A stretch of DNA of 64,000 nt from Rhodobacter capsulatus (lineage in GTDB: Bacteria; Pseudomonadota; Alphaproteobacteria; Rhodobacterales; Rhodobacteraceae). Below, in pieces: positions 1 through 64,000 of the stretch (position 1 is its first letter; the number at the start of each line of letters is the position of its first letter). The translations under genes were made by a program, and so were the position numbers. The stretch is from positions 135,973-199,972 of the forward strand of contig NZ_QKZO01000003.1 in assembly GCF_003254295.1 (NCBI RefSeq), written 5' to 3'. Under the pieces are notes generated by a model, which made no database searches, was not told the DNA's origin, and worked only from the letters and a program-made list of their open reading frames with translations.

Positions 1-302
1 GCGGGCGGCTCGGTCGTGGCGGAGGGCGGCCCCCCGGTCCGCGGGGGCCGGGCGGTTTCGGATTTCGCGGGCGGTGTCTCGGGCAGCGGCGGCACGGCGG
101 CGGCGGCGGACGGGCCTTCGGGCGGCGCCACCGCCTGCGCGGGCGCGGGATCGGCGGGGGCGGGGTCAAGCGGCGCGGCCTTGGGCGGCGCGGTCCGGCC
201 CGGGCCCTGCGACGGCAGCGGCAGCACCAGCGAGACCGTGCCAAGCCCCAGCCCCGAGACGACCACCCCCGCAACCATGCCCTTGATCAGACCGCCTGCC
301 AT
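1..302 (-). CDS. Exported Pro/Ala-rich protein, N-terminal part (cut by window edge)
   Basis: Reading left from an ATG at 302 the frame stays open to the window edge (100 codons). It begins MAGGLIKGMVAGVVVSGLGL, a short hydrophobic segment fitting a signal peptide or membrane anchor, then becomes a low-complexity linker rich in Pro, Ala and Gly. A GAGGGGC ribosome-binding site lies just upstream of the ATG. The catalytic part, if any, is outside the window. Related bacteria carry a divergent polysaccharide deacetylase with this kind of N-terminus beside trp genes, but nothing visible here proves that. It is divergent from trpG with about 147 bp between them. Confidence 0.5.
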   Translation of the reverse strand, partial: MAGGLIKGMVAGVVVSGLGLGTVSLVLPLPSQGPGRTAPPKAAPLDPAPADPAPAQAVAPPEGPSAAAAVPPLPETPPAKSETARPPRTGGPPSATTEPP

Positions 303-449
303 TGCTGCCCCTCTTTGATCCTGTGCCGCTTTCTGCGCGCCTTCATCGCGGCCTTGAAGGCTTGACCCCGGCCGCTTGCTCTGAACATCTATACCGCGAC
401 GCCTGACCCGGTTCACCCCCAGAATGCGGGCGGCCCAAAGGAATTGCGC

Positions 450-1033
450 ATGCTTCTGCTGATCGACAACTACGACAGTTTCACCTGGAACCTGGTGCAT
501 TATTTCGGCGCGCTTGGCGCGGATGTGAAGGTGGTGCGCAACGACGCGATGGATGTGCAGGAAGCGATGGGCCTTGGCGCCGAGGCGATCGTGCTTTCCC
601 CCGGGCCCTGCGATCCGGCGCAGGCGGGGATCTGCCTGCCGCTGACGCTGGCGGCGGCCGAGGCGGGCGTGCCGCTTCTGGGCGTCTGTCTCGGCCATCA
701 GACGATCGGCGAGGCCTTTGGCGGACGCGTGATCCGCGCGGGCGAGATCGTGCATGGCAAGATGGGCACGATCCACCATCGGGGCAAGGGCGTCTTCGCC
801 GGTCTGCCCAGCCCGTTTCAGGCGACGCGCTATCACTCGCTCATCGTCGAACGGGAAACCCTGCCCGAGTGCCTTGAGGTCACGGCGGAACTGGAGAGCG
901 GCATGATCATGGGGCTGCGGCACCGCGACAAGCTGATCGAGGGGGTGCAGTTCCACCCCGAATCCATCGCCTCGGAACATGGCCATGCGATGCTGCGCAA
1001 TTTCCTGACGGAAGCGAAAGTGAAGGTGAGCGC

Positions 1034-1037
<4 letters not shown>
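450..1037 (+). CDS. trpG: Anthranilate synthase component II (glutamine amidotransferase)
   Basis: This 195-residue class I glutamine amidotransferase would supply ammonia from glutamine to TrpE for anthranilate synthesis, the first step of tryptophan biosynthesis. The catalytic triad is visible: Cys80 in GVCLGHQ and His169/Glu171 in FHPES. I chose ATG 450 over the in-frame TTG at 444 because AAAGGA at 437-442 sits 7 bases before it and the protein then starts [11 protein letters not shown], as is typical. Its stop overlaps the trpD start in ATGA, so the two are translationally coupled. trpE is not in the window upstream. Confidence 0.96.
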
Positions 1038-2040
<1,003 letters not shown>

Positions 2041-2044
<4 letters not shown>

Positions 2045-2835
2045 CGAATATCCTCGACCGGATCAAGGCCTACAAGCTTGAAGAAGTCGCCGCGGCGAAG
2101 GCCCGGGTGTCTTTCGCCGAGCTTGAGGCGCAGGCGCGGGCGCAGGCGCCGTGTCGCGGCTTTGCCGAGGCTTTGCGCAAGAAATCCGCGCAAGGCTATG
2201 GGTTGATTGCGGAAATCAAGAAGGCCTCGCCCTCGAAAGGGCTGATCCGGCCGGATTTCGACCCGCCTGCCCTCGCACGCGCCTATGAAGAGGGCGGCGC
2301 GGCCTGTCTTTCGGTCTTGACCGACACGCCCAGCTTTCAGGGCGCCCCTGACTATCTGATCGCGGCGCGGAATGCCTGTGCCCTGCCCGCCTTGCGCAAG
2401 GATTTCCTTTACGACCCCTATCAGGTCGCCGAGGCCCGCGCCTGGGGCGCCGATTGCATCCTGATCATCATGGCCTCTCTCGAGGATGCGCTGGCGGTCG
2501 ATCTGGAGGACGCGGCGACGGGCTGGGGCATGGATGTCTTGATCGAGGTGCATGACGGCGCCGAGCTTGACCGCGCGCTGAAATGGCTGAAATCGCCACT
2601 GCTTGGGGTGAACAACCGCAATCTGAAGACCTTCGAGGTGACGCTGGATGTGACCCGTCAGCTGGCGCCGACGATCCTGGCCGAGGGGCGCGAGCTGGTC
2701 TGCGAAAGCGGCATCTTCACCCCCGAAGACATGGCGGCGATGGCCGAGGTCGGGGCGCGGCGCTTCCTGATCGGCGAAAGCCTGATGCGGCAGGCCGATG
2801 TTGCGGCGGCCACCCGGGCGCTTTTGACATGCTGA
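2041..2835 (+). CDS. trpC: Indole-3-glycerol phosphate synthase
   Basis: TrpC (264 residues) is a single-domain TIM barrel that cyclises carboxyphenylaminodeoxyribulose phosphate to indole-3-glycerol phosphate. Visible signatures are [11 protein letters not shown] near residue 57 (catalytic Glu/Lys), [11 protein letters not shown] near 119, [12 protein letters not shown] near 189 and SESGIFTP-like residues followed by FLIGESLM near the C-terminus. It is not fused to TrpF. The gene overlaps trpD by 4 bp at its start and moaC by 7 bp at its end, so the whole trpGDC-moaC run looks like one transcript. Confidence 0.97.
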
Positions 2836-3302
2836 CGCATTTCGACGAAGCGGGCAAAGCCCATATGGTCGATGTGTCGGACAAGGTGCCGACGACGCGC
2901 GTGGCCGTGGCCGAGGGGGTGATCGTGATGGCGCCCGAGACCTTGGCGCTGGTGCTTGCGGGCAGCGCGGAAAAGGGCGACGTGCTGGGCATCGCGCGGG
3001 TGGCGGGGATCATGGCGGCGAAAAAGACCGCCGATCTGATCCCGCTCTGTCATCCCTTGGCGCTGTCGAAAGTCGCGGTCGAGCTGACCCCCGACCCCGC
3101 GCTGCCCGGGGTGCGGATCGTGGCGACGGTGAAGACCACCGGCCCGACCGGGGTTGAAATGGAGGCGCTGACCGCGGTTTCAGGGGCGGCGCTGACCCTT
3201 TACGACATGCTGAAAGCCGCCGAAAAATCGATGCATATCGAGGGGATACGACTGGTGTCGAAAGACGGCGGCAAGTCCGGCCCCTATCGCGCGACGCCCT
3301 GA
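2829..3302 (+). CDS. moaC: Cyclic pyranopterin monophosphate synthase
   Basis: MoaC acts with MoaA to convert GTP-derived 3',8-cyclo-GTP into cyclic pyranopterin monophosphate, the first stable molybdenum-cofactor intermediate. The 157-residue length is normal. Typical motifs are [13 protein letters not shown] near residue 60, [17 protein letters not shown] near 105 and [12 protein letters not shown] near 127, holding the conserved Lys, His and Asp. ATG 2829 lies inside the trpC 3' end and gives [16 protein letters not shown]. Longer in-frame upstream translation belongs to trpC. In many relatives moeA follows; here lexA does. Confidence 0.96.
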
Positions 3303-3350
3303 GACCGCCCAATCCTTGCCAGCGCGTTAACGCCAAGACCGGGGGTGTCA

Positions 3351-3390
3351 TTGACACGAAACGGGAACGGGGATAGAACACCTGCGGAAC
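3351..3390 (+). promoter_or_regulatory. lexA promoter with triple-GAAC SOS operator
   Basis: A -35 TTGACA (3351-3356) is followed after 17 bp by TAGAAC (3374-3379), a plausible -10. Overlapping it are three GAAC words, at 3365-3368, 3376-3379 and 3387-3390, each separated by exactly 7 bases. Direct repeats GTTC-N7-GTTC (GAAC-N7-GAAC on the other strand) are the known LexA operator form in Rhodobacter. LexA bound here would cover the -10, giving autorepression relieved by RecA. Confidence 0.8.
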
Positions 3391-3423
3391 ACCGAGCCAG
3401 GACGCAAGCGGGGGGGCAACCGG

Positions 3424-4140
3424 ATGCTGACGCACAAGCAATTGGAACTTCTGGATTTTATCCAAAAGCGCATGGCGCGTGACGGAGTTCCGCCGTCCTT
3501 TGACGAAATGAAGGATGCGCTGGATCTGCGTTCCAAATCCGGGATCCACCGGCTGATCACGGCGCTGGAGGAACGCGGTTTCATCCGCCGTCTCGCGCAT
3601 CGCGCCCGGGCGCTGGAAATCGTCAAGCTGCCCGAGTCGATGGAACGCGCCGCCGCGGCGGAACGCAGCCTGCAGACGCAACCGGCCTTCACGCCGACGG
3701 TGATCGCGGGTGGCCGGACCGAACCGCCGCGCGAGGCCCTGCCGGTGGCGACGGCGGCGCTGGACATTCCGATGATGGGGCGGATCGCGGCCGGCGTACC
3801 GATCGAGGCGATTGCCGAGGTGGCGCATCACGTCACCGTTCCGGGATCGATGCTCTCTGGCCGCGGCGAGCATTACGCCCTTGAAGTCAAAGGCGATTCC
3901 ATGATCGAGGCGGGGATCAACGATGGCGACATCGTGGTGATCCGCAACCAGACCACCGCCGAGAATGGCGATATCGTCGTGGCCCTGGTCGAGGATCTGG
4001 AGGCGACGCTGAAGCGCTATTACCGCCGCGGCGGGATGATCGCGCTCGAGGCCGCGAACCCGGCCTATGAGACGCGGCTTCTGCGCGAGGATCAGGTGAA
4101 GGTGCAGGGCCGTCTGGTCGGGCTGATCCGCAGCTACTGA
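3424..4140 (+). CDS. lexA: SOS repressor LexA
   Basis: LexA (about 238 residues) represses DNA-damage genes until RecA-stimulated self-cleavage. The N-terminal winged helix-turn-helix spans roughly residues 1-65 ([17 protein letters not shown], then [17 protein letters not shown]). The Ala-Gly cleavage site is in [10 protein letters not shown] near residues 123-124, the nucleophile Ser is in GDSMIEAG near 159 and the general-base Lys is in EATLKRYY near 197. A long acidic and Pro-rich linker lies between the domains. The upstream promoter carries Rhodobacter-type SOS boxes. The 3' end overlaps convergent comEC by 7 bp. Confidence 0.97.
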
Positions 4141-6311
4141 GTGCCCCCGGACGGGTCCGGGTCTGGCGCCGTCCGCTCTTCGGGCGGCGTCTTGCGGCGC
4201 GGCGGATCGGTCCAGAGCCTCTGCCCAGCCTCCTCGCGCGCCGAACGCATCTGCCCCGAAGCATCGAAAGACAGCGCCCCGCTGCGGGCAAGCTTGCGGG
4301 TGTCATAAAGTCGGCAATCCCCCTTGAACCCCTTCGGCGCGCCGGTATCCAGCACGACCAAGGCCCCGTCCCGGCAGGCTTTTTCCAGATTGTCCAGCGC
4401 CGCCTTGCCCGACAGGTGCCAAAGCCGCCTGCCCTGCCAGTCGGCCTGCCGGACCCCCCTCTTGCCGCTGAACCCCGCCCGCGCCGCGGCCTCCTTGGGC
4501 GGGACCGCATCGCCATCGGCCTCCAGCCAGCCCTCGGCGGTGAAGCTGGGCGCAGCTTTCGACAGCGCCCGCCCCTCGGACGTCATCAGCCCGACCAGCG
4601 CGCCCCCGGGCGCGATCAGCAGCGCCGGACGGGGCGCAAGCGCCCAACCGGCACCGGCGAGCAGCCCCAGCGCGACCATCGCCGACCGAAACGCGCCGCG
4701 CGAGAGCACCGCCGCCCCGGAGGCAAGCGCCAGCACCGGCAGCACCCAGCCGGGCGGCGCGGGCACGAAGCTCTGCGCCCCCGCCAGCCCGGCGACGACC
4801 TCGGCCACCGCAAGCACCCAGTCGGTGCCCAGCCCCATCAGCCAGAGCGCGGGCCCGGCCAGACCCAGCGGCGCCAGCACCGCGGCCAGCACCCCCGCGG
4901 GCATCACCACGATCCCCATCACCGGCACCGCAAGCAGGTTTGCCAGCATGCCGTACTGCGACATCCGCCCGAAATGCGCCGCGGCGATCGGCGCCGTCGC
5001 CAGCCCCGCAATCAGCGAGGTCAGCACCAGCAGGAGCACCGGGCGCGCCACCCACGGCAGGCGGTGGTGATGCTCAGCCCAGGGCGTCGCCATCAGGATC
5101 AGCGCCACGGTGGCGGCAAAGGACATCTGAAAGCCCGGGCCGGTCAGCGCCTCGGGCCACAGAAACAAAAGCAAAATCGCCGCAAGCGCCACCGTGTGCA
5201 GGCTCAGCGCGCGCCGGTCGAGCAAGATCGCCACCAGCATCACCGCCGTCATGATCCAGGCCCGCTGCGTGGCGATATCGCCGCCCGAGACCCAGAGATA
5301 CGCCGTCGAGGCGATCAGCGCGACGGCGGCGGCGATCTTTTTCGTCGGCCAGATCAGCGCGAAAGGCCCGGCCAGCGCCAGACCCCAGCGCAGCGCGCCA
5401 AAGACGGAACCGGCCAGCATCCCCATGTGCAGCCCGGAAATCGAGACGATGTGGTACAGGTTCGAGGCGCGCAGCGTCGCATTCGTCGCCTCGGAAATCC
5501 CGGAGCGGTCCCCCGTCATCAAGGCCGCCGCCACCGCCCCCGCCTGACCGCCGATCCGGTCCTGCATCGCCGCCGAAAGCCGCATCCGCAGCCGATGCGC
5601 GGCCAGAGCCCAATCGTCCTCGGGCGGCGCGATCACCACCACCGGGCTGCGGGTGTAGCCCAAGGCGCCCAGCCCCGAGAACCAGGCGTTGCGGCGAAAA
5701 TCCCAGGCCCCGGGGGCGATCGGCTCGGCGGGCGGGCTCAGATGCGCGGTCGTGGCGACGCGCAGACCGGGCTCGGGGGCAAGGCTGCTGATGTCGCCAT
5801 GCAGCGCGATGCGGACCTTGGCGGGCAAGGCCTCGGGGGCGACCCGGGGCAGACGAACCTGATCGAGGGTGAGGCGGATCACGTCGCGCGCCGAGCGGTC
5901 GATGCCGGTGATCCGCCCCTCGACCGGGCCGTAATAATTGAAGGGCAGCACCGGAGCCGCGACGGAATGGGCACGCCAACTGGCCGACAGAAGACCCAGC
6001 GCCGCCATCAGAACCAGCGTCGCGGGCAGGCGCAGAAAGCCCGGACCGCGCCGCCATGACAGCACCGAAAGCAGGATCAGAAGGACAGACCCGGCGAAGA
6101 CCGGCCCCCCGGGTTCGAAGGGCAGCGCGAAATAGAGCCCGACGCCACAGCCAAGGCCCAGCGGCGCCCAAAGCACCCGGTCAAGCTGCGCCCGATCGAG
6201 CGCCGCCAAAGGATCGGCCAAGCCCGCCCAAAGCCCCGCAATGCGACGCCGGATCCCGTCCCGATGCACCGCCGATGCCTGCGCCACTTGTCCTGTCGCC
6301 CCCTCCTGCAT
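4134..6311 (-). CDS. comEC: ComEC/Rec2-family DNA-uptake channel protein
   Basis: This 725-residue polytopic membrane protein belongs to the ComEC/Rec2 family, which moves single-stranded DNA across the inner membrane during transformation. Many hydrophobic segments run from about residue 25 to 560. The competence-domain signature [17 protein letters not shown] is near residue 290, and the Zn hydrolase domain of longer homologues is missing; a roughly 150-residue alphaproteobacterial C-terminal domain replaces it. ATG 6311 is preferred over TTG 6326; neither has a strong ribosome site. It is divergent from gltX. In R. capsulatus a ComEC homologue is needed for uptake of gene-transfer-agent DNA, so this is a likely recipient-side gene. 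Confidence 0.9.
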
Positions 6312-6404
6312 TAGAGAAACGCTCAAGCAAGCCTACGGGCATCATGGTTTCCAAATGGTTAAAACACGGCCTCCGGCAGCCCCGGAGCCCGCAGAAAGGC
6401 CGCA

Positions 6405-7805
6405 ATGTCGCAAAAGATCGTCACCCGCTTCGCCCCCTCGCCCACCGGTTATCTGCATATCGGCGGCGCGCGGACCGCGCTCTTCAACTGGCTCTTCGCC
6501 CGTGGCCATGGCGGCAGCTTCCTGCTCAGGATCGAGGATACCGACCGCGCCCGCTCGACCCCCGAGGCGACGGCGGCGATCCTCAAGGGGCTCGACTGGC
6601 TTGGGCTGGATTATGACGGCGAGGTGGTGAGCCAGTTCGACCGTGCCCCCCGCCATGCCGAGGTGGCGCGCGAGATGCTGGCCCGCGGCGCGGCCTACAA
6701 GTGCTTCTCGACCCAGGAGGAAATCGAGGCCTTCCGCGAGGCGGCCCGGGCCGAGGGGAAATCGACCCTGTTTCAGTCGCCCTGGCGCGATGCCGACCCC
6801 GCGACGCATCCGGATGCGCCCTATGTGATCCGCCTGAAGGCGCCGCGCGAGGGCGCGACGGTGATCGCCGACAAGGTGCAGGGCGCGGTGACGGTGAAGA
6901 ATGACCAGCTCGACGATATGGTTTGTTTACGCTCGGATGGTACACCGACTTACATGCTTGCCGTCGTCGTCGATGACCACGACATGGGCGTCACCCATGT
7001 CATCCGGGGCGACGACCATCTGATCAACGCGGCGCGGCAGATGCAGGTGTACCACGCGATGGGCTGGGAGGTGCCGGTGTTCGCGCATATCCCGCTCATT
7101 CACGGCCCCGACGGCAAGAAACTGTCCAAGCGTCACGGCGCGGTGGGGCTCGAGGAATATCAGGCGATGGGCTATCCGGCCGCGGGCATGCGCAACTATC
7201 TGGCGCGGCTGGGCTGGAGCCATGGCGATGACGAGGTCTTCACCGATGCCCAGGCCAGGGAATGGTTCGAGCTGGAGGGAATCGGCCGCGCGCCGTCGCG
7301 GCTCGACTTCAAGAAGCTCGAAAATGTCTGCGGCCATCACATGGGCCAGATCGCCGAGGAAGATCTGATCGCCCAGATTTCGGGCTATCTGGAGGCGGCC
7401 AAGCTGCCCGCGCTGACCGAGGTGCAACTGGCGGCTTTGCACAAAGCGCTGCCCGTGGTGAAATCGGGGGCGAAGACCTTTGGTCAACTGCTGGAAAAGG
7501 CGCGCTTCGCGCTGATCTCCCGCCCCGTCGAGATCGACGCGAAGGCGATGGCGGCGCTTGACCCGGTATCCCGTGGTATACTGAAAGAATTGACGCAGCA
7601 GTTGCAAGATGCTAGCTGGGTGCGTGAGGAGCTCGAAAGCGTGGTCGCGCGGGTGGCCGAGGCGCATGGGCTGGGTCTTGGCAAGATCGCGGCCCCCCTG
7701 CGCGCGGTGCTGGCGGGACGGGCGGCAACGCCCTCGGTCTTCGACATGATGGAATTGCTGGGCCGCGAGGAAGTGCTGGCCCGGCTGAGCGATCAGGCGG
7801 CCTGA
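6405..7805 (+). CDS. gltX: Glutamate--tRNA ligase
   Basis: GltX (466 residues) charges tRNA-Glu, which also feeds C5 tetrapyrrole synthesis where that route exists. The class I motifs are clear: HIGG at residues 18-21 in [20 protein letters not shown] and the KMSKS equivalent KKLSKRHG near residue 240. The C-terminal anticodon-binding domain runs from about residue 330. Rhodobacter commonly carries two GltX paralogues, one being a discriminating enzyme; which one this is cannot be judged from this sequence alone. After the stop, an inverted repeat CCGGTTC...GAACCGG (7829-7847) lacks a T tract. Confidence 0.95.
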
Positions 7806-7906
7806 GGCCCGGCCGCCCTCTCCCGCAGCCGGTTCGTCGGGAACCGGTGCGCGGGAACCGGGAAGGATGCACCGGCGTGGCCCGCCGGACGAATGGAGAG
7901 GGAACC

Positions 7907-9202
7907 ATGGCTGAAACGAAACGCACGGCAACGCTGACGCTTGACGGCAAGACCTATGATCTGCCGGTGCTGTCGCCCTCGGTGGGGCCGGATGTGCTCG
8001 ACATCCGCAAACTTTACGCGCAGGCCGACGTCTTCACCTACGACCCCGGCTTCACCTCGACGGCGGCCTGCGAATCGGAAATCACCTATATCGACGGCGA
8101 CAAGGGTGAGCTTCTCTACCGCGGCTATCCGATCGAGCAACTGGCCGAAAAGTCGCATTACCTGGAAGTCTGCTACCTGCTTCTGAACGGCGAGCTGCCG
8201 AGCGAAAAGCAGATGAACGATTTCGAGGCGCGGATCACCCGGCACACGATGCTGCACGAACAGATCCACATGTTCTTCCGCGGCTTCCGGCGTGACAGCC
8301 ACCCGATGGCGACGATGGTGGGTGTGGTCGGCGCGATGTCGGCCTTCTATCACGACAGCCTTGACATCAACGACCCCTGGCAGCGCGAAGTGGCGGCGAT
8401 GCGGATGATCGCGAAGCTGCCGACGATCGCCGCGATGGCCTATAAATATTCGATCGGCCAGCCCTTCGTCTATCCGCGCAACGACCTGGATTACGCGGCG
8501 AACTTCCTGCACATGTGCTTCTCGGTCCCGGCCGAACCCTATACGGTGAAACCGGAACTGGCCAAGGCCATGGACCGGATCATGATGCTGCATGCCGATC
8601 ACGAACAGAACGCCTCCACCTCGACGGTGCGTCTGGCGGGCTCTTCGGGGGCGAATCCCTTTGCCTGCGTCGCCGCCGGCATCGCCTGCCTTTGGGGTCC
8701 GGCGCATGGCGGGGCGAACCAGGCCTGTCTGGAAATGCTGCGCGAAATCGGCTCGGTCGAACGGATCCCGGAATATATCGCGCGGGCCAAGGACAAGAAC
8801 GACCCGTTCCGCCTGATGGGCTTTGGCCACCGCGTCTACAAGAACTTCGATCCGCGCGCCAAGGTGATGAAGGAATCGGCCGACGAGGTGCTTGATCTGC
8901 TCGGCATCCACGACAACCCGATCCTGCAGGTCGCCAAGGAACTGGAACGCATCGCGCTTGAAGACGAATATTTCGTCTCGAAGAAGCTTTACCCGAATGT
9001 CGACTTCTATTCGGGCATCATCCTTGAAGCGATGGGCTTCCCGACCGCGATGTTCACCCCGATCTTCGCGCTCTCGCGCACGGTGGGCTGGATTTCGCAA
9101 TGGAAGGAAATGCTGGGCGATCCGACCGGCAAGATCGGCCGTCCGCGTCAGCTTTACACCGGCCATGTCGCCCGCGATTACGTGCCGGTGCCGAAGCGCT
9201 GA
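7907..9202 (+). CDS. gltA: Citrate synthase, type II
   Basis: GltA condenses acetyl-CoA with oxaloacetate at the entry of the TCA cycle. At 431 residues it is the hexameric, NADH-sensitive proteobacterial length. Catalytic regions are visible: [21 protein letters not shown] near 225, [18 protein letters not shown] near 303 (His) and [10 protein letters not shown] near 361 (Asp). ATG 7907 is chosen because GGAGAGGGA sits immediately upstream and the protein starts [21 protein letters not shown] strong hairpin follows the gene, so it is probably monocistronic. Confidence 0.97.
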
Positions 9203-9224
9203 GCGCGATTGCCGCACAACGACC

Positions 9225-9256
9225 AAGGCCGGGGGAAACCCCGGCCTTTCTCTTGC
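9225..9256 (+). terminator. Rho-independent terminator of gltA
   Basis: AAGGCCGGGG (9225-9234), loop GAAA, and CCCCGGCCTT (9239-9248) form a perfect 10-bp stem followed by TTCTCTTG. It sits 22 bp after gltA and just before the convergent end of opgG, so it may serve both directions. Confidence 0.85.
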
Positions 9257-9262
9257 CGTCCC

Positions 9263-10837
9263 TCAGCGCAGCTTTTCGATCCGGTCGGGATGCAGCGGCG
9301 CGGCCCAGGTCTCGCTCAGCGCACGGCCGCCGCGGCTGAGCCCCGCCAGCAGATCGACCGTGCCGGTGCCGGGGGGCGATTTCACGTCGAAGACGAGCCG
9401 CCAGCGCGTGCTGCCGCGGATCGGATGGGCAAAGGGATTGACGATCTCGACCCCCTTCGGCGCGGTGATCGCCGGGGTCACGCCATCGGCCTCGCCCAGC
9501 CCCGCCAGCGCCGGGCCCTCGAAATCGAGCACCACCTTGATCTGATCGCGCGGCCGCGACTGGCCCGGATTGCCGCCCATGCCGATCCGGCTCGCCACCA
9601 CCTGCGCCAGATCGCCCTGCCGCGGCACCTGGTCAACCCAGTGCAGGGTGTAGTCAAAGCGCAGCTCCTGCCCCGGGGGGGGCAGGGTCTCGGGCGTCCA
9701 GAAGGCAACGATGTTGTCGTAAATCTCGTCATGCGTCGGCAGCTCGACCAGCGTCACCGCCCCCCGCCCCCAGTCCGAAGCGGGCTCGACCCAGACCGTC
9801 GGGCGGCGCTCATACCAGACGCCATCATCCTGATAATGCTCGAACTCCCTGTCGCGCTGCACCAGGCCAAAGCCCTTTGGCGCGGGGCCTGCAAAGCGCG
9901 TGGTGACGATGTCCCCGGGCGTGTCCAGCGCGCGCCAGACCGGCGTTCCGCTGGCGGGCGCGATCAGCAGCCCGTCGCTGTCATGCACCTCGGGGCGCCA
10001 GTCCAGCGCGTGCCAGCGGTTCGTTTCGGAATACCAGAACATCGAGGTGAGCGGCGCCAGCCCCAGCCGCGCCACCGGCTTGCGCAGGTAGATCCGGCTT
10101 TCGACCGCCATCACCTGCCCCCGTCCGGGGGTGTTGGTGATCGCCATCCGCCAGACCCCGGCGAGGCTGCGCCCCTCGACCAGCGCGGTGACGATCGCTT
10201 GCCCGCCGGAGCCCTCCTCCAGATAGATCTCGGTGAAGCGGGGAAATTCCTCGCCCGAGGGCAGGCCGGTGTCGACGGCGATGGCGCGGGCCGACAGGCC
10301 GAACTGGCCCAGTGCCCCCTCGGTGCGGAAATAGGTGGCGCCAAGGAAAGAGATCCAGTCGCCCGACAGATCCGGGCGCAGGATGCGAAAGCCCGCAAAG
10401 CCCGCATCGGCGGCCAGATCGCGGGCGGGGCTGTCCTTGGGCATGTCGAACAGGTCCGGGGCATAGACGAGTTCGCGCGCCTGTCCGTTCGTCACCGCGA
10501 ACATCCGCACCGGCTGGCGGAAATAGGTGCCCAGATGGAAGAACTGCACGGGCACCGCGCCCTGATGCAGGGTCTTGTCCTTGCGGTAGCGGATTTTCCA
10601 ATGCGCGTCGTAATCGATGCGCTCCAGCACCGCGGGCTGGCGCGGCGGCGCGGGCACATAGGGCGCGCGGGCGATGGCGGCGGCGCGGGCGGCCAGCGCG
10701 TCCAGGCTGAAGGGCACGGGCGCGGCAAGGGTCGGGCCCCCGGCTGCGGTCGGGGCTGCGGTCTCGGCCGGGGCGGCGACGGGGGCCAGCAGGGCAAGGG
10801 CCGCGGTGGCCGCAAGCAGGAGGGGGCGCAGGGTCAT
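9263..10837 (-). CDS. opgG: Periplasmic glucan biosynthesis protein G
   Basis: OpgG/MdoG (524 residues) is a periplasmic protein needed to make osmoregulated periplasmic glucans. An N-terminal signal peptide ends near AAPAETAAP (about residue 24). The MdoG beta-sandwich fold follows, with family-typical stretches FFHLGTYFRQPVRMFAV near 105, DWISFLGATYFRT near 167 and SMFWYSETNRWHALDWRPEVHDSDGL near 275. In R. sphaeroides opgG heads an opgGIH operon; here nothing follows on this strand before convergent gltA, so the glucosyltransferase opgH is not adjacent. Upstream bases 10838-11099 show no gene. Confidence 0.92.
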   Translation of the reverse strand: MTLRPLLLAATAALALLAPVAAPAETAAPTAAGGPTLAAPVPFSLDALAARAAAIARAPYVPAPPRQPAVLERIDYDAHWKIRYRKDKTLHQGAVPVQFFHLGTYFRQPVRMFAVTNGQARELVYAPDLFDMPKDSPARDLAADAGFAGFRILRPDLSGDWISFLGATYFRTEGALGQFGLSARAIAVDTGLPSGEEFPRFTEIYLEEGSGGQAIVTALVEGRSLAGVWRMAITNTPGRGQVMAVESRIYLRKPVARLGLAPLTSMFWYSETNRWHALDWRPEVHDSDGLLIAPASGTPVWRALDTPGDIVTTRFAGPAPKGFGLVQRDREFEHYQDDGVWYERRPTVWVEPASDWGRGAVTLVELPTHDEIYDNIVAFWTPETLPPPGQELRFDYTLHWVDQVPRQGDLAQVVASRIGMGGNPGQSRPRDQIKVVLDFEGPALAGLGEADGVTPAITAPKGVEIVNPFAHPIRGSTRWRLVFDVKSPPGTGTVDLLAGLSRGGRALSETWAAPLHPDRIEKLR

Positions 10838-11099
10838 GGCAGGCTCTTTCGCGCTGGGGACTGCGCCAGGGAAAGACAGGAAAACCGGCCGCGATCAAGG
10901 GGCTTGACGCGGACGCAGAACGGCGGGCGCAGCGCGGATCACGAAAGGCGCGAAGGCCCGCGGTCAGGTCCCCGGGCCGAAGGTCTCGGGCCGGGCAGCA
11001 CACCGCCCCGCTCGCCGGTCCGTTCGGCCTTGTCCCGCTTGTCTCGGGCGGGCGCTATCTGGCGCGCGCCCGGACGCGGCGGGGATCGGCCCGGCCGGG

Positions 11100-11645
11100 T
11101 CAGTTGCGGCCGCGCGGACCGAAATCGGCCAGCGTCACCACGCCGTCGCCGGTGCGTTCGCGCCGCGCGAACCAGCGCTCGGTGCCCGCGACGAATTCGG
11201 CCTGCGTCACCCGGCCGTCGCCATCGAAGTCAAGCGCCCGCATCTGATCGGCGGCCGGGGCAAAAAAGCCCTGCCCCGCCATGCCCTGGCCCATGCCCTG
11301 CCCTTGCCCCATGCCGCGCCCCATCCCCGGACGGGCCGTCATGCCTTCGGGGCGCTGATGCCCGGGGCCCATCCCGGCCTCCAGCTGCGCCTGTTTGAAG
11401 TCGTCGATCCCCGCCAGCTCCTCGGCCGAGAAGCCGCCGTCGCCATCGCTGTCGAACATGACGAAAATATCGGCGCGGTGGCTGCGGGCCTCGGCCAGGG
11501 TCACCTGACCGTCGCCGTCCAGATCCCATTGCGCCAGGAACGCCTGTCCCGGCACCACCGCCGAATCGGAAGCCTGCTGCGCAACCGCGGGCAGGGTCGC
11601 GCCACAAAGCGCCACGATCGTCGCAAATTGCAGAACGCGTTTCAT
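11100..11645 (-). CDS. Secreted EF-hand calcium-binding protein
   Basis: This 181-residue protein has a clear signal peptide (MKRVLQFATIVALCGATLPAVAQ) and so should act in the periplasm. Three canonical EF-hand loops are visible, DLDGDGQVTLAE near residue 41, DSDGDGGFSAEE near 65 and DFDGDGRVTQAE near 138, plus a degenerate fourth (RTGDGVVTLADF). A Met/Gly/Gln-rich linker (GMGRGMGQGQGMGQGM) separates the pairs of hands. EF-hand proteins like this are common in Rhodobacteraceae; no enzymatic domain is present and the target is unknown. It is monocistronic. Confidence 0.85.
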   Translation of the reverse strand: MKRVLQFATIVALCGATLPAVAQQASDSAVVPGQAFLAQWDLDGDGQVTLAEARSHRADIFVMFDSDGDGGFSAEELAGIDDFKQAQLEAGMGPGHQRPEGMTARPGMGRGMGQGQGMGQGMAGQGFFAPAADQMRALDFDGDGRVTQAEFVAGTERWFARRERTGDGVVTLADFGPRGRN

Positions 11646-11721
11646 CGCAGATCCCTTTCATGCTGATCTTGCAATATGAACGCGCAAGCGCCGGGCTTCC
11701 GTCGCCGGGCCGGAAAGATCG

Positions 11722-12351
11722 TCAGCCCGGCAGGCGCTGCGACAGCGCCGCGAAGGGCTGCCAATCGCCCGGCGGCCCCTCGAACCAGGGCATCATGTAA
11801 ACGCAAAGACCCGCCGCCCGGGCCGCGGCCAGCCCCGCGGCGCTGTCCTCGATCACCGCCACCGCCTCGGGCGACAGGCCAAGCCGCGCCAGCGCCAGCA
11901 GATAGGGCTCGGGATCGGGCTTGCCACGGCGGACATCCTGACGGCTGACCGTCATCACCGATCCGGGCGCCAGACCCAGCCGGGTCAGGTTCGCCCGCAC
12001 GATCCCCTCGGGCGAGTTCGACACGATCGCCTGACAAAGCCCCGCCGCCTGCGCCCGCGCCCAAAGATCGGTCGCGATCTTGAAGGGATGCACCTCCTCG
12101 ATGCGGGCCAGATAGGCGGCGAAACGCAGCTCGGACCAATGCGCAAGGGACAGCGAGAGCCCGTGTTCGGCCCCAAGGATCGCATGGATCGCATCCTCGC
12201 TCTTGCCGATCAGGCCCTCGTGGAAGGCCTCGGGCAGCGCCAGCCCGCAGGCCCGCGCCGCATCGACGAAGGACAGCCGATGCACCGGCTCGCTGTCCAG
12301 AAGCGTGCCGTCCATGTCCCACAAAAGCGCGCGCAGGAGCTGTTCCATCAT
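11722..12351 (-). CDS. HAD-superfamily sugar-phosphate phosphatase/mutase-like hydrolase
   Basis: This 209-residue HAD hydrolase has the nucleophile motif WDMDGTLLDSE near residue 11, motif II SNSPEG near 111, Lys in RRGKPDPEPY near 142 and the acidic motif VIEDSAAGL near 166. The helical cap between the first two motifs places it with beta-phosphoglucomutase-like and sugar-phosphate phosphatases. Its start overlaps the kinase stop by 4 bp, so it is the last gene of the pentitol operon and may dephosphorylate an accumulated sugar phosphate. The substrate is not visible from sequence. Confidence 0.85.
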   Translation of the reverse strand: MMEQLLRALLWDMDGTLLDSEPVHRLSFVDAARACGLALPEAFHEGLIGKSEDAIHAILGAEHGLSLSLAHWSELRFAAYLARIEEVHPFKIATDLWARAQAAGLCQAIVSNSPEGIVRANLTRLGLAPGSVMTVSRQDVRRGKPDPEPYLLALARLGLSPEAVAVIEDSAAGLAAARAAGLCVYMMPWFEGPPGDWQPFAALSQRLPG

Positions 12352-13976
12352 GCCTCCCGCAGCGCGGCATCGCGCGCAAGCGCCTGAAACTTCTCGAACA
12401 GCGCGAAACGGGCATCGTGATAGGCGCGCGTCTCTGCGCCCCCCGGCGCGTAGCGGCGCGCGATCTTCGACATCTGCGCCATGCCGGTCGCGACATCGGG
12501 CGCCACCCCCGCCGCCACCGCGGCCAGGATCGCGGAGCCCAGCAGCACCGGTTCCTCGGTCTCGGGCGCGGCCACCGGCACGCCAGTCGCATCGGCAAGG
12601 ATCTGGCGCACCAGATCCGACCGCCCGGCCCCGCCGCTGATCACGATCGTCGCAACCGAAGCCCCGCGTTTCGCCTGCACCTCAAGGATCTGGCGCAGCC
12701 CGTAGCCCAGCCCGCAGATCCCCGCGACGTAAAGCGCGACAAGGCTGTCCAGGTCATCCTCCATCCCCAGCCCGGCGATCAGCGCGCGGGTATAGGGGTC
12801 GGCATGCGGCGCGCGGTTGCCCAGAAACTCGGGCACCACATGCAGCCCCGCGGCCAGACGGGCAACCTCGCCCCCCGCCCCCGCCAAAGCCTCGGCACGG
12901 TTCGCAAGCCAGGCGGGGAGGGAAAGCCCGGCACGGGACGCCGCGTCCGAGGCCTCGGCAGAGGCGGGATGGAACCGCAGGAGCTGGTCGATCGCAGCCC
13001 CGGCGGCAGATTGACCGCCCTCGTTGAGCCAGGCCCCCGGCACCATCGCCGAGTAATAAGGGCCCCAGACGCCCGGAACGAAGACGGGTTCCTCGGTGGT
13101 GGTCATGGTGCAGGACGAGGTGCCGAAGACATAGGCGAGGTTCGCGCTCGCCCCCCCCTCGCCCGCGGCGCCGACGGTGCCGACGCCGCCCGCATGGGCA
13201 TCGATCAGCCCCGCGGCGACCGGCGTTCCGGGCAAAAGGCCCAGATCCCGCGCCGCCGCCTCGGTCAGGCCCGACCCAAGGGCGGTGCCGGGCATCACGA
13301 CTTCGGTGCCGATGCGGGCAAAGCCCTCGTCGGCCAGTTCCGCAAGCCCGATCTGGCGGAAATAGCTGTCGTCCCAACGCCCCTCATGGCCCATGTAGGT
13401 CCATTTGCAGGTCACGGTGCAGATCGAGCGCGCCCCCGAGCCGGTCGCCTTCCAGGTCAGGAAATCGGTCAGGTCAAAGAAATGCCCGGCGGCATCAAAC
13501 TCCGTTCGGCGGTGTTCCTTGAGCCACAGAAGCTTCGGCGTCTCCATCTCGGGCGAGATCCGGCCACCGACATAATCCAGCACCCGGTGTTTCGTCGCGT
13601 TGATCCGCTCGGTCTGCGCGGTGGCGCGGTGATCCATCCAGACGATCACATTGCGCGCGGGATCATCCGAGGGGCCGACCGGCAAGGGCCGCCCCGCCGG
13701 GTCCAGCACTACGAGCGAACAGGTGGCGTCAAAGCCGATCCCCGCGATATCCGCCCCCGTCAGCCCCGCCGCCCGCAGCGCGCCCTGCACCGCGCGGCCG
13801 ACCGCCGCCCAGATCTCCTCGCTCGATTGTTCGACGACCGAGCCTTCCTCGCGGTAAAGCGTGATCGGGTGGTGATCGGTGCCCAGAAGATGGCCGGTCA
13901 GGTCAAAGACCCCGGCGCGGGCAGAGCCGGTGCCGACATCGACGCCGACAAGATGGCGGGGGTTGGGTGCGGACAT
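12348..13976 (-). CDS. FGGY-family pentulose kinase (probable D-ribulokinase)
   Basis: This 542-residue FGGY carbohydrate kinase has the N-terminal ATPase-fold motif GVDVGTGSARAGVFD near residue 11 and the C-terminal ATP site VISGGAGRSDLVRQILAD near 440. The sequence TCSLV at residues 85-89 is a signature I recall for kinases acting on D-ribulose. ATG 13976 follows a GGAGG site; upstream in-frame codons lack one. It lies between the SDR dehydrogenase and the HAD gene, consistent with phosphorylating the ketose made by the dehydrogenase so that it enters the pentose phosphate pathway. Confidence 0.85.
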   Translation of the reverse strand: MSAPNPRHLVGVDVGTGSARAGVFDLTGHLLGTDHHPITLYREEGSVVEQSSEEIWAAVGRAVQGALRAAGLTGADIAGIGFDATCSLVVLDPAGRPLPVGPSDDPARNVIVWMDHRATAQTERINATKHRVLDYVGGRISPEMETPKLLWLKEHRRTEFDAAGHFFDLTDFLTWKATGSGARSICTVTCKWTYMGHEGRWDDSYFRQIGLAELADEGFARIGTEVVMPGTALGSGLTEAAARDLGLLPGTPVAAGLIDAHAGGVGTVGAAGEGGASANLAYVFGTSSCTMTTTEEPVFVPGVWGPYYSAMVPGAWLNEGGQSAAGAAIDQLLRFHPASAEASDAASRAGLSLPAWLANRAEALAGAGGEVARLAAGLHVVPEFLGNRAPHADPYTRALIAGLGMEDDLDSLVALYVAGICGLGYGLRQILEVQAKRGASVATIVISGGAGRSDLVRQILADATGVPVAAPETEEPVLLGSAILAAVAAGVAPDVATGMAQMSKIARRYAPGGAETRAYHDARFALFEKFQALARDAALREA

Positions 13977-14008
13977 GGGAAATCCTCCGGGCAGGGCGGC
14001 GCCCTTGG

Positions 14009-14737
14009 TCAAAGATCGACGCTGTTGGGCAGCAAAACGAGATCGCGCACGACGACGCCGCGGCTGCGCGAGAGCATGAAGAGCACGGCTTCCGCCACTT
14101 CGCGCGCCTGCATCAGCGAGCCATTCGCCAGGGCTTCCTCCATCTTCGCCTTCGGCCAGTCATCGAGCAGCGCCGTCACCACCGGGCCGGGCAGCACCGC
14201 GCCCATGCGGATGCCATGCGGCGCAACCTGACGGCGGGTGGCGTGCAAAAACGCCTGCACCGCGAATTTCGAGGCGGTGTAAACGGGTTCCCAGACCACC
14301 GGCACGACGCCCGCGACGGACGACGTGAAGATGATGTCGCCGGTCTTGCGTTCGATCATATGCGGCAGCACCGCGTTCACCGTGCGGAAGGCGGCGTTGA
14401 TGTTCAAATTCAACACCTTGTCCCAGACATCCGGGTCGCCCTCGGCCGCGGGGCCGCCGACATAGGCGCCCGCATTGGCGTGGAAGATATCGAGATCGCC
14501 GACCAGATCGCGGATCGCCGGAAGCATCCCCGAGACCGCCTTGCCGTCGAAAAGATCCAGGCTGAGCGGATGCGCGCCGGGGCCGATCTCGGCGCAGGCC
14601 TGCGCCAGTTTCGTCGCGTCGCGGTCGATCAGCACGACCTGCGCGCCTTCCTCGACCAGGATTTTCGCGCAGGCAAGGCCGATGCCCGAGGCGGCGCCGG
14701 TGATGGCGGCGGTTTTGCCCTGCATGAGGTTTGTCAT
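14009..14737 (-). CDS. SDR-family polyol dehydrogenase (probable ribitol 2-dehydrogenase)
   Basis: This classical short-chain dehydrogenase has 242 residues. The cofactor motif TGAASGIG is near residue 13, the acidic end of strand 2 (VVLIDRD) favours NAD, NAG is near 90 (HANAGAYVG) and the catalytic Ser-Tyr-Lys is SS...YTASK near 140-157. Co-directional with an FGGY pentulose kinase and a sugar ABC importer, it most likely oxidises a pentitol such as ribitol to the ketopentose. Gene order and the kinase signature point to ribitol, but the substrate is inferred. Confidence 0.8.
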
Positions 14738-14752
14738 GATATCCTCCGGTTG

Positions 14753-16003
14753 TCAGGCGCGGCCGTGGCTGGCGCGCGATTGCCGTGCGAGCGAGTCGAT
14801 GATCACGGCGATGGCGAGAACCGCCCCGGTGATCATGTAACGCAGCGACGAGCTGAGATTGAGAAGGGTGAGGCCATTCGAAATCGACTGGATCACCAGC
14901 ACACCCAGAAGCGCCGCCCAGGCCGAGCCGCGGCCGCCGAAAAGCGAGGTGCCGCCGATCACCGCCGCCGCGATGGCATTGAGGTTCACGTCCCCCGTCC
15001 CCGCCTGCTGGCTGGCCGTCGCCAGACGCGCGGCGGAGAAGACCCCGCCCAAAGCAGCCAGCGAAGAGCCCAGCATGAAGGCGGTCAGGCGGATGCGTTT
15101 CACCTTGATGCCTGCGCGCCGCGCCGCCTCGATATTGCCGCCGACGGCGAACATCGAGCGGCCCCATTTCGTGCGGGTCAGCGCATATTGCATCGCGGCG
15201 ACGCAAAGGACGAAGACGACGAACATGAAGGGTACGCCGCGGCCCAGGTTCAGATAGGCGACCGCGCCTTCCAGAAGCAGGGTCACGGCGCCCGCTTTGA
15301 CCAGCACGACGCTGGCCGAGGCATGCGACAGGTTCGCTGCCGCCCGCGCCCGCATCTGCCGGAAGCCGAACCACAGGATGCCGAGCCCCGGCACAAGGGC
15401 GAGGCCGTAGGACATCCAGTCCGGCATGATCAGGATCTGTCCGAAGCGGACCAGGAAAGACGAATACGGCAGGTTGATCGAGCCGGTCGGGCCGAGGATG
15501 TAAAGCTGCATCCCCAAAAGCGCGAGCAGACCCGAGAGCGTCGAGACGAAGCTGGGCATGGTGAAGCGATTGAGCAGCGTCGCATAGACCGCCCCCATCG
15601 CCGCCCCGGCCGAAAGCGCCGCCAGAATGGCCAGCGGCAGGGGCACCCCCATGTTGACCCACAAAACGCCCACCAAGGCCGAGGCAAGCCCGCTCATCGA
15701 GCCGACCGACAGGTCGATCTCGCCCAGAAGCAGGATCAGCACGATGCCAAGCGAGATGAAGCCCACCGCGGCAGCGTCAAACAGCAGGTTCACGAGGTTG
15801 TTGGGCAGCAAGAAGACCGGGTTCAGGGTGGAGAAGACGACCGAAATCAGGATCAGCCCCACCACGACGGGCAGGATGCCGAGATCGCCCGAGCGGATGC
15901 GGTCGAGAAAGGCGCGCGCGGCGCCCGCAAGCCCGGTATCGGCCCGCACCCGGGCATCGGCGCGGTCATAGGCGATGGGCGAGGCGTCGGGTTTCATGCT
16001 CAT
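14753..16003 (-). CDS. Sugar ABC transporter permease (RbsC/XylH type)
   Basis: This 416-residue inner-membrane permease belongs to the carbohydrate-uptake CUT2 family. Around ten hydrophobic segments begin at about residue 42 (ILPVVVGLILISVVF). The family motifs GEIDLSVGSMSGLAS near residue 94 and AAAVIGGTSLFGGRGS near 345 are present. Its start codon overlaps the ATPase stop by 4 bp, so the two subunits are coupled. Together with the binding protein it would import the pentitol processed by the downstream enzymes. Confidence 0.93.
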   Translation of the reverse strand: MSMKPDASPIAYDRADARVRADTGLAGAARAFLDRIRSGDLGILPVVVGLILISVVFSTLNPVFLLPNNLVNLLFDAAAVGFISLGIVLILLLGEIDLSVGSMSGLASALVGVLWVNMGVPLPLAILAALSAGAAMGAVYATLLNRFTMPSFVSTLSGLLALLGMQLYILGPTGSINLPYSSFLVRFGQILIMPDWMSYGLALVPGLGILWFGFRQMRARAAANLSHASASVVLVKAGAVTLLLEGAVAYLNLGRGVPFMFVVFVLCVAAMQYALTRTKWGRSMFAVGGNIEAARRAGIKVKRIRLTAFMLGSSLAALGGVFSAARLATASQQAGTGDVNLNAIAAAVIGGTSLFGGRGSAWAALLGVLVIQSISNGLTLLNLSSSLRYMITGAVLAIAVIIDSLARQSRASHGRA

Positions 16004-16803
16004 TGCTGGGCCCTTGTTCTTTCGATGGCATCGCGGCGGGCGGCGACATTGTCATCGGCGCCCATGATCGCCGCCACGATCTGCTCGCGCGTGGCGTCGC
16101 GGGTGAAGGTGCCGTTGTTGCGACCAAGCCGCAGCACCGCGATGCGGTCGGACACGGCGCGGACATTGTCCATGTTGTGGGAAATCAGGATCACGCCATA
16201 GCCGCGGTCCCGCAGCCGCTCGATCAGGTTCAACACCTCGGCGGTCTGGGCCACCCCCAGCGCGGCGGTGGGTTCGTCGAGCATGACGATCTTCGGTTCC
16301 AGCAGCAGCGAGCGCGCGATCGCCACGGTCTGCCGCTGCCCGCCCGAAAGCGAGGCGATGGGTTCGCGCACCGAGGGAATGCGGGCGGCGAGCTCCCCCA
16401 GCAATTGCCAGGCGCGGACCTCCATCTGCACCTCGTCCAGCGCCCAGGGAGACAGCTCCTGCCCCAGGAACAGGTTCGCCACCACGTCCAGATTCTCGCA
16501 CAGCGACAGATCCTGAAAGACGGTCGAGATCCCCAGGGTCAGCGCCGCCGAGGGGCTGTCGATGCTGGCCGGACGCCCCATGAACTCGATCGTGCCCGAT
16601 GTGGGCTGAAACACCCCCGCCAGGATCTTGATCAGCGTGCTTTTGCCCGCGCCATTGTCGCCCACCAGCGCCACCACCTCGCCCGCATGGACGTCAAGGT
16701 CGATGTCGCTCAGCGCCGACACCGCGCCGAAGGTCTTGGTGATCCCGCGCAGGCGCAGGATCGGCTCGCGCGCGGGCGCAAGCGAAGCATCATTCACAGC
16801 CAT
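16000..16803 (-). CDS. Sugar ABC transporter ATP-binding protein (single domain)
   Basis: This 267-residue ATPase carries one nucleotide-binding domain: Walker A GDNGAGKST near residue 47, signature LSGGQRQ near 150, Walker B KIVMLDEPTAALG near 170 and the His switch in ISHNMD near 205. Most CUT2 ATPases (RbsA, XylG) are double-domain proteins of about 500 residues; a single domain is the FrcA-like form and would work as a homodimer. It has a GGGGAGGAG ribosome site and lies between the binding protein and permease genes. Confidence 0.93.
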   Translation of the reverse strand: MAVNDASLAPAREPILRLRGITKTFGAVSALSDIDLDVHAGEVVALVGDNGAGKSTLIKILAGVFQPTSGTIEFMGRPASIDSPSAALTLGISTVFQDLSLCENLDVVANLFLGQELSPWALDEVQMEVRAWQLLGELAARIPSVREPIASLSGGQRQTVAIARSLLLEPKIVMLDEPTAALGVAQTAEVLNLIERLRDRGYGVILISHNMDNVRAVSDRIAVLRLGRNNGTFTRDATREQIVAAIMGADDNVAARRDAIERTRAQQ

Positions 16804-16862
16804 CAGGCTCTCCTCCCCAGTGCGGCGCAGGCAGTTGCCCGCCTGCGCCCGTCGGTCACAGC

Positions 16863-17909
16863 TTACTCGATACCAAGCGCCTTGCAGCCCTCGGCATAGT
16901 CGCCGGTGCAGATCTCGGCGGCGGTCTGAATGCCCTTGTCGAAGATCTCGGCCTTGATGTTTTCGCGCGTCACCACGGCCGGAACGAACAGCTCCGAGGG
17001 CGTGTCGTAAAGCGTGGTTTTCGGCGTGGGGGTTTCGCCCTTGAGGAAGGTCACGGCGACATTCGCGGCGGCTTCGGCAACGATTTCCGAGGGTTTCGAG
17101 ATCGTGTTGTACTGATCGCCCGCGATGATCAGCTGCAGCGCCGCGATGGTGGCGTCGTTGCCGGTGACCGGCGGCATCGGATCGGCGCCCGCCGCTTTCA
17201 GCGCGGCAATCGCGCCGCCGCCGGTGCCGTCATTGGCCGCGACGATGCCCTTGATCTGATCGCCGAAACGGGTGATCTGCCCGGCGGTCCATTCCTGCGC
17301 CTTCGGCGGCGCCCAATCCGGCGTGTCGAATTCGGAAAGCTTGGTATAGGGCGATTCCTCCAGCGCGCGGTGGATGCCGTCGCGGATCAGACCGGCGGCT
17401 GCATCGGTGGGCGAGCCGTTGATCTCCAGCACCCCCGCACCATCGGGCACGCCCGAGGCCTTCATATGCTCGACCAGCGATTTCGCGATCGCATAGCCGA
17501 TGCCCTCGTTGTCGAAAGACACATAGAAATCGGCCGGTTTCGCCGGGATCGGGCGGTCATAGGCGATGACCTTGACGCCCTGCGACTGCGCGATCTCGAC
17601 CAGACCCGCGGCGGCGGCACTGTCGACCGGATCGAGCACGATCACCTTGGCCCCCTGCGCGATCACCGAGTTGAACTGCTGCTGTTGCAGCGCCACATCG
17701 GCATTGGCGTTTTGATAGATCACCGTGCATTCGGCGCAAAGCTTGTCCATCGCCGCCTTGAAGCCGGGGAAATCGTGCTGCTCGTAGCGGGTCGAGGCCT
17801 GATCGGGCATCAGGAAGGCCACCGTGGCCGCGTCCTGCGCGCTGGCCGCCGCGCCGAAGAAAGCTGCGACAAGAACCGAAGCCCCCGCCAGCGAAATCGT
17901 CTTGTTCAT
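16863..17909 (-). CDS. Periplasmic sugar-binding protein of the ABC importer
   Basis: A signal peptide (MNKTISLAGASVLVAAFFGAA) precedes a periplasmic binding protein of the RbsB/XylF fold, 348 residues in all. Family-typical segments are QQQQFNSVIAQGAKVIVLDPVD near 82, ASFYVSFDNEGIG-like residues near 130 and IVAANDGTGGGAIAAL near 225. Three conserved Cys lie near 43 and at the C-terminus. The ATG at 17909 is chosen because GAGGAGGAG stands just upstream. It is the first gene of the pentitol operon and is separated from the divergent LacI gene by about 240 bp holding a large palindrome. Confidence 0.92.
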   Translation of the reverse strand: MNKTISLAGASVLVAAFFGAAASAQDAATVAFLMPDQASTRYEQHDFPGFKAAMDKLCAECTVIYQNANADVALQQQQFNSVIAQGAKVIVLDPVDSAAAAGLVEIAQSQGVKVIAYDRPIPAKPADFYVSFDNEGIGYAIAKSLVEHMKASGVPDGAGVLEINGSPTDAAAGLIRDGIHRALEESPYTKLSEFDTPDWAPPKAQEWTAGQITRFGDQIKGIVAANDGTGGGAIAALKAAGADPMPPVTGNDATIAALQLIIAGDQYNTISKPSEIVAEAAANVAVTFLKGETPTPKTTLYDTPSELFVPAVVTRENIKAEIFDKGIQTAAEICTGDYAEGCKALGIE

Positions 17910-18053
17910 CCTGGTCTCCTCCTCTGGATGATCCGCAAAGCCAAGGCCCGGTCTTGGCCCGGGTCCCGTCTGCCGCCCGACCGGGCCCTCAAAGCCCCGT
18001 CCGGCAATGCCGACACGACCCGGTTGCGCCGCCTCCACGCCTCCGCCCCTCAT

Positions 18054-18091
18054 GCTTCATCGGTTGCGCAAGCTTGCTCAATCGATGAAGC
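18054..18091. promoter_or_regulatory. 38-bp palindromic operator between pentitol operon and its LacI regulator
   Basis: The outer arms GCTTCATCG (18054-18062) and CGATGAAGC (18083-18091) and an inner near-palindrome TTGCGCAAGCTTGCTCAA (18064-18081) share one exact centre at 18072.5. Only two of the nineteen base-pair positions fail to match. It lies in the divergent intergenic region, about 60 bp before the regulator and 145 bp before the binding-protein gene, so it is the best candidate for the LacI protein's operator. Confidence 0.7.
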
Positions 18092-18149
18092 AGAATTGCA
18101 TCCGGTTTCGATTCACGTCAAGATGGAAGATGACAACAGACGGAAAAGC

Positions 18150-19178
18150 ATGACCGACACCCCTGGCCCCGGCCGCAAACGCCCGACGATCTATGACCTG
18201 GCCGAGCTGGCGGGGACCTCGCCCAGTGCGGTCAGCGCGGTGCTGAACGGGTCCTGGAAGAAGCGGCGGATCAGCGAAAAGCTGGCCGGGCGGATCACCG
18301 CGCTGGCGGGCGAGCTGGGCTATGCGGTGAATTATCAGGCCAGCCTACTGCGGCGGGAGCGCTCGAACATCGTCGGCATGATCGTGCCGAAATATGACAA
18401 CCGCTATTTCGGCGCCATGGCCGAGCGCTTCGAGGCGGTGGCCCGCGCGCATGGGATGTTTCCGGTGATGACCTGCACGCAGCGCGACCCCGAGCTGGAA
18501 TTCGAGGCGGCGCGGGCGCTTTTGTCCTATCAGGTCGATTGTCTGGTGGCGAATGGCGCGACCGACCCGGACCGGATCGCCGATCTGTGCGCCGCGGCCG
18601 GGGTGCGGGTGGTCAACCTCGACCTGCCGGGATCAAAGGCGGCCTCGGTCACCTCGGACAACTTTGCCGGGGCAAAGACGCTGACCCATCTGATTCTGGA
18701 TCGCTGCCGCGACGATCTGGGCCATGCCGGGCCGCTTCTGTTCATCGGCGGGCGGGCGGGCGATCACAACACCGCCGAGCGGATCGGCGGCTTTCGCGCC
18801 GCCCATGCCGAACGCGGCATCGCCCTGCCCGAGGAGGCGATCCTGGCCTGCGGCTATTCGCCCGACAAGGCGGAACGGGCGCTGGATGCGCGGGCGGGGG
18901 CGCTGCCGCCGGGGCTCTTCGTGAACTCGACGATCACCCTCGAGGGGGTGGTGCGCTGGCTCAACCGCGCCGTGCCCGATCACGCCGGGCGGATGCGCTA
19001 CGGCTGCTTCGACTATGACGCTTTCGCCGCGCAACTGCCTGACAATGTTGGCATGATCGAGCAGGACGTGGACGGGATGATCGCCAAGGTCTTCGCGCTG
19101 ATCGAGGGCGGCCCGGCCAGCCCCGCGCATTTCCGCATCCCCTGCATCCTGCGCACGCCCCCCCTTCCCCGCGGCTGA
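18150..19178 (+). CDS. LacI-family transcriptional regulator of the pentitol operon
   Basis: The protein has about 342 residues. An N-terminal LacI helix-turn-helix is clear (TIYDLAELAGTSPSAVSAVLNGSW, residues about 12-35), followed by a type I periplasmic-binding-like sensor domain (NIVGMIVPKYDNRYFGAM near 68). I prefer ATG 18150, which has GGAAAAG just upstream, over the in-frame ATG at 18123. It is divergent from the ABC/kinase/dehydrogenase operon and very likely represses it until the sugar or a derivative binds. The insert in the hinge (GSWKKRRIS) is slightly longer than in LacI itself. Confidence 0.88.
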   Translation: MTDTPGPGRKRPTIYDLAELAGTSPSAVSAVLNGSWKKRRISEKLAGRITALAGELGYAVNYQASLLRRERSNIVGMIVPKYDNRYFGAMAERFEAVARAHGMFPVMTCTQRDPELEFEAARALLSYQVDCLVANGATDPDRIADLCAAAGVRVVNLDLPGSKAASVTSDNFAGAKTLTHLILDRCRDDLGHAGPLLFIGGRAGDHNTAERIGGFRAAHAERGIALPEEAILACGYSPDKAERALDARAGALPPGLFVNSTITLEGVVRWLNRAVPDHAGRMRYGCFDYDAFAAQLPDNVGMIEQDVDGMIAKVFALIEGGPASPAHFRIPCILRTPPLPRG

Positions 19179-19254
19179 GCCGCAGCGCGCCGCCCGCAAC
19201 CGCAAGTCGCAGTTCCGGCTTGACGCGGCGGGCGAATTGGATTTGGCTTTTCGC

Positions 19255-19424
19255 GTCCAAGTTCCGGCCTGCGGGCCGGATTGAAAGGGAACGCGGAACG
19301 GCCCTTGGGCCCAGACCGCGGCTGCCCCCGCAACTGTGAGCGGCGAGCGACGTCGACATGCCACTGGGCCCGCCCGGGAAGGCCGACGCAGCCAGGACCC
19401 GCGAGCCAGGAGACCTGCTTGGAC
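19255..19424 (+). ncRNA. Cobalamin (B12) riboswitch
   Basis: All hallmark elements are present in order. The closing P1 helix is GTCCAAG (19255-19261) with CTTGGAC (19418-19424), followed by GAAAGGGA (19283-19290), GCCCCCGCAACTGTGAGCGG (about 19323-19342), GCCACTGGG (about 19360-19368) and the B12 box GCCAGGAGACCTGC (19405-19418). The class is AdoCbl-type by these sequences. It is oriented toward exbB-exbD-tonB, which begins about 355 bases later, and should switch that energy-transduction operon off when cobalamin is plentiful. Confidence 0.92.
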
Positions 19425-19778
19425 ACTCACCCTTTCCGGGGCGCGAGGGGCGCCGCGGAAGCGGCCCGTTCCGCAGAGGTGGCCCGCCGTCTGCGGAACG
19501 CCCCGGCCTTCCGCGACATCTCACCCGCCGGGCGGTTTCGCCCGACCGAACAAGGTTCGCCGATGCCGCTGTCGCCCCGCCCCTTCCGTCGCCGCCCCGC
19601 CCCTTCCGTTGCATTCCCGCCCCCGCCTGCGGTCCGCCGCGCAGGTGCGGAGCCGAAACTGGCACCGCCCTTGCCGCGGCCAATTACTTGACAAGTTCAC
19701 TCAACAAGCGCAGGAGGGGACAAAGCCAGCCCTCCGCGAGCCGCCCCCTTTCCGCCCTGAACGCCCCCGAGGTCTGCC
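19425..19778 (+). other. Long leader between riboswitch and exbB
   Basis: No convincing gene is seen in these 354 bases. They hold a 10-bp perfect hairpin, GTTCCGCAGA (19468-19477) with TCTGCGGAAC (19490-19499), lacking a T run, so it might be part of the expression platform without being an intrinsic terminator. A direct repeat of CGCCCCGCCCCTTCCGT occurs near 19575 and 19594, and TTGACA (19688-19693) has no matching -10. A 42-codon frame from ATG 19563 exists but has only a weak ribosome site. Confidence 0.5.
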
Positions 19779-20567
19779 ATGCCCCCTGTCGTTCCCGCGC
19801 CTGCCGATGACGCGCTGATCCTGTTTCTCGACCGTGTCGGGCTCTCCTCGCTGGCCGAGTCCCTGCGCGCCGCCGCCGGGTCCGACGCGCTGACCCCGCT
19901 GGCGATGTTCGCCCATGCCGATGTTCTGGTGCAGGGCGTGATGCTGGGGCTGCTTGCGGCCTCGGTGCTGGCCTGGGCGATCTGGGCGGGCAAGCTGGTG
20001 CAGCTGACCCTGTCGCGCCGCCGTCTGGCGCGCGATTACCGGGCGCTGGCGGCGCGCGGCACGCTTGGCGCGGCGCTGAGCGGCGGGATCCTGGCGCGGA
20101 TGCAGGCGGCGGCGACCTCGGAAATCAGCGCCTCCGAAGGGCTGCCCGACGCAGGCGTCAAGGAGCGCGTCGCGATCGATCTGACCCGGATCGAGGCCGG
20201 GGCGGCGCGGGCGATGCAATCGGGGGTGACCGCGGTGGGCTCGATCGGCTCGACCGCGCCCTTTGTCGGGCTGTTCGGCACCGTCTGGGGGATCATGAAC
20301 GCCTTTGTCGGCATTGCCGAAAGCGGCTCGTCGAACCTCGCCGTTGTCGCGCCGGGCATCGCCGAGGCGCTGATGGCCACCGCGCTCGGCCTGGTCGCGG
20401 CGATCCCGGCGGTGCTGCTTTACAACCACCTGACCCGCGCCGTCGGCGGCTACCGCGCCGCGCTGACCGATGCGGCGGCGCTGGTCGAACGCACGCTCTC
20501 GCGCGATCTGGACCGGGCGCGGCGCGCGCCCGCCAGCGTCACGCCGCTGCATCTGGTGGCGGAATAA
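19779..20567 (+). CDS. exbB: ExbB-type proton channel subunit of the TonB system
   Basis: ExbB (262 residues) is the pentameric inner-membrane proton channel that, with ExbD, energises TonB. Three membrane segments are visible: near 50-70 ([20 protein letters not shown]), near 150-180 ([24 protein letters not shown]) and near 195-220 ([17 protein letters not shown]). [19 protein letters not shown] and [13 protein letters not shown] are the MotA/TolQ/ExbB signature. It is the first cistron after the cobalamin riboswitch and overlaps exbD by 1 base. Confidence 0.93.
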
Positions 20568-20986
20568 TGGCGGTCCGGCTCTCCGACGGCGAGGATCTGA
20601 CGCCCGAAGCCGCGATCAACATCACCCCCTTCATCGACGTGATGCTGGTGCTGCTGATCATCTTCATGGTCGCAGCCCCGCTCTCGACCGTCGATGTGCC
20701 GCTGGATCTGCCGGTGGCCTCGGGCAAACCGCAGCCGCGCCCGCCCGAACCGGTCGTGCTCTCGCTCAGCGCGGAAAAGGGGCTGCTCTTGGGCCGCGAT
20801 CCGGTCAGCCCGACCGACCTGCCCGCAAGGCTGGCCGAGGCGACAAAGGGGGATCTGGCCACCCGCATCTTCATTTCCGCTGACAAATCCGTGCCTTACG
20901 GCGAGATGATGGGGCTTTTGAACCAGCTCCGCGCGGGCGGCTATCTGAAGATCGGCCTTGTCGGTCTGGAGGAGGCCGCGCCGTGA
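20567..20986 (+). CDS. exbD: ExbD-type accessory subunit of the TonB system
   Basis: ExbD (139 residues) has one N-terminal membrane segment (NITPFIDVMLVLLIIFMVAAP, residues about 18-38) with the essential Asp in FIDVMLVLL, and a periplasmic domain ending IGLVGLEE. The ATG overlaps the exbB stop by one base and the stop overlaps the tonB start by four, showing tight coupling of all three. Confidence 0.93.
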   Translation: MAVRLSDGEDLTPEAAINITPFIDVMLVLLIIFMVAAPLSTVDVPLDLPVASGKPQPRPPEPVVLSLSAEKGLLLGRDPVSPTDLPARLAEATKGDLATRIFISADKSVPYGEMMGLLNQLRAGGYLKIGLVGLEEAAP

Positions 20987-21795
20987 GCCTTGCGCTGACC
21001 GATCCGCCCGAGGCGCCCGGCCGGGCGCTTTTGTGGGGGCTGGCACTCTCGGTGGCGCTGCATGCCGTCGCGGTTTCCGTGCTCTCGCAGACCGAGGCCG
21101 CGCCCGCGGCGCTGGTGGCGGCGGGCGCGGGCGGCGAGGATCTCGACAGCCTTGACGCGATCGCCGCGACCTTCGTCGATCTGGCGCCGCAGATCACCCT
21201 GCCCGAGCCGGAAATGACGCTGCCGCTGACCGCGCCGGTGATCGACATTCCCGAAGTGCGGCTGCCCGATCCGGTGCTTTTGCCGCCCGAGCCGCCGAAG
21301 ATCACGCCGCCGAAGGTCGCCGAAGACAAACCGAAACCCCCGCCACCAAAGCCGAAACCCGAGCCGCGGGCGGAAAAGCCGAAACAGGCGAAACCCGCGC
21401 CCGCGCAAAGCGAAAGCCGCGCCGCCTCGCGCGCGGCGGGATCGGGGGCGGGCGCGCAGGCGGGCACGGGCGGGGCCGATGCGCAGGCGACGGTCTCGGC
21501 GGGCACGGCGAAAAGCCTGCTCTCGAAATGGGGCGCGACGATCCGCACCCGGATCGAGCGGCGCAAAAGCTATCCCGCCGCGGCGGGACGGGCGGCGGGC
21601 TCGGTCGGGCTGGCGCTGCGGGTCAGCCGCGACGGCGGGCTGATCTCGGCCGCGGTGAACCGCTCCTCGGGCCATCCGGCGCTGGATGCGGCGGCGCTGG
21701 CGGCGGTGCAGAAGGCGGGGAGGTTCCCCGCCGCCCCGGCGGAGCTGGCAAAGCCGAGCTACGCCTTTTCCATTTCCGTCAAGTTTTCGCGCTGA
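20983..21795 (+). CDS. tonB: TonB energy transducer
   Basis: TonB (270 residues) spans the inner membrane once (LLWGLALSVALHAVAVSVL, residues about 16-34, with the functionally important His), continues through a Pro/Lys-rich periplasmic spacer (PEPPKITPPK..., about 95-145) and ends in the C-terminal TonB domain (SYPAAAGRAAGSVGLALRVS near 193, ALDAAALAAVQKAGRFPAAP near 235). It starts with GTG inside the exbD stop. No TonB-dependent receptor is adjacent. With the riboswitch, the likely cargo is cobalamin. The 3' end overlaps the convergent DUF6525 gene by 17 bp. Confidence 0.9.
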   Translation: MSLALTDPPEAPGRALLWGLALSVALHAVAVSVLSQTEAAPAALVAAGAGGEDLDSLDAIAATFVDLAPQITLPEPEMTLPLTAPVIDIPEVRLPDPVLLPPEPPKITPPKVAEDKPKPPPPKPKPEPRAEKPKQAKPAPAQSESRAASRAAGSGAGAQAGTGGADAQATVSAGTAKSLLSKWGATIRTRIERRKSYPAAAGRAAGSVGLALRVSRDGGLISAAVNRSSGHPALDAAALAAVQKAGRFPAAPAELAKPSYAFSISVKFSR

Positions 21796-22030
21796 GCGAC
21801 GGCTCGCGCGCCAGCGTCCGCGCCTCGGCCTGATGCAGGCGGTCGAGCGCCGTCTGCGGGCAGCCGGTTTCCGCCAGCGCCCGCGCCCAGATCCGCGCCA
21901 CCGAAGCCGCCGACCAGGGCAGCACGGCCTGATGTGCCCAGGTCCGCGCGGGCGGCGGCAGCCGGTCAAAGGCCGCCATCGGGTCCGACCGGACCCGGCG
22001 GCGCAGCGGCGTCGCCAGATTGCGCCTCAT
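21779..22030 (-). CDS. DUF6525-family small protein
   Basis: This 83-residue basic protein (starts [22 protein letters not shown]) contains [24 protein letters not shown], matching a small uncharacterised family of Rhodobacteraceae as I recall it. Its ATG overlaps the stop of the COG0523 GTPase gene in ATGA, so it is translated from the same mRNA and would share its probable zinc control. It has no membrane segment. Function is unknown. Confidence 0.7.
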
Positions 22031-23238
22031 GCCCCCTGCCCCCAGCGCGGGAAGGGATCGGGCAGATTGGCCCAGGCCTCGGGGGTGAACTCCTCGGCCG
22101 GAACCAGCGCCGCATTCAACCGCGCGCAGATCGTCTCGCGGTCCAGATCGACGCCGATGAAGACGATCTCCTGGCGCCGGTCGCCCCAGGGCTCGGCCCA
22201 GTGCCGCGCAATCTCGCGCTGCGCGTCCGGATGCGACGGCAGCCGCTCGGGCGGCACCGAGGCCCACCAGCGCCCCAGCGGCGTGACAGTGGCCGAGGCC
22301 CCCGCCAGGCTGAATTCGACCGCCCAATCGGGCCGCGTCGCCAGCCAGAAATGCCCCTTGGCGCGGATCACGCCGGGAAGCGCGCCGCCCAAAGCGGCCT
22401 CGATCCGGCCCGGATCAAAGGGCGCGCGGGCGTGATAGACGAAGCTCGAAATCCCGTATTCCTCGGTCTCGGGGGTGTGGTTGGCGAAACCATAGAGCTC
22501 TTTCGCCCAAAGCGGATGCTGCGCGGCGCGGTCGAAATCGAAAAGCCCGGTGTCAAAGATCGCCTCGGCCGGAACCTGGCCGAAATCGGTCTCGATCAGC
22601 CGCGCATCGGGGTTGAGCGCCTTGACGATCTGCCGCGCGATCCGCAGCCGTTCCGGCCCGGCATCCGTCACCTTGTTCAGCACCACCACATCGGCGAATT
22701 CGATCTGTTCGGTCAGCAGGGTGACCAGCGTGCGGGTATCCTCCGCCCCCGCCGTCTCGCCGCGATCGGCCAGAAAATCGCTCGAGGAGAAGTCCTTCGT
22801 CAGGTTGATCGTGTCGACCACCGTCACCATGCAGTCAAGCCGCGCGATGTCGGAGAGGCTCTCGCCCCGCTCGTCGCGGAAATCGAAAGTGGTGGCGACG
22901 GGCAAGGGCTCGGCCACCCCCGTCCCCTCGATCAGCAGATAATCGAACCGCCCCGCCTCGGCCAGCGCCCGCACGCCCTTGAGCAGATCGTCGCGCAGCG
23001 TGCAGCAGATGCAGCCGTTGGTCATTTCCACCAACGCCTCTTCGGCGCGGTTCAATTCGGTGCCCTCGCGGATCAGATCGGCGTCGATGTTCACTTCGGA
23101 CATGTCGTTGACAATCACCGCGACGCGACGCCCGGCGCGGTTGTTCAGCACATGGTTCAAAAGCGTGGTCTTGCCCGCGCCCAGAAAGCCCGAAAGCACG
23201 GTGACCGGAAGGCGGGGATCGGTGGGGGAAAGGGTCAT
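22027..23238 (-). CDS. COG0523 GTPase, zinc-responsive metallochaperone type
   Basis: This 403-residue member of the CobW/COG0523 G3E GTPases has Walker [14 protein letters not shown] near residue 17, the metal-binding CXCC motif [12 protein letters not shown] near 74, the GTEP-like [13 protein letters not shown] near 104 and NKVTD (guanine specificity) near 190. A C-terminal CobW domain follows. The upstream operator looks like a Zur box, so I favour the zinc-starvation (ZigA/ZagA-like) branch, which delivers zinc to client proteins, over CobW of cobalamin synthesis, despite the nearby B12 riboswitch. It forms an operon with the DUF6525 gene. Confidence 0.85.
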
Positions 23239-23248
23239 GGCCGTCCAT

Positions 23249-23274
23249 TTGAGTTACGTTATATTATAACTCAA
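23249..23274 (-). promoter_or_regulatory. Zur-like operator over the COG0523 promoter
   Basis: Two overlapping dyads are present: TTGAGTTA (23249-23256) with TAACTCAA (23267-23274), and GTTATATTATAAC (23258-23270), a perfect 6-1-6 palindrome like known alphaproteobacterial Zur sites. On the minus strand TATAAT (23268 to 23263) is a perfect -10 lying inside the box, with transcription expected about 18 bases before the ATG at 23238. Zn-Zur bound here would block RNA polymerase directly. Confidence 0.75.
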
Positions 23275-23355
23275 GTACCCCGAAGCGCCTCGCCCCGCAA
23301 GCCCGCCAAAGCAAAGGGCCGGAGCTTGCGCCCCGGCCCGGTGTTCTCTGCGGTG

Positions 23356-23399
23356 TTTTTCCTGGTGCAAATACGCCGGGGTGCGGGGCAGCGCCCCGC
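23356..23399. repeat. Intergenic repeat/terminator element, copy A
   Basis: TTTTTCCTGGTGCAAATACG (23356-23375) is followed by a GCGGGGC/GCCCCGC hairpin (23383-23399). It lies between the COG0523 promoter and the ftsI 3' end and matches the dispersed family seen at gene ends across the window. Confidence 0.7.
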
Positions 23400-23406
23400 T
23401 CTGCCC

Positions 23407-25206
23407 TCAATGCCCTTTCGCGGCCTTGACCAGCTGGATCCCGTCCAGCACCTCGGGCACGCTGTCGGCCGGGCGCAGGCCCAGGATCGGCGCGATGCGG
23501 CGGATCACCTCGGCCGCGACCGGCACCGCGGTCCAGCCCGCCGTGCGCCGGGTCTGGTTCGCGGCAAAGGACGACGGCTCGTCCAGCGTCAGCACCAGCA
23601 CGTATTTCGGATCCGAGGCCGGAAAGGCCGAGGCGAAGGTGGCAATCACCTTGTTGTCGTAATAGCCGCCGCCCGGCTTCACCTTGTCGGCGGTGCCGGT
23701 CTTGCCCGCGACCTCGTAGCCCTTCACATCGGCGAAGCTGGCGGTGCCGCGCGTCACCACCGCCCGCATCATCGCCAGCGACTTGCGCGCCGCCTCGGTC
23801 GACATCACCTGGGGCCCGCGTTCATGCCTGGCCGAATGCACCAGCGTCGGCCTGACCTTGGTGCCGCCATTGGCGATCGTCGCATAGGCCGCCGCCAGAT
23901 GCAGCGGCGAGGCCGCCAGCCCGTGGCCGTAGCCCACCGTCATCGAGGTGATCTCGGACCATTTCGCGGGCACGATCGGCCGCCCCGAGGGCGCCTCGGA
24001 CAGCTCGACCGGCGTCGGCGCCATGAAGCCCAGGCTTTCCAGAAACTCCTTTTGCCGCTGCCCGCCGATCAGAAGCGCGATCCGCGCCGTGCCGACGTTC
24101 GAGCTTTCGACGACGATATCGGTGATCGAGAGCGCCGGGCCGTAATTGTGAAAATCGCGGATCCGGAACCGGCCCCAGACCATCGGCGATTTGGTGTCCA
24201 GCATCGTCGTCGGGCTCACCAGCCCCAGTTCCAGCGCCTGCGCCACGGCAAAGATCTTGAAGGTCGAGCCAAGCTCATAGACCCCCTGCACCGCCCGGTT
24301 GAAAAGCGGGCTGTCACTGGCATCGCCCTTGGCCAGCGGCGACGGGCGGTCATTGGGGTCGAAATCGGGCAAGGAGGCCAGCGCGACGATCTCGCCCGTG
24401 TGCACATCCATCACCACCGCGGTGGCGCCCTTGGCATTCATCAGCTTCATGCCGCCGACCAGGATTTCCTCGACCGCCTGCTGCACCGTCAGATCGATCG
24501 AAAGCTTCAGCGGCGCGCCGTTGTTGTCGGGATCGCGCAGCCAGCCGTCAAAGGCCTTTTCGACCCCCGCCGTGCCGATGATCTCGGCGCTGTCCACGCC
24601 CTCGTTGCCAAAGCGCGCGCCGCCCAGAACATGCGCCGCCAGCCGCCCGTTCGGGTAAAGCCGCATCTCGCGCGGGCCGAACAGCAGGCCCGGCTCGCCG
24701 ATGTCATGCACCTGCTGCAGCTGCTCGGGCGAGATCTTCTTCTTGATCCAGACGAATTTGCGCGGGCCGGTGAAATCGGCGGCCAGCCGTTTCGCATCCA
24801 GATCGGGGAAGATCTTCGCCAGTTTCTTCGCCGTGCCGACCGGATCGACCATCATCGGCGGCTGCGCGTAAAGCGCATGCGTGACCAGGTTCGTCGCCAG
24901 CACCCGGCCCTCGCGGTCGGTGATGTCGGCGCGCTGCGCCAGGATCGCAGGGGCGGTGTCGGCGCGCTGCGGCTCTTCGGGGGTCGAGGCGGCCAGCGTG
25001 CCCATCCGCACGCCCACCGCACCGAAACAGACGCAGAAGATGCCGATCACCAGCCCGATCCGCCAGGCGACGCGGGCGCGCGCGGCTTCCCGCCCCGCCT
25101 CGCCGCGGGCGCGGATATTGGCGCGTTCGATCAGGTCGGGGTTTTCGCCGCGGGCGCGGGCGTCCAGGATCCGCGCCAGCGGGCGCAGCGGCGTGCGCGG
25201 GCTCAT
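23407..25206 (-). CDS. ftsI: Peptidoglycan D,D-transpeptidase FtsI (PBP3)
   Basis: FtsI (599 residues) cross-links septal peptidoglycan in the divisome. A single membrane anchor lies near residues 48-70 (VAWRIGLVIGIFCVCFGAVG), followed by the pedestal domain and a transpeptidase domain with SXXK STFK near 280 (catalytic Ser), SSN near 335 and KTGT near 495. The start overlaps the ftsL stop by 4 bp. It belongs to the mraZ-rsmH-ftsL-ftsI cluster; the next expected gene, murE, does not follow here, so the dcw cluster is interrupted after ftsI. Confidence 0.96.
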   Translation of the reverse strand: MSPRTPLRPLARILDARARGENPDLIERANIRARGEAGREAARARVAWRIGLVIGIFCVCFGAVGVRMGTLAASTPEEPQRADTAPAILAQRADITDREGRVLATNLVTHALYAQPPMMVDPVGTAKKLAKIFPDLDAKRLAADFTGPRKFVWIKKKISPEQLQQVHDIGEPGLLFGPREMRLYPNGRLAAHVLGGARFGNEGVDSAEIIGTAGVEKAFDGWLRDPDNNGAPLKLSIDLTVQQAVEEILVGGMKLMNAKGATAVVMDVHTGEIVALASLPDFDPNDRPSPLAKGDASDSPLFNRAVQGVYELGSTFKIFAVAQALELGLVSPTTMLDTKSPMVWGRFRIRDFHNYGPALSITDIVVESSNVGTARIALLIGGQRQKEFLESLGFMAPTPVELSEAPSGRPIVPAKWSEITSMTVGYGHGLAASPLHLAAAYATIANGGTKVRPTLVHSARHERGPQVMSTEAARKSLAMMRAVVTRGTASFADVKGYEVAGKTGTADKVKPGGGYYDNKVIATFASAFPASDPKYVLVLTLDEPSSFAANQTRRTAGWTAVPVAAEVIRRIAPILGLRPADSVPEVLDGIQLVKAAKGH

Positions 25207-25601
25207 TGCGCCTCCTCTTCGGCGATGCGGGAGGTTTCGTCATCGGTCGGCGGCGCCGAAACTTCGATCGCCTGCGCGACGGCCTGATCGATCGACAGCG
25301 GATCGGAGCCCTCGGGCGCGGGATAGGCGACCATCGCGGCGGTGCCGAACTGATCGGGGGTCATCGGCAACAGGCCAAGCGCGCCGAAATTCAGGTTCAC
25401 CAGCTCGCGCAGCCGCTCGGGACGGTTCAGATAGGCCCATTCGGCGCGCAGCACGCTCAGGCCTTCCTGCAGATCGGCGATCTCGGCATTGAGCGCGCGC
25501 AGTTCCTGTTCGCGGTCCTGGGTCGCGTAATTGACGTGATAAGCCCAGAAGGCAAGACCCAGAACACAAAGAGAAACAAGGATATACGAGATGGTCTTCA
25601 T
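25203..25601 (-). CDS. ftsL: Cell division protein FtsL
   Basis: This 132-residue bitopic protein has one membrane segment ([20 protein letters not shown], residues 4-23), then a coiled-coil/heptad region ([22 protein letters not shown]) and the conserved [11 protein letters not shown]. FtsL bridges FtsB and FtsI/FtsW in the divisome. The sequence family is weakly conserved but position between rsmH and ftsI is decisive. It overlaps both neighbours by 4 bp. Confidence 0.92.
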
Positions 25602-26614
25602 CTGGGGCGGCCCCGGCTGCGGTCGGTTTCGAAAAGGGGGGCCGGCAGGCCAAGGCTGGCGCGATCAGCTCTACCGGCGGGGGAATCGGTGCGCGCACCG
25701 ACACGCAATATAGCAGAGCGTGCCCGCGGGTTCTGTGCAAGCTCGATTTCGTCCGGCCCCACCCCCTTGCGGGTCACAAGATCGAAAGCCGCCGCCTCGG
25801 GGGCGGTCTCGGGCGCATAGCGCGAGCCGCCGGGCGCCCGGCCCGAACGCGCCAGAAAGAACCGCTTCACCACCCGGTCTTCGAGCGAATGGAAGGTGAC
25901 GACAGCCAGCTTGCCGCCCGGCTTCAGCGCCCGTTCGGCGGCTTCAAGCCCCGCGATCAGCTGGCCGAATTCGTCGTTCACCGCGATGCGCAGCGCCTGA
26001 AAGCTGCGCGTGGCGGGGTGGCTCTGCCCCGGTTTCGGCCGCGGCAGGCAGCGCTCGATCGTCGCCACCAGCTGCTTCGTGCTCTCGTAAGGCGCGGCCT
26101 TGCGGGCCTCGACGATGGCCCGCGCGATCCGGCGCGAGGCGCGTTCCTCGCCGTAATGATAAAGGATGTCGGCCAGCGCCCCCTCGTCGACCTCGTTCAC
26201 CAGATCGGCGGCCGAGGGGCCGGATTGCGACATCCGCATGTCGAGCGGCCCGTCACGCAGGAAAGAAAAGCCGCGCTCGGCCTGATCCAGCTGCATCGAG
26301 GAGACGCCAAGATCCAGAACCACCCCGTCCAGCCCCTCGGGCACAAGCTCGGCGGCGACGGCATCCAGATTGGAAAAGGTGTTCTCGACCAGCACCAGCC
26401 GCTCGCCATGCGCGCCCCGCCAGGGCGCCGCCATCTCGAAGGCCAGCGGATCGCGGTCGATGCCGATCACCCGCCCGGCCCCCGCCGCCAGCAGGCCGCG
26501 CGCATAGCCGCCCGCGCCGAAGGTGCCGTCAAGCCATGTCCCCAAGACAGGCGCGACCGCCTGAAGGAGCGGTCGCAGCAGAACGGGAATGTGCGGGGTG
26601 TCGGGTCGGTCCAT
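25598..26614 (-). CDS. rsmH: 16S rRNA (cytosine(1402)-N4)-methyltransferase
   Basis: RsmH/MraW (338 residues) methylates N4 of C1402 in the ribosomal P site using SAM. Signatures are [13 protein letters not shown] near residue 7, the SAM motif [15 protein letters not shown] near 29, [18 protein letters not shown] near 101 and [13 protein letters not shown] near 240. The start lies 1 bp after the mraZ stop and the end overlaps ftsL by 4 bp. Confidence 0.97.
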
Positions 26615-26615
26615 C

Positions 26616-27101
26616 TCAGCCCCCGTTGAGCAGGCTGAGCGGGTCGAAATCTTCGCCCATCTCGGCCATCAGTTTTTCCAGCCGCGCCTGATCGACGGCG
26701 GCGAAGGTTTCGGGGTTCCAGATCTCGAAGGTCTCGCCCATGCCGGCGAAATAGGCGTCGCCGGTCAACTGAAACCGCTCGCGCAGCTGCGCGGGCAGGA
26801 CCAGACGGCCATCGGGATCGATCTCGGTCGGATGCGCCTTGTTCAGCACGAAGCGTTGCAGGATCGCCCGGCTCGGGTCGCTGTAGGGGCGCGCGTTGAT
26901 CGCGGCAGCGAGCTTCTGGAAGCCCGCAAAGGAATGAACCTGCAGCATTTTCTGGGTGTCGGCGCCGTAGACGATGACCAGACGCGGGCGCTTCGTCACG
27001 GCGGCTTCGGGATCGCCCTCTTCGAGCTCACGACGAAACAGCGCGGGGATCGACACGCGACCCTTGCTGTCCACCTTGAAGGTGTATTCGCCGATGAACA
27101 T
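26616..27101 (-). CDS. mraZ: Transcriptional regulator MraZ
   Basis: MraZ (161 residues) has two AbrB-like SpoVT domains, with [17 protein letters not shown] near residue 11 and [16 protein letters not shown] near 98. It is a DNA-binding repressor of the division cluster it heads. I place the start at ATG 27101 ([16 protein letters not shown]); its ribosome site is unusually distant (AGGAG about 17 bases upstream), so a TTG at 27110, with AGGAG 8 bases before it, is a real alternative adding three residues. Clear tandem MraZ boxes were not seen upstream. Confidence 0.92.
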
Positions 27102-27452
27102 GCCCGCCAAGGCGGCAACTCCTGTCCGCGTCCCCGTGGTGGTCTTGAAGGAAAACGGCGGACCGAGCTGCTGCCACTGCTCGATCCGCCGCCCTCGTCC
27201 CATTCCTGGGCTGTCCGGTCTGCGCGCGCCACCTGGGGGATGTCTGCTCGCTCGCGCGCCGGATCTCTCTTTCGTGAAGCGGGTGCCTGTATGAAACTTC
27301 GGTCTTTGCGCCGTTGAGGTCTTGCTGCCTCTTGCCCGTCTTCCGTGAGGCAGTGATGCCATGGTCCGGGGTGGGATTTCAAGGGATATTTTGGGAAGCG
27401 ATGGAATTCCTGCCTGACCCGTTGCCCGGAAAGCGATGAAAACTCAACAACT

Positions 27453-27461
27453 TGTGGATAA
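27453..27461 (-). promoter_or_regulatory. Perfect DnaA box upstream of the division cluster
   Basis: TGTGGATAA on the plus strand is TTATCCACA on the minus strand, the consensus DnaA box. It stands alone about 350 bp before mraZ. A single box could link division-gene transcription to DnaA activity; there is no cluster of boxes to suggest an origin. Confidence 0.6.
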
Positions 27462-27492
27462 CTTTTGCAGCAAAGGCAAAGCTGTAGCGGGG

Positions 27493-27506
27493 TTGATCCA
27501 GATCAA
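27493..27506. promoter_or_regulatory. Perfect FNR/FnrL box in the mraZ-mrp intergenic region
   Basis: TTGAT (27493-27497), CCAG, ATCAA (27502-27506) matches the FNR/FnrL consensus TTGAT-N4-ATCAA exactly, inside the 8-2-8 inverted repeat GGTTGATC-CA-GATCAACC (27491-27508). The 721-bp gap 27102-27822 also holds a DnaA box, a 9-bp hairpin and an intergenic repeat, but no gene I can support. The nearest downstream gene on the minus strand is mraZ, about 390 bp away; nothing is annotated on the plus strand before the hairpin at 27722. Confidence 0.65.
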
Positions 27507-27721
27507 CCACAAGATCTAGGCAACACCTCTGTGACAGATCCGCCATCCCGTCCGGTGGGGCAAATTCCCGCGCAACCGGCCAAAACCCGTGAAATCCCGG
27601 GCGCCAGCCCCGAAGAACGCCTCGATCACGGCCAAACACGGGCAAGTGATTCGGGCGGCGACGCCCGCCCGCCCAATCCGTCCCATGATTTCCCACCCAA
27701 GACCCCAAACTCCGCAACGCC

Positions 27722-27747
27722 AAAGGGCAGCCCTGCGACTGCCCTTT
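27722..27747 (+). terminator. Hairpin between mraZ promoter and mrp 3' end
   Basis: AAAGGGCAG (27722-27730) and CTGCCCTTT (27739-27747) form a perfect 9-bp stem with an 8-base loop. On the plus strand it is followed by CATCTTGCTT, moderately T-rich; on the minus strand (the mrp direction) no T run follows. It could end mrp transcripts or a plus-strand transcript starting near the FNR box. Confidence 0.5.
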
Positions 27748-27749
27748 CA

Positions 27750-27822
27750 TCTTGCTTAAAATACCTCGGGGGGTGCGGGGGCGGAGCCCCCGCCCGGGTC
27801 GCCGCGCGCGAGCGCGGCGAAA
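27750..27822. repeat. Intergenic repeat element, copy B
   Basis: TCTTGCTTAAAATACCTCGGGGGG runs (27750-27773, degenerate core) into a GCGGGGGCGGAGCCCCCGC hairpin (27775-27793) and a CGCGCGCGAGCGCG stretch. It sits just past the mrp stop codon. Confidence 0.55.
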
Positions 27823-28887
27823 TCAGGCCACGCCCGCCGCGATCAGCTGCGCCGCGATCGCCGCATAGGCCTCGGCCGCCGCGCCCGTGCCCAGGGCCAC
27901 GGGACGGCCCGCATCCCCCGCCTCGCGCACTTCAAGCGCCAGCGGCAGGGCACCAAGAAACGGCAGGCCCAGCCGCGCCGCCTCGTGCTCCACCCCGCCA
28001 TGACCGAAGAGATGCGCCTCATGGCCGCAATTCGGGCAGACATAGGTCGACATGTTCTCGATCAGCCCCAGCACCGGCAGCTTCAGCTTCGAAAACATGT
28101 CGAGCGCCTTTTTCGCATCCAGCAGCGCGATGTCCTGCGGCGTGGACACGATCACCGCCCCGTCCAGCACCGTCTTCTGGCACAGGCTGAGCTGAATATC
28201 CCCGGTGCCCGGCGGCAGGTCGATCACCAGCACATCGAGCGGCCCGAAATGGTCCCATTTCACCTGACCCAGCATCTGTTGCAGCGCCCCCATCAGCATC
28301 GGGCCGCGCCAGATCACCGCCTCGTCCTCGCGCAGCATCAGCCCGAGCGACATCAGCACCACCCCATGCGCGCGCACCGGCAGGATCGTCTGCCCGTCGG
28401 GCGAGGCGGGCTTTTCCGTCGTCCCCATCATCCGCGGCTGGCTCGGCCCGTAAAGATCGGCATCGAGCAGCCCCACCCTTTTGCCCGCCCGCGCCAAAGC
28501 CACGGCCAGGTTCGAGGCGACAGTGGATTTGCCCACCCCTCCCTTGCCCGAGCCCACCGCGATCACATGCGCCACGCCCGGAACCGGCAGGGGGCCATCC
28601 TGCGGCTTGGCGTGGCCGCCGATCTTCACCCCGCCGCCCGGCGTTTTCGACGGCCCGGCCGGGATCACCACCGACAGGCTTTTCACCCCTGGCAGCGCCC
28701 GCACCGCGGTTTCCAGAATCGGCCGCAGCGCCAGCAGCTCCGCCTCGGGCGCGCCCTCCAGCACGAAGCGCACAACCCCCGATTCGACCGCCAGCGCATG
28801 CACCAGATTGCGACCGACCGCATCCCCGCCCCCCGGCAAGGCGGTCTTGCGCAGCGCCTCCAGCACCGATTCCTTCGTAAGCGTCAT
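27823..28887 (-). CDS. mrp: Mrp/NBP35-family Fe-S cluster carrier ATPase
   Basis: Mrp (354 residues) is a P-loop ATPase that carries and transfers Fe-S clusters. An N-terminal MIP18/DUF59-type domain (residues about 1-75) precedes a deviant Walker A GSGKGGVGKST near residue 120 and the cluster-binding CPNC (YVCPNCGHEAH) near 285. ATG 28887 follows CAGGAGAGAG; the longer frame lacks a ribosome site. It is monocistronic, with repeat element B right after it. Confidence 0.95.
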   Translation of the reverse strand: MTLTKESVLEALRKTALPGGGDAVGRNLVHALAVESGVVRFVLEGAPEAELLALRPILETAVRALPGVKSLSVVIPAGPSKTPGGGVKIGGHAKPQDGPLPVPGVAHVIAVGSGKGGVGKSTVASNLAVALARAGKRVGLLDADLYGPSQPRMMGTTEKPASPDGQTILPVRAHGVVLMSLGLMLREDEAVIWRGPMLMGALQQMLGQVKWDHFGPLDVLVIDLPPGTGDIQLSLCQKTVLDGAVIVSTPQDIALLDAKKALDMFSKLKLPVLGLIENMSTYVCPNCGHEAHLFGHGGVEHEAARLGLPFLGALPLALEVREAGDAGRPVALGTGAAAEAYAAIAAQLIAAGVA

Positions 28888-29190
28888 GGCTCTCTCCTGT
28901 CGATTTGCCGGGGACTGTGGCGCATTTGCCGCGGGCTGCAAGGGGGCGCCCCCGGGCCAGGCAAGATTTGCACGATATTTGCGCGGCCCAATGTGGAATT
29001 AATCCAGTTTGGAGGCGGATTCAGGTCAGAATCCGTTATGCATTTTCCGCAAGGCAGCATTGCCCCCGCCGCCCATTGTGCAGCCGCAGCAATCGGGCCA
29101 TGTTAGCCCCAACAGCGACGGTGCACCACAGCGACAGCCGGACGGTCCGAAGCTAAACCCCAAGACGACACGAACGAAAGAACACGACCG
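28888..29190. other. Divergent intergenic region, mrp / DUF1127-sRNA locus
   Basis: No gene is seen in these 303 bases. The stretch 28965-29060 is clearly AT-richer than its surroundings (TTTGCACGATATTTGCG, TGGAATTAATCC), as expected for promoter DNA. RpoH-type stress promoters are known for the equivalent R. sphaeroides locus, but I could not identify one with confidence here. Confidence 0.4.
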
Positions 29191-29394
29191 ATGGCACTGG
29201 TCAGCGACATCCGGACGACCGAGAGCGGTTTTTCCAGCCTTGTGGCCTCGATCCGCGAGGCCTTGGCGCGGCGCAAGGTCTATCGCCAGACGCTGGCGGA
29301 ATTGCGCTCGCTGTCGAACCGCGAGCTGAACGATCTCGGCATGCACCGCTCGATGCTGACCCGCATCGCGCTGGAAGCGGCCTACGGCAAATAA
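29191..29394 (+). CDS. DUF1127 small RNA-binding protein (CcaF1-like)
   Basis: This 67-residue basic protein ends in the DUF1127 domain (YRQTLAELRSLSNRELNDLGMHRSML, residues about 33-58). In R. sphaeroides the equivalent gene (RSP_6037, CcaF1) encodes an RNA-binding protein that influences maturation of the CcsR sRNAs located directly downstream and RNA turnover. The same arrangement is visible here: hairpins with CCTCCTCCC loops start 9 bp after the stop. Transcription as one unit through to the T-run at 29738-29745 is likely. Its ribosome site is weak (AAAGAACA). Confidence 0.88.
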   Translation: MALVSDIRTTESGFSSLVASIREALARRKVYRQTLAELRSLSNRELNDLGMHRSMLTRIALEAAYGK

Positions 29395-29402
29395 GACTTC
29401 CG

Positions 29403-29473
29403 GAGACCCTCTCCTCCTCCCTGGGTCTCGGAGATCGGCGGCATCCTCTCTCCTCCTCCCTGAGGATGCCGCC
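29403..29473 (+). ncRNA. CcsR/cuckoo-type sRNA, unit 1 (two CCUCCUCCC hairpins)
   Basis: Hairpin 1 has stem GAGACCC (29403-29409) with GGGTCTC (29423-29429) and loop motif CCTCCTCCC at 29413-29421. Hairpin 2 has an 11-bp stem GGCGGCATCCT (29437-29447) with AGGATGCCGCC (29463-29473) and the motif at 29452-29460. The gap between them is 7 bases. The loop resembles the 16S anti-Shine-Dalgarno sequence and could pair with GGAGG in mRNAs. Confidence 0.85.
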
Positions 29474-29508
29474 ACCCCATACCGGCCCCATCTGCCGGAA
29501 ACCGGATC

Positions 29509-29577
29509 AAGCCCCTCTCCTCCTCCCTGGGGCTTCGATAGAAGACGGCGGCCTCGTCCTCCTCCCAGAGGCCGCCG
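29509..29577 (+). ncRNA. CcsR/cuckoo-type sRNA, unit 2 (two CCUCCUCCC hairpins)
   Basis: Hairpin 3 has stem AAGCCCC (29509-29515) with GGGGCTT (29529-29535) and motif at 29519-29527. Hairpin 4 has a 10-bp stem CGGCGGCCTC (29546-29555) with GAGGCCGCCG (29568-29577) and motif at 29558-29566. The stems differ completely from unit 1 yet remain perfectly paired. Confidence 0.85.
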
Positions 29578-29596
29578 GTCTTCGACCTGATCCTGC

Positions 29597-29657
29597 CCGC
29601 CCTCTCCTCCTCCCCGGGCGGCGGAATGGTGCTGCCCACCTCCTCCCGGGTGGCACC
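29597..29657 (+). ncRNA. CcsR/cuckoo-type sRNA, unit 3 (two CCUCCUCCC hairpins)
   Basis: Hairpin 5 has stem CCGCCC (29597-29602) with GGGCGG (29616-29621) and motif at 29606-29614. Hairpin 6 has a 10-bp stem GGTGCTGCCC (29628-29637) with GGGTGGCACC (29648-29657) including two G-U pairs, and motif at 29639-29647. Confidence 0.83.
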
Positions 29658-29668
29658 GGAATACCCGA

Positions 29669-29745
29669 GGCCCTCTCCTCCTCCCTGGGCCGAGGTTAGC
29701 ACGGCGGCGCTCTCTCCTCCTCCCTGAGCGCCGCCGTTTTCTTTT
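29669..29745 (+). ncRNA. CcsR/cuckoo-type sRNA, unit 4, with transcription terminator
   Basis: Hairpin 7 has stem GGCCC (29669-29673) with GGGCC (29687-29691) and motif at 29677-29685. Hairpin 8 has an 11-bp stem ACGGCGGCGCT (29701-29711) with AGCGCCGCCGT (29727-29737) and motif at 29716-29724. Only this last hairpin is followed by a T run (TTTTCTTTT), so it doubles as the Rho-independent terminator of the whole DUF1127-sRNA transcript. Confidence 0.87.
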
Positions 29746-29820
29746 GGGCCGCCCGAAGGCGGGGGGCCCTGCCCCCCGGCGCTGACGCGCTCCCCCCGGC
29801 GTAGTTGCACCAAGAAAAAG
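29746..29820. repeat. Intergenic repeat element, copy C
   Basis: GGGGGGCCCTGCCCCCCGGC (29761-29780) forms a GC hairpin, followed by CGGCGTAGTTGCACC and AAGAAAAAG (to 29820), an inverted and slightly degenerate copy of the TTTTTCTTGG...CAAATACGCC core. It lies between the sRNA terminator and rlmJ. Confidence 0.6.
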
Positions 29821-29876
29821 CAGCCCCTTGCAGAGGGGCCGAGACCGGGTCAGGAAGGCGGGAAAGGGAGGACGCG

Positions 29877-30674
29877 ATGCTGTCTTATCAACATGCCTAT
29901 CACGCCGGAAATCTGGCCGATGTGCACAAGCATGCGCTGCTGGCGGCGCTGCTTGACTACATGACGCGCAAGGACAAGCCGCTCACTTACATGGAGACCC
30001 ATGCCGGGCGCGGGCTTTATGCGCTTGACGGGGCCGAGGCGGCGAAGACGGGCGAGGCGGCGGCGGGGATCGCGCGCGCCGAGGCCGAGCGCTGGTTTGG
30101 CGCCGATCACCCCTACAGCCGGGCGCTGGCCGCGGTGCGCAAGGATCACGGCCGCGCCGCCTATCCGGGCTCGCCGCTTCTGGCGGCGACGCTGCTGCGG
30201 CCGGTGGATTCGCTGCAGCTGTGCGAGCTGCACCCGCAGGAATTCGCCGCGCTGAAGGCGGCGATGGCGGCGCATGGCGGGATCTTCCATCAAAAGGACG
30301 GGCTGCAGATGGCCTTGGCGATGTGCCCGCCGACGCCGCGGCGCGGGGTTCTGCTGATCGATCCCTCGTGGGAGGTGAAATCGGATTACGAGACCGTGCC
30401 GAAGCTTGTGGGCCAAGTGGCGCGCAAGTGGAATGTCGGCGTCATCGCGCTCTGGTATCCGATCCTGGCGCCCCAAGTGGCGGTGGCCCCGGCGCAGCGC
30501 GCGATGGTGCGCGCCGTGATGGCCGATCACCCCGAGGCGCTTTTGTCCGAGGTGCGGTTCCCGCCAGCGCGCGAGGGCCACGGGATGGTGGGCTCAGGCA
30601 TGGTCGTGCTGAACCCGCCCTGGGGCCTGGCCGAGGAAGCGGCGCGGATCGGGCGCCGCTTCGCGAAGCTTTGA
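29877..30674 (+). CDS. rlmJ: 23S rRNA (adenine(2030)-N6)-methyltransferase
   Basis: RlmJ (265 residues) methylates A2030 of 23S rRNA. The family N-terminus MLSYQHAYHAGNLADVHKHA is exact in style, followed by the SAM-binding THAGRG near residue 41. The catalytic motif, usually DPPY, reads DPSW here (LLIDPSWEVKSDYE near 161), a variant seen in some homologues. ATG 29877 has GGGAGG 7 bases upstream. Confidence 0.93.
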   Translation: MLSYQHAYHAGNLADVHKHALLAALLDYMTRKDKPLTYMETHAGRGLYALDGAEAAKTGEAAAGIARAEAERWFGADHPYSRALAAVRKDHGRAAYPGSPLLAATLLRPVDSLQLCELHPQEFAALKAAMAAHGGIFHQKDGLQMALAMCPPTPRRGVLLIDPSWEVKSDYETVPKLVGQVARKWNVGVIALWYPILAPQVAVAPAQRAMVRAVMADHPEALLSEVRFPPAREGHGMVGSGMVVLNPPWGLAEEAARIGRRFAKL

Positions 30675-30678
30675 GGGC

Positions 30679-30927
30679 TCAGTAGCGGCGCATCATCCCG
30701 GCCGCCAGCACCCAGAGAATGCAGACCGGCCAGACCAGAAGCGGCGCGACGCCCATGGTGAAGATCGCGCCCACCAGCGCCACCAGGATCAGCGCCGCCC
30801 CGCCGCGGACCGAGGTGTAAAGCAGCCCCACCGGGCCGAAGAGCACGACCAGCAAAAGCGCCAGCGGTTCGTTGTGAAAGCCGACTTCAGAGGAGGTTTC
30901 GGAGGCATTGGCGGTGACGGTGGACAT
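30679..30927 (-). CDS. Small two-helix membrane protein
   Basis: This 82-residue protein starts MSTVTANASETSSEVGFHNE and has hydrophobic stretches at about residues 24-42 (ALLLVVLFGPVGLLYTSV) and 45-78 (AALILVALVGAIFTMGVAPLLVWPVCILWVL). A CAGGAG ribosome site precedes ATG 30927. It is convergent with rlmJ, 4 bp apart. No family was recognised; it is probably an inner-membrane protein of unknown role. Confidence 0.7.
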   Translation of the reverse strand: MSTVTANASETSSEVGFHNEPLALLLVVLFGPVGLLYTSVRGGAALILVALVGAIFTMGVAPLLVWPVCILWVLAAGMMRRY

Positions 30928-31058
30928 GTCTGGCTCCTGTTGCCGAGGCGGTTCAGCGCGGCCGGGCGATCCGGCCGTGCCCGAACAGGCTCCTGCCGAA
31001 ACGCGGCAGGATTGCGGCAATTCCCCGACCGGCTAAAGTTGCGCCTATTTTGCCCGGC

Positions 31059-31673
31059 TCAGCTTTCGGGCTTGCCGCCCTCCTCGGGGGCGAAGCGGGC
31101 AAAGAGGCGGCTTTGCGCCACGAAGAAGCCCATCAGCAGGATGGTCAGCCCGAAGGTCTTGAAATTGACCCAGGTCGCATCCGAGAAATTGCGCCAGATC
31201 ACCTCGTTGGCGAGGGCGAGAAACAGGAAGAACACCACCAGCCGCCGGGTCAGGATCGTCCAGCCCTCGGCGCGCATCGGGATCGCGCCTTCCATCACCA
31301 GCTGCAACCACGGCTTGCCGCGGACCAAGCCAAAGCCCAGCAGCGCCGCGAAAAGCAGATAGATCAGCGTCGGCTTCATCTTGAAGAAGCGCGGATCGTT
31401 GAACCAGACCGAAAGCCCGCCGAAGACGGTGACCAGCACCAGCGTCGCCACCTGCATCGGCGCCAGATGGCCCGAAAGCCGCCACAGCACCGCCATCGAG
31501 ACGATCAGCACCGGCACGAAGACCGCCGTGGCCAGAACGAAACCGCCATAGGTCTCGCCGCCCAGCGTCAGCGGATAGTCGCGCAGCAGGAAGAACGCTG
31601 CGAAGAAAACCACCAGCGGCCCGAAATCAAGCGCGAGCTTCAGCCCCGGCGGTATCGGTTTGCGTTCTGCCAT
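31059..31673 (-). CDS. ispZ: YciB/IspZ-family inner-membrane septation protein
   Basis: This 204-residue protein has five to six membrane helices and the family features KLALDFGPLVVFFAAFF near residue 12, PMQVATLVLVTVFGGLSVWF near 72, FFKMKPTLIYLLFAALL near 95 and NEVIWRNFSDATWVNFKTF near 155. YciB acts in envelope integrity and septation in enterobacteria; the older IspZ name is only positional. It follows ftsY on the same strand, separated by repeat element D. Confidence 0.92.
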   Translation of the reverse strand: MAERKPIPPGLKLALDFGPLVVFFAAFFLLRDYPLTLGGETYGGFVLATAVFVPVLIVSMAVLWRLSGHLAPMQVATLVLVTVFGGLSVWFNDPRFFKMKPTLIYLLFAALLGFGLVRGKPWLQLVMEGAIPMRAEGWTILTRRLVVFFLFLALANEVIWRNFSDATWVNFKTFGLTILLMGFFVAQSRLFARFAPEEGGKPES

Positions 31674-31828
31674 CTCTCCCCCTCCGCGGCTGCCCGCGCT
31701 CCGGGCACCTCTCCCATCGGGCGACCCGCGCCCGATAAATAGGCAAGGATGGGCGCAAGGACAGGGGTTTTCGTCGTCCGGCGCGGATTCCTGACGGGAT
31801 TGTGTCCTGCAAGCCGCAGAATACCCCG

Positions 31829-31927
31829 TTTTTCCTTGGGCGAAACGCCGGGGGGTTTGCGCGGCAGCGCAAAGCGGGGGGCAGCGCCCCCCGAAGCGCC
31901 TGAGGCGCGGCGGGCTTGCCCGCCCAA
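31829..31927. repeat. Intergenic repeat element, copy D
   Basis: TTTTTCCTTGGGCGAAACGCC (from 31830), a G6 run, a GCGCGGCAGCGC hairpin, GGGGGGCAGCGCCCCCC (31875-31892) and the tail GGCGGGCTTGCCCGCC (31908-31924) follow in order. The tail is shared almost exactly with copy F at about 38561-38575. It sits between ftsY and ispZ. Confidence 0.7.
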
Positions 31928-31960
31928 CGAAGGCGCAACCGCCCCCCGTCTCCCCCGCGC

Positions 31961-33671
<1,711 letters not shown>

Positions 33672-35018
33672 ATGACTGAAAAGCCCGCTGAACTGTCCTT
33701 CGCGAAACTCATGGTCGCCCTGCGCAGCCTGCGCAAGATCGGCCGCGAAACCCCCGAAGTCGACACTTTCGCTCTCTTCGCCTTCATCCCCGTGCCGCTG
33801 ATCTTCCTGGGCGCGCTGTTCGGAGGCGTCTTCTCCTGGCTGGCCATCGCCTGGATCACGGTCGGCATCTTCGTGCTCGACCGCCGCGCGCCCAAGCCCG
33901 CCCCCGACGCCCCCGAGGGCGCGGCCTTCCCGAAGGCCGACAAGCTGTCCTCGGCGCTCGCCATCACCCATTTCGTGCTCTTGCCGATCGTCGTCGCCTC
34001 GCTGGCGGGCTTTGCGGGCATCTCGACGATGGGCACGCTTGGCCTGATGATCGCCGCCGCGCTCTGGTTCGGGCAGGTCTCGAACGCCAATGCGCATGAG
34101 CTGATCCACCGCGCCGACCGGAAATTGTTCAACCTGGGCAAGTGGGTCTATATCTCGCTGCTCTATGGCCACCATGTCTCGGCGCATCGGCTGGTGCACC
34201 ATGTCTCGGTCGCGACGCCCGCCGATCCGGCCACGGCGACGCTGGGCGAAAGCTACTGGAATTATGCCTCGCGCAGCTGGTCGGAATCCTTCAAGGCGGG
34301 CTACGCCAGGGAAAAGGCGATCATCGACGCGCGGGTGAAGGCCAATCCGGGCAAGCCGACGCTCAAGGAACGGCTCAACCGCATCAACCCCTATGCCACC
34401 TATGTTCTGGGCGGGCTGTGGTTCGTGATCGGCGCCGGGCTTCTGTTCGGCTCGGCCGGGTTTGCCAGCTTCCTGTTTCTCTGCGCGCTGACCCAGGCGC
34501 AGCTGATGCTGTCGGATTACGTGCAGCATTACGGCCTTGTGCGGCAGGAAACCGCGCCGGGCGAATACGAACCGGTGAGTGCCGCGCACAGCTGGGACGC
34601 GATCGAGACCGGCTCGGCGCTGATGATGCTGAACGCGCCGCGCCATTCCGATCACCACGCCCATCCCGCGCGCCCCTATCCGGCGCTGCAACTGGGCGAT
34701 CTGAAAGCGCCGGGCCGCCCGATCCTGCCCCACAGCCTGCCGGTGATGGCGATGCTGGCGCTGGTGCCGTCGCAATTCGCCAAGCTGATGGATCACCGCG
34801 TTCTGGCCGTGCGCAAAGGCGAAAGCGTCTACAGCGAGCCGAAGCCGAAACAGGCCCCGGCGCCCGCCGCCGCGCCGACCACCGCGCCGACCGACGACAC
34901 CGGGCCTTTGGTCCTGACCGACGCCGAACCGGCCGAAGCCCCCGCGCCGGAGGTCAGCGTTGCCCCCGCCGCCCCGGCCCCCGCGACCGCGGCAGAACGG
35001 GAAAAGGCCGAGGCCTGA
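33672..35018 (+). CDS. AlkB-like membrane di-iron hydroxylase/desaturase
   Basis: This 448-residue polytopic protein belongs to the fatty-acid desaturase/alkane hydroxylase superfamily. Four to six membrane segments frame His clusters: NANAHELIHRADR near residue 140, HHVSAHRLVHHVS near 170, DYVQHYGLV near 285 and NAPRHSDHHAHP near 320. The last two resemble AlkB boxes (NYxEHYG and RHSDHH). A Pro/Ala-rich C-terminal tail of about 60 residues is extra. Terminal alkane or fatty-acid hydroxylation is the best guess; rubredoxin genes are not adjacent. Confidence 0.82.
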   Translation: MTEKPAELSFAKLMVALRSLRKIGRETPEVDTFALFAFIPVPLIFLGALFGGVFSWLAIAWITVGIFVLDRRAPKPAPDAPEGAAFPKADKLSSALAITHFVLLPIVVASLAGFAGISTMGTLGLMIAAALWFGQVSNANAHELIHRADRKLFNLGKWVYISLLYGHHVSAHRLVHHVSVATPADPATATLGESYWNYASRSWSESFKAGYAREKAIIDARVKANPGKPTLKERLNRINPYATYVLGGLWFVIGAGLLFGSAGFASFLFLCALTQAQLMLSDYVQHYGLVRQETAPGEYEPVSAAHSWDAIETGSALMMLNAPRHSDHHAHPARPYPALQLGDLKAPGRPILPHSLPVMAMLALVPSQFAKLMDHRVLAVRKGESVYSEPKPKQAPAPAAAPTTAPTDDTGPLVLTDAEPAEAPAPEVSVAPAAPAPATAAEREKAEA

Positions 35019-35026
35019 AAGATCAC

Positions 35027-35050
35027 GCAGGCGTGGCTTCCCACGCCTGC
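35027..35050 (+). terminator. Strong hairpin after the AlkB-like gene
   Basis: GCAGGCGTGG (35027-35036), CTTC loop and CCACGCCTGC (35041-35050) form a perfect 10-bp stem 8 bp after the stop codon. No T run follows, so it may act as an mRNA 3'-end stabiliser or weak terminator. Confidence 0.5.
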
Positions 35051-35086
35051 CCCGATACGGCAAGCTGGGCGCAAAGGGAGACCCCG

Positions 35087-35497
35087 ATGCGCCCAGTTCT
35101 CGTTTCGCTTGCCCTCGCCCTCACCCCGCTGGCCGCGCCGGCCGAGGACATCGGCCCGCCGCTCACCGCCGCGCAGTTCGATGCGCTGACGCTGGGCAAG
35201 ACGATCACCTATTCCGCGGGCGACACGACCTACGGCATCGAGGAATACCGCCCCGGCCGCAAGGTCGTCTGGGCATTTGCGGCGGGCGATTGCGAGGAAG
35301 GCGACTGGTTCCAGCAGGGCGAGCAGATCTGCTTCGATTACCACAATGCCGATGTGGGCCTGCAATGCTGGACCTTCCATCTGCAGGGCGAGGCGCTCGT
35401 CGCCTGGTTCGAAGGCAAGCGCGACGGCGCGCCCCTCGTCTCGCTCGACACCAGCGCCTCGCCGCTCAACTGCCCCGGCCCGGAGGTCGGGGTCTGA
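35087..35497 (+). CDS. Small secreted protein of unknown function
   Basis: The 136-residue product has a signal peptide (MRPVLVSLALALTPLAAPAE), so it is probably periplasmic. The mature part contains several Cys (GDCEEGDWF, EQICFDYH, LQCWTFH, LNCPGP) that could form disulfides, and WTFHLQGEALVAWF near residue 99. A GGGAG ribosome site precedes ATG 35087. I recognise similar small proteins in Rhodobacteraceae but no named family. Confidence 0.75.
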   Translation: MRPVLVSLALALTPLAAPAEDIGPPLTAAQFDALTLGKTITYSAGDTTYGIEEYRPGRKVVWAFAAGDCEEGDWFQQGEQICFDYHNADVGLQCWTFHLQGEALVAWFEGKRDGAPLVSLDTSASPLNCPGPEVGV

Positions 35498-35529
35498 CAG
35501 GCCGCGCCCGGCCCCGCCCTCGGCAAGAG

Positions 35530-35577
35530 CGTATTTGAGCCAAGAAAAAACATCGGCTTTTTCTTGGATCAAATACG
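35530..35577. terminator. Bidirectional terminator, intergenic element copy E
   Basis: CGTATTTGA (35530-35538) pairs with TCAAATACG (35569-35577), and the inner CCAAGAAAAAA (35540-35550) pairs with TTTTTTCTTGG (35558-35568). The hairpin ends the secreted-protein gene and convergent xseA. The same palindrome appears between edd and eda (58216-58266). Confidence 0.85.
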
Positions 35578-35608
35578 CCCTTTCGCCGGGTCGTCCCGGG
35601 AAAGCCGC

Positions 35609-37069
35609 TCAGAACAGCGAGCCCTGATCGGGCGGGGGTTTCGCGGCTTTTCGCGGTTTGGCCGCCGGTTTCGGGGCGGGCGCAGGCGGCGCGTCGGCGG
35701 GGCTGACCCGCAAACGACCATCCTGAAACTCGATCTCCAGCGGCGCCAGCCCTGCCGCGGTGGCGGCCGAGGTCAGCACCTGATCGGCCGGGCCGCGCAC
35801 CACCGCATAGCCGCGCCGCAGCGTCTCCTGATAGCCGAGCGTCTGCAGCATCGCCGCAAGCCGGGCGAACCGGTCCTGCGCCCGGGTCAGCCGGGCCTGC
35901 TCTGCACGGCCCAGCCGGTCGGAGAGCCCCGCCAGCCGGTCGCGTTCGACCCGCAGATAGGTCTGCAACAGCCGCGGCGAGATCCGGGCTTCCAGCGGCG
36001 CAAAGGCCGCGCGCTTGCGCACGACGACCATCCGCAGCGCGGGCAAGAGCCGGTCGGCCACCAGATCGAAGCGCTGCCGCCGCGGCCGGGTGATCGCCTC
36101 GGGGCGGCCGAGCGCGCGGGAGAGATCGGCGAGACGCTGCGCCCGGCTGGCCATCCGGGTCTGGGTCGCGCGGCTGATCCGGGCCTGCATCTCGGCAAGC
36201 CGTGTGGCCAGTTCCGCCCGCACCGGCACCGCCATTTCCGCCGCCGCCGTCGGCGTGGGCGCGCGCCGATCCGCGGCAAAATCGATCAGCGTCGTGTCGG
36301 TTTCATGCCCCACCGCGGAAATCAGCGGGATCCGGCTCTCCGCCGCCGCCCGCACGACCGCTTCCTCGTTGAAGCCCCACAGATCCTCGAGCGAGCCGCC
36401 GCCGCGCGCGACGATGATCAGATCGGGCCGCGGCACCTTGCCCCCCGGCACCAGCGCGTTGAAGCCGCGGATCGCGGCGGCCACCTCGGGCGCGCAGGCC
36501 TGGCCCTGCACCGCGACGGGCCAGATCAGCACCCGGCGCGGAAAGCGGTCGCGCAGCCGGTGCAGGATGTCGCGGATCACCGCCCCCGAAGGCGAGGTGA
36601 CCACCCCGATCACCGCGGGCAGCCAGGGGATCGGCTTCTTGCGCGCGGGATCGAAAAGCCCCTCGGCCGCCAGCGCCTTGCGCCGCGCCTCCAGCATCGC
36701 CATCAAGGCCCCCGCCCCCGCGGGTTCGACATCGTCAACGATCAGCTGATATTTCGACTGCCCCGGAAAGGTGGTCAGCTTGCCGGTGGCGATGACCTCC
36801 ATCCCCTCCTCGGGGCGGATCTGCATCCGCGCCACCTGCCCCTTCCAGCTGACCGCGGCGATGACGGCATTCGGGTCCTTGAGATCGAAATAAAGATGCC
36901 CCGAGCCGGGACGGCTGACCCGCCCGACCTCGCCGCGCACGCGCACGCGGGTGAATTCGCCCTCGATCACCCGCTTCACCGCGCCCGAGATTTCCGAGAC
37001 GGTGAATTCGGGGGTATTGCCGGAGGGGCCGGTTTTCGAAGCCTCGGGGCCGTCGTCCAGGATGTCCAT
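35609..37069 (-). CDS. xseA: Exodeoxyribonuclease VII large subunit
   Basis: XseA (486 residues) is the catalytic subunit of exonuclease VII, which degrades single-stranded DNA with XseB. An N-terminal OB fold (EFTVSEISGAVKRVIEGEF near residue 21) precedes the nuclease domain with GVVTSPSGAVIRDILHRL near 150, DLIIVARGGGSLEDLWGFNEE near 205 and SAVGHETDTTLIDFAADRRAPTPTAAAE near 243. A coiled-coil and a Lys/Pro/Ala-rich tail follow. ATG 37069 gives MDILDDG; it is divergent from purD with 85 bp between. Confidence 0.96.
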   Translation of the reverse strand: MDILDDGPEASKTGPSGNTPEFTVSEISGAVKRVIEGEFTRVRVRGEVGRVSRPGSGHLYFDLKDPNAVIAAVSWKGQVARMQIRPEEGMEVIATGKLTTFPGQSKYQLIVDDVEPAGAGALMAMLEARRKALAAEGLFDPARKKPIPWLPAVIGVVTSPSGAVIRDILHRLRDRFPRRVLIWPVAVQGQACAPEVAAAIRGFNALVPGGKVPRPDLIIVARGGGSLEDLWGFNEEAVVRAAAESRIPLISAVGHETDTTLIDFAADRRAPTPTAAAEMAVPVRAELATRLAEMQARISRATQTRMASRAQRLADLSRALGRPEAITRPRRQRFDLVADRLLPALRMVVVRKRAAFAPLEARISPRLLQTYLRVERDRLAGLSDRLGRAEQARLTRAQDRFARLAAMLQTLGYQETLRRGYAVVRGPADQVLTSAATAAGLAPLEIEFQDGRLRVSPADAPPAPAPKPAAKPRKAAKPPPDQGSLF

Positions 37070-37154
37070 GTTGCCTTGCCTGATGTGTCGCGAAACCTTA
37101 GAAGGCGCGAAAGCCGAGGCCAAGGGCCATTGCGGCCGCAAACGGGGGAACCGC

Positions 37155-38417
37155 ATGAACATTCTCATTCTGGGCAGCGGCGGGCGCGAACATGCGCTGG
37201 CCTGGGCGGTGAAACAGAACCCGAAATGCGACCGGCTGATCGTCGCGCCCGGCAATGCGGGCATCGCGATGCTGGCCGAGACCGCCGCGATCGACCCCTG
37301 CGACGCCACGGCCGTTCTGGCCTGTGTCGCGGAAAACGCGGTGGATTTCGTCATCGTCGGCCCCGAGGCGCCCCTGGCCGCGGGCGTGGCCGATGCGCTG
37401 CGGGCGGCGGGGGTGCTGACCTTCGGGCCCTCGGCCGCGGCGGCGCAGCTTGAGGCCTCGAAAGCCTTCACCAAGGAAATCTGCGACGCCTGCGGCGCGC
37501 CGACCGCCGCCTGGGCGCGGTTCAAGGATCTTGAGGCCGCGCTGGAGTACGTGCGCGCGCAGGGCGCGCCGATCGTGGTCAAGGCCGATGGTCTGGCGGC
37601 GGGCAAGGGCGTGATCGTGGCGATGACGCTGGCCGAAGCCGAGGCCGGGCTGCGCGAGATCTTCGGCGGCGCCTTTGGCACGGCGGGCGCCGAGGTGGTG
37701 ATCGAGGAATTCATGGCGGGCGAGGAAGCGAGCTTCTTTATCCTCTCGGACGGGGTGAACGTGCTTCCCGTCGGCACGGCGCAGGATCACAAGCGGGTGG
37801 GTGATGGCGACACCGGCCCGAACACCGGCGGCATGGGCGCCTATTCCCCCGCGCCGGTGCTGACGGCAACGATCCAGGAGCAGGTGCTTACGGAAATCAT
37901 CCGCCCCACCGTGGCGGAAATGGCGCGCCGCGGCATGCCGTTTCAGGGCGTGCTTTACGCCGGGCTGATGATCGAGAACGGCCGGGCGCGGCTGGTGGAA
38001 TACAACGTCCGCTTCGGCGATCCGGAATGCCAGGTGCTGATGGCGCGGCTGGGCGGTCAGGCGCTTGATCTGCTGCAGGCCTGCGCCGAGGGGCGGCTTG
38101 ACCGGATCACCGCGCAATGGGCCGAGGATTGCGCGCTGACCGTGGTGATGGCGGCGCGCGGCTATCCGGGCGCTTACGAAAAGGGCAGCGAGATCAGGGG
38201 CCTCGACGCCCTGCCCGAGACATCAACACAGATGGTCTTCCATGCCGGGACGACGGCGAAAGACGGCAAGATCACCGCCACCGGCGGGCGCGTGGTGAAC
38301 ATCACCGCCCGCGCCGCGACGCTCGCCGAGGCGCAAGAACGCGCCTATGCCATGATCGATGCGATCGACTGGCCCGAGGGCTTTTGCCGCCGCGACATCG
38401 GCTGGCGCGCGCTTTGA
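37155..38417 (+). CDS. purD: Phosphoribosylamine--glycine ligase
   Basis: PurD (420 residues) joins glycine to phosphoribosylamine in purine synthesis. The N-terminus MNILILGSGGREHALAW is diagnostic, followed by the ATP-grasp domain (APIVVKADGLAAGKGVIVA near 137, EEFMAGEEASFFILSDG near 185, HKRVGDGDTGPNTGGMGAYSPAP near 215) and the metal-binding VEYNVRFGDPE near 285. ATG 37155 has GGGGGAA upstream. It is monocistronic. Confidence 0.97.
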   Translation: MNILILGSGGREHALAWAVKQNPKCDRLIVAPGNAGIAMLAETAAIDPCDATAVLACVAENAVDFVIVGPEAPLAAGVADALRAAGVLTFGPSAAAAQLEASKAFTKEICDACGAPTAAWARFKDLEAALEYVRAQGAPIVVKADGLAAGKGVIVAMTLAEAEAGLREIFGGAFGTAGAEVVIEEFMAGEEASFFILSDGVNVLPVGTAQDHKRVGDGDTGPNTGGMGAYSPAPVLTATIQEQVLTEIIRPTVAEMARRGMPFQGVLYAGLMIENGRARLVEYNVRFGDPECQVLMARLGGQALDLLQACAEGRLDRITAQWAEDCALTVVMAARGYPGAYEKGSEIRGLDALPETSTQMVFHAGTTAKDGKITATGGRVVNITARAATLAEAQERAYAMIDAIDWPEGFCRRDIGWRAL

Positions 38418-38430
38418 GGCGTCGCGCGGG

Positions 38431-38578
38431 GGCGCGGCCCCCGCACCCCCGAGGTATTTCGGGCAAGATGAAATACATGTTCCCTTTCATCTTGCCGCAA
38501 ATATCCCGGGGGAGCCCGCTTGCGGGCGGGGGCAGCGCCCCCGAAGCGCCCGACGCGCGGCGGGCTTGCCCGCCCAAG
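38431..38578. repeat. Intergenic repeat element, copy F (head-to-head pair)
   Basis: A left copy in reverse orientation (GGGCGCGGCCCCCGC, then CCCCCGAGGTATTTCGGGCA) faces a right copy (CTTTCATCTTGCCGCAAATATCCCGGGGG, from about 38484) followed by GGGGGCAGCGCCCCC and the GGCGGGCTTGCCCGCC tail. It separates convergent purD and sdaA and would form a long stem-loop in either RNA. Confidence 0.75.
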
Positions 38579-38592
38579 GAGGGCGCAATGCT

Positions 38593-39972
38593 TCAGCAGT
38601 TCGGCACGTTCACCGCAAGACCGCCAAGGCTCGTTTCCTTGTAATGCGCATGCATGTCGCGCCCGGTCTGCCGCATCGTCTCGATCGCGGCATCGAGCGG
38701 CACGAAATGCGTGCCGTCGCCGCGCAGCGCCAGACTTGCCGCCGAAATCGCCTTGATCGCGCCCAGGCCGTTGCGTTCGATGCAGGGCACCTGAACCAGC
38801 CCCTTCACCGGATCGCAGGTCATGCCCAGATGATGCTCCAGCGCGATTTCGGCCGCGTTCTCGATCTGCTCGGGACTGCCCCCCAGGACCGCCGCAAGCC
38901 CCGCCGCCGCCATCGCCGCGGCCGAGCCCACCTCGGCCTGACAGCCGCATTCGGCGCCCGAAATCGAGGCATTGGTCTTGATGATGCCCCCCACCGCCGC
39001 CGCCGTCAGCAGGAAATCCCCCACCTGTGACCCGCTTGCCCCGGGCACGTGATCCAGCCAGTAGCGGATCACCGCCGGCACCACCCCCGCCGCGCCATTC
39101 GTCGGCGCCGTCACCACCTGCCCGCCGGCCGCGTTTTCCTCGTTCACCGCCATCGCATAACAGGAAATCCAGTCGTTGATCGTATGCGGCGCCACCAGGT
39201 TCAGACCGCGTTCGGCCTCGAGCGCGGCATGGATCGCCTTTGCCCGCCGCTTCACCTTGAGCCCGCCGGGCAGCACCCCATCCGTCATCAGCCCGCGCGT
39301 CAGGCAATCGTTCATCACCTGCCAGACCCGCGAAAGCCCCGCCTCGATCTCCGCGTCGGAGCGGAACCGGCGTTCATTGCGGCGTTTCATCTGCGCGATC
39401 GCCAGCCCCGAGGCCTGCGCCATCGCCAGCATCTCCTCGGCGCTGCGGAACGGATAGGGCACCGGCGAGGGCGCAGACAGCGCCTTGTCATCCACCGCCG
39501 CATGTTCCGCCTCGGTCAGCACGAACCCGCCGCCGATCGAATAAAAGGTCTCGCGCAGGATCACGTCGCCCTCGGCGTCGCGGGCCTCGATCACCATGCC
39601 GTTCGCGTGACCGGGCAAAGGGTGGCCGTAATCGAAGATCAGATCGTGCTCGGGGTCGAATTGCAACGGCGCCAGCCCGGGCGGGGTCAGCATGTGGGTC
39701 TCGCGGTTCGCCGCCAGCGCCGCCTCGGCCTTTTCGGCCTCGTAACTTTCGGGCAGGAACCCGGCAAGGCCGAGGATCGTCGCGCGGTCGGTGGCGTGAC
39801 CCTTGCCGGTGAAGGCGAGCGAGCCGTAAAGCCGCACCCGCAGATGGCGCGGGTGAAAGGGCGAGGCGCGCAGCATGTCCAGAAACCGCCCCCCCGCCAC
39901 CATCGGCCCCATCGTATGCGAGGAGGACGGCCCGACGCCCACCTTGAAGATGTCGAAAACGCTCAGAAACAT
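38593..39972 (-). CDS. sdaA: L-serine dehydratase, iron-sulfur type
   Basis: SdaA (459 residues, single-chain type) deaminates L-serine to pyruvate using a 4Fe-4S cluster. The N-terminal beta domain starts [27 protein letters not shown]. The catalytic domain holds the Cys ligands in [14 protein letters not shown] near residue 342, [15 protein letters not shown] near 384 and possibly the C-terminal NC. ATG 39972 follows an AGGGAG site. It is divergent from the Hint-domain gene across a region with a strong palindrome. Confidence 0.95.
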
Positions 39973-40115
39973 GGCGCACTCCCTTTGCCCCATGCTGCCC
40001 TGTCGCGCGCCGCGACGAAAGCGCGAAAGCGACATTTGCGCACCCGCAAGCGGTGCCCCGGTCACCTTCCCGGCTCGCCGGTGCGGTCCCACTGGCGGGC
40101 GCCGCAAATTTCGCT

Positions 40116-40143
40116 AAACAGCTTAACATGTTAAGCGCTGTTT
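40116..40143. promoter_or_regulatory. Palindromic operator upstream of the Hint-domain gene
   Basis: GCTTAACATGTTAAGC (40121-40136) is a perfect 16-bp palindrome, and AAACAGC (40116-40122) with GCTGTTT (40137-40143) extends dyad symmetry on a slightly shifted axis. It lies 40 bp before the Hint-domain gene and about 145 bp from sdaA. The regulator is unknown. Confidence 0.55.
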
Positions 40144-40183
40144 CATCGGTTCTGGCGATACTGTCGCAAAGGCGGGAGATGCC

Positions 40184-41152
40184 ATGCCCACATTCTGTTT
40201 CTGGCCGCTGACCGAGGTCACCTCCTCGGGCCCGGATCCTTTCGGCGCGCTGCCCGGCGCCGAGGAGGCCGCGCTGGGGCGGGCGCATTTCGCGCTGCGC
40301 CCCGGGGCGGCGATGCGCTTCATCGATCTGCCCGAGGACGACGGGGCGGACCCGGACGGCGCCGCGATCGAACCCGATGTGTCCTATCTGATCCGCCCGC
40401 TCGCCTCGGAGGATGTGGCCGATACGCAGGTCGTGCATCTGATCGACACCCCCGCCACCGGGCGCGGGCTGGCGGCCTCCGAACGGCTGAAGCCCGGCCG
40501 GGCCTATCGCATCACCGGGCTTGCGACCGAGGGGATGCTGACCCCCTTTGCCAGCCAGGCGATCTGCTTTGCCGCCGGAACGCTGATCGCCACCCGGCGC
40601 GGCCCGAAACCGGTCGAGGATCTGCGGCCCGAGGACCGGTTGCAGACCTCGGACAATGGCTATCGGCCGGTGCAATGGGTCGGGCGCTGGCGCGTCGGCG
40701 GCCTGGGGGCGACGGCGCCGGTGCGCTTTGCGCCGGGGGTTCTGGGCAATGACCGGGCGCTTTTCCTGTCGGGCCAGCACCGGGTGCTGATCCGCCCGGC
40801 CACCGGCCCGCTTGCCGGAGAGGAGGTGCTGGTCGCCGCCAAGGCGCTGGTCGGCCTGCCCGGCATCGCCCGCGCGCCGGTGGCGCGGGTGGACTGGGTG
40901 CATGTGCTGATGCCCGCGCATGAGGTGATCTTTGCCGAAAACGCCCGCGCCGAAACCATGCTGGCCGGGCCGAAGACGATGAGCGTGCTGGAACCCACAC
41001 AGGCGCTGGCACTGCGCCAGAGCCTGTCGGGCGATCCGTTCACCGGCCTGCCCGCGCGGCCGATCGTGCCCACGCCGAAAGCCGAGAAGCTGATCTTGCG
41101 GCACCGGCGCGGTCACAGCCCGCTGGAAAGCGCAGGCCTGGCGCGGCGCTGA
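40184..41152 (+). CDS. Hint-domain (Hedgehog/intein-type) protein
   Basis: This 322-residue protein contains a Hint_2 domain of the kind common in Rhodobacteraceae. The splice-like motif CFAAGTLIATRRGPKPVEDLRPEDRL starts near residue 126 with the nucleophilic Cys in first position, and SGQHRVLI near 194 supplies the block-B-like His. In other Hint proteins the Cys starts an N-to-S acyl shift and self-cleavage. There is no obvious signal peptide, and the N-terminal 120 residues match nothing I recognise. The substrate or partner is unknown. Confidence 0.85.
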   Translation: MPTFCFWPLTEVTSSGPDPFGALPGAEEAALGRAHFALRPGAAMRFIDLPEDDGADPDGAAIEPDVSYLIRPLASEDVADTQVVHLIDTPATGRGLAASERLKPGRAYRITGLATEGMLTPFASQAICFAAGTLIATRRGPKPVEDLRPEDRLQTSDNGYRPVQWVGRWRVGGLGATAPVRFAPGVLGNDRALFLSGQHRVLIRPATGPLAGEEVLVAAKALVGLPGIARAPVARVDWVHVLMPAHEVIFAENARAETMLAGPKTMSVLEPTQALALRQSLSGDPFTGLPARPIVPTPKAEKLILRHRRGHSPLESAGLARR

Positions 41153-41251
41153 GAGATCGGCCCCGACCGGGCGCAAAAAGACCTCGCATGGGCAGGCGGG
41201 CTTGGCTATAACGGCGCGCAACAGCTGAAATTCTGGTCCGCAGGAGCCGCC

Positions 41252-42037
41252 ATGCCCGCCGAGCTTTCCCCCATCGACAAGGCGAAATTCGCCGCCGCGC
41301 GCCGTGCCGTCGATTTCGTCGAAGACGGGATGAAGGTCGGTCTTGGCACCGGCTCCACCGCCGCCTGGATGGTGCGCTGTCTGGGCGAGCGGGTGCGCGA
41401 GGAAGGCCTGCGCATCGTCGGCGTGCCGACAAGCTCGCGCACCGCCGATCTGGCGCGGCAGATCGGGATTTCCGTCGTCGGTCTGGACGAGGCGAAATGG
41501 CTTGATCTGACGATCGACGGCGCCGATGAATTCGACGCGCAGCTGCAGCTGATCAAGGGCGGCGGCGGCGCGCTTCTGCAAGAAAAGATCGTCGCCACGG
41601 CGTCGGACCGGATGATCGTGATCACCGACGCGTCAAAGGAAGTGGTGAACCTCGGCGCCTTTCCGCTGCCGGTCGAGGTCGTGCCCTTCGGCTGGCAGAC
41701 CACCCGCGCGCTGATCGAGGAAATGCTGATCGCCACCGATGTTCTGGGGCGGCAGACGACGCTGCGGCTGAATGGCACGCAGCCCTACATCACCGACGAG
41801 GGTAATTATATCGTCGATCTGCACCTCAACCGCATCGGCAACGCGCGGGCTTTGGCGGTGGCGCTCAACCAGATCCCCGGCGTGGTCGAGAACGGGCTGT
41901 TCATCGACATCTGCGACATGGTGATCATTGGCGGCGCCGAGGGCCAGGTCGAGCTGCGCGATATCAACGCGGGCACGATTGCCCATGAACGGATCGATTT
42001 TGCCGATGACGAGAACATCTTCGCCGACCTCGACTGA
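41252..42037 (+). CDS. rpiA: Ribose-5-phosphate isomerase A
   Basis: RpiA (261 residues) interconverts ribose 5-phosphate and ribulose 5-phosphate. Typical motifs are VGLGTGSTAAWMV near residue 29, LDLTIDGADEFD near 86, LIKGGGGALLQEKI near 99 and NYIVDLHL near 186. ATG 41252 has AGGAG upstream. The next gene starts inside its 3' end. RpiA would use the D-ribulose 5-phosphate produced by the pentitol operon. Confidence 0.96.
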   Translation: MPAELSPIDKAKFAAARRAVDFVEDGMKVGLGTGSTAAWMVRCLGERVREEGLRIVGVPTSSRTADLARQIGISVVGLDEAKWLDLTIDGADEFDAQLQLIKGGGGALLQEKIVATASDRMIVITDASKEVVNLGAFPLPVEVVPFGWQTTRALIEEMLIATDVLGRQTTLRLNGTQPYITDEGNYIVDLHLNRIGNARALAVALNQIPGVVENGLFIDICDMVIIGGAEGQVELRDINAGTIAHERIDFADDENIFADLD

Positions 42038-42500
42038 GACCCGCCCGGATCTGGTGATCCCCGGCCGGTCGGTGCTGCCCCTGGTGATGGGGGCGGTGAT
42101 CGGCCTCATCGGCGTGGTGCAGATCATCACGCCGATCCTGACCTTGGCCGCGTTTTTCGGCGAGGGGTTCCGCGACGACATGATCCTGAACGCGCTCGTC
42201 GGCGCGGTCGGCGCGACGCTGTGCTTCTATCTCGCCTGGGTGGTGCTTTCCGTGCCGCGTCCGGTGCTGGTCTTCCGCGCCGACCGGGTCGAGATCGGCA
42301 AGCTCTTCGGCAAATACGCCACCGTCCCCTATGCCGAAATCACCGGCGAGGGCGCCCCCGCCCCGGCGGGCAAGGCGCCGCCGCGGCAGCGCGAATTGTC
42401 GGTGCCGGGCTGGGTGATGACGGCCGAGGAGAACGCCGCCTGGCAGGCGGAACTGGCGGCGCGGGCGCCTGCCCTTGCCGGAACCGGGTCGCGGGGCTAA
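42006..42500 (+). CDS. Small membrane protein overlapping rpiA
   Basis: The frame runs from ATG 42006, inside rpiA by 32 bases, to 42500 (164 residues). Two membrane segments are visible at about residues 24-50 (PLVMGAVIGLIGVVQIITPILTL) and 60-82 (ALVGAVGATLCFYLAWVVL), followed by a soluble tail with VFRADRVEIGKLFGKYATVPYAEI. The start is uncertain and a later GTG near 42053 is possible. Translational coupling to rpiA is likely. No family was recognised. Confidence 0.65.
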   Translation: MTRTSSPTSTETRPDLVIPGRSVLPLVMGAVIGLIGVVQIITPILTLAAFFGEGFRDDMILNALVGAVGATLCFYLAWVVLSVPRPVLVFRADRVEIGKLFGKYATVPYAEITGEGAPAPAGKAPPRQRELSVPGWVMTAEENAAWQAELAARAPALAGTGSRG

Positions 42501-42546
42501 GTCCAAGGGCGCGGCCCTTGCGGTCGCGGCTTCGAAAGGACGGCAG

Positions 42547-43899
42547 ATGAGTTTCGATTTCGACCTCTTCGTGATCGGCGGGGGATCGGGCGGCGTGCGG
42601 GCGGCCCGCATCGCGGCAGGCCATGGCGCGCGCGTGGCGCTGGCCGAAGAGGATCGGATGGGCGGCACCTGCGTCATCCGCGGCTGCGTGCCGAAAAAGC
42701 TGATGGTTTTCGCATCAGACATGCCCGCGGCGGTGGCCGAGGCCCGCGCCTATGGCTGGGATGCAAGCCTGGGAGGGTTCGACTGGGGCGCGTTCAAGGG
42801 CAAGCTGCATGCGGAGCTGGACCGGCTGGAAAAAATCTACCGCGCCGGGCAGCAGAATGCAGGCGTCACCGTCCACGACAGCCGTGCCACCGTGAAGGGC
42901 CCGCATGAGGTTGAACTGGCCGATGGCCGGGTGATCAGTGCCAAACACATCCTGATTGCGGTCGGCGGGCGGCCTTTCGTGCCCGCGTTCGAGGGGGCCG
43001 AGCATGTGCTGACCTCGAACGACCTTTTTCATCTGCCCGAGCTGCCCAAGCGCCTCCTGATCGTCGGCGGCGGCTATATCGCGTCCGAATTCGCCTGCGT
43101 TTTCAACGGGCTGGGAGTTACGGTGGCGCAATGGAACCGCTCGCCCCTGCTGCGCAGCTTCGATACCGAATGCCGCGATCTGATCGTGACGCAGATGAAG
43201 GCGCGCGGCATCGATGTGCATGAAAATGTCATCATCGACCGGGTGACAAAGACCGCGACGGGCGTTGTCGCCCATTGCGGCGATGGCCGGTCGCAGGAAT
43301 TTGACGCCGTGGTTTACGCCACCGGCCGGGTGCCGAACACCGCCGGGCTGGGGCTGGAAACGGCAGGCGTCAAGCTTGGCCCGAATGGCGCGGTGATCGT
43401 CGATCAATGGTCGCAGACCAATGTCCCCTCGATCTTCGCCGTGGGCGATGTGACCGACCGGATCAACCTGACCCCCGTCGCGATCCGCGAGGGCCATGCC
43501 TTTGCCGACACGATCTTTGGCGCCAACCCGCGGGCGACCGATCATGATCTCGTCGCCTCGGCGGTCTTCACCCGACCCGAATTCGGCAGCTGCGGGCTGA
43601 GCGAGGAAGCCGCCCGCAAGGCGGGCCCGATCGAGGTTTATACCAGCGCCTTCAAGCCGATGCGCGCGGCCTTTGCCGGGGCGGAGGACCGCGTTTTGAT
43701 GAAACTTGTCGTCTGCAAGGCGACGCGCAAGGTGCTGGGCTGCCACATCGTTGCGCCGGAAGCGGGCGAGATGATCCAGATGGCGGCGATTGCGATGAAG
43801 ATGGGCGCGACCAAGGAGCAATTCGACGCTACCTGCGCCGTGCATCCGACGATGGCCGAGGAACTGGTGACGATGCGCGCCCCCACCCGGCATTCCTGA
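42547..43899 (+). CDS. gor: Glutathione-disulfide reductase
   Basis: Gor (450 residues) reduces glutathione disulfide with NADPH and keeps the cytosol reduced. FAD site VIGGGSGGVRAAR is near residue 9, the redox disulfide CVIRGC near 42-47, the NADPH fold GGGYIASEFACVFNG near 173 and the C-terminal HPTMAEE near 432 provides the active-site His. ATG 42547 is 46 bp after the preceding gene, with a GGACGGCAG upstream. rpiA, the small membrane gene and gor may be one operon. Confidence 0.95.
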   Translation: MSFDFDLFVIGGGSGGVRAARIAAGHGARVALAEEDRMGGTCVIRGCVPKKLMVFASDMPAAVAEARAYGWDASLGGFDWGAFKGKLHAELDRLEKIYRAGQQNAGVTVHDSRATVKGPHEVELADGRVISAKHILIAVGGRPFVPAFEGAEHVLTSNDLFHLPELPKRLLIVGGGYIASEFACVFNGLGVTVAQWNRSPLLRSFDTECRDLIVTQMKARGIDVHENVIIDRVTKTATGVVAHCGDGRSQEFDAVVYATGRVPNTAGLGLETAGVKLGPNGAVIVDQWSQTNVPSIFAVGDVTDRINLTPVAIREGHAFADTIFGANPRATDHDLVASAVFTRPEFGSCGLSEEAARKAGPIEVYTSAFKPMRAAFAGAEDRVLMKLVVCKATRKVLGCHIVAPEAGEMIQMAAIAMKMGATKEQFDATCAVHPTMAEELVTMRAPTRHS

Positions 43900-43964
43900 G
43901 CGAAGCGGTTGACATCGCGCAAACAATCCCCACTTCGGGGCTAGGACATTCGAAAGAGGACAGC

Positions 43965-45140
43965 ATGACCAACGGAGGACCCTGGGGCTCGGGTGGCGGT
44001 GACGACCGCGAGCCGCCGCGCCGCCCCGGCCCGCGCCGGCCCAATGACAGCGCGCCGATTCCCGAAATCGACCAGATCGTGAGGAAGGGCACCGAACAGC
44101 TGCGCGTCCTGATGGGCGGGCGCGGCGGACCGGGCCGCCCCGGCGGCGGGCGCGACGACGGCCCGGCCTTCACGCTGGGCACGATCGCCATCGGCGCGGT
44201 GGCGCTGGCCGCGGTCTGGGCCTGGAGCTCGTTTTACACGGTGCAGCAGAACGAACGCTCGATCGAGCTGATGTTCGGCAAATACCATGCCACCGGCAAC
44301 CCGGGTCTGAACTTCGCGCCCTGGCCCGTGGTGTCGAAAGTGGTGATCCCGGTCACCGACGAACGCACCACCGAGGTCGGCACCGGCCGCGCCCGCGCCA
44401 TCGGCACCTCGGAAAGCAGCGACGGCGTGTTCTCGGCGAACCGCAGCAGCGATTTCGTCACCGATTCCGGGCTGATGCTGACGCGCGACCAGAATATCGT
44501 CGATGTCAGCTACCAGATCGTCTGGAACGTCTCGGACCCGTCGAAATTCCTGTTCAACCTCGCCGACCCCGAGGACACGATCCGCGCCGTCAGCGAATCC
44601 GCGATGCGCGACATCATCGCGCGCTCGGAACTGGCGCCGATCCTGAACCGCGACCGCGGCGTGATCGCCACCGATCTGCGCGCCGCCGTTCAAGGCACGC
44701 TCGACAGCTATCAGGCGGGCATCAACATCGTGCGGGTGAACTTCAACCGCGCCGATCCGCCGCGCGAGGTGATCGACAGTTTCCGCGACGTGCAGGCGGC
44801 GCAGCAGGAACGCGACAAGCTGGAGAAAGAGGCCGACGCCTACGCGAACCAGGTGACGGCGGGCGCCCGCGGTCAGGCCGCGCAGCTGGTGCAGCAGGCC
44901 GAGGCTTACCGTGCCTCGGTGGTCAACGATGCCCAGGGTCAGGCCGCGCGCTTCATCTCGGTCTATGACGAATACCGCAAGGCCCCCGAGGTGACGAAAC
45001 GGCGGATGTTCTATGAAACCATGAGCACGACGCTGGGCGGCGTGAACAAGGTGGTGATCGACGGGCAATCGGGCACCGTGCCCTATCTGCCGCTTGACCG
45101 GCTGCGGCCGGTGCCGACGACGACCGGGGGGACGAACTGA
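43965..45140 (+). CDS. hflK: HflK, membrane protease modulator subunit
   Basis: HflK (391 residues) forms with HflC a large stomatin/prohibitin-like cage around FtsH and modulates its proteolysis of membrane proteins. A Gly/Arg/Pro-rich cytoplasmic start precedes one membrane helix near residues 68-87 (TLGTIAIGAVALAAVWAWSS), followed by the SPFH domain (YTVQQNERSIELMFGKY) and a coiled coil. ATG 43965 has AAAGAGGA upstream, and the stop overlaps hflC by one base. Confidence 0.95.
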   Translation: MTNGGPWGSGGGDDREPPRRPGPRRPNDSAPIPEIDQIVRKGTEQLRVLMGGRGGPGRPGGGRDDGPAFTLGTIAIGAVALAAVWAWSSFYTVQQNERSIELMFGKYHATGNPGLNFAPWPVVSKVVIPVTDERTTEVGTGRARAIGTSESSDGVFSANRSSDFVTDSGLMLTRDQNIVDVSYQIVWNVSDPSKFLFNLADPEDTIRAVSESAMRDIIARSELAPILNRDRGVIATDLRAAVQGTLDSYQAGINIVRVNFNRADPPREVIDSFRDVQAAQQERDKLEKEADAYANQVTAGARGQAAQLVQQAEAYRASVVNDAQGQAARFISVYDEYRKAPEVTKRRMFYETMSTTLGGVNKVVIDGQSGTVPYLPLDRLRPVPTTTGGTN

Positions 45141-46036
45141 TGAAGGTGCAAATCCTGATCCCGCTCGCCATCATCGCCGTGGGGCTGGGCCTGTCGTCGA
45201 TCTACACGGTCGACGAACGCGAAAAGGCGCTGGTGCTGCAATTCGGCGAAGTGACCGCGGCGCGCAGCGAACCGGGGATCGGCTTCAAGATCCCCTTCGT
45301 GCAGAATGTGGTGAAATATGATGACCGGATCATCAGCCTGACCACGCAGCCGCTGGAGGTCACGCCGCTCGACGACCGTCGTCTGGTGGTCGATGCCTTC
45401 GCGCGCTGGCGCATCGTCGATGCGGTGAAGTTCCGCGAAGCCGTGGGCGATGGCGGCGAAAGCTTCGCCAAGAACCGGCTCGACGGCATCCTGAACAATG
45501 CGATCCGCGAAGTCATGGGCTCGGTGCCCTCGACGGCCGTTCTGTCGAACGACCGCACGGCGCTGATGAACAAGATCCGCGACATCGCGAAACGCGAGGC
45601 GAATGCGCTGGGCGTCGATGTGATCGACGTGCGGCTGACGCGCACCGACCTGCCCGAGCAGAACCTGGCCGCGACCTATGCGCGGATGCGGGCGGAACGC
45701 GAACGCGAGGCGGCGGATGAACGCGCGCGGGGCGGCGAAGCGGCGCAGCGGGTGCGGGCCACGGCCGACCGCGAGGTGGTGGAACTCACCTCGGAAGCGC
45801 GCAAGCAGGCGGAAATCGTGCGCGGTCAGGCGGATGCCGAACGCAACCGGATCTATGCCGAAGCCTACGGCAAGGACGAAAGCTTCTTCGCCTTCACCCG
45901 GGCGCTGCAGTTCTATGCCGAAAGCCTGAAGCCGGGCACCTCTTCGCTGGTGACGGAACCGGGCAGCCTTTACTTCGACTATGAGCGCTTCGTGAAATCG
46001 CTGGCGGCGGATGCCCCGCCCGCGGCCGGAAACTGA
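45140..46036 (+). CDS. hflC: HflC, membrane protease modulator subunit
   Basis: HflC (298 residues) is the partner of HflK. It has a single N-terminal membrane helix (ILIPLAIIAVGLGLSSIYTV, residues 4-23), then the SPFH domain (DEREKALVLQFGEV near 25) and a long Arg/Glu-rich coiled coil (RAEREREAADERARGGEAAQ near 190). The start overlaps the hflK stop by one base, and its own stop overlaps the next gene by one base, showing strict coupling. Confidence 0.95.
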   Translation: MKVQILIPLAIIAVGLGLSSIYTVDEREKALVLQFGEVTAARSEPGIGFKIPFVQNVVKYDDRIISLTTQPLEVTPLDDRRLVVDAFARWRIVDAVKFREAVGDGGESFAKNRLDGILNNAIREVMGSVPSTAVLSNDRTALMNKIRDIAKREANALGVDVIDVRLTRTDLPEQNLAATYARMRAEREREAADERARGGEAAQRVRATADREVVELTSEARKQAEIVRGQADAERNRIYAEAYGKDESFFAFTRALQFYAESLKPGTSSLVTEPGSLYFDYERFVKSLAADAPPAAGN

Positions 46037-46227
46037 TGGCGGCGGTTTTCACCGCTCTGGGCCTTGTGCTCGTGATCGAGGGGCTGGCACTTGTGCTGGC
46101 CCCTTCGCGCATCCTCGAGGTGCTGGCGCTTCTGGCCAGCATCGGCCCCGTGGGGCGGCGCCGGATCGGCCTTGCGGCGGTGGCCGCGGGCGTCGGCGTC
46201 GTCGCGCTGGTCCATGCCTTCACCTGA
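46036..46227 (+). CDS. DUF2065 (YjeT-like) small membrane protein
   Basis: The 63-residue product is almost entirely membrane: residues about 2-22 (AVFTALGLVLVIEGLALVLA) and 41-62. DUF2065/YjeT genes commonly accompany hflKC, and here the ATG overlaps the hflC stop by one base. It is probably a minor subunit or helper of the HflKC-FtsH assembly; function is not established. Confidence 0.88.
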   Translation: MAAVFTALGLVLVIEGLALVLAPSRILEVLALLASIGPVGRRRIGLAAVAAGVGVVALVHAFT

Positions 46228-46348
46228 GCCTCTCGCCCCTCTCACATCGAAGTGACGTCGCGCGACGGGCTTTCATTTGAACGGCGTGACGCTTACGCTT
46301 TTATTCAAGGTCAAGCCGGAGCACCGGCCAGGACCACGGGAGACCCGC

Positions 46349-47839
46349 ATGACCAAGACCCCTCTTTCCCTGACCGCCCCGCGCCTCGCCCGACCGATCC
46401 TGATGGCGGCGCTGCTCTCGACCGCGCTGGCCCTGTCGCCTGTGGCGATGACCCCGGCGCTGGCGGGCCCGGTGCCCGAGAGCTTCGCCGATCTGGTGGT
46501 GCAGGTGAAACCGGCGGTGGTGATGATCACCACCTCGACCACGGTGTCCGAACCCGCCGGGCGCATGCCGGGCTTTCCGCCGGGCTCGCCCTTCGAGGAG
46601 TTCTTCAAGGAATTCGGCATGCCGAACATGCCGCAGGGCGGGCCGCAGCGCCAGCACCGCGCCGATGCGCTGGGCTCGGGCTTCGTGATCTCGGCCGACG
46701 GCTACATTGTCACGAACAACCACGTCATCAAGGGCGAGGATGGCACTGCCGTCGCCGATGAAATCTCGATCGAATTCGCCAATGGCAAGAAGCTTGACGC
46801 GAAGATCGTCGGCACCGATCCGAAAACCGACATCGCGCTGTTGAAGGTCGAGAGCAAGGAGCCCCTGCCCTTCGTCAGCTTCGGCGACAGCGACACGATG
46901 CGCGAGGGCGACTGGGTGATGGCGATGGGCAACCCGCTGGGTCAGGGCTTTTCGACCTCGGTCGGCATCGTCTCGGCGCGCAATCGCGAGCTTTCGGGCA
47001 CCTATGACGACTACATCCAGACCGATGCCGCGATCAACCGCGGCAACTCGGGCGGGCCCTTGTTCAGCATGGACGGCAAGGTGATCGGGGTGAACACGGC
47101 GATTCTCTCGCCCAATGGCGGCTCGATCGGGATCGGCTTTTCCATGGCCTCGAATGTCGTGTCGAAGGTCGTGGGCCAGCTGCAGGAATTCGGCGCCACC
47201 CGGCGCGGCTGGCTGGGCGTGAAGATCCAGGACGTCACCCCCGACATGGCCGAGGCGATGAGCCTGGCCAAGCCCGAAGGCGCGATGGTGTCGGAAGTGC
47301 CCGAGGGCCCGGCCAGGGTGGCGGGGATGAAATCGGGCGACGTGATCATCAGCTTTGCCGGCGCGCCGGTGAAGGACACGAAATCGCTGACCCGCCGCGT
47401 CGCCGATGCGCCGGTGGGCGAGGCGGTCGATGTGGTGGTGATGCGGGCGGGCAAGGCGGTGACGCTGCAGGTGACGCTGGGTCAGCGCGAACTGGCCGAG
47501 GGCAGCGAGACGGCGGCGGGCGGCACGGCTCCGGCGCTGGCGGGCGGCTCGGTGCTGGGCATGGTGCTCTCGCCGATCACCGATGCGATGCGGGCCGAGC
47601 GCAACCTGCCCGAGGATCTGACCGGGCTGATGGTGACCGATATCGACGCCACCGGGGCGGCTTTCGACAAGGGGCTGCGGGCCGGGGATGTGATCGTCGA
47701 GGCCGGGCAGCAGCCGGTGCTGACGCTCGAAGATCTGCAGGCCCGGGTGGCCGAGGCGAAGGAGGGCGGGCGCAAATCGGTGCTGCTTCTGATCCGGCGC
47801 GAGGGCGAGCCGCGCTTTGTCGCGGTGCCGCTGCAATAG
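46349..47839 (+). CDS. degP: DegP/HtrA-family periplasmic serine protease
   Basis: This Do-like protease (496 residues) degrades or refolds damaged envelope proteins. The signal region spans residues 1-39 (ending TPALAGPVP). The catalytic triad is His in IVTNNHVI near 118, Asp in PKTDIALLK near 152 and Ser in INRGNSGGPLF near 230. Two PDZ domains follow (RRGWLGVKIQDVT near 280, and the second after residue 390). It lies 121 bp after the hflKC-DUF2065 operon, a common alphaproteobacterial order, and ends at a clear terminator. Confidence 0.95.
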   Translation: MTKTPLSLTAPRLARPILMAALLSTALALSPVAMTPALAGPVPESFADLVVQVKPAVVMITTSTTVSEPAGRMPGFPPGSPFEEFFKEFGMPNMPQGGPQRQHRADALGSGFVISADGYIVTNNHVIKGEDGTAVADEISIEFANGKKLDAKIVGTDPKTDIALLKVESKEPLPFVSFGDSDTMREGDWVMAMGNPLGQGFSTSVGIVSARNRELSGTYDDYIQTDAAINRGNSGGPLFSMDGKVIGVNTAILSPNGGSIGIGFSMASNVVSKVVGQLQEFGATRRGWLGVKIQDVTPDMAEAMSLAKPEGAMVSEVPEGPARVAGMKSGDVIISFAGAPVKDTKSLTRRVADAPVGEAVDVVVMRAGKAVTLQVTLGQRELAEGSETAAGGTAPALAGGSVLGMVLSPITDAMRAERNLPEDLTGLMVTDIDATGAAFDKGLRAGDVIVEAGQQPVLTLEDLQARVAEAKEGGRKSVLLLIRREGEPRFVAVPLQ

Positions 47840-47863
47840 GCGGCCGCCACAGACTGAACACGG

Positions 47864-47889
47864 AAAGGCACCCTGCGGGGTGCCTTTTT
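47864..47889 (+). terminator. Rho-independent terminator of degP
   Basis: AAAGGCACCC (47864-47873), TGCG loop and GGGTGCCTTT (47878-47887) continue into further T residues. It is 24 bp after degP and 2 bp before the convergent lipoprotein stop. Confidence 0.92.
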
Positions 47890-47891
47890 CA

Positions 47892-48997
<1,106 letters not shown>

Positions 48998-49003
48998 CGC
49001 CCC

Positions 49004-49230
49004 GCCGGGAGGGATTTCGCCCCGGCATGGCCGGGGCGACCCGGGCGGGGGCTCCGCCCCCGCACCCCCGGCGTATTTGCCCCAGGAAAAGCCCGACACC
49101 GCCTCTGCGGCATGGGTCGGGATGCGCCCCCCTGCCCTTTCACCTTGGCCTGCCCTTTCACCTTGGCGAAAATATCCCGGGGGTCCGGGGGCGGAGCCCC
49201 CGGCGGGTCGTCGGGGCGAAGCCGCGACGA
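49004..49230. repeat. Intergenic repeat element, copy G (compound)
   Basis: A reverse copy (GGGCGGGGGCTCCGCCCCCGC, then CCCCCGGCGTATTTGCCCCAGG) is followed by a tandem duplication of TGCCCTTTCACCTTGGC (about 49132-49148 and 49149-49165). A forward core GAAAATATCCCGGGGG and a GGGGGCGGAGCCCCC hairpin come next, then a GTCGTCGGGGCGAAGCCGCGAC tail. It follows fdxE; the remaining bases 49231-49409 before purU hold nothing I can support. Confidence 0.75.
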
Positions 49231-49409
49231 AAAACCGGCCCGGACATGATCCCGACGGGGGAAAGACAGCAGCCGGAGCAATTGCGACACGCCACCTGAC
49301 GCATTTCGGCGATCCGCGGTCGCATCCCGGCAGGCCCCTTGGCGCGGGGCGGGGAATATGTGCTAGACGCCTCCAAGACACCCTATGGGGGCCGCGAAAG
49401 GAACCGGGA

Positions 49410-50294
49410 ATGACCACCTATGTGCTGACCGTGAACTGCCACTCGACCCGCGGGATCGTGGCGGCGATTGCCAATTATCTGGCCGACAGCGGCTGCAACC
49501 TGACCGATTCAAACCAGTATGACGACCTGTTGACCGGGCAATTCTTCATGCGCGTCACCTTCGTGTCGCAAACCGGGGCGACGCTCGACAGCCTGAAGGC
49601 GGGCTTCGAGCCGGTGGCGCAGGAATTCGACATGGAATGGGCGATCCATGACGCCGAGACGAAGGTCAAGGTCCTGCTGATGGTCTCGAACTTCGGCCAT
49701 TGCCTGAACGACCTGCTTTACCGCTGGCGCATCGGCGCGCTGCCGGTCGAGATCGTCGGCGTGGTGTCGAACCACATGACCTATCAGAAGGTGGTGGTGA
49801 ACCACGACATCCCCTTCCACCACATCAAGGTGACGAAGGAAAACAAGCCCGAGGCCGAGGCGCATCTGCTGGACGTGGTCGAGGAATCGGGGGCCGAACT
49901 GATCGTTCTGGCACGCTACATGCAGATCCTGTCGGACAAGCTCTGCCAGAAGATGTCGGGCAAGATCATCAACATCCACCATTCCTTCCTGCCGAGCTTC
50001 AAGGGCGCCAACCCCTACAAGCAGGCCTATGAGCGCGGCGTGAAGCTGATCGGGGCGACCTCGCATTACGTCACGGCGGACCTTGATGAAGGCCCGATCA
50101 TCGAGCAGGAAACCGTCCGCATCACCCATGCGCAAAGCCCCGAGGATTACGTCAGCCTTGGCCGCGACGTCGAGGCGCTGGTGCTGGCGCGCGCAATCCA
50201 CGCCCATGTGCAGCACCGCACCTTCATCAACGGCAACAAGACCGTGGTCTTCCCGGCCTCGCCCGGCGGCTATACCTCGGAACGGATGGGCTGA
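49410..50294 (+). CDS. purU: Formyltetrahydrofolate deformylase
   Basis: PurU (294 residues) hydrolyses 10-formyl-tetrahydrofolate to formate and tetrahydrofolate, balancing one-carbon pools. The N-terminal ACT domain is YVLTVNCHSTRGIVAAIANYL (residues 4-24). The formyltransferase-like domain has VSNFGHCLNDLLYRW near 98, NIHHSFLPSFKGANPYKQA near 188 with the catalytic Asn/His, and TADLDEGPIIEQ near 225 with the catalytic Asp. ATG 49410 has AAAGGAACCGGG upstream. Confidence 0.95.
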   Translation: MTTYVLTVNCHSTRGIVAAIANYLADSGCNLTDSNQYDDLLTGQFFMRVTFVSQTGATLDSLKAGFEPVAQEFDMEWAIHDAETKVKVLLMVSNFGHCLNDLLYRWRIGALPVEIVGVVSNHMTYQKVVVNHDIPFHHIKVTKENKPEAEAHLLDVVEESGAELIVLARYMQILSDKLCQKMSGKIINIHHSFLPSFKGANPYKQAYERGVKLIGATSHYVTADLDEGPIIEQETVRITHAQSPEDYVSLGRDVEALVLARAIHAHVQHRTFINGNKTVVFPASPGGYTSERMG

Positions 50295-50363
50295 ACCGCG
50301 CGCCACCGCAGGGACGGAACAAGGGGGGGGCGCTGCCCCCCTCTTGGCCTTGCGGCCAATTCA

Positions 50364-50437
50364 CCCCCCGGGATATTTGCGCCAAGGTGAAAGCAGAGCC
50401 ATGTGCCCTTTCACCTTGGTGCAAATATCCCGGGGGG
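50364..50437. repeat. Intergenic repeat element, copy H (30-bp inverted repeat)
   Basis: Arms 50364-50393 and 50408-50437 are complementary over 30 bp with a single G-U pair, around a 14-base loop. The right arm contains CTTGGTGCAAATATCCCGGG. GC hairpins flank it (GGGGGGCGCTGCCCCCC near 50328-50341 and GGGGGGCAGCGCCCCCC near 50456-50470). It separates convergent purU and pgi and would work as a bidirectional terminator-like structure. Confidence 0.8.
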
Positions 50438-50474
50438 AGGCCGCTTGCGGACGGGGGGCAGCGCCCCCCTTTGC

Positions 50475-52085
50475 TCAGGCCCGGGCGGCGCGGATGCGGG
50501 CGGCAAGCCCGAGGGTGGAGCCGTCCTTGCCCGCGCCCTCCGAGCTGCCGTCAAGCACCGGGGCCAGCGCCAGCGCCAGCTCCTTGCCAAGCTCGACCCC
50601 CCATTGGTCGAAACTGTTGATGCCCAGGATCACGCCCTCGACAAACACCCGATGCTCGTAAAGCGCGACGATGCCGCCCAAGCTGAAGGGGGTGAGCACC
50701 TCGATCAGCAGCGTCGTCGAAGGGCGGTTGCCCGGGAAGACGCGATGGCGGGCCTGACGGTCGCGTTCCGCCCCGCTCAGGCCCTTTTTCGCCATGATGT
50801 CCGTTGCTTCCGCCAGCGAGCGACCGCGCAGAAGCGCCTCGGATTGCGCCAGGCAATTGGCGACCAGCAGCAGGTGCTGGTGTTCCAGATCGGGCTCGCG
50901 GCCGCGCGCGGCCAGGATGAATTCGCAAGGCACGACCCGGGTGCCCTGATGGATCAGCTGATAGAAGGCGTGCTGGCCGTTCGTGCCGGGCTCGCCCCAG
51001 ACCACCGGGCCCGAATGATAGGGCAGATCGGCGCCGTCCATCGAGACGCGCTTGCCGTTGCTCTCCATTTCCAGCTGCTGCAGGTAAGCGGGCAGCCGGG
51101 CCAGGCGCTGTTCATAGGGCAGCACGGCGCGGGTGGCATGGCCGAGCACCTGATTGTGCCAGATGCCCACCAGCGCCAAGAGCACCGGCAGATTTTCCGA
51201 AAGCGGCGCCTGCCGGAAATGGCGGTCCATCGCGGCGGCGCCGGCGTGGAACTCGGCGAAATAGCCGGGGCCGATGCCGATCATCAGGCTCAGCCCGATC
51301 GGCGACCAGACCGAATAGCGCCCGCCCACCCAATCCTCAAACCCGAAGACGCGCTCGGCCGGGATGCCGAAAGCCGCCGTCTTGTCGGTCGCGGTCGAGA
51401 TCGCGGCGAATTGCGCCGCCGGGTCGGCGACCTTCGCCGCCATCCACGCCCGCGCGGTTTCGGCATTGGTCATCGTCTCGATCGTGGTGAAGGTTTTTGA
51501 GGCCACGATCACCAGCGTCGTTTCCGGGCTCAGCCCCGCGAGCACGTCATGCGCATGGGCGCCGTCGACATTCGAGATGAAATGCAGCCGCGGCCCGTCG
51601 GCAAAGGAGCTGCAGGCAATCGCGGCCATCACCGGCCCCAGATCCGAGCCGCCGATGCCGATATTGACCACATCGGTGATGCGCCCGCCCTGCCCGGTGA
51701 ACCGGCCCGTCCGCACATCCTCGGCAAAGGCCTGCATCCGGCCGAGCGTCTCGCGCAGCGCGGGCATCACGTCGTGGCCATCCACCGTGACCGTGTCGCC
51801 GAGGTTGCGCCAGGCCATGTGAAGCACCGCGCGGCCCTCGGTCTCGTTGATCTTCTCGCCCGCGAACATCGCGGCGCGGCGCGCGGCGACGCCGGTCCTT
51901 TCGGCCAGATCGACGAGCAGCTTCAGCCCCGTGGCATCGATGTTCGTTTTCGAGAAATCGAAGAACCAGGATCCGAATTCGGCGCTGAAATGGGCGGCGC
52001 GGTCGGGGTCGGCGGCGAAAAGATCGAGGATATGCCGGTCCTTGACGGTCGCGGCATGGGCAAGCAGGTCATCGAAACGGTTCAT
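50475..52085 (-). CDS. pgi: Glucose-6-phosphate isomerase
   Basis: Pgi (536 residues) interconverts glucose 6-phosphate and fructose 6-phosphate. Motifs are [15 protein letters not shown] near residue 137 (sugar-phosphate site), [17 protein letters not shown] near 193, [15 protein letters not shown] near 255, [20 protein letters not shown] near 362 with the catalytic His, and [15 protein letters not shown] near 492. It shares its start base with the pgl stop (1-bp overlap), making it the last gene of zwf-pgl-pgi. Confidence 0.97.
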
Positions 52086-52756
52086 CAGGGGGCCCAATGG
52101 ATGGTGGCGTTGGAAAGGACGATGCGCACCGGGGCCTCGGTTTCGGGAAGGCGTGCGGCACGCTCCAGTGCTGCGCGCTTTTCTGCACCGGTGATCAGAA
52201 GATGGCAATGCATGGCCGCGCGCAGCACCGGCGCGGTCAGCGTGATCCGCGGCTCGCCCGCAGCATCCGCGCGCAGCGCCATCACCGGGGGGGCATCGGG
52301 GGCAAGCGCCTCGGCCAGACGGTCGGCACCGGGGAAGAGGGACGCCGTGTGCATGTCGGCCCCCATGCCCAGCAAAAGCACGGTGAGCGGCAGCGCGGCG
52401 CGGACGCCCCGGGAAAGCTCGTCCAGCCGGTCCTCGGGCGTTTCGGCGGGGGCGTAAAGCGGCACCAGATGGGCCAGCGCCGCAGCCCCCCGCAACAGCC
52501 GGTTGCGCAACAGCGCGGTGTTCGAGCGCGGGCTGGTCTCATCGACCCAACGCTCGTCATTCAGCAGCACCCAGACCCGCGCCCAGTCGAGATCAAGGCC
52601 CGAGAGAATGTCGAAGACCGGCCCGGGCGTGGTGCCGCCGGGCACGCAAAGCGTCACCCGGTCTTCGACCTCGAGCGCGCGGCGCAGCTGGCTGGCGACC
52701 TTGTCAGCGAGCGCCAGCATCATCAATTCGCGGTCCGGATATTCGATCAGGTTCAT
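52085..52756 (-). CDS. pgl: 6-phosphogluconolactonase
   Basis: Pgl (223 residues, SOL/DevB family) hydrolyses 6-phosphogluconolactone to 6-phosphogluconate. Motifs are [16 protein letters not shown] near residue 36, [19 protein letters not shown] near 60 and [20 protein letters not shown] near 126. It overlaps zwf by 4 bp upstream and pgi by 1 bp downstream, in the zwf-pgl-pgi operon. Confidence 0.95.
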
Positions 52757-54228
52757 TCGCGGATCTCCCGCCAGCGACGGCCGTCGCGGTGCATCAGCAT
52801 CAGCGCATCTTCCGGCCCCGAAGACCCGGCGTCATAGGGCCGCGGCCGGTCGCCTCGCGCCTCCCACCCGGCGATGATCGGATCGGTCCAGGCCCAGGCG
52901 GCCTCGACCTCGTCGCCGCGCATGAAAAGCGTCTGGTTGCCGCGGATCACATCCATGATCAGCCGCTCATAGGCGTCGGGAATGTCGGCGCCATCCTCGC
53001 CCAAAGCCTCGGCAAAGGACATGTCAAGCGGCACCTGCACCAGACGCATCCCCCCCGGACCCGGTTCCTTGATCATCACCTTGAGATTCATGCCCTCGTC
53101 CGGTTGCAGCCGGATGACAAGGACGTTTTCGCGCCAGGACGCCTCCTCCTGGTCGAAGATCGAATGCGGCGGCGCCTTGAAGGTGATGGCGATTTCCGAC
53201 GCGCGGCCGCGCAGCCGCTTGCCGGTGCGCAGATAGAACGGCGTGCCCTGCCAGCGCCAGTTCGCCACCAGAACCTTGAGCGCGATATAGCTTTCGGTCC
53301 GGCTGTCGGGGTTTTCGCTGTCGGCCAGATAGCCCGGCTGTTCCGCCCGGCCCGGCCCGGCCTTCACCCCCAGATATTGGCCGCGCACGATGTCGGCTGC
53401 CGGAATGGGCTGCAAGGCCCGGATAACTTTCACCTTTTCATCGCGCACCGCATCGGGGTCGAAGTGATAGGGCGGCTCCATCGCAATGAGGCACAGAAGC
53501 TGCATCAGATGGTTTTGCACCATGTCGCGCATCGCGCCCGATTTGTCATAATAGCTGCCGCGCCCGCCCACGCCCACGGTTTCGGCGACGGTGATCTGAA
53601 CGTGGTCGATGTATTGCGCGTTCCAGAGCGGCTCGAACAGGATGTTGGCAAAGCGCACCGCCATCAGGTTCTGCACCGTCTCCTTGCCCAGATAATGGTC
53701 GATCCGGTAGATCTGGCTTTCCTCGAAATGCGCGGCCAAGGTGGCGTTCAGCGCCCGGGCCGAGGCCAGATCGCGCCCGAAGGGTTTTTCCACCACGATG
53801 CGCGATTGATCCCCGGCGATCCCATGCGCTTTCAGCCGGTCGGCCAGCGGGCCAAACAGCATCGGCGCCACCGAGAAGTAAAAGGCGTTGATCCGGCCCG
53901 GGTCGACCCGGGCCTTGAGCGCATCCCAGCCGCCCTCGCCCGTCGCATCGACCGAGACGTAATCGAGGTTTTGCAAAAAGGCCGCGATCGTCGCCGCGTC
54001 ATGTTTCGCCGGATCGACATAATCGGCGATCGCCTTGGCCACCTGGGCGCGAAAGCCCTCGGCCTCCATGTCGGACCTTGCGGCACCGATGATCCGCGCC
54101 CCCTCGGGCATCTGACCGGCGTGGAAGCGGCGGTAAAGCCCGGGCAGGATCTTGCGCTGCGCAAGATCGCCCGTGGCTCCGAAGATCACGAGATCGAAAA
54201 GATCGACCGGAATGACGCGCGATACCAT
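52753..54228 (-). CDS. zwf: Glucose-6-phosphate 1-dehydrogenase
   Basis: Zwf (491 residues) oxidises glucose 6-phosphate, committing it to the Entner-Doudoroff and pentose phosphate routes. The coenzyme motif FGATGDLAQRKILPGL is near residue 14 and the catalytic RIDHYLGKE near 176. ATG 54228 (MVSRVIPVDLFDL) has CGGAGCC 8 bases upstream; an upstream in-frame ATG at 54252 is possible but less well spaced. The promoter region carries a LacI-type operator. It is the first gene of the zwf-pgl-pgi operon. Confidence 0.96.
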   Translation of the reverse strand: MVSRVIPVDLFDLVIFGATGDLAQRKILPGLYRRFHAGQMPEGARIIGAARSDMEAEGFRAQVAKAIADYVDPAKHDAATIAAFLQNLDYVSVDATGEGGWDALKARVDPGRINAFYFSVAPMLFGPLADRLKAHGIAGDQSRIVVEKPFGRDLASARALNATLAAHFEESQIYRIDHYLGKETVQNLMAVRFANILFEPLWNAQYIDHVQITVAETVGVGGRGSYYDKSGAMRDMVQNHLMQLLCLIAMEPPYHFDPDAVRDEKVKVIRALQPIPAADIVRGQYLGVKAGPGRAEQPGYLADSENPDSRTESYIALKVLVANWRWQGTPFYLRTGKRLRGRASEIAITFKAPPHSIFDQEEASWRENVLVIRLQPDEGMNLKVMIKEPGPGGMRLVQVPLDMSFAEALGEDGADIPDAYERLIMDVIRGNQTLFMRGDEVEAAWAWTDPIIAGWEARGDRPRPYDAGSSGPEDALMLMHRDGRRWREIRE

Positions 54229-54292
54229 GGGGCTGGCTCCGATTCTTGGCATGACTGGCGCCCTCCTCCGGATGCGCCGTCCGCGTTGCACA

Positions 54293-54306
54293 TGTTAGCG
54301 GTAACA
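54293..54306. promoter_or_regulatory. LacI-type operator upstream of zwf
   Basis: TGTTA (54293-54297), GCGG, TAACA (54302-54306) is a dyad 65 bp before the zwf start. Flanking CA and CATG add partial symmetry. It resembles the site before edd (56326-56339). In R. sphaeroides the LacI-family regulator CceR controls these genes, so these may be CceR sites. Confidence 0.6.
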
Positions 54307-54391
54307 CATGTGGTTTCTACCTTGGCGCCAAGTGCAAGTCTAGCCCGGTGTCGGGCGAACTCAAAGCGGTTTGGCAAGGGCGCGAAAAGTC

Positions 54392-54952
54392 TCAGGCGGT
54401 TTCAAGCGCACGGGCAAGGCGGAAGAGCTTCGCCTTTTTCAACAGCGCCCGGGTGGTCCAGGGCTGGGCCGAAAGCGCCTCGGCCTTGGCCCGGACGCGT
54501 TCGACCACGGCGGCGACCTGCGCCGGGTGGTCCGCGGCCAGCGCCCAAAGGAAGCCATCAGCATCAAGGCGCGCAAGCCCCTCCCCGGCCAGCACGCCGC
54601 GCGGAAAATCGGCCCGGTTTTGCGTCACGATCGCCTCGGCCCCGCCAGATATGGCGGCGGCCAGCACATGGATGTCGTTTTCATCGGGCAGATGCAGCCG
54701 CGATTCGAGCCCCGGGCGGGGGGCGATGACGGCCCTTGGGAAGCGGGCCTTGAGCATGGCGATCTCGCCCCGCGCAAAGGCCTCGTCGCCCGCAGAGAGC
54801 CGCGCCGCCGCCCGCGCCCATTCCTCCAGGATGCGGTCCGACCAAAGCGGCGTGTAAAGCGCCTCGGCCGCGCAGCCGGTCAGGATCTCGCGCAAGACCG
54901 TCGGGTAAAGCACGCAGGCATCCAGCAGAACCTTGCCGGGGGCGGCCCGCAT
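54392..54952 (-). CDS. PIN-domain protein
   Basis: This 186-residue protein has a PIN nuclease fold. The first acidic residue is in VLLDACVLYPTVLREIL (residues 8-24), the second near WSDRILEEW (about 40) and the third in PDENDIHVLAAAI (about 90), with TQNRADFP near 110. VapC toxins share these features, but it is longer than typical VapC, no antitoxin gene is adjacent, and it starts within the rlmI stop (TGATG). It may be a housekeeping RNase-like protein of unknown target. Confidence 0.8.
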   Translation of the reverse strand: MRAAPGKVLLDACVLYPTVLREILTGCAAEALYTPLWSDRILEEWARAAARLSAGDEAFARGEIAMLKARFPRAVIAPRPGLESRLHLPDENDIHVLAAAISGGAEAIVTQNRADFPRGVLAGEGLARLDADGFLWALAADHPAQVAAVVERVRAKAEALSAQPWTTRALLKKAKLFRLARALETA

Positions 54953-56160
54953 CAGTCGAGCCGGAAGACCAGCGATTTCAGGTAAGCCGATTCGGCCAGT
55001 TGCGGCAGCATCGGGTGATCGGGCCCGGCGAAACCGGTGTGCAAAAGCTGCGCGCGGCGCCCGCCACGCCCCAGACCGCGCGCCGAGGCATTGCGGAAGG
55101 CGACCAGATCGGCGGCATGCGAGCAGGAGCAGAGCACGATATAGCCGCCCGGCGCCACCAGCGGCGCCGCCAGCCGGGCGACGCGTTCATAGGCGCGCAG
55201 CCCGGCATCAAGCGATTGCTTGTTCGGCGCGAAAGCGGGCGGATCGCAGATCACCACGTCGAATTGCGCGGCTTCGGTGGCCAGCGCTTCCAGCGTGGCG
55301 AAGGCATCGCCCTGACGGGTGGCAAAGCGGGCGCCCTGCCCCATCGCCGCGGCGCCCTTGCTGGCCAGATCCAAAGCCGCGGCCGAGGCATCGATAGCCA
55401 GCGCGCTTTCCGCCCCGCCTGCCAGACAGGCCAAAGCGAAACCGCCGACATGGGAAAACACATCGAGCACCCGCGCCCCCCGCGCCAGCCGCGCGGCAAA
55501 GGCGTGGTTCGGACGCTGGTCAAAGAAAAGCCCGGTCTTCTGCCCGCCCAGAACGTCGGCCATATAGGTGGCGCCGTTCATTTCGACCGGCACCGGCCCG
55601 TCGATGGCACCGCACAGCACCACCGTCTCCTCGGGCAGACCCTCCAGCCCGCGCGAGCGCCCCGAACCGTTCTTGATCACCGTCTTCACGCCCGTCACCG
55701 CGACGAGGGCGGCGCAAAGATCGCCGATCAGCGCCTCGGCCCAGGCGGCGTTCGGCTGCACCACCGCAACATCGCCGAAACGGTCGATGATGACGCCGGG
55801 CAGGCCGTCGGCCTCGGCATGGACGAGCCGGTAGAAGGGCTGATCGAAAAGCCGCGTGCGCAGATCCAGCGCACGCGAGAGCCGCGCCGCGATCCAGTCG
55901 CGGTCGATCGGCGCCTCGGCGTCACGATCCAGCATCCGGGCGATGATCTTCGATTTCGGATTGACCGTGACCGTGCCCAGCACCCGGCGCTCGGCATCTT
56001 CCAGCGTCGCGATCACGCCCGGGGTCAGCCCCTGCGTGCGCCGGTCGGTCACCAGCTCGTCGGCATAGACCCAGGGAAAGCCGTGCCGGATCGCGCGGGC
56101 CTCGGCCTTGGGGCGCAGCCGCACGACGGGACGGGACTTCGGCGCTTCTTCTTCGGTCAT
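54952..56160 (-). CDS. rlmI: 23S rRNA (cytosine-C5)-methyltransferase, RlmI-like
   Basis: This 402-residue class I SAM methyltransferase has an N-terminal PUA domain (VRLRPKAEARAIRHGFPWVYADEL, residues about 13-36) and SAM motifs VLDVFSHVGGFALACLAGG near 229, VVICDPPAFAPNK near 303 and GGYIVLCSCSHAA near 342. E. coli RlmI methylates C1962 of 23S rRNA. Starting from ATG 56160, it is divergent from edd and coupled to the PIN gene by a 1-base overlap. Confidence 0.9.
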   Translation of the reverse strand: MTEEEAPKSRPVVRLRPKAEARAIRHGFPWVYADELVTDRRTQGLTPGVIATLEDAERRVLGTVTVNPKSKIIARMLDRDAEAPIDRDWIAARLSRALDLRTRLFDQPFYRLVHAEADGLPGVIIDRFGDVAVVQPNAAWAEALIGDLCAALVAVTGVKTVIKNGSGRSRGLEGLPEETVVLCGAIDGPVPVEMNGATYMADVLGGQKTGLFFDQRPNHAFAARLARGARVLDVFSHVGGFALACLAGGAESALAIDASAAALDLASKGAAAMGQGARFATRQGDAFATLEALATEAAQFDVVICDPPAFAPNKQSLDAGLRAYERVARLAAPLVAPGGYIVLCSCSHAADLVAFRNASARGLGRGGRRAQLLHTGFAGPDHPMLPQLAESAYLKSLVFRLD

Positions 56161-56325
56161 GGCGGGCCTGCTGCAAAGGAATGGTTGCGCCCCCTCTAGC
56201 GCGACTTTCGCGCCGCGCAAAGCCCGCATCGCTGCCGCCCCGCCCGTGCCACACCGCACCGATTTTCCGCGAAATCGGCTGGACCTTGCCCGCGTCCCGC
56301 GCGAGAGAGGAAAGCAGGATTGATT

Positions 56326-56339
56326 TGTTAGCGCTAAAC
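56326..56339. promoter_or_regulatory. LacI-type operator upstream of edd
   Basis: TGTTAGCGCTAAAC (56326-56339) contains the perfect palindrome TTAGCGCTAA and lies 47 bp before edd. It matches the zwf-upstream site in 11 of 14 positions, suggesting one regulator for both Entner-Doudoroff operons. Confidence 0.65.
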
Positions 56340-56386
56340 TGAATAATGCGGGACATCCCGAGCCTTCGCCAAAGCTGGATCTGACC

Positions 56387-58207
56387 ATGACCGAGACTGC
56401 CGCACCGATGAACGCCACGATTGCCCGGGTGACCGACCGCATCCGCGCCCGCTCGGCCGCGCGGCGGGGCGACTATCTGGCGCGGATCGCGGCGGCCGCG
56501 GCCACGGGCCCGGCGCGGGCGCATCTGACCTGCGGCAATCAGGCCCATGCCTATGCCGCGATGGGGCCGGACAAGGCGCCTTTGGCCGAAGGACGCGGGC
56601 CCAATATCGGCATCGTCACAGCCTATAACGACATGCTTTCGGCCCATGCGCCCTATGCCGATTACCCGGCGCAGATCAAGGCGGCGCTGCGCGACATCGG
56701 CGCCACGGCGCAGGTGGCGGGCGGGGTGCCCGCGATGTGCGATGGCGTCACCCAGGGCCGGGCGGGGATGGAGCTGTCGCTGTTCTCGCGCGAGGTGATC
56801 GCGCTGGCCGCCGGGATTGCGCTCTCGCATGACACCTTCGACGCCGCGATTTTCCTTGGCGTCTGCGACAAGATCGTGCCGGGTCTCGTCATGGCAGCGG
56901 CGACCTTCGGCCATCTGCCCGCGATCTTCCTGCCTGCGGGGCCGATGACGGCGGGCCTGCCGAATGATGAAAAATCCAAGGTGCGGCAACAATTTGCCAC
57001 CGGCGAGGTGGGCCGCGACAAGCTGATGGCGGCCGAGATGGCCTCCTATCACGGGCCGGGCACCTGCACCTTTTACGGCACCGCGAACACCAACCAGATG
57101 CTGATGGAGGTGATGGGGCTGCATCTGCCGGGCTCCAGCTTCGTCAACCCGCACACAGCCTTGCGCGATGCGCTGACGGTGGCGGGCGCGCAGCGCGTGG
57201 CCGAAATCACCGCGCTTGGCCCTGACGCGCTGCCGGTGGGCCAGCTGCTCGATGAGCGCGCCTTCGTCAACGGGCTCGTCGGGCTGATGGCCACGGGCGG
57301 CTCGACCAATCTTGTGCTGCACCTGCCCGCGATGGCGCGGGCCGCGGGGATCGAGCTCGACCTTGCGGATTTCGACGCGATTTCCGATGTCGTGCCGCTG
57401 ATGGCCAAGGTCTATCCGAACGGGCTGGCCGATGTGAACGCCTTTCACGCCGCGGGCGGGCTGCAATTCCTGATCCGCCATCTGCTGCGCGCGGGGCTTC
57501 TGCATGCCGATGTGAACACCGTCGCAGGCCCCGGCCTGGCGCGCTACACGCAGGAACCGAAGCTGATCGAGGGCCGCCTCGCTTGGGTCGAGGGCCCGGA
57601 AGGCAGCCTCAATGACCGCATCCTGCGCCCCGCCAATGATCCTTTCGCGGCGACGGGCGGGCTGAAACAGCTGGCGGGCAATCTGGGCCGCGGCGTGATC
57701 AAGGTCTCGGCCGTCGCCCCCGACCGCCATGTGATCGAGGCCCCGGCCCGCATCTTCGAAAGTCAGGATGCGGTGAAGGACGCTTTCAAGCGTGGCGAAT
57801 TCACCCATGATACCGTGGTCGTGGTGCGGTTTCAGGGGCCGCAGGCGAATGGCATGCCCGAGTTGCATTCGCTCACCCCCACGCTTTCGGTGCTGCAAGA
57901 CCGCGGCTTGCGCGTCGCGCTCGTCACCGATGGCCGGATGTCGGGGGCGAGCGGAAAGGTCCCCGCCGCGATCCATGTCAGCCCCGAGGCCGCCTGTGGC
58001 GGACCCTTGGCGAAGCTACAAGACGGCGATCTGATGCGGCTTGACGCCGACACCGGGGACCTCAGCTGCCTGACCGAAGGGTTCGAGACCCGCGCCCCGG
58101 CCACCCCCGATCTGAGCGCCAATCGCACGGGGCTGGGGCGCGAGCTGTTCGAGACGTTCCGCCGCAACACCGGCCCTGCCACCTCCGGCGCGTCCGTGAT
58201 AGTGTGA
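56387..58207 (+). CDS. edd: Phosphogluconate dehydratase
   Basis: Edd (606 residues) is the [4Fe-4S] dehydratase making 2-keto-3-deoxy-6-phosphogluconate. Typical IlvD/Edd regions are [18 protein letters not shown] near residue 77, [19 protein letters not shown] near 112 (cluster Cys), [14 protein letters not shown] near 157, [16 protein letters not shown] near 222 (cluster Cys) and [19 protein letters not shown] near 512. It is followed by a hairpin before eda. The operator upstream resembles that of zwf. Confidence 0.97.
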
Positions 58208-58215
58208 CGGCAGAA

Positions 58216-58266
58216 GCGTATTTGGGCCAAGAAAAAGACCGCAGCTTTTTCTTGGTGAAAATACGC
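58216..58266. terminator. Terminator-like hairpin between edd and eda (element copy I)
   Basis: GCGTATTT (58216-58223) pairs with AAATACGC (58259-58266), and CCAAGAAAAA (58227-58236) with TTTTTCTTGG (58246-58255). The same palindrome ends the gene at 35530-35577. Here it separates two co-directional pathway genes, so it may reduce or process read-through into eda. Confidence 0.8.
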
Positions 58267-58301
58267 ACTTAGCCAAATGTAATCGCCTCAGGAGGCCCCT
58301 C

Positions 58302-58955
58302 ATGACCCCCACCGCCCAATCCGCGAAAGCGCGCGAATTCTGCGCGCTTGCCCCCATCGTGCCCGTGATCGTGGTGCAGGACGTGGCCCATGCCCAGCCG
58401 CTGGCCAAGGCGCTGGTGGCGGGCGGGCTGAAGGCGCTGGAAGTCACGCTGCGCAGCGCCTGTGCGCTCGAGGCGATCCGCGCCATGGTCGATGTCGAAG
58501 GCGGCGTCGTGGGCGCGGGCACGCTTTTGACCCCCGCCGATGTCAAGGCCGCCAAGGCCGCGGGCGCGCAATTCGGCGTCGCCCCGGGCCTGACCGAAAG
58601 CCTTGTCAAAGCCTGCGAGGACGAGGGGCTGCCGCTGCTTCCCGGCGCCGTCACCGCGTCGGAAGTGATGCGGGCGCTGGAACTGGGCTATGACATGCTG
58701 AAATTCTTCCCCGCCGAAACCTCGGGGGGCGCGGCCGCGCTGAAAGCGATGGGCGGGCCGCTGCCCAAGGTCTCGTTCTGCCCCACCGGCGGCGTCAGCC
58801 TGAAGAATGCGCGCGATTACCTGACGCTGCCGAACGTGATGTGCGTCGGCGGCTCCTGGGTCGCGCCGCAGGGCATGATGAGCGCGGGCAACTGGGCCGC
58901 GATCGAGGCGCTGGCGACCGACGCCGCCGCGCTCTCGCGCGCCACGCTCGGCTGA
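58302..58955 (+). CDS. eda: KDPG/KHG aldolase (bifunctional)
   Basis: Eda (217 residues) cleaves 2-keto-3-deoxy-6-phosphogluconate to pyruvate and glyceraldehyde 3-phosphate. Motifs are IVPVIVVQDVAHAQPLAKAL near residue 19, LEVTLRSACALEAI near 45 (Glu/Arg), GAGTLLTPADV near 72 and the Schiff-base Lys in DMLKFFPAETSGG near 133. PTGGV is near 162. ATG 58302 has AGGAGG upstream. The hairpin in front suggests eda has its own initiation or relies on read-through from edd. Confidence 0.96.
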   Translation: MTPTAQSAKAREFCALAPIVPVIVVQDVAHAQPLAKALVAGGLKALEVTLRSACALEAIRAMVDVEGGVVGAGTLLTPADVKAAKAAGAQFGVAPGLTESLVKACEDEGLPLLPGAVTASEVMRALELGYDMLKFFPAETSGGAAALKAMGGPLPKVSFCPTGGVSLKNARDYLTLPNVMCVGGSWVAPQGMMSAGNWAAIEALATDAAALSRATLG

Positions 58956-59225
58956 TCAGACCGACATCCGACCTGCCCGGCCGCCGCGCCGGGCGGGCGG
59001 GGTTTCCGCGCGCGTCAGCCCCTCGGCCAGAACCTGCGACATCGGATGGCCCGCATCGGCGCCATAGCTGGTCAGAACCACCCGCATCGCCGCGGTCTGA
59101 TCGGTGCCCGGCGCAAGGCTCAACGCCCAATCCAGAAAGATCGAGCGGCATTCGACCGCCCCGATCCCCTCGATGCGGTAGCTTTCGCGCAAAAGCCCTT
59201 TCGGGTCCGCCAGTTTCAGATCCAT
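58956..59225 (-). CDS. Small conserved hypothetical protein downstream of glnE
   Basis: The 89-residue product starts MDLKLADPKGLLRESYRIEG and contains CRSIFLDWALSLAPGTDQ near residue 26 and VVLTSYGADAGHPMSQVLAEG near 50, with a basic tail. It begins 14 bp after glnE on the same strand, so is probably co-transcribed, and abuts convergent eda with no spacing. I recall similar short proteins in Rhodobacterales with no assigned role. Confidence 0.75.
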   Translation of the reverse strand: MDLKLADPKGLLRESYRIEGIGAVECRSIFLDWALSLAPGTDQTAAMRVVLTSYGADAGHPMSQVLAEGLTRAETPPARRGGRAGRMSV

Positions 59226-59239
59226 CTTCGCCTCTCCCG

Positions 59240-62011
59240 TCAGCCGAGCGCCTTCTCGACGAGCGCCGCAACTTCGGATGTGGTGCGCTCCAGCCTTTCG
59301 GCAAGGGTTTGCAGGCTGTCTTCACCGAGTTCGCGCAGCAAGAACGCCCGCCCGCCCTCGCCCAGCGCCTGCAGATCCAGCGGGCGGTCGGTCAAAAGCC
59401 GCCCCCCCGCCTGCAGCCGCCACAGGAAGCGATAGGCCGAGGCCAGCGTCTCGCCCTCGGCTTTCGTGACAAACCCCCGGCGCGGACCGATGCGCAGCTG
59501 CGCCTCGACCTTGCGGGCCGGTTCACCCGCGCGCAGCGCGAAACTTTGCGCCAGAAGCTCGATGTCCTGCAGCCGCCCGGGGCCGATCTTCGCCTCCCAG
59601 GCGCCATCGGGGGCCTTGGCGGCAAAGATCCGCGCCCGCATCTCGGCAAGATCCGGCATCACCTTCGGATCGCCGCCCTTCTCGGCCAGCACCGCCAGCC
59701 GCGCCGCCTCGACATCGGCGCCAAGGCCGGCATCGCCCGCCAGCACCCGCGCCCGCGTCAGCGCCAGATGTTCCCAGGTCCAGGCCTCGGTCCGCTGATA
59801 GTCGCGGAAACTGTCGAGCGACACCGCCACCGGCCCGCCCCGCCCCGAGGGCCGCAGCCGCATGTCGACCTCGTAAAGCCGCCCCTCGGGCATCGGCGCG
59901 GTCAGCGCGGTGATGAAAGCCTGCGTCAGGCGGGCGAAATATTGCCGCGTCGCCAAGGGCTTCGGCCCCTCCGACTGCTCCACCCCGGGGGCATCATAGA
60001 TCACGATCAGATCAAGATCCGAGGCCGCATTCAGCCGCTCGGCGCCCAGCGAGCCCATCCCCAGCACCACCGCCCCCCGCCCGGGCGGCGGGCCATGTTT
60101 GCGGGCGAATTCCGCCACCACCTCGGGCCAGAGCCCGGTCACGGCGGTGCCCGCGATATCGGCATAGAACCGCGCCGCCTCGGCCGCATCGATCAGCCCG
60201 CGCAGATGATGCACGCCGACGCGGAAGCGGAATTCCTTCGCCCAGCGCCGCGCCGCATCAAGCTTTTTCTCGTAATCCGGCACCGCTGCCAGCGTCGTGC
60301 GGAACGTCCTGGCCAAGGCCTCGGCGCCGGGCCAGGCGGCAAAGAAACTGCCGCCGATCACCGCATCGAAGACGCCCGGATTGCGGCTCAGATGCGCGGC
60401 CAGCCCCGGCGCGGTGGCGCAGATATCGACGATCAGATCGATCAGCGACGGGTTCGCCTCGAACAGCGAGAACAGCTGCACCCCCGCGGGCAGCCGCGCG
60501 AGGAAGCCGTCGAACTGGCGCAGCGCCTCCTCGGGGCTGGCGGCCCGGTCCATCCGCTTCAGGATCTCGGGCTCGATGCGGCGAAAGATCGCCTGCGCCC
60601 GGTCCGAGCGCAGCGCCGGATAATGCGTCCAGGCTTCGACGATCGCCTCGGCCTCGGGGCTCAGATCCGGCCGCGCCGCCGCCTCGACAGGCGCAAAGAA
60701 CGCCCCCGTCAGCGCCTCGACCCGGGTCAGACGGTCCTTCAGCCGCGCCGCCCAGGCGGCGGTATCGCCCGCCCCCATCAGCCGCGCGATCCGGTCGATC
60801 CCCTCGGGCGTGGTCGGCATCAGCTGGGTCTGGGCATCGTTCACCATCTGGATGCGATGCTCGATCTCGCGATGCTCGCGGTAGTGATCGGTCAGCTCGC
60901 AGGCCACATCGGCGGGCACCCAGCCCTTGGCGGCCAGTTTCGCCAAGCCCCCCACGGTGCTGCGGTCGCGCAGATCGGGGTCGCGCCCGCCCGCGATCAG
61001 CTGCCTTGTCTGGGTGAAGAATTCGATCTCGCGGATGCCGCCCTGACCCAGCTTCATGTTGTGCCCGGCCACTTCGATCGCGCCGCCCAGACCCTTGTGG
61101 GCGCGAATCCGCAGCCGCATGTCATGGGCATCCTGAATCGCGGCGAAATCCAGATGCTTGCGCCAGACGAAAGGGGTCAGCGCGCGCAGGAATTTCTCGC
61201 CCGCCGCAATGTCACCCGCACAGGGGCGCGCCTTGATATAGGCGGCGCGTTCCCAGGTCCGCCCCTCGGCTTCGTAATACAGCTCCGCCGCCCCCATCGA
61301 GATGCAGACGGGCGTCACCGAAGCATCCGGGCGCAGCCGCAGATCGGTGCGAAACACATAGCCCTCGGCGGTGATGTCATTGATCAAGGCCGACATTTTC
61401 CGCGTCACCCGGATAAAGGCCGCGCGCGCCTCCATCCGGTCATCGGCGGCGAACTGGGTCTCGTCGAAAAGGCAGATCAGGTCGATGTCCGAGGAATAAT
61501 TCAGCTCATGCGCCCCCATCTTCCCCATCGCCAAGGCCACCATGCCCCCGGCGCGGGCGGCGTCGTCCGGGCCCTTGCCCGGCAGCTTGCCCCGCCGGAT
61601 CTCCTCGGCGACCAGTCGGCGCAGGGCCAGATCGACGGCGGTATCGGCCAGCGTCGTCAGCGCCCCGGTCACCTGCTCCAAAGACCAGGCCCCGCCCAGA
61701 TCGGCCAGCGCGATCAGCACCGCCAGCCGCCGCTTCGCCCGGCGCAACTCGGCGCCGAGCGCCTCCAGCTCGATCCCCTGCAGCCGGGCGGTCTCGGCCG
61801 CGAAAGCCGCCTCGGGCGGGCCCGACAGCGCCGCGCGCAGCCACTCCGCCTCGCGCTCCAAAAGCCCCGCCAGATAGGGCGAACACCCCGCCGTGCCCGC
61901 GATCAGCCCGCGGATTTCGGGCGGAAAATCGCCATAACGGGCGGCGACATCGGCGCCGCGGGCAGGATCAAAGGCAAGGGGCGTGCGGGTCAGGCGGGAT
62001 GCAAGGCTCAT
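59240..62011 (-). CDS. glnE: Bifunctional glutamine synthetase adenylyltransferase/deadenylase
   Basis: GlnE (923 residues) adds and removes AMP on glutamine synthetase in response to PII signals. Two nucleotidyltransferase domains are visible: LNYSSDIDLICLFDE near residue 172 (deadenylase half) and LNAASDLDLIVIYDAPG near 670 (adenylyltransferase half), separated by the regulatory helical domain. IREIEFFTQTRQLIAGGRDPDLR near 318 and RLQDIELLAQ near 810 are also typical. Length is in the normal range. Repeat element J lies just upstream of its start codon. Confidence 0.96.
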   Translation of the reverse strand: MSLASRLTRTPLAFDPARGADVAARYGDFPPEIRGLIAGTAGCSPYLAGLLEREAEWLRAALSGPPEAAFAAETARLQGIELEALGAELRRAKRRLAVLIALADLGGAWSLEQVTGALTTLADTAVDLALRRLVAEEIRRGKLPGKGPDDAARAGGMVALAMGKMGAHELNYSSDIDLICLFDETQFAADDRMEARAAFIRVTRKMSALINDITAEGYVFRTDLRLRPDASVTPVCISMGAAELYYEAEGRTWERAAYIKARPCAGDIAAGEKFLRALTPFVWRKHLDFAAIQDAHDMRLRIRAHKGLGGAIEVAGHNMKLGQGGIREIEFFTQTRQLIAGGRDPDLRDRSTVGGLAKLAAKGWVPADVACELTDHYREHREIEHRIQMVNDAQTQLMPTTPEGIDRIARLMGAGDTAAWAARLKDRLTRVEALTGAFFAPVEAAARPDLSPEAEAIVEAWTHYPALRSDRAQAIFRRIEPEILKRMDRAASPEEALRQFDGFLARLPAGVQLFSLFEANPSLIDLIVDICATAPGLAAHLSRNPGVFDAVIGGSFFAAWPGAEALARTFRTTLAAVPDYEKKLDAARRWAKEFRFRVGVHHLRGLIDAAEAARFYADIAGTAVTGLWPEVVAEFARKHGPPPGRGAVVLGMGSLGAERLNAASDLDLIVIYDAPGVEQSEGPKPLATRQYFARLTQAFITALTAPMPEGRLYEVDMRLRPSGRGGPVAVSLDSFRDYQRTEAWTWEHLALTRARVLAGDAGLGADVEAARLAVLAEKGGDPKVMPDLAEMRARIFAAKAPDGAWEAKIGPGRLQDIELLAQSFALRAGEPARKVEAQLRIGPRRGFVTKAEGETLASAYRFLWRLQAGGRLLTDRPLDLQALGEGGRAFLLRELGEDSLQTLAERLERTTSEVAALVEKALG

Positions 62012-62065
62012 GGCGGCAGACTATCCGCCGCAAGGGCCGGGTCAATGGGCGCAAATGCCCCGCCC

Positions 62066-62145
62066 CTTTCACCTTGGCGCAAATATCCCGGGGGGTGCGG
62101 GGGGCAGCGCCCCCCCGCTGGGTCGCCTCGGCGCAAGCCGAGGCG
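62066..62145. repeat. Intergenic repeat element, copy J
   Basis: The core CTTGGCGCAAATATCCCGGG (about 62074-62093) is followed by hairpin GCGGGGGG/CCCCCCGC (62097-62118) and CGCCTCGGC-GCAA-GCCGAGGCG (62124-62145). Unusually it sits at the 5' side of a gene pair: upstream of glnE and upstream of the divergent DUF2852 gene. Confidence 0.75.
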
Positions 62146-62173
62146 AAATCTCTCCCCGCCCCACCCCGACGCG

Positions 62174-62250
62174 ATGTGAAAATCTTTCACATCCCCTCTT
62201 GACCCGGCCCCGCGCCTTCCCCACCTTCGCAATGTGAACAGACTTCACAT
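62174..62250. promoter_or_regulatory. Two matching operators upstream of the DUF2852 gene
   Basis: ATGTGAA-N5-TTCACAT occurs at 62174-62192 (extended to a perfect 9-3-9 dyad GATGTGAAA/TTTCACATC) and again at 62232-62250. The two centres are 58 bp apart and a -35-like TTGACC (62199-62204) lies between them. The second is 19 bp before the ATG. Spacing is N7 between TGTGA and TCACA, not the N6 of CRP. Confidence 0.65.
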
Positions 62251-62268
62251 CCAACCCCGGAGGGTTCC

Positions 62269-62739
62269 ATGACCTATACCACCGCCGCCACCCACACGGG
62301 CCCCGAGCGCCCCGGCACGATCACCCGCACGCTCGCCTGGCTCGACGACCGCGGCCCGATGAGCTGGATCGTGGTGATGATCGGATCGTTCATCTTCGCG
62401 GGCCCGCTCGGTCTTCTTGTGCTGGGCTTCATCCTGATGACCGGCCGTTTCAGCGGCCGCACCTGCCGCGCCCGCGCCGGGTTCACGCCCCGCTTCGCGC
62501 GCGGCTACGCCTTTCATGCCATGCGCCCGACCGGCAATGCCGCCTTCGACGCCTATCGCGCCGACATGCTGGCCCGGCTCGAACGCGAACAGGAAGAATT
62601 CGAATCCTTCCTGATCCGCCTGCGCGAAGCCCGCGACAAGGCCGAATTCGACCAATACATGGAAGAACGCGCCCATGCCGCCGCGGCTGCGCCGGTGCCT
62701 GCAGACCGGCCCGCAGATCGGCAAGAGGCGGCGAACTGA
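62269..62739 (+). CDS. DUF2852 membrane protein
   Basis: This 156-residue protein has one clear membrane span near residues 32-58 ([25 protein letters not shown]), then [39 protein letters not shown], a DUF2852 signature with a predicted coiled coil (about 90-130), and a low-complexity tail. A GGAGGG site precedes the ATG. Two matching upstream operators suggest tight control by an unidentified regulator. Function is unknown. Confidence 0.85.
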
Positions 62740-62749
62740 TCCCGCCCCC

Positions 62750-62779
62750 GACCCTGCCCGCCAAAGGGCAGGGTCATTG
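62750..62779 (+). terminator. Hairpin after the DUF2852 gene
   Basis: GACCCTGCCC (62750-62759) pairs with GGGCAGGGTC (62766-62775) around a 6-base loop, followed by ATTG. It has a perfect 10-bp stem but a poor T run, so it is a probable weak terminator before bpt. Confidence 0.6.
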
Positions 62780-62872
62780 TCCCGCTTTCGAAGGAAATCC
62801 TTGGCGCAGAGCCCGCGCTTTGATAGCGTGGTCCTGCGTCGATCGCCTTTGACGCGTCAGCCCCCGTCTCTC

Positions 62873-63694
62873 ATGCGCCATTCGCTTCCGCTTGCACCGC
62901 AATTCTATGTGACCGCTCCGCAGCCCTGCCCCTATCTGGACGGGCGGTCGGAGCGCAAGCTGTTCACGGCCCTGCAGGGCGAGGGCGCCGAGAAACTGAA
63001 CAATGCGCTCTCGCGCCAGGGCTTCCGGCGCTCGCAGAACGTGCTTTACCGCCCCTCCTGCGCCGATTGCTCGGCCTGTCTTTCGGCGCGCATCCGCGTC
63101 GCGGATTTCGAGCCGACCCGGACCCAGCGCAAGGTGCTCAACCGCAACACCCATCTCAAGCGCACCGCGACCAGCCCCTGGGCCACCGAGGAACAATTCG
63201 CGCTCTTTCGCCGCTATCTTGACGCGCGTCATGCCGATGGCGGCATGGCCGACATGGACATCTTCGAATTCGCCGCGATGATCGAGGAAACGCCGGTGAA
63301 GACCCGCGTCATCGAATATCGCAACGGCCGGGTGGAGACCGGGCCCCGCCCGCTGACGGCCGTCTGCCTGACCGATGTGCTCGATGACGGCGTCTCGATG
63401 GTCTACAGCTTCTACGACCCCGACCAGATCGATCTGAGCCTCGGCACGCATCTGATCCTTGACCACGTCGCGATCGCGAAACGCGCGGGGCTGCCTTACG
63501 TCTATCTGGGCTATTGGGTGCCCGGCTCGCGCAAGATGGGCTACAAGGCGAAATTCTCGGCGCTGGAAATCTTCAAGGCCGGGCGCTGGCAGCCGCTTGG
63601 CGACCCCGAGGATCATTCGGGCGAGATCCACCCGCTTTCGGTCGATCCGATCGCCGAACGGGTCGCCCGAATCCAGCTGCCCAACATGCGCTAG
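62873..63694 (+). CDS. bpt: Aspartate/glutamate leucyltransferase (N-end rule)
   Basis: Bpt (273 residues) attaches Leu from leucyl-tRNA to N-terminal Asp or Glu of proteins, making them substrates of ClpAP with ClpS. The N-terminus [18 protein letters not shown] (near residue 21) and [27 protein letters not shown] (near 46, with four Cys) are family hallmarks, followed by the GNAT-like fold with [21 protein letters not shown] near 180 and [22 protein letters not shown] near 208. ATG 62873 gives [16 protein letters not shown]. Confidence 0.95.
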
Positions 63695-63922
63695 GGCGAA
63701 AGCCGCCTTGCCCCGCCCCGGATGCGGCAGTTCGGCACAGGATCTTCCACCCGGAGGCGAGCCCGCGTTCATCTGGTCATGTTTTAGGACCGATTTGCGC
63801 AATTTTCCTGCGCGACGTCTGGACAGAACCGGCCCGCGATGCCAGTTTGAGCGCCGGACCGGCCGGGCAACGACCCGGTCGGCATGAAGAACCAGACCGA
63901 AACAAACGGGAGGAGAACCCAA

Positions 63923-64000
63923 TGGATCGTCGTTCATTTCTGACCAGGGCCGCGATCGGCGGCGCCGCCGCGACCACGCTGGCCACGCCCGCGCTGGCGC
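63923..64000 (+). CDS. Start of a TRAP-type solute-binding protein (cut by window edge)
   Basis: Only 26 codons are inside the window: MDRRSFLTRAAIGGAAATTL and then ATPALA. This is a twin-arginine (Tat) signal peptide (RRSFL) with Ala-x-Ala cleavage. The same style starts TakP-like DctP-family binding proteins of Rhodobacter TRAP transporters, so that is the likely identity. GGGAGGAG precedes the ATG by 7 bases. Confidence 0.6.

Follow-up and report, generated by a model that had tools for sequence, protein, structure and literature searches.

A CcsR-type hairpin array behind a DUF1127 gene in the Rhodobacter capsulatus group and its possible link to the PHB-sensing repressor PhaR

The array of eight hairpins found behind a DUF1127 gene of Rhodobacter capsulatus is a known kind of small RNA (sRNA) cluster (CIN1/CcsR, “cuckoo”), and it is real, conserved, and new in the R. 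capsulatus group. Very probably, this CIN1-type locus (located in a 64,000-nucleotide stretch of DNA, hereafter the window) gives a single transcript from an RpoH-like promoter, with a CcaF1-like gene and four anti-Shine-Dalgarno (anti-SD) sRNAs that are probably cut apart by RNase E. By analogy with characterized relatives, from which the sigma factor, the processing, the stress induction, and the target silencing are all taken, transcription would start at the promoter TTGTGC-N17-CATGTT and end at the last hairpin, the transcript carrying the CcaF1-like DUF1127 gene and four CcsR-like two-hairpin sRNAs. RNase E would probably release the latter as separate molecules, and the two CCUCCUCCC loops of each would block translation by pairing with GGGAGG-type Shine-Dalgarno sequences. 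A known stress-sRNA locus is thereby extended to the R. capsulatus group, together with comparative evidence for its structure.

The motif CCTCCTCCC appears eight times on the plus strand between positions 29413 and 29724, and no other exact copy exists on either strand in the 64 kb of the window (8 observed versus 1.11 expected, a number reached by none of 100 shuffles). As stated in an earlier note on this DNA, every copy (8/8) is the loop of a stem, and the eight hairpins together occupy 335 bp (29403 to 29737). Stems of hairpins 1 to 8 measure 7, 12, 7, 10, 6, 11, 5, and 12 bp, with the 11 bp of hairpin 6 made up of 8 Watson-Crick and 3 G-U pairs, and they group as four short-stem/long-stem pairs (7/12, 7/10, 6/11, and 5/12 bp) with gaps of 7, 10, 5, and 9 bases within pairs and of 35, 19, and 10 between them. 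The short stems given in the earlier note (7, 7, 6, and 5 bp) were correct, but the long ones are 12, 10, 11, and 12 bp rather than 11, 10, 10, and 11; its first two gaps between pairs (35 and 19) also hold, while the third is 10 instead of 11 and one of those within pairs (5) falls outside the proposed range of 6 to 10. When motif copies were placed between random flanks from the window (20,000 trials), stems of at least 5 Watson-Crick pairs arose in 5.5% of the cases and those of at least 10 in 0.025%.

The four units, all on the plus strand, are located at 29403 to 29473 (hairpins at 29403 to 29429 and 29437 to 29473), 29509 to 29577 (29509 to 29535 and 29546 to 29577), 29597 to 29658 (29597 to 29621 and 29627 to 29658), and 29669 to 29737 (29669 to 29691 and 29701 to 29737). 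Each of them folds alone with both loops open, in agreement with the division into two-hairpin units proposed before, at z values of −5.5, −3.4, −2.5, and −4.0 for units 1 to 4 compared to dinucleotide shuffles; only in unit 3 did some shuffles (3 of 200) fold at least as well, versus none of 200 in units 1, 2, and 4. The motif count, the random-flank trials, and the fold z scores rule out a chance origin of the hairpins. Each two-hairpin unit would correspond to a separate RNA, and the spacer between units 1 and 2 (29478 to 29508, plus strand), which contains a small CCGGC/GCCGG inverted repeat, is from its sequence a possible processing region. The last hairpin is followed by the T run TTTTCTTTT (29738 to 29747, plus strand), a probable intrinsic terminator of the whole transcript, and no other hairpin of the array has one, just as the earlier note had claimed. 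A T-rich run is present at the 3′ end of the array in the seven Rhodobacter loci compared as well. The last hairpin was not reported by a terminator scan with a loop limit of 8, owing to that limit.

The gene directly upstream of the array on the same strand, which had already been pointed out as DUF1127, is short (29191 to 29394, 67 amino acids) and CcaF1-like, as expected of a CIN1 locus. Its product matched Pfam PF06568 with 47.2 bits (cut-off of 23.3), gave no match in an NCBIfam search, and is 97% identical to its counterpart in Rhodobacter capsulatus SP108 and 96% to that of R. viridis. Whether DUF1127 proteins act via RNA or via protein partners is presented as disputed in PMC12501420. 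The locus is flanked by genes for an Mrp/NBP35-type iron-transfer ATPase (27823 to 28887, minus strand) and RlmJ (29880 to 30674, plus strand), and an rlmJ-like open reading frame (ORF) lies downstream of the array in the seven Rhodobacter loci compared. Elsewhere in the window, a cobalamin riboswitch was found at 19242 to 19436 (120.5 bits), which was the only Rfam hit at gathering threshold in the whole window.

Comparison with covariance models gave Rfam CcsR1 (RF02791) matches for units 1, 4, and 2 (50.5, 43.1, and 38.1 bits, with E values of 3.4e-11, 5.2e-9, and 1.6e-7 in the 1 kb searched), none of which reached the gathering score of 65.3, while unit 3 had no match of its own to this model. 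Similarly, the ar14 model (RF02344) matched twice in the window with 50.2 and 48.4 bits (gathering score of 58.8), a score that is attained by the Thioclava pacifica locus (L053, 59.7). Given these values below gathering, the units are not filed under RF02791 or RF02344. The CcsR1 model may be narrow. As in CIN1 loci, the DUF1127 gene is followed by several hairpins that differ in their stems and share a CCUCCUCCC loop (8/8), and the equivalence to R. sphaeroides CcsR1-4 behind CcaF1 put forward in the earlier note agrees with the arrangement described for the CIN1 locus in PMC10253847.

Scanning of genome contigs provided at least 65 named DUF1127 relatives, and 62 of the 65 listed are followed by at least two hairpins whose loop contains [CT]CCTCCC and whose stem scores ≥5; the exceptions, L070, L103, and L110, have 0, 1, and 0 such hairpins, respectively. 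Similar arrays were found in R. capsulatus SP108, R. viridis, R. maris, R. aestuarii, Rhodobacter sp. TJ_12, and Thioclava, with a number of units that differs (four here and five in Thioclava). Stem changes in hairpin 2 are compensatory among seven close Rhodobacter loci (GGCGGCATCCTC/GAGGATGCCGCC, GGCGGCACTCTC/GAGAGTGCCGCC, and GGCGACACCCTC/GAGGGTGTCGCC). An alignment of unit 1 was built from 21 of 23 loci, all from the closer genera (L039 and L040, on contigs equal in length to those of L062 and L063, were left out), in which RNAalifold gave two-sided changes at 9 of 18 predicted pairs. Using the structure derived from the window, two-sided changes affected 8 of 19 pairs in the 21 sequences, and the covariation score over both helices was 0.258 versus 0.148 ± 0.012 in shuffles; for either measure, none of 500 shuffles was as high. 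One of the five covariation measures, that of further pair types, was not above shuffles (126 of 500). Since helix 1 is out of register in this alignment, with pairing in just 64.5% of cells, it is given no weight, and the column-wise evidence for covariation comes from hairpin 2, in which 100% of cells are paired in the window-derived structure and 6 of 12 pairs show two-sided change; hairpin 1 was compared across species by eye. As for hairpin 6 (the second of unit 3), its stem is kept in three relatives (L050, L051, and L052), and the loop is altered in two of them, with no intact motif in R. maris (L050) and only TCCTCCC in Rhodobacter sp. TJ_12 (L051). Refolding ruled out that this hairpin had been lost in L050 and L051, as the stems are kept and only the loops altered. 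The compensatory stem changes between species support the selection on RNA structure that the earlier note had proposed.

Upstream of the DUF1127 gene, a block conserved across genera consists of TTTTCTGCATRGCAGCATTG, then CATTGTGCANNYGCAGCATT, and then CAT.TT. It contains the predicted promoter TTGTGC-N17-CATGTT (29076 to 29104, plus strand), which is conserved across loci and would be RpoH-like by analogy with R. sphaeroides (PMC10253847). Its −35 TTG agrees with the RpoHI/HII consensus given in PMC10673084, and the −10 CATGTT of the window is without the −12 TAT of that consensus; a consensus scan found no sigma-70 promoter. Two TGC-type dyads, both putative PhaR-like operators on the plus strand, accompany the promoter. 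Site 1 (TCCGC-AAG-GCAGCA, 29046 to 29059) has a single mismatch to [TG]CTGC-N3-GCAG[AC]A (10/11), and site 2 (ATTGTGCAGCCGCAGCAA, i.e., TGC-N4-GCA, 29075 to 29092) covers the −35 element and the spacer and matches the family consensus at 17 of 18 positions. With thresholds of at least 10 of 11 for site 1 and at least 16 of 18 for site 2, 61 of the 67 regions upstream of DUF1127 had the former (versus 2.2% of 3,350 dinucleotide shuffles), and, among the 62 listed named loci with at least two hairpins, 56 had site 1, 58 had site 2, 54 had both, and 60 had either. Within the genus, site 2 scored 17 or 18 in 13/13 parsed genomes, all of them with phaR (two of the 15 genus loci, G005 and G008, were unparsed and left out), and of the 11 positions of site 1, R. 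maris, Rhodobacter sp. TJ_12, and R. aestuarii retain only 9, 8, and 8, respectively. Seven of 18 genus genomes, the window's own not among them, have a single copy of the site-1 pattern CTGCATRGCAGMATTG; around the copy in G004 (L159), no CIN1 locus was found, and this genome is without a close DUF1127 relative. A TGC dyad is also still located upstream of the three relatives with no more than one hairpin (L070, L103, and L110), with an AAT center that fits the published PhaR consensus (RNY), and one DUF1127 gene without such hairpins (L198, genome G114) has a TCTGC-TAT-GCAGAA dyad upstream (11/11).

We give about an even chance to the proposal that PhaR directly represses the CIN1 promoter via these two TGC sites and that PHB releases the cluster, the sRNAs in turn perhaps silencing phaR in a double-negative loop. 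In Rhodobacteraceae, PHB build-up would release the DUF1127/anti-SD sRNA cluster from its PHB-sensing repressor, and the sRNAs may silence phaR, whose Shine-Dalgarno sequence in this genome is GGGAGGAG; the phaP 3′ untranslated region, ahead of phaR, contributes one more anti-SD hairpin. The resulting loop, which we infer from sequence, would join carbon storage to stress sRNAs, as NfeR1 does for NtrBC. The rival reading, in which the TGC sites belong to another regulator or to the promoter itself and PhaR is unconnected with the locus, is nearly as plausible to us, at somewhat under even odds. Published PhaR consensus sequences contain YGCRNYGCR in S. meliloti (PMC12542648) and TGCRNYGCASMA in B. 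diazoefficiens (PMC6201568), and upstream of phaP two TGC-N3-GCA dyads, one before the −35 and one in the spacer, were found in 36 of 46 phaR loci (the other 10 had no pair and were dropped; the TGC and GCA letters were fixed by the search pattern). With one site before the −35 and the other in the spacer, CIN1 resembles phaP in site placement, which speaks for PhaR. However, the third central base is C or T in 72/72 phaP sites versus 9/61 site-1 dyads at CIN1, site 2 has four central bases instead of three, and site 1 is mismatched in the window's own group (10/11) and worn to 8 or 9 of 11 in the three relatives mentioned above, all of which favors the rival reading. Because the CIN1 sites differ from the phaP sites in this way, the PhaR link is unproven.

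Genomes that lack phaR allow a further comparison. The phaR gene (TIGR01848) was missing in 9 of 395 Rhodobacteraceae genomes (≥95% complete), and five of these nine, belonging to three genera, carry DUF1127 and at least two hairpins (G020, G369, G160, G426, and G337). Neither site 1 nor site 2 was found in any of these five in the 330 bases searched upstream, while a loose promoter core (TTGTG-N17-19-NNNNTT) was kept in four of them, which speaks against the rival reading. The other four have no bearing on this test (G106 and G149 had no DUF1127 match, and G268 and G295 have DUF1127 without hairpins). Two of the listed named loci, L089 and L092, from Marinosulfonomonas metagenome-assembled genomes, lack either site as well; L092 does not differ from the locus of the phaR-less G369 in the 1,000 bases compared, and the best match of G020, which is also phaR-less, is L089. 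Some named loci and numbered genomes are in fact the same genomes, and phaR presence in the named loci was taken from the base rate (386 of 395 genomes). On the side of the rival, three genera are few and may not be independent cases (their relatedness was judged by best BLAST partners only), phaR may have disappeared along with some other gene, and both sites are kept in G114, which gave no phaR hit, even though this genome is only 84% complete and its phaR may be unsequenced. Repression by PhaR would explain both the family-wide conservation of the upstream block and the absence of TGC sites in the five phaR-less array genomes.

In the window's own genome, phaR is preceded by the phasin gene phaP (PF09361, 25.5 bits versus a cut-off of 24.9), a hairpin with the loop TTCCTCCTCCCT (L018:1490-1590; G000 contig C4 near 164266), and a terminator-like hairpin, in this order, and phaR itself, a TIGR01848 equivalog, has GGGAGGAG before its ATG. 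A hairpin with a TCCTCCC loop was located 37 to 46 bases before the CCCTTTTCTT of the terminator in 16/16 intact phaP-phaR loci of the genus (L113 to L128; L129, at a contig edge, and L130, where no phaP was found, are excluded from the count). Stems vary, the weakest (L119) having 5 pairs, one of them G-U; by chance, approximately 7% of placements would reach a stem score of ≥5. The alignment of 11 of these 16 hairpins was excluded from the pair counts. Among 28 other loci of the family, the hairpin was found in L134, L146 (two copies), L149, and L151 and weakly in L153. It is possibly a phaP-derived anti-SD sRNA. The putative PhaR operator at CIN1 and this phaP hairpin are the new part of our findings, and the earlier note had mentioned neither the TGC-box promoter nor PHB; a search of the accessible literature found neither a PhaR-CcsR link nor an anti-SD hairpin in a phaP 3′ untranslated region (UTR), which is weak evidence of novelty, and a Rhodovulum genome paper (PMC9230146) names both DUF1127 and PhaR. 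If PhaR is the repressor, CcsR-type sRNAs would belong to the PHB circuit in addition to the heat and singlet-oxygen response, with a bearing on the question of which signals act on DUF1127 proteins and their sRNAs.

Regarding possible targets, GGGAGGAG-N3-9-ATG was found 17 times in the window's own genome (3.67 Mb) versus once for the reversed control. One of these sites is antisense to the array, and one opens a 17-amino-acid ORF; the other genes include phaR and those for transketolase, malate synthase G, and a cytochrome c assembly protein, as well as six that encode proteins with Pfam domains of transport components. Any strong Shine-Dalgarno sequence should show such an enrichment ahead of ATG, which is no proof of targeting, and since such sites are common anyway, these genes are only a candidate list. 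An alternative that we regard as improbable is that the hairpins are mainly 3′-end stabilizers or processing signals, with a loop that binds DUF1127 or another RNA-binding protein instead of serving as an antisense seed. Their location in the 3′ UTR of a protein gene would fit this idea, but the loop is exactly complementary to strong Shine-Dalgarno sites, and mutation of the three identical loops of NfeR1 abolishes the silencing of ntrB, as reported in PMC10746234. An origin of the array as a repeat by-product (from hairpin duplication or transcription-termination debris) with no role in trans can be practically dismissed, since, in spite of the variable number of units (four here, five in Thioclava), stems diverge with compensation across genera while loops stay largely fixed, and hairpins follow 62 of the 65 named DUF1127 relatives listed.

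Genome-wide, CCTCCTCCC occurs 27 times, i.e., 19 times outside the array, and only two of these outside copies (in L017 and L018) are clear hairpin loops; a third, in L024, has a possible 9-bp stem with a larger, off-centered loop. Four minus-strand copies at C2:278005-278643 (genome G000) lie at multiples of 105 bases and probably belong to a 35-residue coding repeat; this cluster was ruled out as a second array, as it has no stems beyond 3 bp. At L017:1380-1560 (G000 C3:318731-318911), three GCACCGCAA(A)GGTGC hairpins precede a 15-bp hairpin whose loop is CTCCTCCTCCCT, all between ORFs that by eye resemble nudC and tadA. The same arrangement is present in four close species, with two to three copies of the small hairpin, and an Rfam search of the region gave nothing at gathering score. 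As these four species have the long hairpin with the same stem and loop, there is no covariation.

Among known systems, MmgR (alpha-r8) of Sinorhizobium meliloti is the nearest precedent for the proposed regulation; the promoter of this sRNA contains a PhaR (AniA) site (PMC12542648). It is also alike in that it bears an anti-SD motif and tunes PHB (PMC12542648, PMC7143759), but it belongs to a different RNA family, with 77 nucleotides and three stem loops of which the first contains the anti-SD motif (PMC7143759), and the accessible text of both papers mentions no DUF1127 partner. The Cuckoo RNA family, or alpha-r14 (NfeR1 and SmelA075/SmelA099; RF02344), resembles the array in having neighboring hairpins whose stems vary around a CCUCCUCCC loop, which is described as an anti-SD loop in SmelA075/099 (PMC3927594), and the translation start region of ntrB is silenced by the three such loops of NfeR1 (PMC10746234). 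According to PMC3927594, each RNA of the rhizobial members has three or four hairpins, compared to two per unit here, and NfeR1 has its own sigma-70-type promoter under the control of NtrC and LsrB (PMC10746234), unlike the locus described here. The third close system is ccaF1-CcsR1-4 of Rhodobacter (Cereibacter) sphaeroides (RSP_6037). In comparison with CcsR1, the units here score under Rfam gathering, the expression, RpoH control, and RNase E processing of their locus are predictions, and a phaR-linked promoter is not described for the R. sphaeroides cluster in the accessible literature. The two loci have in common an upstream DUF1127 gene, four sRNAs, and CCUCCUCCC loops; the R. sphaeroides transcript RS0680a has two stem loops, as in the units here (PMC3927594), and that cluster also ends in a terminator at its 3′ end (PMC10253847).
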